Shown: positions 1 to 23,653 of the stretch, piece after piece | Position numbering within the stretch: position 1 is the stretch's first letter | Layout: each line of letters starts with the position of its first letter | Made by a program: the position numbers and the translations under genes | The notes under the pieces: model-generated | The model's database searches: none | What the model saw: only the letters and a program-made list of their open reading frames with translations | What the model was told of the DNA's origin: nothing | Virus record (IMG/VR): IMGVR_UViG_3300005432_000018 | Coordinates: 1 to 23,653 of that record | Reading direction: 5' to 3' (one strand) | From: a virus | Length of the DNA stretch: 23,653 nt

Positions 1-80
1 CAGAAGATGGTTCTACACGTTGTTTCCCATACAACTACGCAAGTGAAAATCCAAACATGAAAGTAGCGGGGATGACATAA
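1..80 (+). CDS. C-terminal end of an unidentified upstream gene (partial)
   Basis: The frame beginning at base 3 is open from the window edge and gives 25 residues ending in NPNMKVAGMT before the TAA at 78-80. The next gene starts one base later at ATG 82, and the GGGGA that serves as its ribosome binding site lies inside this frame, which is the packing expected of a real upstream gene. Too little is visible to name a product. The following gene resembles a tail assembly chaperone, and such genes often follow a tail or fibre gene, but that is context only. Confidence 0.55.
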   Translation, partial: EDGSTRCFPYNYASENPNMKVAGMT

Positions 81-81
81 T

Positions 82-420
82 ATGACAATAACAAGAGATG
101 CCCTTTTAGCTAATTGTCGAGTTGTTAGAAATGAAAAACTAGCGCAGAGTGATATTAGCATGTTAAGAGTTTTGGAAAGTGCAACAACCTATTCTGCTTT
201 TACAACTGCAAGAGCAGACTGGGTTACGTATCGACAAGCTTTACGAGACTACCCTTCAACCATTCCTGCTGAATTAAAAACGGAGGATAAAGACCATCCG
301 AACAAATGGACTAATGTTCCAGAGATGCCTTTATCACCAGATGAAACGCAAGCAGTAATAGACGCTGAAGCTGAAGCAAAAGCAAATGCAACGGCCGCAG
401 CAAAACTTATTAAGGAATAA
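82..420 (+). CDS. Phage tail assembly chaperone-like protein (112 aa)
   Basis: The N-terminal two thirds match the pattern of the phage tail-assembly-chaperone family (the small proteins that follow fibre or tail genes): an RxxRNxxLxxSD block (residues 12-24, here RVVRNEKLAQSD), then a Trp and the signature YRQALRDYP at about residues 50-58, then a Trp/Pro-rich stretch (KWTNVPEMPLSP). Such proteins help fold or assemble tail components and are not expected in the mature particle. The C-terminus is an Ala/Glu/Lys-rich helix. ATG 82 is preceded by GGGGA and starts one base after the stop of the upstream frame. The family call rests on the RNxxLxxSD and YRQALRD motifs; the exact client protein is unknown. 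It is the first complete gene of a same-strand series leading to the scaffold gene. Confidence 0.65.
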   Translation: MTITRDALLANCRVVRNEKLAQSDISMLRVLESATTYSAFTTARADWVTYRQALRDYPSTIPAELKTEDKDHPNKWTNVPEMPLSPDETQAVIDAEAEAKANATAAAKLIKE

Positions 421-441
421 CTTTAACTTCAAGGAGACACT

Positions 442-675
442 ATGAAATTCATCCCTTATGTCGGAGAAGATGGGAAAACCCACTACTTCGATGCACACGC
501 AGTACAGTTTACAATGGCGTTCCAAATTGGACCGGTTGACGAACATGGCAAAGTTCAGCAATGGGGAACAAAAGTTGCTTTTAATACGTCCAATCATGGT
601 TTTGTAATTAGCAAAGAACCCGCCGATGTTCTTATAAAAAGGATTGAAGAAGCGAATGGTCTGGTGTCAGATTGA
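442..675 (+). CDS. Small protein of unknown function (77 aa)
   Basis: I do not recognise this protein. It begins at an ATG with a strong AAGGAGA ribosome binding site eight bases upstream, and its TGA overlaps the TTG start of the oxygenase gene (TTGA), so the two are probably translationally coupled. The sequence is a compact mix with beta-rich character (FIPYVGEDGKTHYFDAH; VAFNTSNHGFVISK) and a short C-terminal helix (ADVLIKRIEEANGL). No signal peptide, membrane segment or metal motif is visible. Its position suggests an accessory role in head or tail assembly, but nothing in the sequence states a function. Confidence 0.7.
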   Translation: MKFIPYVGEDGKTHYFDAHAVQFTMAFQIGPVDEHGKVQQWGTKVAFNTSNHGFVISKEPADVLIKRIEEANGLVSD

Positions 676-1469
676 TCCACCCTTTCAGCTTTCCAATTTT
701 AATTCGTGACCTAGATCGAGGTGACGAAATAGCCGACGAGCTTTGCGAGTTCACGTATAAAATACGAGAGATCGATAAGCAAGGTGGTGTTATATCAGAT
801 AACTTTGGCGAAACTGCTAAGTCGCCAGAGGATTATGCTAAGTATGGTTATACGAGCTACACAAACTACAATCTCGCTTCGCTAACAGGCAAGGATAATA
901 AAGGTGTTATTCCTAAAGTCCATGAAGCTTGTTCAGCCATGTGTGAAGAATATTTTTACAATATAAACAATCCTCGTGACTTCTACATAGATACGTCATG
1001 GGTTGCCACTTATGACGAGGGATGTTTTGTTCCAAGACATACACATCCCAATGCACATTTAAGTTGTGTTTTTTATGCTCAAGCAACTGAAGGCACAGGT
1101 CAAATTATTTTTGAAAACCCTTCTCAACCTATCTATGGTTTAATTACAGAGAAAAATGCTCGAATGTGGAACGATTATATTCCTGTTGAAGCTAAGAGGG
1201 GTAGGATGATTATTTTTCCATCTTTTATGCCTCATTACACTAAACCCCACATGGGTAAAGAAGAACGAATAATCTTTAGTGCAAACATGGCAATAATAAA
1301 CACAATGATCTCAAGGATCAAACCACCTATCACAGATCAGCATAGGCACAATAACAACTTAAAGCTTGCAGAAAATTATGGGGACGACACACTCCTCTTC
1401 CCCAAGCATAATGATCCGAAACTAATAGAAGGTAAAGCTGATGAGCAAGACAATGAAAAAAGCATGTAA
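672..1469 (+). CDS. Putative 2-oxoglutarate/Fe(II)-dependent oxygenase (265 aa)
   Basis: The protein has the layout of the phage-borne 2OG-Fe(II) oxygenase family (Pfam 2OG-FeII_Oxy_5 type), which couples 2-oxoglutarate decarboxylation to hydroxylation of an unknown substrate. Visible landmarks are the HTHPNAHLSCVFYAQ block (His123, His125), a strand ending GQIIFENP, then RGRMIIFPSFMPHYTKP (His188) and ERIIFSANM with Arg199. By analogy with the family, the HxH and distal His bind iron and the Arg holds the 2OG carboxylate. TTG 672 is chosen because it retains the conserved N-terminal block IHPFSFPILIRDL and overlaps the upstream stop; the ribosome binding site is weak. The last 50 residues, after SAN, are a charged tail outside the catalytic core. 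Related genes sit in many marine phages, usually without known substrate; placement among capsid genes makes a virion protein a possible target, which is inference. Confidence 0.75.
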   Translation: MIHPFSFPILIRDLDRGDEIADELCEFTYKIREIDKQGGVISDNFGETAKSPEDYAKYGYTSYTNYNLASLTGKDNKGVIPKVHEACSAMCEEYFYNINNPRDFYIDTSWVATYDEGCFVPRHTHPNAHLSCVFYAQATEGTGQIIFENPSQPIYGLITEKNARMWNDYIPVEAKRGRMIIFPSFMPHYTKPHMGKEERIIFSANMAIINTMISRIKPPITDQHRHNNNLKLAENYGDDTLLFPKHNDPKLIEGKADEQDNEKSM

Positions 1470-1551
1470 TACTGTTATGCCGAAAAAAGGCGTAAGTAAA
1501 AAGAAAATAAAGTCTAACATTAAAATTCAAGGATCAGCTAAAGGAACTTAA
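1441..1551 (+). CDS. Tiny Lys-rich basic peptide (36 aa)
   Basis: A short frame in a different phase from the oxygenase starts at ATG 1441 inside that gene's 3' end and runs to TAA 1549-1551, immediately before the TTG of the next gene. It has AAGG about nine bases upstream of the ATG, and it fills the only gap between two neighbours. The product is strongly basic (MSKTMKKACNTVMPKKGVSK, then KKKIKSNIKIQGSAKGT) and contains a single Cys. The composition would suit nucleic-acid or scaffold binding. Function is unknown. Support comes from the ribosome binding site, tight coupling on both sides and lack of another explanation for this gap; it could still be a chance frame. Confidence 0.5.
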   Translation: MSKTMKKACNTVMPKKGVSKKKIKSNIKIQGSAKGT

Positions 1552-1812
1552 TTGAGTAATCAATCTCAACTTAAAAAGCTTGTGGCTTTGCAGAAAAGTG
1601 ACGGGTGGAAAATAGTAAACGAAATTATGAAGGACGAAATACTACAACTCGCTCTTCTAATGGCACGATCAAAGGAAATGTCTCAACAGGAAATGGACTT
1701 TAATCGTGGTGCAATCTGGGCGGCAGAGCAAATGCTTAACCTCCCTACTAAAATAACCCATAAACTTGAGGGCGAGATCGCTCTTGAGGATAATGGTATT
1801 GGACATGGCTAG
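1552..1812 (+). CDS. Small protein of unknown function upstream of scaffold (86 aa)
   Basis: I cannot name this protein. It starts at TTG 1552, with AAAGGAA upstream, directly after the stop of the 36-residue peptide. The sequence is predicted mostly helical: QLKKLVALQKSDGWKIVNEI, then KDEILQLALLMARSKEMSQQ, followed by a conserved-looking MDFNRGAIWAAEQMLNLPTK. Small helical proteins with an RGAIWAA-like block occur just ahead of scaffold and capsid genes in marine podoviruses, but I know of no assigned role. There is no membrane segment or metal motif. It is separated from the scaffold gene by 30 bases that hold that gene's ribosome binding site. Confidence 0.7.
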   Translation: MSNQSQLKKLVALQKSDGWKIVNEIMKDEILQLALLMARSKEMSQQEMDFNRGAIWAAEQMLNLPTKITHKLEGEIALEDNGIGHG

Positions 1813-1842
1813 GACGCTACGGCTTCCAGAAGGAGAAATAAA

Positions 1843-2865
1843 ATGGCTACAACACCAGAAGAACAGTTAAAAAGACTTGCTGAACAAAAGTTAGGTGCTG
1901 AAACACCACCACCAACTGCACCACCTCCCGCACCAAATGTGGAAAAAGAAGCTCCTCCAACAACAGAGGAGAAGGCAGCGGTTGTTGCGTCACCTCAAAC
2001 AGAGGGTGATAAAGCAAATCAAGACCCTGTTGTTTATCAAATGAAGATAAATGGCAAGGATAGGGATTTAAGTCAGAAACAAATCGAAGAAACCTTTGGT
2101 CGATATAGGGACTTGAATTTTAAAAATATGACAAATGCGCCTATCAATGCAGTTACTGAACAACTGATGAAGGCATCTGGTGCAAGTCCAGATCAAGTAG
2201 CAAAACTAATATCGGCTTCTGTTAAAGCATTTACTAAAAATGCTCAGATGGGTAACACAAGACCTAAACAACAGAACGTAGCCGAACCGAAGCAACCCAG
2301 TCCAAAAGCTACTCAGCCGAACATTAATGAAGAGTTCGCTAAGTATGAGGACGAAAATGCAATAAGCCTTCCTCCCGGTTATCGAGAGGGGTTGGATAGA
2401 ATTAATCGTATGGAAAATCAACTCAAGCAGGGTGTGACCATGATGAATAATATTCTCAACCAATCAAAAGGTAATGCACAAATGGGGATGCAAGCCGCAC
2501 AATCTGCTAACGTGGACAGAAACACGGCTATAAGAAACACCATCGCTAACAACCTCGATAAAGCTCAAAGGGCAAATGGATTGCCAGATGGCGATGGGCA
2601 AGCGTTTATGGCGTATGCGGGCGAAAGAGGTTATACAATGGAAGATTTTGTTGATAGTGGATTAGTCAACAAAGTTGTTTCCGATTTCAAAAATGAAAAG
2701 AATACCCCAGAGTTCAACAGGTTGCAGGATATGGCTAAACGTAGAGAAAGCTTTTTAAAGACTGGTAAAACCAACCCAACATCTGAAATGGCGGCAAAGC
2801 CTAAAGATGATATGATGGAGAGGTTAACAGCTAAAGGCATCAAGTCTCGTTTAAATATCGGATAA
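1843..2865 (+). CDS. Capsid assembly scaffolding protein (340 aa)
   Basis: Scaffold proteins fill the prohead, direct major capsid assembly and leave before or during DNA packaging. The call rests on position (last gene before the capsid gene), hydrophilic helical composition and family layout: a Pro-rich disordered N-terminus (residues about 20-45, PPPTAPPPAP), a VVYQMKINGKDRDLSQKQI segment near 62-80 typical of podovirus scaffolds, long Gln/Asn/Met-rich helices in the middle, and a basic C-terminus (MMERLTAKGIKSRLNIG) like the capsid-binding tail of other scaffolds. The ATG is preceded by AGAAGGAGA. There is no Cys. The gene is followed by a strong terminator, which separates it from the capsid gene. 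No protease motif is visible, so processing, if any, would be by another protein. Confidence 0.8.
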   Translation: MATTPEEQLKRLAEQKLGAETPPPTAPPPAPNVEKEAPPTTEEKAAVVASPQTEGDKANQDPVVYQMKINGKDRDLSQKQIEETFGRYRDLNFKNMTNAPINAVTEQLMKASGASPDQVAKLISASVKAFTKNAQMGNTRPKQQNVAEPKQPSPKATQPNINEEFAKYEDENAISLPPGYREGLDRINRMENQLKQGVTMMNNILNQSKGNAQMGMQAAQSANVDRNTAIRNTIANNLDKAQRANGLPDGDGQAFMAYAGERGYTMEDFVDSGLVNKVVSDFKNEKNTPEFNRLQDMAKRRESFLKTGKTNPTSEMAAKPKDDMMERLTAKGIKSRLNIG

Positions 2866-2888
2866 AAATGCAATCAGATTAAAAAAAA

Positions 2889-2914
2889 GGACGAAGTGTT
2901 CTACAAGATACTTC
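2889..2914 (+). promoter_or_regulatory. GGACGA leader-like element with small hairpin after scaffold
   Basis: After the scaffold stop and an A-tract comes GGACGAAG, then a small inverted repeat GAAGT (2894-2898) / ACTTC (2910-2914). The GGACGA core recurs in the gaps at 10124 and 16354. It could be a transcript start, an RNA-processing site or chance; only the sequence similarity is seen. Confidence 0.25.
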
Positions 2915-2919
2915 ATATT

Positions 2920-2954
2920 AGAGCCGTATCAGAAATGCTACGGCTCTTTTTTTT
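2920..2954 (+). terminator. Rho-independent terminator after scaffold gene
   Basis: AGAGCCGTA (2920-2928) pairs perfectly with TACGGCTCT (2939-2947) across a ten-base loop, and the stem runs straight into eight T residues (2947-2954). This is a canonical intrinsic terminator 55 bases after the scaffold stop. It would limit read-through from the oxygenase-scaffold unit into the capsid gene, which has its own candidate promoter immediately downstream. Confidence 0.85.
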
Positions 2955-2971
2955 GATGCACTATAGGACAG
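2949..2971 (+). promoter_or_regulatory. T7-like single-subunit RNA polymerase promoter for the capsid gene
   Basis: CACTATAGG at 2959-2967 is identical to the -7 to +2 core of the T7-class phage promoter, and GA at -11/-10 also agrees; the predicted start is G2966, giving a transcript beginning GGACAGAAG. Eleven of the seventeen upstream positions match T7. The site lies between the scaffold terminator and the capsid start, with about 80 bases of leader that contains a weak hairpin (GTGG 2979-2982 with CCAC 2991-2994). I found no second CACTATAGG in the window. If real, the phage should encode a T7-like RNA polymerase elsewhere. Confidence 0.55.
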
Positions 2972-3046
2972 AAGATAAGTGGTGTGAGTTCCACCTTTAT
3001 TGAATGTTCCCCTAAATGAAAACCTTTATTAATAGGAGGATTGCTA

Positions 3047-4213
3047 ATGGCTGCAATTCAAGGACTACGGGGTACAGGTCAGTTTACAACGGACTTCCGC
3101 CCTAAGAATTACAGAGAATTATATTCTTTGTTAGAACCTAATGGTAATGCCCCGCTAAATGCATTATTATCAATGGCTTCAAGTGAAGCAACTGACGACC
3201 CGGAATTTATCAACTTTCGCGATGAGCTGCCCGCAAGGGAACTTACTGTGAATGGTGCGATAAGTTCTGCATCGACAACTGCGATCGTAGTAGCTAGTGG
3301 TAATGATAATCTTTTTGCGGTAGCAGGAACTATTATTGTTAACTCAGAAACTGGCGAAGTTATGCGATGTACTGCTGATAGTACAGCAACAGGTTTAACT
3401 GTTGAAAGAAATATCGGTGGGACAACCCATACAATCGCTGATGGCGCAAAGCTATTTATAGCAGGGTCAGCCTTCGAGGAAGGTGCGACCAGTCCAACAG
3501 GCGTATCATTTGATGCTTCAACCTCATCAAATTATACTCAAATTTTCAGAACTGCTTACACAGTAACTGAAACTTTGAAAGCCACTAATCTAAGGACTGG
3601 TGACAAAGAAGATGAGATGGCTACTAAGGCTCTCAAAATGCACATGTCTGATATTGAAAGGGCAATGTTTTTTGGGGTAAAGCACGAAAGTAACGGCTCA
3701 ACTGCACAACCTCGTAGATTTACAGGTGGTCTAACTAATCTCATTACAAACGTAATCGATAGATCAACAGCTTCTAGCTCTATGTCAGAAGATCAGTTCG
3801 ATCGTCAGCTAATCGAAAACGTATTCGCTTTCGGTTCTAAGCAGAAGATCATGTTTGTAGGTGCAAAAGTTGCAGGTCACTTGCAAAAGATAGGTAAAAA
3901 CAGATGGTCGCCAACTGTAATGGAAGGTACGTATGGAGTTAATTTAACTGCTTACGAAACTTTCGCAGGTACACTTATGACCCATCTGCACCCACAATTC
4001 AGACAGATACCGGGCATGGATGATGCGGCAGTTATTATTGACTTCCCATATCTGAAGTATCGTTATCTCGAAGGTCGTGATACATCTCTACTAAGAGATC
4101 GTCAAGCAACAGACGCTGATAGCACAAAGTCAGAATACTTGACCGAGTGTGGTCTTGAGATGTTGCAAGACAAGGTTCATACCTACATTAAAAACTGGAC
4201 TACGCTCACTTAA
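3047..4213 (+). CDS. Major capsid protein, SU10-like HK97 fold (388 aa)
   Basis: This is the shell-forming protein. The length, position after a scaffold gene, and the block SNYTQIFRTAYTVTETLKAT followed by helices with MHMSDIERAMFFG agree with the SU10-type major capsid family (Pfam SU10_MCP). An inserted beta-rich region lies at about residues 75-150. ATG 3047 is preferred over TTG 3041 because TAGGAGGA at 3033-3040 leaves a normal six-base spacing to the ATG, whereas it would abut the TTG directly; the ATG gives MAAIQGLRGTGQF. Its own candidate promoter and following hairpin make it a separately regulated high-expression unit. Residues 26-39 (YSLLEPNGNAPLNA) recur almost exactly, in another frame, just downstream of the gene. 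No propeptide or protease site is evident. Confidence 0.88.
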   Translation: MAAIQGLRGTGQFTTDFRPKNYRELYSLLEPNGNAPLNALLSMASSEATDDPEFINFRDELPARELTVNGAISSASTTAIVVASGNDNLFAVAGTIIVNSETGEVMRCTADSTATGLTVERNIGGTTHTIADGAKLFIAGSAFEEGATSPTGVSFDASTSSNYTQIFRTAYTVTETLKATNLRTGDKEDEMATKALKMHMSDIERAMFFGVKHESNGSTAQPRRFTGGLTNLITNVIDRSTASSSMSEDQFDRQLIENVFAFGSKQKIMFVGAKVAGHLQKIGKNRWSPTVMEGTYGVNLTAYETFAGTLMTHLHPQFRQIPGMDDAAVIIDFPYLKYRYLEGRDTSLLRDRQATDADSTKSEYLTECGLEMLQDKVHTYIKNWTTLT

Positions 4214-4235
4214 TTCCCTCTACGAGCAAGTCTAC

Positions 4236-4267
4236 GAGCGGGCGCATCAGCGCCCGTTCTTATTTCA
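4236..4267 (+). terminator. GC-rich terminator-like hairpin after major capsid gene
   Basis: CGGGCGC (4239-4245) pairs with GCGCCCG (4250-4256) around the tetraloop ATCA, and the stem extends outward by a G-T wobble and two pairs to 4236-4259. It is followed by TTCTTATTTC, an imperfect T-rich tail, so termination may be partial. It sits 22 bases after the capsid stop, in an otherwise AT-rich sequence. The 5' side of the stem overlaps a CTACGAGCG motif (4232-4240). Confidence 0.7.
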
Positions 4268-4268
4268 A

Positions 4269-4310
4269 TATACATTTTTAGAACCTAACGGGGACGCACC
4301 ACTTAATGCA
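4269..4310 (+). pseudogene. Duplicated capsid N-arm segment (14 codons)
   Basis: Read in frame, this stretch encodes YTFLEPNGDAPLNA, matching capsid residues 26-39 (YSLLEPNGNAPLNA, bases 3122-3163) at 11 of 14 residues, with S/T, L/F and N/D as the only changes. At DNA level 32 of 42 bases match, and within the 11-codon core six of seven mismatches are at third codon positions and silent. That pattern indicates that the copy was translated for some time after duplication. It lies between the post-capsid hairpin and the zinc-ribbon gene, and its last bases precede that gene's ribosome binding site. It could be the relic of a second capsid gene, or part of a frame-shifted capsid extension: the same frame is open from just after the capsid stop to 4343. 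Confidence 0.6.
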
Positions 4311-4320
4311 GGAGAATTTT

Positions 4321-4500
4321 ATGTCTTATCAAGGTACAGATAGTTTTTGCCCTAGATGTGGAACATACGGAGATGAAGCTGTGTTTGTTCATGGACATTA
4401 TCAATGTCCGATTTGCAAATGTGTCATTGATGATTGCTGTCAAGGAGAAAGGACGACTAAGGGTGATAAATGCCCGATAAATAAAGAACCATCAAAATAG
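4321..4500 (+). CDS. Small zinc-ribbon protein (59 aa)
   Basis: The protein carries CPRC (Cys10, Cys13) and CPIC (Cys29, Cys32) separated by fifteen residues, the spacing of a zinc ribbon, followed by KCVIDDCCQGE with three more Cys. It should bind one structural zinc; partner and role are unknown. Similar tiny CxxC...CPxC..VIDDCC proteins are found next to capsid genes in marine phages, where they may be head accessory proteins, which is inference. ATG 4321 is preferred to ATG 4306 because AGGAG (4310-4314) sits six bases ahead of it, while 4306 has none. The stop overlaps the ribosome binding site of the next gene. Confidence 0.75.
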   Translation: MSYQGTDSFCPRCGTYGDEAVFVHGHYQCPICKCVIDDCCQGERTTKGDKCPINKEPSK

Positions 4501-4510
4501 GAGACTTTCA

Positions 4511-4909
4511 ATGGCACGTAAAAGAGCAAGGAATGACAAGGGGCATTACATTAAAGACGACCCCAATACCGAAGTGAACGAAGCTTGGACAGATGATGAA
4601 GAGATCATTGAGGATGAATTTATAGATGACGAGGAGGAGGAAGTAATCGTAGAAGAAGTAGACCCAACTCGTAAGGCAAAACAAGCAAAAGCTCCTAAAA
4701 ACACAAACAAAAGTGAGTTTTGTTTCTTCGTTTCAGCAAATCCAGAAGCAGGGGTGTGGGACTTTATTATTGGAGACGATCGGTTCTCTGGATTTTGGGA
4801 TGCCGATAGAGCGTATGTTCATTGGAAAATACCAAGATCAATTAAAGAAAACGCCATGAAGCATCATCATGTATGGTCGGGAAGAGTTTTACCCGCAGAT
4901 GATGAATAG
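4511..4909 (+). CDS. Acidic N-terminus protein with conserved C-terminal domain, unknown function (132 aa)
   Basis: I do not recognise a named family. Residues 1-16 are basic, residues 27-51 are almost continuous Asp/Glu (probably disordered), then a Lys/Ala linker leads to a compact aromatic domain at about 68-129: FCFFVSANPEAGVWDFIIGD, RFSGFWDADRAYVHWKIPRS and a closing HHHVWSGRVLPADDE. The aromatic-rich domain looks folded and conserved rather than random. TAGGAGA upstream of ATG 4511 overlaps the previous stop. Between the zinc-ribbon gene and the head-tail adaptor, it is probably a virion or head-completion protein. The acidic tract could act as a DNA mimic or bind basic capsid surfaces; both are guesses. 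Confidence 0.7.
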   Translation: MARKRARNDKGHYIKDDPNTEVNEAWTDDEEIIEDEFIDDEEEEVIVEEVDPTRKAKQAKAPKNTNKSEFCFFVSANPEAGVWDFIIGDDRFSGFWDADRAYVHWKIPRSIKENAMKHHHVWSGRVLPADDE

Positions 4910-4917
4910 GTGTATGA

Positions 4918-5403
4918 ATGGTAGAATATTCTGTAGTCAAACCATTTGAGAGTGAACAGGGAAAGTTTACCCCACTCGAAGGTTTAGTTCGTTCTGCTCT
5001 AGTACGAGCAGGTAATTTCTCTCCTTCCCGTATTGACGGGGAGGTGATGATGATGATGGTAGAGCTTGCTAACAGAGTTGTCGAAGAAGTTAGACGACAT
5101 CCCTATTGGACTGGTGGCGATATAGACTACTATAATGATCCTACACAAACCAGAGAAATACCAGACATGATAATGATTGATGGACTTACGAGCCATTATC
5201 TTATTCAACAGGGTAGCGAAAAAGCTATGGTTTTTCTGCAAATGTATCAAGCAAATCTAGCAGATATATTGTGGGATAAATACAGAAGAAAAGACAACAA
5301 AATTGGTAACGATGAAATAATTGTTTCAGTTACTGATGGCGGAAGTAATAAAAATTATAAACCACCTTACCCAGATGATGAGACGAATAAGTTGTTAACA
5401 TGA
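4918..5403 (+). CDS. Head-tail adaptor / head-completion protein candidate (161 aa)
   Basis: The protein is mainly helical, with LEGLVRSALVRAGNFSPSRI and MMMMVELANRVVEEVRRHPY forming two N-terminal helices, a PDMIMIDGLTSHYLIQQGSE segment, and a final helix with ILWDKYRRKDNK. This is the architecture of podovirus adaptor (connector gp4/gp6-like) proteins that bind beneath the portal and close the head after packaging. The gene order supports it: capsid, small head proteins, this gene, then a gp10-like tail accessory protein. The last 25 residues are Pro/Asp/Asn-rich and likely flexible. Its TGA overlaps the ATG of the next gene (ATGA). The assignment is by size, helix pattern and order, not by a diagnostic motif. 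Confidence 0.5.
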   Translation: MVEYSVVKPFESEQGKFTPLEGLVRSALVRAGNFSPSRIDGEVMMMMVELANRVVEEVRRHPYWTGGDIDYYNDPTQTREIPDMIMIDGLTSHYLIQQGSEKAMVFLQMYQANLADILWDKYRRKDNKIGNDEIIVSVTDGGSNKNYKPPYPDDETNKLLT

Positions 5404-6920
5404 CAAGACTAGCTTACGCCCCAATCGCTATTAAATCAGAAGCGACTACTTACTACGGATTTAGAGGCGTAGATCGAAGCCGTGACATTGCGGCTATGGA
5501 AACGCAGAAGGAACAAAACTTCTGGAAACTTGAAAATTGTTTTGTTGATTATAGGGGTCAGCTAATTCGTGATCCTGCTTTCTATTTACATAGAGGGTCT
5601 AATCGTTTCCCGGTAAAATGTATTCGTTTCTTTAATAGGGATGGTGTTGTCTTTGCTGAAGAAGATGCTGCAAATACTCATCTAGCATCTGATAAAGGTC
5701 ATAGAGTAAATGAAGCTTATCAAAAAGATGCTGTAGTAACGATGACCAACTTTAAAGGTGAGGTGCATATTTTCTCACCAGATCAAGTTACTTATAGATA
5801 TAATGGTTACGAGTTTACTAAATCAACGACATCAATCAAACCTTCTTTTGGAGTTCCTATTCAAAGAAGATTATGCGTTGCAGGTTTTAAAGATCGTCCT
5901 ACTGTCTTAGAGTTTAGTCGTGTAGATAATCCAGATATTTTTTTAGCAGAAGAAGCGCCTACTGAAGAGGTAACAAGAGCAAGCTTTATAGACATATCTA
6001 ATCTAATCGGTACTGCTGACGAGATAATAGGTATGGGTACATTTGAAGCAAACAGACTTGCAGTTTTTACCAAAGATCAAACGCTCGTATATATTATTGA
6101 TCCAGATTTAGAGCAATGGCAGTTAGATAGTAGAGCCAATTTACGTATTGGTTGTATTAGTCATGGCAGTATTGTTAACGCAGGAAGTGATTTAATCTTC
6201 TGTTCGAGAAGAGGAATACACTCTTTGATGAGATCAGAACAAAATGGTCTTACTATTGCGGAAGCATCTCTCTCAGATGAAGTAGAAGTTTTGTATCAAG
6301 AATTAGTTAGAACAACAGAAAACCTAGCTTCAATACAAGCTGTCTACGATCAAGACACACAAACGTACCATGTTTTCTTCCCACGTAGAGGTGGTAGACA
6401 AACTGTTCGTTTAAGTATGAACTTTCGTTCTGGGTATGAAAAAGTTAACTTTCAGTTAGGAGATACTCTCTTTCCTAGATGCGGTAGTTTCTTAGGTGGT
6501 CGTCTTATGTTTGGAACAGCAGACGGAGTTTATGAAGCAACACAAAGAACTTTTTTACAGGATACAGGATTATCCGATCTAAGAAGATCGCCAATGATAG
6601 CTGAAACACCTATCTTATGGTTGGGTGATTTTATTGGTACGAAGAGGTGTCATACTCTTATTGTACAGGCTACAGGAAAGGGTCGCTTCTTTATTGATGC
6701 AGTCGATGAAGATGAAAGACAGATGACAACAATAGAATGTAATATGGATAGGCTCACGGGGGACGACCATTGGGGCGATAGTCCGTTAAAATCAGATTAC
6801 ACTTTTCCATTTCAGCAACACTTTAGAGGTGTTCGTTTGAGATTTAGAACTGAAGAAAAAGATACTGAAACCGACGTAACTGTAATTTCATTTGCGTTTT
6901 TAATGCACAAGGAGAAATAA
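5400..6920 (+). CDS. Tail accessory / DNA-stabilization protein, P22 gp10-like beta-propeller (506 aa)
   Basis: Proteins of this class form the tail nozzle or tube below the adaptor and keep packaged DNA in. The sequence is beta-rich with propeller-like repeats: RGQLIRDPAFYLHRGSNRFP, VTMTNFKGEVHIFSPDQVTY, RPTVLEFSRVDNPDIFLAEE, GMGTFEANRLAVFTKDQTLV and AGSDLIFCSRRGIHSLMRSE. The alternation of short strands with a data-reading style (value displayed, then next blade) and the phrase FSRVDNPDIF are typical of P22 gp10-type proteins; T7 gp12 is a looser functional analogue. The length of about 500 residues fits gp10. The start overlaps the adaptor stop by four bases, implying coupled translation. 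The C-terminal 90 residues form another strand-rich domain (HTLIVQATGKGRFFIDAVDE). Confidence 0.65.
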   Translation: MTRLAYAPIAIKSEATTYYGFRGVDRSRDIAAMETQKEQNFWKLENCFVDYRGQLIRDPAFYLHRGSNRFPVKCIRFFNRDGVVFAEEDAANTHLASDKGHRVNEAYQKDAVVTMTNFKGEVHIFSPDQVTYRYNGYEFTKSTTSIKPSFGVPIQRRLCVAGFKDRPTVLEFSRVDNPDIFLAEEAPTEEVTRASFIDISNLIGTADEIIGMGTFEANRLAVFTKDQTLVYIIDPDLEQWQLDSRANLRIGCISHGSIVNAGSDLIFCSRRGIHSLMRSEQNGLTIAEASLSDEVEVLYQELVRTTENLASIQAVYDQDTQTYHVFFPRRGGRQTVRLSMNFRSGYEKVNFQLGDTLFPRCGSFLGGRLMFGTADGVYEATQRTFLQDTGLSDLRRSPMIAETPILWLGDFIGTKRCHTLIVQATGKGRFFIDAVDEDERQMTTIECNMDRLTGDDHWGDSPLKSDYTFPFQQHFRGVRLRFRTEEKDTETDVTVISFAFLMHKEK

Positions 6921-6921
6921 A

Positions 6922-8490
6922 ATGGCTCGCCTAAAGGTACTTTATCCCGGCAACCACACGTCGAGTGGTAACATCGGCGCAGACATTGAGAATGTTGTAA
7001 GATACTTAAATTCGGCAGAAATTGCAGATAATACTTTATCTGAATTATTAGCAAAAGTTTTTGACACAACGACAGGTAAAGTTAAAACACTTGTCGAAAT
7101 GCGTTTAGATACAACATCTGGCTTGCAATACAGAGTTGGTGAATATGTAAGTGCAACTGAAGGTTGGAATACATTAGCAACATTAGATCAAGTTAGAGGT
7201 GCATCTGGTTCAGACGTTGGTACGATTGGCGCACCATTGTTTTCTGCTCGTGCAGATCACGTTATAAACCTAACTATCAATGGTCAGATACCATATCCTA
7301 CAGGAACAACTGTTTTTACATATCAACATGATGTGGCTGATGCTATTGTTGTTTATATCAATGGTGCTTTACAGGCTACAAGCACATATACTCATTCACA
7401 TACAGCAGATACAGTTACACTTTCTAGCCCAACATCAGCTAATGATGTTGTAACAATATACAAAGTTCAATCAGCAAATGATAGTGGCTATCAAAGAACA
7501 GAGGTTGTAGCTCTTGCCGCACAGGCTGTGTTCCCTTTTGTTCACACAGCAGACCAAAGTGTTTTGGTCTACAGAAATGGTATTTTACAGAGACCGGGTG
7601 GAACGAACGACTATACGCAACAACCTGCAAACTCTACGATTACGTTTACGAGCGCCTTAACAGCAGGTGACTTGATTACGTTTATCATCGTAGCAGACAC
7701 AGCACAGGTTCGTGTGTCTGGTTTGATGACCGAAGCAAAGTTTACAGATGCAAATGGATTTATACCATTTAACAAACTGTCTATTGTAGATGATGAAATT
7801 CCTCAAACAAAAGTTAATAATCTAACTGGTTTGTTAGCCAACAGAGGTAGAGTTTATGTATCTGCTACTCAGCCTACTCCTGCAAATGCAGGAGATATGT
7901 GGGTTGATACGGCAGCTTCACCAAACGTACTAAAGTTTTACAATGGTACAGGTTGGTTGTTAACTTCACCAGATACAGGTATTCCTGCGTTTACTACATC
8001 TAACGCATTGCAGTTTCTACGAGTAAACTCTACTGGTGGTGGTCTGGAATTTTCGGACGTAGATTTATCTGCACTCGTAACAACGACTTCGATCGGTGCT
8101 GCGAATGGTGTAGCCGGGTTAGATGCTTTTGGTAAAATGCCTATTGCTCAGTTGCCTAGCACATTTGCAACAAGAAGTTTCTATATTAATGAACTAGGTT
8201 CTATTACAAATGGTGATTATCGAATTACTAGAGCCTTCAAGCAAAACGTAAGACTAGATGCTATAGCAGTTAAAACAGGGTCTGGAACTTGTAATGTTCA
8301 ACTAAAAGCAGCTGGACTAAACTTAGGTGATATAGTTGCCGCAAGCTCTACTCTTACAGAACAAAACTTATCAAACTCTATTGCTGTAGATGCAACAACT
8401 GTTTCTCGTGAAATAGCTATTACAGTTACATCTGCAACATCAGTAACAGATTTAGAAGTAACAGTAGCAGCGGTGATAACAAATGTCTAA
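6922..8490 (+). CDS. Tail fibre / receptor-binding protein (522 aa)
   Basis: This is the likely host-recognition fibre. After an N-terminal attachment region (residues 1-110) there are two related beta repeats, VVYINGALQATSTYTH... (about 142-181) and VLVYRNGILQRPGGTNDYTQ... (about 214-256), each of the xxYxNGxLQ...xYT...GDxxT form found in phage fibres. Then come GDMWVDTAASPNVLKFYNGTGW (324 on), a typical fibre motif, a repeat-like linker, and a C-terminal strand domain rich in Thr, Ser, Ala and Val (DAIAVKTGSGTCNVQLKAAG onward) that would be the receptor-binding tip. AAGGAG precedes ATG 6922, one base after the previous stop. No intramolecular chaperone or depolymerase motif is seen. Confidence 0.8.
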   Translation: MARLKVLYPGNHTSSGNIGADIENVVRYLNSAEIADNTLSELLAKVFDTTTGKVKTLVEMRLDTTSGLQYRVGEYVSATEGWNTLATLDQVRGASGSDVGTIGAPLFSARADHVINLTINGQIPYPTGTTVFTYQHDVADAIVVYINGALQATSTYTHSHTADTVTLSSPTSANDVVTIYKVQSANDSGYQRTEVVALAAQAVFPFVHTADQSVLVYRNGILQRPGGTNDYTQQPANSTITFTSALTAGDLITFIIVADTAQVRVSGLMTEAKFTDANGFIPFNKLSIVDDEIPQTKVNNLTGLLANRGRVYVSATQPTPANAGDMWVDTAASPNVLKFYNGTGWLLTSPDTGIPAFTTSNALQFLRVNSTGGGLEFSDVDLSALVTTTSIGAANGVAGLDAFGKMPIAQLPSTFATRSFYINELGSITNGDYRITRAFKQNVRLDAIAVKTGSGTCNVQLKAAGLNLGDIVAASSTLTEQNLSNSIAVDATTVSREIAITVTSATSVTDLEVTVAAVITNV

Positions 8491-10120
8491 CTTCAGCAAT
8501 TATCAACTTCGTAAGATAGCCCAATCACTTGAGGGCATGGGTCGTTATGGCGATACCCAACTTGTACACGTTACACCAGAAGAAGTTGATATGCTGACAA
8601 AAGTAGGGGCAGGAACAATAAACCCGAAAACGGGTTTATTAGAATTTTATACTACTCAAGAAAAATTAAACCAAGCTCTTAAAGATAGTGGTGGGGAGTG
8701 GACTAATGAGGTCAATGAACTTGCTAAACAGCGTGATGCTGAAAAAGGGCAAGTGTATAATGTTTCTACAGATACTTATACTTCTACCAATACAAGTAGT
8801 GGAGGTAGTAATAAATCCTCTACGACTGTACCAACAAATCAAGATGACTTTACTGGTAGGTATGATCCCGGTCAACTAACAGATGAAATAAGAGAGCAGA
8901 ACAGAAACAACTCTTTCTTAGGTCTTGATCGTGATGGCGACGGGTCAATGTGGACAACCACAGATACGGCAACTGGTGATACTTATAACTGGCTTGGTCA
9001 GAAAATGAATATCGTTGAGGGCGTTAATGACGAATACGCATGGGGTGCAATGGATGTTGATGGCGATGGTTCTATGTGGACAGCTAACGGGTCATACGCT
9101 ATTTCAGATCACGCTCTTGTTAAAGGTAAAAGTGCATTTGGCACAGCATTAAATGTAGTTGGTTTGGTTGCAAACCCTGTAGCTTTTGTTGCAGGAAAAG
9201 CTATTAATAATTATTTCGACGCAGACAAAGATGGCTCTATGTTTACGACTGGTGGTAAGTTTACATGGGGAACGGGGTCATCCAATACTCAAGCACAAAC
9301 TACTCCTGTAGATTGGGGTGATGATGATAGCTCAACCACTTCTACTGTCGCAATCGATAATACTGACAATGAAACACCAGATGATGATACAAAAAAGAAG
9401 GACGATGAGGAAATGACCTATTCTGATATAAAAGGTCAGTTCGGGTATAATAAGTTTAGCAGTTCTAGGAATGGTAGAGAGTTTTTAAACTACTCCTATG
9501 TAGATGGACAAGCAACACCTACCACCTCATACATGAGAAGCGATCGCCCTTTTCATATAGCTTTATCAGAGGAAAGCGCACAATCTTATGCTTTTTCCGA
9601 ACAGGCTTCAAATGGAATACAACAGATGATAAGTCAACTTGATCCAGATGTTATGGACGCAATCGCAGGAGAGATGAGTGTTCATTTAACTAACGATCAA
9701 AAGATAGCCCTCGTAGTAGGGGATGAAGAGAGTGGCTTTGTTGAAGCCACATACGAAGCTAACCCAGAAGGCTACGATACTGTGATGAATGACGTTGCTA
9801 ACATGCTCGCTTATATGGGTGCTTCTGGTGACGCTAAGATAGATGCAGGTTTTATGGGGAGAGTTGCTTCAGCAGAGAGATTTCAGAACTACTCAACCCC
9901 CGATCTAGTATCGTCTTTAGCTGCTTTAGAAGATGAACTTCTTTTATACGAACAGGGAACACCACAATATAGATTGGTCGTTGAGCGTATAGATGAGATA
10001 CAAAGAGAAATGTCAAGACGAACAAATGATGGTAATGCAAATAGTGCCGCGTATAGTGTAAATGCTGTAACAGATACGATTAAAGAAACTGCAAATGAAA
10101 TTGTAACGGCGGCAGCTTAA
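8483..10120 (+). CDS. Virion-associated protein with GRYGD domain and three DxDxDGS loops (545 aa)
   Basis: No named function is recognised. Residues 19-57 form a small domain, GMGRYGDTQLVHVTPEEVDM through GAGTINPKTGLLEFY, of a type seen in marine phage structural proteins. A Ser/Thr linker follows. Three near-identical loops then appear: DRDGDGSMWT (149-158), DVDGDGSMWT (191-200) and DADKDGSMFT (246-255), each resembling a calcium loop without the usual acidic residue at position 12. Between loops two and three is a hydrophobic stretch (FGTALNVVGLVANPVAFVAG, about 219-238) able to enter a membrane. An acidic linker (about 285-315) precedes a helical C-terminal domain. The ATG overlaps the fibre stop by eight bases. 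Position after the fibre and before ejection proteins suggests a virion or ejected protein. Confidence 0.7.
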   Translation: MSNFSNYQLRKIAQSLEGMGRYGDTQLVHVTPEEVDMLTKVGAGTINPKTGLLEFYTTQEKLNQALKDSGGEWTNEVNELAKQRDAEKGQVYNVSTDTYTSTNTSSGGSNKSSTTVPTNQDDFTGRYDPGQLTDEIREQNRNNSFLGLDRDGDGSMWTTTDTATGDTYNWLGQKMNIVEGVNDEYAWGAMDVDGDGSMWTANGSYAISDHALVKGKSAFGTALNVVGLVANPVAFVAGKAINNYFDADKDGSMFTTGGKFTWGTGSSNTQAQTTPVDWGDDDSSTTSTVAIDNTDNETPDDDTKKKDDEEMTYSDIKGQFGYNKFSSSRNGREFLNYSYVDGQATPTTSYMRSDRPFHIALSEESAQSYAFSEQASNGIQQMISQLDPDVMDAIAGEMSVHLTNDQKIALVVGDEESGFVEATYEANPEGYDTVMNDVANMLAYMGASGDAKIDAGFMGRVASAERFQNYSTPDLVSSLAALEDELLLYEQGTPQYRLVVERIDEIQREMSRRTNDGNANSAAYSVNAVTDTIKETANEIVTAAA

Positions 10121-10178
10121 TAAGGACGACTTAAATAAAATAAAAACGTAGTGTCGATTAAACAACAAGAGGTGTAAG
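10121..10178 (+). promoter_or_regulatory. 58-base leader with AATAAGGACGACT element
   Basis: This gap starts with AAGGACGACTTAAATAAAAT and then is A/T-rich up to AGAGGTG, the ribosome binding site of the next gene. The AATARGGACGACT sequence at the stop codon is shared with the gap before 16412, which is also 58 bases long. The placement suggests a transcript start or processing site for the ejection-protein unit, but there is no recognisable -10/-35 pair and no clean T7-like core. Confidence 0.35.
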
Positions 10179-10433
10179 ATGGCTTTTTCAAGTGAAATAT
10201 TTGGTGCAAATACTGGAACTTCTATTGCGAAGCGTAAAGCCGCATCAGCAGCAGGAGAAAAAATTGCAGATCAAGGAAGATATGGTGACAGTATGGTTAT
10301 TCACGCATCTCCTTTTACTCAAAAACTTTTAACAAGTATGGGTGGTGCAGGAACATTTAACCCTAAGACTGGGATGTTAGAATTTTTTAATGTTGATGAA
10401 GCTGTAAAAAGAAGGATGAAGAAAGGATATTAA
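10179..10433 (+). CDS. Small paralogue of the GRYGD/GTxNPKTG domain (84 aa)
   Basis: Residues 32-66 (QGRYGDSMVIHASPFTQKLL, then GGAGTFNPKTGMLEFF) repeat the N-terminal domain of the 545-residue protein encoded upstream. The stretch from GAGT to LEF matches at 33 of 42 bases as well, so the two arose by duplication. Here the domain stands alone behind a short Ala/Lys-rich N-terminus and ends in a basic tail (VKRRMKKGY). Function is unknown; the duplication suggests that the domain is an anchoring or docking module used by more than one virion protein. ATG 10179 has AGAGGTG upstream and opens the gene group carrying the acyltransferase-like and ejection proteins. Confidence 0.75.
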   Translation: MAFSSEIFGANTGTSIAKRKAASAAGEKIADQGRYGDSMVIHASPFTQKLLTSMGGAGTFNPKTGMLEFFNVDEAVKRRMKKGY

Positions 10434-10434
10434 T

Positions 10435-10854
10435 TTGGCGAACGCATTGCGCGACGCTATGGAAGTATGGGGAACTTGCCCGACCTATGGTGAATATAAG
10501 GCAAAGTATCTCTGGTTCAGATTAGTAAGCGCTTACGATAACGATAAACTTCATGTATTTTACGACGAAGAAAAGCCAGTTGGATTTATGACGCATTGTT
10601 TCTTTACTGAGAAGGAAGCTGAAACGATGAAATGGTATGGAGTGGAAACATTCAAACGGGATAAAGGCGATCAGCTTTGGGTAATAGATATGGTCGCTAA
10701 TGGTGGAAGAGATGATGTTCTTGAGGTGGCAAAACACGCAAGAGCATATTTAGGAAAGACGTATCCAGAATATAAAACTGTGTACGCTAAAAGAGGTAAA
10801 CGAATAGCAAGTTATCCAAACGTAGGTGACTGGCACAGTAAAGGAGAAGCATAA
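10435..10854 (+). CDS. HlyC-like toxin-activating acyltransferase homologue (139 aa)
   Basis: The protein follows the plan of the RTX toxin-activating lysine acyltransferase (HlyC) family, a GNAT-like fold that moves a fatty acyl group from acyl-ACP to a lysine. Matching blocks are the N-terminal Trp with CPTYGEY (residues 12-21), KLHVFYDEEKPVGFMTHCFF (38-57) equivalent to the PVAYCSWA region, and RDKGDQLWVIDMVANGG (75-91) equivalent to the WTSGDRKWFIDWIAPFG region. Asp85 corresponds to the catalytic Asp. The catalytic His of HlyC falls at Tyr18, so classical chemistry may be lost or altered. Start TTG 10435 has AAAGGA ahead of it, one base after the previous stop; the stop shares a base with the next ATG. 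Length is shorter than HlyC (about 170). Phage members of this family have no proven role; virion protein acylation is a possible one. Confidence 0.6.
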   Translation: MANALRDAMEVWGTCPTYGEYKAKYLWFRLVSAYDNDKLHVFYDEEKPVGFMTHCFFTEKEAETMKWYGVETFKRDKGDQLWVIDMVANGGRDDVLEVAKHARAYLGKTYPEYKTVYAKRGKRIASYPNVGDWHSKGEA

Positions 10855-12734
10855 TGGGTGATATGTCTGGCGGCGGCGGAAGCTCAGATAACGATACAGG
10901 TGATGACAACGATCAACAAATGTCTAGTTTAGATAACAGGTATGTTCCATCTGATGATCTTGCTATGGGTAAATTTACTGCTAACTCCACTCCTGCTCCT
11001 GCTGTATCTAACGATAGTGGTGGTGGCGATAAAGGTGGTGACGAGGCTATGGGTGACGACGACACCGATACCTTTGACGCTATGGGTGGTTATGATGATC
11101 GTGAAGTAGGTGATGTCGATTATATTGCTGAACCTGCTGTATCTAGTTCTACTCCAAGTGGAGTAAGTGGCGACGATCCATACGACGATGGTGGTGGTAA
11201 GGGTGGTGGTTCTAATACTGCACCCGCAGATACAACGCCATCTTCAGCAGGTGATGTTTGGGGAGACGACGATCAAAGCGGTGTCCCATCGTATGTTCAT
11301 TGGCAAAATCCAGACGATAGTGGGGGTAATCAAATCGTACCTACGGGTGGTAGTGGCGTAGATACTTCTTCTATTTCTGGGATTGAAGCTGCTTCTACTC
11401 CAAGTGGAGTAAGTGGCGACGATCCATACGACGATGGTGGTGGTGTCAAAGGTGGTGACGTGGTTTTTGGTGAACCCGAAGATACAACTCCCTCTGCCGT
11501 TTCAAGTTCTTTCAATAATCCCAATGATAATACTAGTATTTTCCAAGAAGGGCAAACATCTACATTAGGTTTAGGTGATGAATATAATCGTCTTGATTTT
11601 GTTGAAGGTAAATATGCAACTAAAAACGACAAAGCACTTGTTGAAAATGCAGGTTGGATACTAGATCAAGATAGTGGAGTAGCTATGCCACCTCCGGGTG
11701 AGCAAGGTGATAGTGAATTTGCGGGAACTAACTTACCTCCTCAACAATATATTAATGATGGTTCTGATTACACACCCGACGATAACCAACAAAACCAACA
11801 AAACCAACAATATATTAATGATGGTTCTGATTACACACCAACAGATGATAGTGGCGCAGAAAATAATGAAACAACTGGCACACAAAATACCGACACAGGC
11901 GACGATACTGTAACAAAAAGTTGGTTACAACAAGTCTTAGATGGAGACAAAGGTGGCGATGGTGAAGGTCAGATCGGTCCGGCAAATTTAACTGGAAACG
12001 ATGATGGTGGCGGTGGAAATCAAATGTCTGGAACTGACGGAGCTAACGACGGAACTGACGGAACTCAAGGAACTCAAGGAACTGACGGAACTGATGGAAC
12101 AGGCGAAGATGGAGAAGAAGGCGAGGGCGAAACCCCTACTGGTGGTGTATCGATCAACGATGAAGGTCTTGTCGTAAATGCCGATGGCACTCCTTATAAT
12201 GGTGTTATTACTATTGGTGGCATAACCTACGATATTGTGGATGGTGTAGCTACTGCTCGTGAAGAAGGCGAGGGTGAGGATGATGGTGACGGCACTACTA
12301 CTGGTGGTGAAGATGGTGGTCTTAATCCCGATACTAATAACGATGGTACAATAACTTCACTCGAACAAGAGATCGCTGATCTTCGTAGTCAACTAGCAAA
12401 CTTAACTGGTAATAGCACTACTGAAACCGAAGGTATGACCAGAGAAGATATTATGGCGGCAATCAATGAAGCCATGCAACAATATGGTGGTGGTGGATAC
12501 ATGCCATTAAGTTTCTTAAATGCTTTTGGGGCTAGTACAATGCCATCCTACTTTGGAAACACAATACCTTCTTGGATTTCTCCAGATGGTGTCTACGAGC
12601 GTAGAGCCGTTAAGGATAAAGACACAGGTGAAATGAGATTTATCAATGTGCCTATCGGCAACGCTTCATTGGCAGGGACAGGAGGTTTCCAAGCAGAACG
12701 TAGAGCAGGTTTTGGTAACAATGTTTTCTTATAA
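10854..12734 (+). CDS. Gly/Asp-rich repetitive virion protein with EF-hand loop (626 aa)
   Basis: Most of residues 1-490 is low-complexity Gly, Asp, Ser, Thr and Asn, probably disordered, with exact internal repeats (STPSGVSGDDPYDDGGG twice, QQYINDGSDYTP twice, and GTDGTQGTQGTDGTDGTG triplets). A small folded-looking piece lies at about 435-470 (GLVVNADGTPYNGVITIGG). Residues 493-504, DTNNDGTITSLE, are a perfect 12-position EF-hand loop, running into a coiled-coil helix (SLEQEIADLRSQLANL). A conserved-looking C-terminal domain of about 80 residues follows (YMPLSFLNAFGASTMPSYFG, then PDGVYERRAVKDKDTGEMRF). Function is unknown; location among ejection genes suggests an internal or tail-linked structural protein, with the C-terminal domain as the attachment part. 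AAGGAG precedes the ATG. Confidence 0.72.
   Translation: MGDMSGGGGSSDNDTGDDNDQQMSSLDNRYVPSDDLAMGKFTANSTPAPAVSNDSGGGDKGGDEAMGDDDTDTFDAMGGYDDREVGDVDYIAEPAVSSSTPSGVSGDDPYDDGGGKGGGSNTAPADTTPSSAGDVWGDDDQSGVPSYVHWQNPDDSGGNQIVPTGGSGVDTSSISGIEAASTPSGVSGDDPYDDGGGVKGGDVVFGEPEDTTPSAVSSSFNNPNDNTSIFQEGQTSTLGLGDEYNRLDFVEGKYATKNDKALVENAGWILDQDSGVAMPPPGEQGDSEFAGTNLPPQQYINDGSDYTPDDNQQNQQNQQYINDGSDYTPTDDSGAENNETTGTQNTDTGDDTVTKSWLQQVLDGDKGGDGEGQIGPANLTGNDDGGGGNQMSGTDGANDGTDGTQGTQGTDGTDGTGEDGEEGEGETPTGGVSINDEGLVVNADGTPYNGVITIGGITYDIVDGVATAREEGEGEDDGDGTTTGGEDGGLNPDTNNDGTITSLEQEIADLRSQLANLTGNSTTETEGMTREDIMAAINEAMQQYGGGGYMPLSFLNAFGASTMPSYFGNTIPSWISPDGVYERRAVKDKDTGEMRFINVPIGNASLAGTGGFQAERRAGFGNNVFL
11147..11198 (+). 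repeat. 52-bp direct repeat, copy 1
   Basis: This is identical over 52 bases to 11393-11444, 246 bases (82 codons) downstream and in frame; both encode STPSGVSGDDPYDDGGG. The identity at third positions indicates a recent duplication or gene conversion. Confidence 0.9.
11393..11444 (+). repeat. 52-bp direct repeat, copy 2
   Basis: This is the second exact copy of 11147-11198. The neighbouring residues (GGG then KGG) also correspond loosely, so the duplicated unit may once have been longer. Confidence 0.9.
11742..11839 (+). repeat. 63-bp-period direct repeat with 9-bp tandem array
   Basis: A 35-base sequence at 11742-11776 recurs exactly at 11805-11839 (period 63, 21 codons), both encoding QQYINDGSDYTP. 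Between them three perfect 9-base units AACCAACAA (11784-11810) encode NQQ repeats, leading into the second copy. The array is in frame, so unit gain or loss would keep the gene open. Confidence 0.9.
12030..12104 (+). repeat. 9-bp GGAACTGAC-type tandem repeats (Gly-Thr-X triplets)
   Basis: Diverged 9-base units of the GGAACTGAC and GGAACTCAA type encode GTDGANDGTDGTQGTQGTDG and continue as GTDGTG. The Gly-X-Y periodicity resembles short collagen-like tracts in phage fibres but has no proline. Confidence 0.8.
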
Positions 12735-12745
12735 GGAGTTAGGTA

Positions 12746-13915
12746 ATGGGCTTATGGGATTGGGTTACTGAAAATCCACTAGATGCACTTGAAGGTACGT
12801 TACTTTTATACAACACTATAAAAGGAAACCAAGCCGCAGATAGCGCCGCAGAAAACGCTGCAGCTTTAACGCAAAGCGATATAGAGCGTAACAATACAAT
12901 TTACGAACTCTTTAGTGAGGGCGGTAATCAGTTACGTGACAACCTCCAAGCACTTCTTACAGAGTATGGTGACTTCGGACAAGTTACTCCTACGACTGTA
13001 AATGAAATGACGAACTACTTTGCTTCGCAACGTGCGAGTGAAGAAGCCGCCAACAAGCAAAGAGTAGATCAGCTTACTGTTGAAGATATTATGCGTCTCA
13101 AAGGTATGGAAGGTGCGTATAGAGATTATGCACAAACACACCTTGAACGTGGAGACGAAACTGTTTTTGGTGCTGATGCACAAGCAAAGATGGATGCTCC
13201 GGGTACTTTTGATTTTGCCCAGATGCAGGATATGTTGACTGCTCAATTTGCTAACATGAGAGCGGCAAATACTAACCGGGCTCTAAACGATCAGTATGCA
13301 AAGGCTTCAGCATCTCTTCCGCCCGGCATGGAAAACTCTACGTTAAGAGTTCAGATGGAACGTAGCTTTGCAGATCAAGCCGCAGAAAGACGTAATCAAG
13401 ATATGATGGCGGCAATAACGGATGCACAAAATTATATAGGTGGTCTACAACAGGCAACCTCTAATCAGCAAAACATTACAAATGCTGAAAGAAACATGAT
13501 GAGAAATCTCGTAGGAGATGCTTTAAATTATGGAACACAAACTATGCAAAACGCTTTATCTGGTGGTGCGTATGGTCAAGACTTTGCTAACGAAATAGAT
13601 GCACAGTATGGAAGAAACATTAGTGAAACTTCTGCACTACAAGGCATGAGAAACAATACAGCGCTTAATGATTTCCTTACAGGATTAAGTTCGGTAGACG
13701 CAGAGAACAAACTCGCTAACACCTATATTAACCAAGTTCAAAACTTAACTACTGCCCCTTATAGTTATACAGCTAAAGGAATGGGTGGTATAAACAATCA
13801 AGCGGCAATGGATAGTTTGTCAAATATTGCGACAGCTGCAGCTAATCTATCAGCAGGAAACATGAAAGCCGCAGGTGGTTGGTGGGATAATATTCGTAAG
13901 AAGTACAGTTTTTAG
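12746..13915 (+). CDS. Internal virion / ejection protein, T7 gp14-type analogue (389 aa)
   Basis: The protein is almost all helix, rich in Ala, Asn, Gln and Met, without Cys, as in podovirus ejection proteins that leave the head first and form a channel in the host envelope. The N-terminus (MGLWDWVTENPLDALEGTLL) is amphipathic with Trp residues suited to membrane contact; long helices follow (AADSAAENAAALTQSDIERN; QAAERRNQDMMAAITDAQNY), and the C-terminus is Gly/Ala-rich ending in WWDNIRKKYSF. It stands first in the three-gene order medium, large, giant that parallels T7 genes 14, 15 and 16. AAGGAG precedes the ATG, 11 bases after the previous stop. The assignment is by architecture and order; no direct homology to gp14 is claimed. 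Confidence 0.6.
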   Translation: MGLWDWVTENPLDALEGTLLLYNTIKGNQAADSAAENAAALTQSDIERNNTIYELFSEGGNQLRDNLQALLTEYGDFGQVTPTTVNEMTNYFASQRASEEAANKQRVDQLTVEDIMRLKGMEGAYRDYAQTHLERGDETVFGADAQAKMDAPGTFDFAQMQDMLTAQFANMRAANTNRALNDQYAKASASLPPGMENSTLRVQMERSFADQAAERRNQDMMAAITDAQNYIGGLQQATSNQQNITNAERNMMRNLVGDALNYGTQTMQNALSGGAYGQDFANEIDAQYGRNISETSALQGMRNNTALNDFLTGLSSVDAENKLANTYINQVQNLTTAPYSYTAKGMGGINNQAAMDSLSNIATAAANLSAGNMKAAGGWWDNIRKKYSF

Positions 13916-13923
13916 GTGGTAAG

Positions 13924-16353
13924 ATGGTATTAAACTTAGGTGCTTTTTATCAAGGTGTACAAGAGAATGATGCTAGGGAAAGAGCCAAGCGTAAGGAAAA
14001 TGCCGCTCTTTACAATGAGTTTATTCGTTTAAACCCGGATGCTTCCGTAAAACAAAGAGAAGCTTATGCTAATGAGTTGGGTGGTAATAGTCCATTCCTA
14101 CGAGCAGCTATGCCGACAACAGAAGTCATGGCATCAAACGTCGCTCGTAGAAAACAGCAGGTAGCCGCAGCAGCTCAAGCAAAAAAATACAAAGCTTTAC
14201 AACAGAAGATTAGCTTAATGAACGATGCTACTTCAATGTTTAGCAATGTTTATTCTTCAACTGGAGATTTAGAGCAAGCCAATAAAGCTGTAACAGATAT
14301 GTTTAGTGGATATTTAGATGGTAACGATATGCTTGGTATTAGTGCGGCGGGTACAAAGAAAGCACAACAAGACTTTGATAAAGACTTTGCAACCACTTAT
14401 GACCTTTGGCAAAAACAAGGATCGCAAGCGAGTGCTGTAGAAACTTGGGATAAAACCTACAACCCTACCTTCTTAAAAAAATGGAAATCTACCGCATTAT
14501 CTGAAATGAATAGATTGACACAAGAGCAATTAATCAAAGCTACTAACGACGCAAATAATATAGGGTCAGCTTCAGCAGCCGATCCTTCAATCAAAGCAAA
14601 TTTTGAAAAAAACTTTAAGACTAATTACCCTCGACTAAGCGAGGAACAAATGACTGAAGTGATGGAAACTCTTGGCAATCGTGAAGCAGAAGCAACGAAA
14701 AAAATTAATGAAAACATAACACGAGCTAAACAAGGTGTGCAAAATCACATTGCTGCTACACTAGAGGACGATCCCAACTATTCTAACAATATGGAAGTAA
14801 ATGCTTTACAGACTGAAGCCGCTATTAGAGATCAACTAAAGAAAATGTTTGATGCAAACGAAGTTCTTGTGGGTAAAGAGCCTACTGCTGATGATGTACA
14901 AGAAGTAATGGACATGGTTGAGAAAAGTCTCAAGGCTCAAATAAAGATTGATGACACAAAGGAAGCAGCTAATTTAAAGATAGAGGCAGAAAAACAAGAA
15001 GTGGGTCGCTTCTCTCCTCGCTTTGAGGATAATGACGGCAATCTGGATGTAAAACAACAAAATGATGTTGAGAATAATATACTTGCCCAGTTGTTTCCAG
15101 ACGTAGATACTGGCAATACTAAAAAAGACAATGTGGCTAATGGCATTAATGCTATGGCTAAAGAGCAATTCCTTAATAAGTTTCGGATGGCTTCACAAGG
15201 TTGGGACATTAGTATTAAAGACCCCGCAGTATATGGATCAATTATGGAGAGAATGGTTGATCTAATGATTGCCGACAATGGTGGTTCTGATGGTACATTC
15301 CAAGACCACTTTTTTATTAAAGCGGTTAATGACTATTACAGTAATACAAGTTTAAATACGCCAGAAGCAGTAGCTTTTAGAGGTGGTTTACAGTCGCTAG
15401 GATTGGATAGCTTGGAACAAGCTCAACAACTTGTAGAAGAAGGTAATACTGAAATACAATTAAAGTGGGAAGAGACTTTTAAGAAAGTAAGGGAAGATTT
15501 TAGAAATAAAGCTTATGAAAATTTTGATAGAGACATATTTAACCTACAGAATTTAGATGAAAAGGCAGATGAATTTATAACAAAAGTTCCAGATAGGGTT
15601 GAGACGTTAAAACAAAAAGATGGTGTAGACCTTATAGCAAATGTAGAAGAATTAATTAATGCACCAGTTTCAGAAAATGGTCTTAAAAATTTAGAGCTTA
15701 AAAATACTGAGGTAACTGCAAGCTTGCAAAAAGTTGTAAACATAGGTAGGGAAGTCGAAGATCAGATTAGTCAAATCAAAGCTTATCTCGCGCTACCAAG
15801 ATTTAGCCAAGACCCATCTTTAGCAGATACACGTGCAGCATTAGAAAATAAACTTGGAAAACTCGAAGCAGGTAAGCGATGGGTTTATAGTGAAGCGCAA
15901 CAATTAAGAAATGCCATTAACAAAATAAGATCGGCTAGTAAAAAAGTTGTCTCAACAAAGGTAATTGATAATAAAAATCTTAATCCAGAAACCACACCAA
16001 AGGCTATAAAAGATAAAGCAACTGTCATCGCACATATAGTAGAGAACAATCGTGACACGTCTGGTTTGGCAGAAGTCCACAATAAGTCATATAAAGAAAA
16101 AGTAGCTTTCATTAAAAATATATTAAAAACTGAAGGTGGCGAGAATATAGCAGGGTTCTGGAAGAGAACATTTGGAGACACTACGACTGAGAAGATGTTA
16201 ATTCAAGAAGTAGCAAATGCTCTTAACATAGACCTTACTGAACCTGTTATTGATCCTCGTGATCCTAATTGGGTTGTTCCAGATAGTGATGGTGTTTTTA
16301 AATTACCAAATCCGGGTGAGGATTGGTTTAATCCAGACAATTATAAGCAATAG
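13924..16353 (+). CDS. Internal virion / ejection protein, T7 gp15-type analogue (809 aa)
   Basis: This is a long, hydrophilic, predominantly helical protein without signal peptide or membrane segment, and I find no Cys and no catalytic motif. The N-terminus (LGAFYQGVQENDARERAKRK) and the repeated helical segments with Glu, Lys, Asn and Gln fit podovirus internal core proteins, and 809 residues is close to T7 gp15 (about 750). Its neighbours, a smaller helical protein before and a giant polyvalent protein after, match the order of T7 gp14-gp15-gp16. It should be packaged around the portal and ejected with the DNA to build a periplasmic conduit. The ATG lies eight bases after the previous stop with AGGTGG upstream. 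Homology to gp15 cannot be shown by reading alone. Confidence 0.6.
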   Translation: MVLNLGAFYQGVQENDARERAKRKENAALYNEFIRLNPDASVKQREAYANELGGNSPFLRAAMPTTEVMASNVARRKQQVAAAAQAKKYKALQQKISLMNDATSMFSNVYSSTGDLEQANKAVTDMFSGYLDGNDMLGISAAGTKKAQQDFDKDFATTYDLWQKQGSQASAVETWDKTYNPTFLKKWKSTALSEMNRLTQEQLIKATNDANNIGSASAADPSIKANFEKNFKTNYPRLSEEQMTEVMETLGNREAEATKKINENITRAKQGVQNHIAATLEDDPNYSNNMEVNALQTEAAIRDQLKKMFDANEVLVGKEPTADDVQEVMDMVEKSLKAQIKIDDTKEAANLKIEAEKQEVGRFSPRFEDNDGNLDVKQQNDVENNILAQLFPDVDTGNTKKDNVANGINAMAKEQFLNKFRMASQGWDISIKDPAVYGSIMERMVDLMIADNGGSDGTFQDHFFIKAVNDYYSNTSLNTPEAVAFRGGLQSLGLDSLEQAQQLVEEGNTEIQLKWEETFKKVREDFRNKAYENFDRDIFNLQNLDEKADEFITKVPDRVETLKQKDGVDLIANVEELINAPVSENGLKNLELKNTEVTASLQKVVNIGREVEDQISQIKAYLALPRFSQDPSLADTRAALENKLGKLEAGKRWVYSEAQQLRNAINKIRSASKKVVSTKVIDNKNLNPETTPKAIKDKATVIAHIVENNRDTSGLAEVHNKSYKEKVAFIKNILKTEGGENIAGFWKRTFGDTTTEKMLIQEVANALNIDLTEPVIDPRDPNWVVPDSDGVFKLPNPGEDWFNPDNYKQ

Positions 16354-16411
16354 GGACGACTGTATCTACAACTTTATTTAACTTGATGTTAGGTTAAATG
16401 GAGTACCTAGC
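16354..16411 (+). promoter_or_regulatory. 58-base leader of the giant gene with AATAGGGACGACT element and hairpin
   Basis: The gap begins with GGGACGACTGTATC, the same element as at 10121, and contains an inverted repeat ATTTAAC (16376-16382) / GTTAAAT (16393-16399) with a ten-base loop. GGAG at 16400-16403 is the ribosome binding site, eight bases before ATG 16412. The hairpin stem is AT-only and weak; it could modulate initiation but has no T-tract to act as a terminator. Confidence 0.35.
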
Positions 16412-19400
16412 ATGAGCATTTTTAATGAATTTGATGATCTGTTCGAGGACGGATCAGCTAAACAAGAAAAAGACTACACCCACAAAACAGGATACGCACT
16501 TCTAAACGATCGTAGAGCAATCAACGACGTGCGGAATTACTATGCCAGTAAGGGTAAAACATTCGCTAACAACCAAGAAATGTGGGATCAGTTCTACAGC
16601 GATAAGCGTTGGGCTGATGTGAACACAGTTTCGATGATAAAGGATGTAGGTGAATATGCTTTCGCAGGTGAAGATAGAAAACTCCATGCAAGATTAAGTA
16701 AGTTATGGCAGAACGCTCCATCAAGAGGAACTGTCTGGGATAAGGTTGTTGATTATGGAACGGCGGGCATACTTGATCCAACAAATTTATTAGGTGGTTG
16801 GGGCGTAGCCGCAAAAGGAAAGAAAGCCTATGACGTTGCTCGCGCAGGTGGGGCAACACTAGCTGCGGCCAGAAAAAAAGCTTTGAGTGCAGGTACATGG
16901 CAAGGTGCAAAAACTGAAGCGGCGATCGGTGGTGCAATCGGAACAAGTTTTGATGTGGCACAACAAGGTATGGAGATCGCTCAAGGCGTATCGGATGAGT
17001 TTGATGTTACTCGTGCGCTTATATCTGGTGGACTTGATGCAGGGTTAAGTGCTTTAGGTGGTGCGGCAGTTGGAAGGTATGTCGCTAGTGGTGCAGTAAA
17101 TGACTTAACAAACTGGCGAGCTAACAGTACATTCGGGACGACATCTGCACAAAGAATTTCTGAACTCGATAGAGAAATTAACAGCATAAGTGCTGATTAT
17201 GATGTAGCTACTGATGGGTTTGCTAGAGCCGATTTAGAAGATCAAAGAGCGAATGTCGAAGCTGAAAGATCGGCACTTCTAGGAGAAATGGAAAAGGTCA
17301 ATGAGCTAGACCAAGAGCTAGACAGTATTGCAAAACAAATGCAAGCTGCACTTAAAGAAAATCCTCAAGCTAATACTGATGATCTTTTAAATAAATTTAA
17401 AGAATTAGCAAAAACTAGATCAAAATTATTAGAACAAGATGTAACTGCTGCTGACCTCAAAGGCTTGTCCGGATTTAAAACTCCTACTCCTTCCGCTCGT
17501 CCTACGAGCGTAGAAGCGGACGAAGGTGGCGTAACAGACACAAAAGCTCCGTCCGAGAAAAAAGCTACGAGCGGCACGAAGAAAGCAAAAGTAGAAGAAG
17601 GAAACGTAGAACCACCTGTTGATGAGCAAATCAATGCAAAAAGAAAAGAAGCAGATGATCTCGGTAAAATCGTAGAAGGTCAAGCCGACACAATAGTTAA
17701 GGCTGAAACTCCTAAAGCCAAAGCTTCTAAAGTAGAGCTTACTCCAGAAGAGACTGCAATACTGGATCAAATAGAAGGAGTTGACCCTTCTGAAGTGCAG
17801 GTAAAGTTTAAGGAAGCAGGTAAGGATAATAAATCTGGTAGAACTTTAGGTAAGGAAGTTGAAGCAGATATTGAGAAAGGTCTTATTACTGAGGATCAAG
17901 TCAAGAAACTTTTTTCAATAAAAGATTATGTAAATGCAAGTGGCTTCCCTAACAGAAAATGGAATAAAGCAAGAAAGCTTATCGTCGCTGCTAACAGAAA
18001 ATTAAAAGGCGATGCACCTACAACTAGTAAAGTCGAAACTAAAAGTGCAGTAAAACCCGTAGAGCCGTCAACAGTTAAAAAGGCTATAACGCCACAACAA
18101 AAGAAATACAAAGCATCACAAAGAAAAGCATACCTTAAAAAAAGAAAAGAACTTATTGGTGATGGAAGTCACAGAGGGTTAAGTAATGCTTGGTCTACTG
18201 CAAAGTCAAAGCAAGAAGTTGATGATGTTATCAATAAGATGGAAGATTACATCAATGGGAAAGAAACCCCTTCGATAGTTCAAGAAAATGCCGCCGACGC
18301 TCAAGCTGATGCAATCAATGATGTAGCTAAATTAGATAATACTTCTTTTGAAGCACAGGAAATAAAGCAAGCTGAAGATTTCTTTAATAAATATTGGGAT
18401 GAAAGCGCAGGGGGTGCTGTAAATAGAGGGTCTTACGTTACTACGAGATTAGCTGATGGTGTAAAAAAAGGAAACATAAGTGGTCGTGTTGCAACGATTG
18501 TACGCAAAATGGTCAAAGAGGCTGAAGAGCAAGTAGAGTTAGGTAAGAAGCTTGAAAGCAAAATGACTTACGAAGGGTTAAGAGCCGAAGCTCTTGCTAG
18601 AGGACTTGGTGATGCACAGCCAGATATAATAGGAAAAGCTAAGACTTACAAATTAGGAAAAGGTGCTACTGTCACAACAGAAGCACGTGATCGTACAGGA
18701 AATAGACTAGCAAGAAATACATTAAAAGCTGCAGCTGAACTCGAAGATGGAGCAAAAACAGCAGGTCGTACGACAGTAGAATATACTCGCTCTGATGGAA
18801 CAAAAGTACAGTTCACAAAATTACAGAGTATTGTTCGCGGCGGTTTTAATGTTAAGATGCTTGACCCAGAAGATGTAAGAACAGTTCTGGGCATTAACGA
18901 TATTCCTACTGAAGCCAAGTTTAACATTGATGCGGCTAAAGCCAGAGCAGCTATGGACAAGGATGGTGGAGCAGTAGAGGGTTGGGCAGATGGGCAAAAG
19001 CTCGCTTATCCTTTTACAGCAACAGGTGTAGAACGTATTAGAGGAATACCAAGAGAGCCCGGTTCTCGCAAATTGGGTAAGGCTGAAAAGGGACAAACTT
19101 ATTATTACGTTCCTAAGTTAAGGGGTAATTATGCAGACCCTTACATTATTATGCAATCTCTTGGCTTGGATAAAAACTTTAATGTAAAGCAAAGAGGTCT
19201 TTATAATGGCAAGCTAGATAGTGCAACTGATGTCATTAATGCTAAAAAACAAGTTGAAAAAGACTACAAAGGCGATCCAGATAAAATTAGTGCCGCTAAG
19301 AACGAAATTGATTTAAAGGCAGGAGTTAAAAAAGAACCAGAGCCTACTTCAGTAGAAGAAGTATATCCAACTTCAAACATTCCTATGTCTAAAGAAGGCA

Positions 19401-22400
19401 AGGTACTCGTAGCAATACCAAGAGAAATAGGTTCTGATGCTGTACGTGTAGCATCTGTTAAGCCGGGTAGACTTGATGGTGTTGCACAAGCAGATAGACC
19501 GGGAATGTCTGCATCAGACTTACTTGGAAAATTTAAAAATAATCCCAGTAGGTTTTATCTTGGGTATGTATCTCGCTCGCTCGTAGAAGATGAAGCAACC
19601 CTTCGAGCGCTGAAGGCTGATGGGAACAGGGAAAAGCTATTTGAAGTCTTTGAGCCTATTGATGAAGTAAATGCACCAGAAGGCACAGTTAAACCAGAAG
19701 TACAGGAAACAAATTCTACTAATGTTGCCCCTTATGAAATAGGGACGCATGGAATGTTTGACACTACAAAGCTTACAACAGATCAAGAAAACGCTTTCGT
19801 GTTTGCATTTAAAACTATGAGCAATCCTAAGAAAACAAAAGCTGAAATAGAAAAGATGTTTTTTGGTGATGGAGAAAACAAACCAACAATAGGTAAATGT
19901 CTTGTAGAAGATTTATGGAGATGGACAGAAATGTTGAAGAAAAGTAATTGGAGAGCTTCAACAAATGGTGTCAATGTACCTCTTGGTCAGAGAGTAACCT
20001 TATTAAGAGAATTGCACGGAATACTTGCAGACGTTGCTCCCGGCGGTATTAAAAAATCAAACGTAGATATTGAAGAAAGTGTACGTGGTCTTAGAGATGT
20101 TTTTTCCAGATCGAGTGCAGAAGAACTAGCAGATATGGAGAGAGTTCTTCGCCTCACAACTAAAAACGCAGGGGTAGCTCCAAGAATTACTGAATTTACA
20201 GATGAACAACTTGCTATGGATGATATAACCAGAGTAGTTAAGGGTGCAGCAGCTAGTGGTAAACATCGTGCATTTGAACATTCAATACTGGTTGATGGTA
20301 AAGCACAATTAAAAGATAGATATAATCACCTTGCCTTTTCTCCGGATGGTACTTCACCAACTGCTCAATTGCAGCCGTCATTTGCCTTTGCACACGAACT
20401 AGGTCATTGGGTGTTTCATAATTTATTAGACCCATCTGACATACAAAAATATTTTAAAGCAGTAGGTCGCCATGTTGATGAAACAGGAAGTTTAACGTCT
20501 GAAGGAAGTGATTTTCTTTTTTCAAAAGCTCCGACAATTAGGCAAGGTGAAAAAAACATAGCAGGTGCAAATAATTGGAACGCAAGTCCGGGCGAGCATT
20601 TTGCTAACCAGTTTGCTCTGTATCTTCATCATCACCATGACCTTATGATTGTACCAGATCGAACACTGTGGGAAAAAGTCACAAGGATTGTTCGATCTCT
20701 TTGGGAAAAAATGACAAACAAAAACATTATTGACAAAGAGTTAGAGCCAATCTTTCAGAAAATAATTACAAACAAGGATGAGTTTGAAATTCAAAAGTTT
20801 CACCTACCTGCACGTGAAGTAACCACAGCAGGTGGAAGAACATATCAGTCAAGATATGTTCAATGGCTTGAAAGTTATCGAGGTTTAAAGTTGGCAGTAG
20901 AGGACGACAACCCTGCGGGGATTATCGCTTACGCAGATGAGTTAGCTAATGCAATCAACGGGTCTACGGCAACTGATAGACAAGCAATGATGGCGGCTAG
21001 AGCTAAACAAAGAGCGGCAATCAATGAAGGTCGTGATCCAGAAACAGAAGCTTTCAGAGGTTATACTGGTAGATTAAGGGTCTTTAATGACAACAAAAAC
21101 TTAACGGATAAATTACGTTCGGACTACAGAAAGTTAAAAGAAATGGTAGCACAGGGGACTGTAACAGAGTTTTTACCCGGTGAAGATATGGCAACTACCT
21201 CACACAATCCAGAAGTGATCGAAGAGTTGAAAGCATTTCTACGATCAGAAGAATTTGACAGCAACATACAAGGTGCAATGGATTTGTTTAATGAGCAGTT
21301 CCTTTATTTAGAAGGTGCTGACATTCCAGAATATATACCAAGTCAGCAATTAATTAATCTAAGAAAAGAAAAAAGTATTGGTTCACAAAGAAGAACAATA
21401 AGGAAAAAGAAATATCATCAAAGCATTAAAGCCGCTAGAACTAAAAGGCTTAAAGAAACTATAGCGAAGATGAGGGCTATAGGTGGATACCATAGTAGAA
21501 TTAGCGACAACCAACGGAAAGGAAATTACTCACCTCAAGAAGTTGATCTTGTAACTGCATTGTCAGAGTATCCTAAATATCTCGATGAAGCAGGTGTACC
21601 TAATAAGTTTGGGAAACAATTAGCGTCGAGAGTAAAACACCTAATCGCTACCAAGATTGAACCTATAGACAAATCTGTAGGCGATCCTCTTAGCAATCGC
21701 CAGTATACCGAACTCGATCAGAACCAACTGATCTTTAGGTATGCTAATGCCCTTAATCGGGGAGATCAAGGTATAGCAGATCAAGTCATGTATGAGTTAC
21801 AACAACGAAGATTTTATAAGAACAACAGTCAAATCATACCAACAACCTCTGACAGAGTTAACAATGCTATCGATGATGAGCTTATGGTAGTATACGAAAA
21901 TAGTGAAGAAATAGGTATACCTTCGTCTGCATCATTTAAAGTAAGAAACTTATTGGGTAAGATTACAAATAGAGGAGACGAGTTAACTTTATCCTCAAGG
22001 ACAGTTGCTCACAGACTTATGTTGTTAGGTGCAGAGTTTAATCCACAAACAACAAGCAAATCATTCAATGACTTTAGAACTGATGTTAGAAGAATTGGAG
22101 TTAATTTAACAAAGAAGGAGGATATTTCACAAAGCGTTGAAATGATCGCTCGTAGAGTTTTAACTTCTTCTGCATTTGGTGAAGAGAAGATGGCATCTAT
22201 CAGACGAGCAGCAGCCGAGTTTGGTTTTGAGCCAGAAGATACTATTGCTAAACTTGCTGTTGATGATTTAGATGCTTCTTCCGATAAGGCAACTCTTAAA
22301 CAACTCACAAAAGATATTGGTGAAAGCTTTGACAGTACGCTCGAAGAAGCATTAACGTCTATTCGATCAGAAATGAGAGAAGCAATTTCCTATGTAATGA

Positions 22401-23653
22401 ATGGGCTTATATCTAAGAAGGGTGCTAGAAAAAGATTTCATAATGCTACTGTCTATGGAGATATGTTAGGAACGAGGTCTGGTTTTGACCCCAGTTCTCC
22501 AAGCTTACATTTTATGGACGACATTCCTTCGGAATATGCGAGAGACTATGCGAGTGATTTGCTTCGTACACTCAAGCCTTCTACAGTAAGAGGAATAAAA
22601 TCCTTTACACAAACAGACGATATGACCCCTTATTTTGTAGAAAGTTTAGAGGGCGATAATTTATTTGGGAATGGTATTAATGTTACAACCAGTCCTAATA
22701 ATAATATAAAGAATAGCAAAGATACTATATTAGCAACTATCCCAGACAACTTTAAAGAATATGGTGAAGAGCTACTAGACGATTTAATTAATTTACGGGA
22801 TGGCATTAAATCAATGAGAGCGTTTTATAGGGCAGAACCAACAGACATTGCTCTACAATATGATAAAGAAAAAGCTATCCTTGATGACTTGAAAAGGATA
22901 GGTGCTACAAATCTACCAACTTCGAGAGTTGTTTTTATTAAGGACAACAATCCTATAGATATGAATAAACGTATGGCAGGTAAAGACCCAAGCATCGTAG
23001 CCGTTATGGATGCTATCGCTTCAAATACTACAAGAGCTATTGACAAAGACCTTATAGGTACATTCACACCAGAAGAAGCATACTCTATTTTTGTAGAGAG
23101 AGCAGGTAGTGGAATGAAGCTGAAGGAAGCTTTGAAAAAGGCAGGTTACACTTCACTTTCTGTAGGTAATAAAAAATCTATGATCGATCCTTTAAACATA
23201 AAGGATATAAGAAGTAGAGATTTTGTTGATGAGAAGTTCAACATGGGTGTTGTCCCGGCACCATCTGATCCAGTCCCATACTTGTTAAAAGCTATGTCTA
23301 CAGACAATGATGTAGGAACAGATGCGTTTATCCAAGTCGCAAGTGCTGCAGAGCAAAGTGGTATACCTTCAAAAGTTGTGAATGTTTTAGATAAAGTGAG
23401 AAGAAAGAAAAATATCACAAGCGCAGAAGGTGCTGAAATTAGAAAGGCATCTAAGTGGTCGCTCACAAAAACAAATGCACAGGTGATGAGGCAGAATGGG
23501 ATGCACCATTCTGCTAACTTTTACGAACCTAGCAATGGAGATGCGGGTCACTTCGAGCGAGTGAACGCTCGGATGGGTAACTTCATATTGCCGTTGACAC
23601 GTATGCTAAAAACTCTACCCGATAGCCCAACTGCATTAGGCAGATGGTTAAAT
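16412..23653 (+). CDS. Giant polyvalent ejection protein with HELGH metallopeptidase and ART-like region (partial, at least 2414 aa)
   Basis: The frame stays open from ATG 16412 to the window edge; the C-terminus is missing. Domains in order: a conserved N-terminus; an Ala/Gly-rich, membrane-interacting region at about 115-230 (ILDPTNLLGGWGVAAKGKKA; IGGAIGTSFDVAQQGMEIAQ); a coiled coil at about 250-343; a Lys/Pro/Ala linker to about 560; long mixed regions; a zincin segment with FAHELGHWVFHN (His1328, Glu1329, His1332) and SPGEHFANQFALYL, whose Glu1395 is the likely third zinc ligand; basic helical regions; and an ADP-ribosyltransferase-like segment at about 2070-2270 (LFGNGINVTTSP at 2084, RVVFIKDNNPIDM, LKKAGYTSLS at about 2241-2250, MIDPLNIKDI at 2257). 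This matches large polyvalent phage proteins packaged in the head and delivered at infection, analogous in position to T7 gp16. No lysozyme or transglycosylase motif was recognised. The metallopeptidase call is firm as a motif; the ART call is weaker. Confidence 0.75.
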   Translation, partial: MSIFNEFDDLFEDGSAKQEKDYTHKTGYALLNDRRAINDVRNYYASKGKTFANNQEMWDQFYSDKRWADVNTVSMIKDVGEYAFAGEDRKLHARLSKLWQNAPSRGTVWDKVVDYGTAGILDPTNLLGGWGVAAKGKKAYDVARAGGATLAAARKKALSAGTWQGAKTEAAIGGAIGTSFDVAQQGMEIAQGVSDEFDVTRALISGGLDAGLSALGGAAVGRYVASGAVNDLTNWRANSTFGTTSAQRISELDREINSISADYDVATDGFARADLEDQRANVEAERSALLGEMEKVNELDQELDSIAKQMQAALKENPQANTDDLLNKFKELAKTRSKLLEQDVTAADLKGLSGFKTPTPSARPTSVEADEGGVTDTKAPSEKKATSGTKKAKVEEGNVEPPVDEQINAKRKEADDLGKIVEGQADTIVKAETPKAKASKVELTPEETAILDQIEGVDPSEVQVKFKEAGKDNKSGRTLGKEVEADIEKGLITEDQVKKLFSIKDYVNASGFPNRKWNKARKLIVAANRKLKGDAPTTSKVETKSAVKPVEPSTVKKAITPQQKKYKASQRKAYLKKRKELIGDGSHRGLSNAWSTAKSKQEVDDVINKMEDYINGKETPSIVQENAADAQADAINDVAKLDNTSFEAQEIKQAEDFFNKYWDESAGGAVNRGSYVTTRLADGVKKGNISGRVATIVRKMVKEAEEQVELGKKLESKMTYEGLRAEALARGLGDAQPDIIGKAKTYKLGKGATVTTEARDRTGNRLARNTLKAAAELEDGAKTAGRTTVEYTRSDGTKVQFTKLQSIVRGGFNVKMLDPEDVRTVLGINDIPTEAKFNIDAAKARAAMDKDGGAVEGWADGQKLAYPFTATGVERIRGIPREPGSRKLGKAEKGQTYYYVPKLRGNYADPYIIMQSLGLDKNFNVKQRGLYNGKLDSATDVINAKKQVEKDYKGDPDKISAAKNEIDLKAGVKKEPEPTSVEEVYPTSNIPMSKEGKVLVAIPREIGSDAVRVASVKPGRLDGVAQADRPGMSASDLLGKFKNNPSRFYLGYVSRSLVEDEATLRALKADGNREKLFEVFEPIDEVNAPEGTVKPEVQETNSTNVAPYEIGTHGMFDTTKLTTDQENAFVFAFKTMSNPKKTKAEIEKMFFGDGENKPTIGKCLVEDLWRWTEMLKKSNWRASTNGVNVPLGQRVTLLRELHGILADVAPGGIKKSNVDIEESVRGLRDVFSRSSAEELADMERVLRLTTKNAGVAPRITEFTDEQLAMDDITRVVKGAAASGKHRAFEHSILVDGKAQLKDRYNHLAFSPDGTSPTAQLQPSFAFAHELGHWVFHNLLDPSDIQKYFKAVGRHVDETGSLTSEGSDFLFSKAPTIRQGEKNIAGANNWNASPGEHFANQFALYLHHHHDLMIVPDRTLWEKVTRIVRSLWEKMTNKNIIDKELEPIFQKIITNKDEFEIQKFHLPAREVTTAGGRTYQSRYVQWLESYRGLKLAVEDDNPAGIIAYADELANAINGSTATDRQAMMAARAKQRAAINEGRDPETEAFRGYTGRLRVFNDNKNLTDKLRSDYRKLKEMVAQGTVTEFLPGEDMATTSHNPEVIEELKAFLRSEEFDSNIQGAMDLFNEQFLYLEGADIPEYIPSQQLINLRKEKSIGSQRRTIRKKKYHQSIKAARTKRLKETIAKMRAIGGYHSRISDNQRKGNYSPQEVDLVTALSEYPKYLDEAGVPNKFGKQLASRVKHLIATKIEPIDKSVGDPLSNRQYTELDQNQLIFRYANALNRGDQGIADQVMYELQQRRFYKNNSQIIPTTSDRVNNAIDDELMVVYENSEEIGIPSSASFKVRNLLGKITNRGDELTLSSRTVAHRLMLLGAEFNPQTTSKSFNDFRTDVRRIGVNLTKKEDISQSVEMIARRVLTSSAFGEEKMASIRRAAAEFGFEPEDTIAKLAVDDLDASSDKATLKQLTKDIGESFDSTLEEALTSIRSEMREAISYVMNGLISKKGARKRFHNATVYGDMLGTRSGFDPSSPSLHFMDDIPSEYARDYASDLLRTLKPSTVRGIKSFTQTDDMTPYFVESLEGDNLFGNGINVTTSPNNNIKNSKDTILATIPDNFKEYGEELLDDLINLRDGIKSMRAFYRAEPTDIALQYDKEKAILDDLKRIGATNLPTSRVVFIKDNNPIDMNKRMAGKDPSIVAVMDAIASNTTRAIDKDLIGTFTPEEAYSIFVERAGSGMKLKEALKKAGYTSLSVGNKKSMIDPLNIKDIRSRDFVDEKFNMGVVPAPSDPVPYLLKAMSTDNDVGTDAFIQVASAAEQSGIPSKVVNVLDKVRRKKNITSAEGAEIRKASKWSLTKTNAQVMRQNGMHHSANFYEPSNGDAGHFERVNARMGNFILPLTRMLKTLPDSPTALGRWLN

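Follow-up and report, generated by a model that had tools for sequence, protein, structure and literature searches.

A probable recombination scrap of a capsid gene beside an inserted zinc-ribbon gene in a marine phage of the CRP-810 type

The window analyzed here, a stretch of 23,653 nucleotides of viral DNA, raises the question of why a short piece of capsid coding sequence should recur just downstream of the capsid gene itself, and whether the copy has any function there. The initial annotation saw in it either the relic of a tandem capsid duplication or the end of a frame-shifted capsid extension. Our analysis points to a simpler origin: with a probability of roughly 0.8, this 42-base stretch is a scrap of a capsid gene (codons 25/26–39) that has no function and was left by recombination at the left junction of an insertion. 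The features of interest are as follows:

3047 to 4213, plus strand: major capsid protein gene, SU10_MCP family (Pfam PF17236, E 3.2e-39; phrog_1328, major head protein)
3122 to 3163, plus strand: capsid codons 26–39, the homologue of the scrap (32/42 nucleotides identical; blastn E 5.4e-4)
4236 to 4259, plus strand: family-wide intrinsic terminator hairpin 3' of the capsid gene (78/78 testable relatives; RNA fold)
4268 to 4450, plus strand: clade-specific insertion of about 183 bp, comprising the capsid scrap and the zinc-ribbon gene (recognized from relatives with the box directly after the terminator; ends placed by eye and uncertain by a few bases)
4269 to 4310, plus strand: capsid-gene scrap, encoding YTFLEPNGDAPLNA (homologous to the capsid gene; found only in the window, L003–L007 and L062)
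4321 to 4500, plus strand: zinc-ribbon gene of 59 residues, its Shine-Dalgarno directly after the scrap (core VHGH.QC..C...DDCCQGER, common to phages outside the family)
4450 to 4483, plus strand: conserved box AGGACGAC-N18-GATAAATA, which the zinc-ribbon gene overlaps with its 3' end (the pattern follows the capsid gene in 78 of 80 relatives)

The window is a marine phage of the CRP-810 type with an SU10-like capsid protein. The gene at 3047–4213, which ends in a TAA stop codon at 4211–4213, is a full-length member of this group, as capsid residues 12–383 align to positions 4–290 of the 292 in the PF17236 profile. Its closest named phage is Roseobacter phage CRP-810, with 70% amino acid identity between the capsid proteins. 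CRP-810 is the type of a proposed Roseobacter phage family (PMC11288001) and shares with the window the gene order around the capsid gene, whereas neither the scrap nor the zinc-ribbon gene is annotated 3' of the CRP-810 capsid gene. The comparison set consisted of 80 related IMG/VR loci. Elsewhere in the window, a very long ORF of more than 2400 codons occupies 16412–23653 and continues past the window end.

The homology between scrap and capsid gene is far above chance. Bases 4269–4310 encode YTFLEPNGDAPLNA, as compared with YSLLEPNGNAPLNA at capsid residues 26–39, and the two agree at 11 of 14 amino acids, just as the initial annotation had reported, and at 32 of 42 nucleotides. When the gap was searched by blastn against the record from which the window comes, the match at 3121–3163 was recovered (E 5.4e-4), and 300 dinucleotide shuffles of 4214–4320 yielded a best score of 72 against the capsid gene, versus 105 observed (extrapolated p ~8e-7). 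By both measures, the sequence has the homology expected of a capsid-gene relic. The 10 nucleotide differences from the window's own capsid gene are distributed 2, 0 and 8 over codon positions 1, 2 and 3. Their description as nearly all silent requires some tempering: eight of the ten do fall at third positions, but of the eight codons affected, three now specify another amino acid (S27T, L28F and N34D). Codons 26–39 are also the most conserved stretch of the capsid gene and may be merely the piece that is still recognizable. When the 42 nucleotides were placed on the capsid tree, no placement was rejected (AU p 0.17–0.67), with a placement in the window's own clade weakly supported.

Among the loci compared, the scrap is confined to the window and a further six loci very close to it (L003–L007 and L062), which together form four haplotypes: window/L003, L004/L005, L006/L007 and L062. 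L003 is identical to the window across the region compared. In every member of this clade, the scrap, a Shine-Dalgarno and the 59-residue zinc-ribbon gene lie in this order between the hairpin and the box, with the scrap at the left edge. In relatives without these elements, the terminator and box are adjacent, which argues that scrap and zinc-ribbon gene form a single insertion. In the comparison of this gap among related phages proposed at the outset, the peptide is absent outside one tight clade and no second full capsid gene is present. A tblastn search of all loci with capsid residues 1–70 found no second or longer capsid-like sequence in the 80 relatives, the scrap being the sole convincing match outside the capsid gene. 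Similarly, a DNA search of IMG/VR with the scrap found no source for it outside the clade, and DNA searches with the pre-hairpin stretch and the scrap-gene junction matched only scrap-clade contigs. A search of long relatives located the scrap in clade members alone, always 3' of the capsid gene. The same slot holds a different zinc-ribbon gene in L011, L023 and L024, which belong to another clade, suggesting that the slot takes cargo.

Both elements flanking the insertion are family traits. The hairpin at 4236–4259 has 10 pairs, and a G+C-rich hairpin follows the capsid stop in all 78 relatives with enough sequence, regardless of whether a scrap is present. In L062, the terminator loop (4246–4249) is inverted from ATCA to TGAT and the stem is unchanged. 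The box follows the family pattern GGGACGAC-N18-(C/G)ATAAATA, with its spacing fixed at 18 bases, 3' of the capsid terminator; in 78 loci, GGACGA(C/T)-N18-(C/G)ATAA precedes a MARKRAR-type gene, and one of the two relatives lacking the box is cut off by its contig end. No box was found in CRP-810 at one mismatch. The box resembles a promoter that would serve the genes 3' of the capsid gene and might be read by an alternative sigma factor. It is single-copy in five of the six long genomes searched, which would be odd for a general late promoter.

The inserted gene itself has the substitution pattern expected of a selected gene, insofar as this can be read from comparing the window with L062: 13 changes at 34 silent sites versus 6 at 143 replacement sites. 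The window's member has no Pfam match above the cut-off and no PHROG match. A small zinc-ribbon family with the core VHGH.QC..C...VDDCCQGER does occur in other phages (L089–L097), in several cases 3' of a small basic-protein gene. The conserved core of these proteins ends at CCQGER(TT), the L090 gene ending in GERTTDQ. In the window, the codons for GERTT are GGAGAAAGGACGACT, whose final portion is the box itself, so that the end of the zinc-ribbon core runs into the box AGGACGACT. This arrangement fits a joining of the two at a brief stretch of similarity.

From these features, a likely origin of the scrap can be proposed. An illegitimate recombination event in the ancestor of the clade would have put the zinc-ribbon gene between the capsid terminator and the promoter-like box, and a piece of capsid gene, contributed either by that phage itself or by a relative, would have been joined at the upstream end of the insertion. 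On the right, the join presumably used the brief resemblance of the box to the end of the zinc-ribbon gene; the left-hand join would have caught the capsid piece. Today, the scrap would be only the untranslated leader of the zinc-ribbon gene, with the Shine-Dalgarno immediately after it. As for the donor, a related but diverged phage is the simplest source, and an extinct second capsid gene in the window phage itself is a possible one. The arrangement resembles the illegitimate-recombination junctions and fragments of other tailed phages, in that a short partial copy lies beside an inserted small gene in a few close genomes. It differs from them in that the scrap is very short and its source, a conserved gene for a structural protein, lies some 1.1 kb upstream.

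Whether the scrap has been kept as protein can be judged from its variation. Among haplotypes, it varies at five sites, two of which are silent (GAA/GAG and CCT/CCA) and three non-synonymous (L28F, P31L and A35T). Three haplotypes have F28, whereas L062 has P31L and A35T. Across 49 distinct capsid proteins, neither L28 nor P31 ever varies, and D34 does not occur. Since the L062 scrap retains L28 like the capsids, F28 is likely derived. In the part of the extension frame that precedes the zinc-ribbon ATG, the window and L062 differ by 2.5 changes at 23.7 silent sites and 8.5 changes at 84.3 replacement sites, which is no sign of protein constraint. We conclude with moderate confidence, from four haplotypes and few changes, that the scrap has been released from the capsid's protein constraint. 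The silent-rich divergence from the capsid gene needs a different explanation. Had the copy been neutral for half of the divergence, ~11 changes would be expected at codon positions 1 and 2 combined, as opposed to the 2 observed (P 0.0002). The sequence therefore spent most of that divergence within a working capsid gene and became a scrap late. Consequently, the silent differences record the coding history of the source gene and not selection upon the scrap; the earlier argument that they mark a copy selected as protein does not hold, as they reveal only its capsid-gene source.

The L062 capsid gene has a short divergent patch of its own (3106–3288), probably a recombination tract of ~180 bp, which indicates that short-tract exchange happens in the scrap group. 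An apparent hot spot of 9 differences in L062 capsid codons 26–39 was considered as being tied to the scrap and rejected, since 60-base bins showed it to belong to this wider patch.

The frame-shift proposal was that a small fraction of capsid subunits would shift by +1 past the stop and gain 43 residues, including NSLYEQVYERAHQRPFLFQYTFLEPNGDAPLNAGEFYVLSRYR and ending in the N-arm mimic, which would then join or compete in capsid assembly. The frame does read open from 4212 to 4343, as had been claimed, and it is open in all four haplotypes, with a stable hairpin downstream of the capsid stop. However, an open frame of 43 codons arises by chance not infrequently and, once present, would be inherited within the clade, and the extension is missing from all relatives outside that clade. 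The replacement changes within it include HQ to LM, caused by the L062 loop inversion, as well as P31L, A35T and L28F. The hairpin had been regarded as either terminator or stimulator, and it is the terminator of the family, which all other testable relatives possess without the extension. Past the capsid stop, the mimic frame contains no start codon (the listed ORF of this frame begins further 5', at GTG 4149 within the capsid gene), and inspection of CTC ACT TAA by eye revealed no obvious sequence for a +1 slip. The capsid frameshift of T7 gene 10A/10B uses a −1 shift. The window shares with it a capsid gene having an open shifted frame beyond the stop, but it would need a +1 shift and lacks a recognizable slip site, an extension-specific stimulator and family conservation, with replacement changes dominating between the window and L062 and a conserved terminator lying in between. 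With a single clade, a frame unconserved within that clade and a hairpin that is the family terminator, we consider both the frame-shift and its supposed role in assembly to be extremely improbable. Hardly more credible is the idea that the capsid and zinc-ribbon mRNAs share a regulatory site at the RNA or DNA level, such as a translational operator. The location of the scrap in the zinc-ribbon leader would suit such a site, but the match keeps the codon register and its differences are concentrated at third positions, which is not the signature of a conserved nucleotide site; capsid codons 26–39 vary freely at silent sites among relatives, and Rfam returned no credible match near the scrap.

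A tandem duplication of the window's own capsid gene deserves more consideration. According to this explanation, the second copy was functional for a time and then almost wholly deleted, the zinc-ribbon gene arriving later. The scrap lies on the same strand and in the same order directly after the capsid gene, a silent-rich divergence would suit a second gene kept functional for long, and one tree weakly places the scrap beside its own clade. Nevertheless, not one of the 80 relatives retains a second or longer capsid-like piece, and the scrap begins abruptly after the family terminator and ends just as abruptly at the inserted gene's leader. Thus, the capsid-relic component of the initial annotation is supported, whereas its whole-gene tandem duplication, lacking any longer copy and confronted with a scrap that lies within the insertion, is unlikely.

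The scrap is real and most probably an ordinary recombination leftover. The case illustrates how a silent-rich copy can be wrongly taken for a selected peptide, and it identifies the region just 3' of the capsid gene as a place where phages of the CRP-810 type accommodate small inserted genes.
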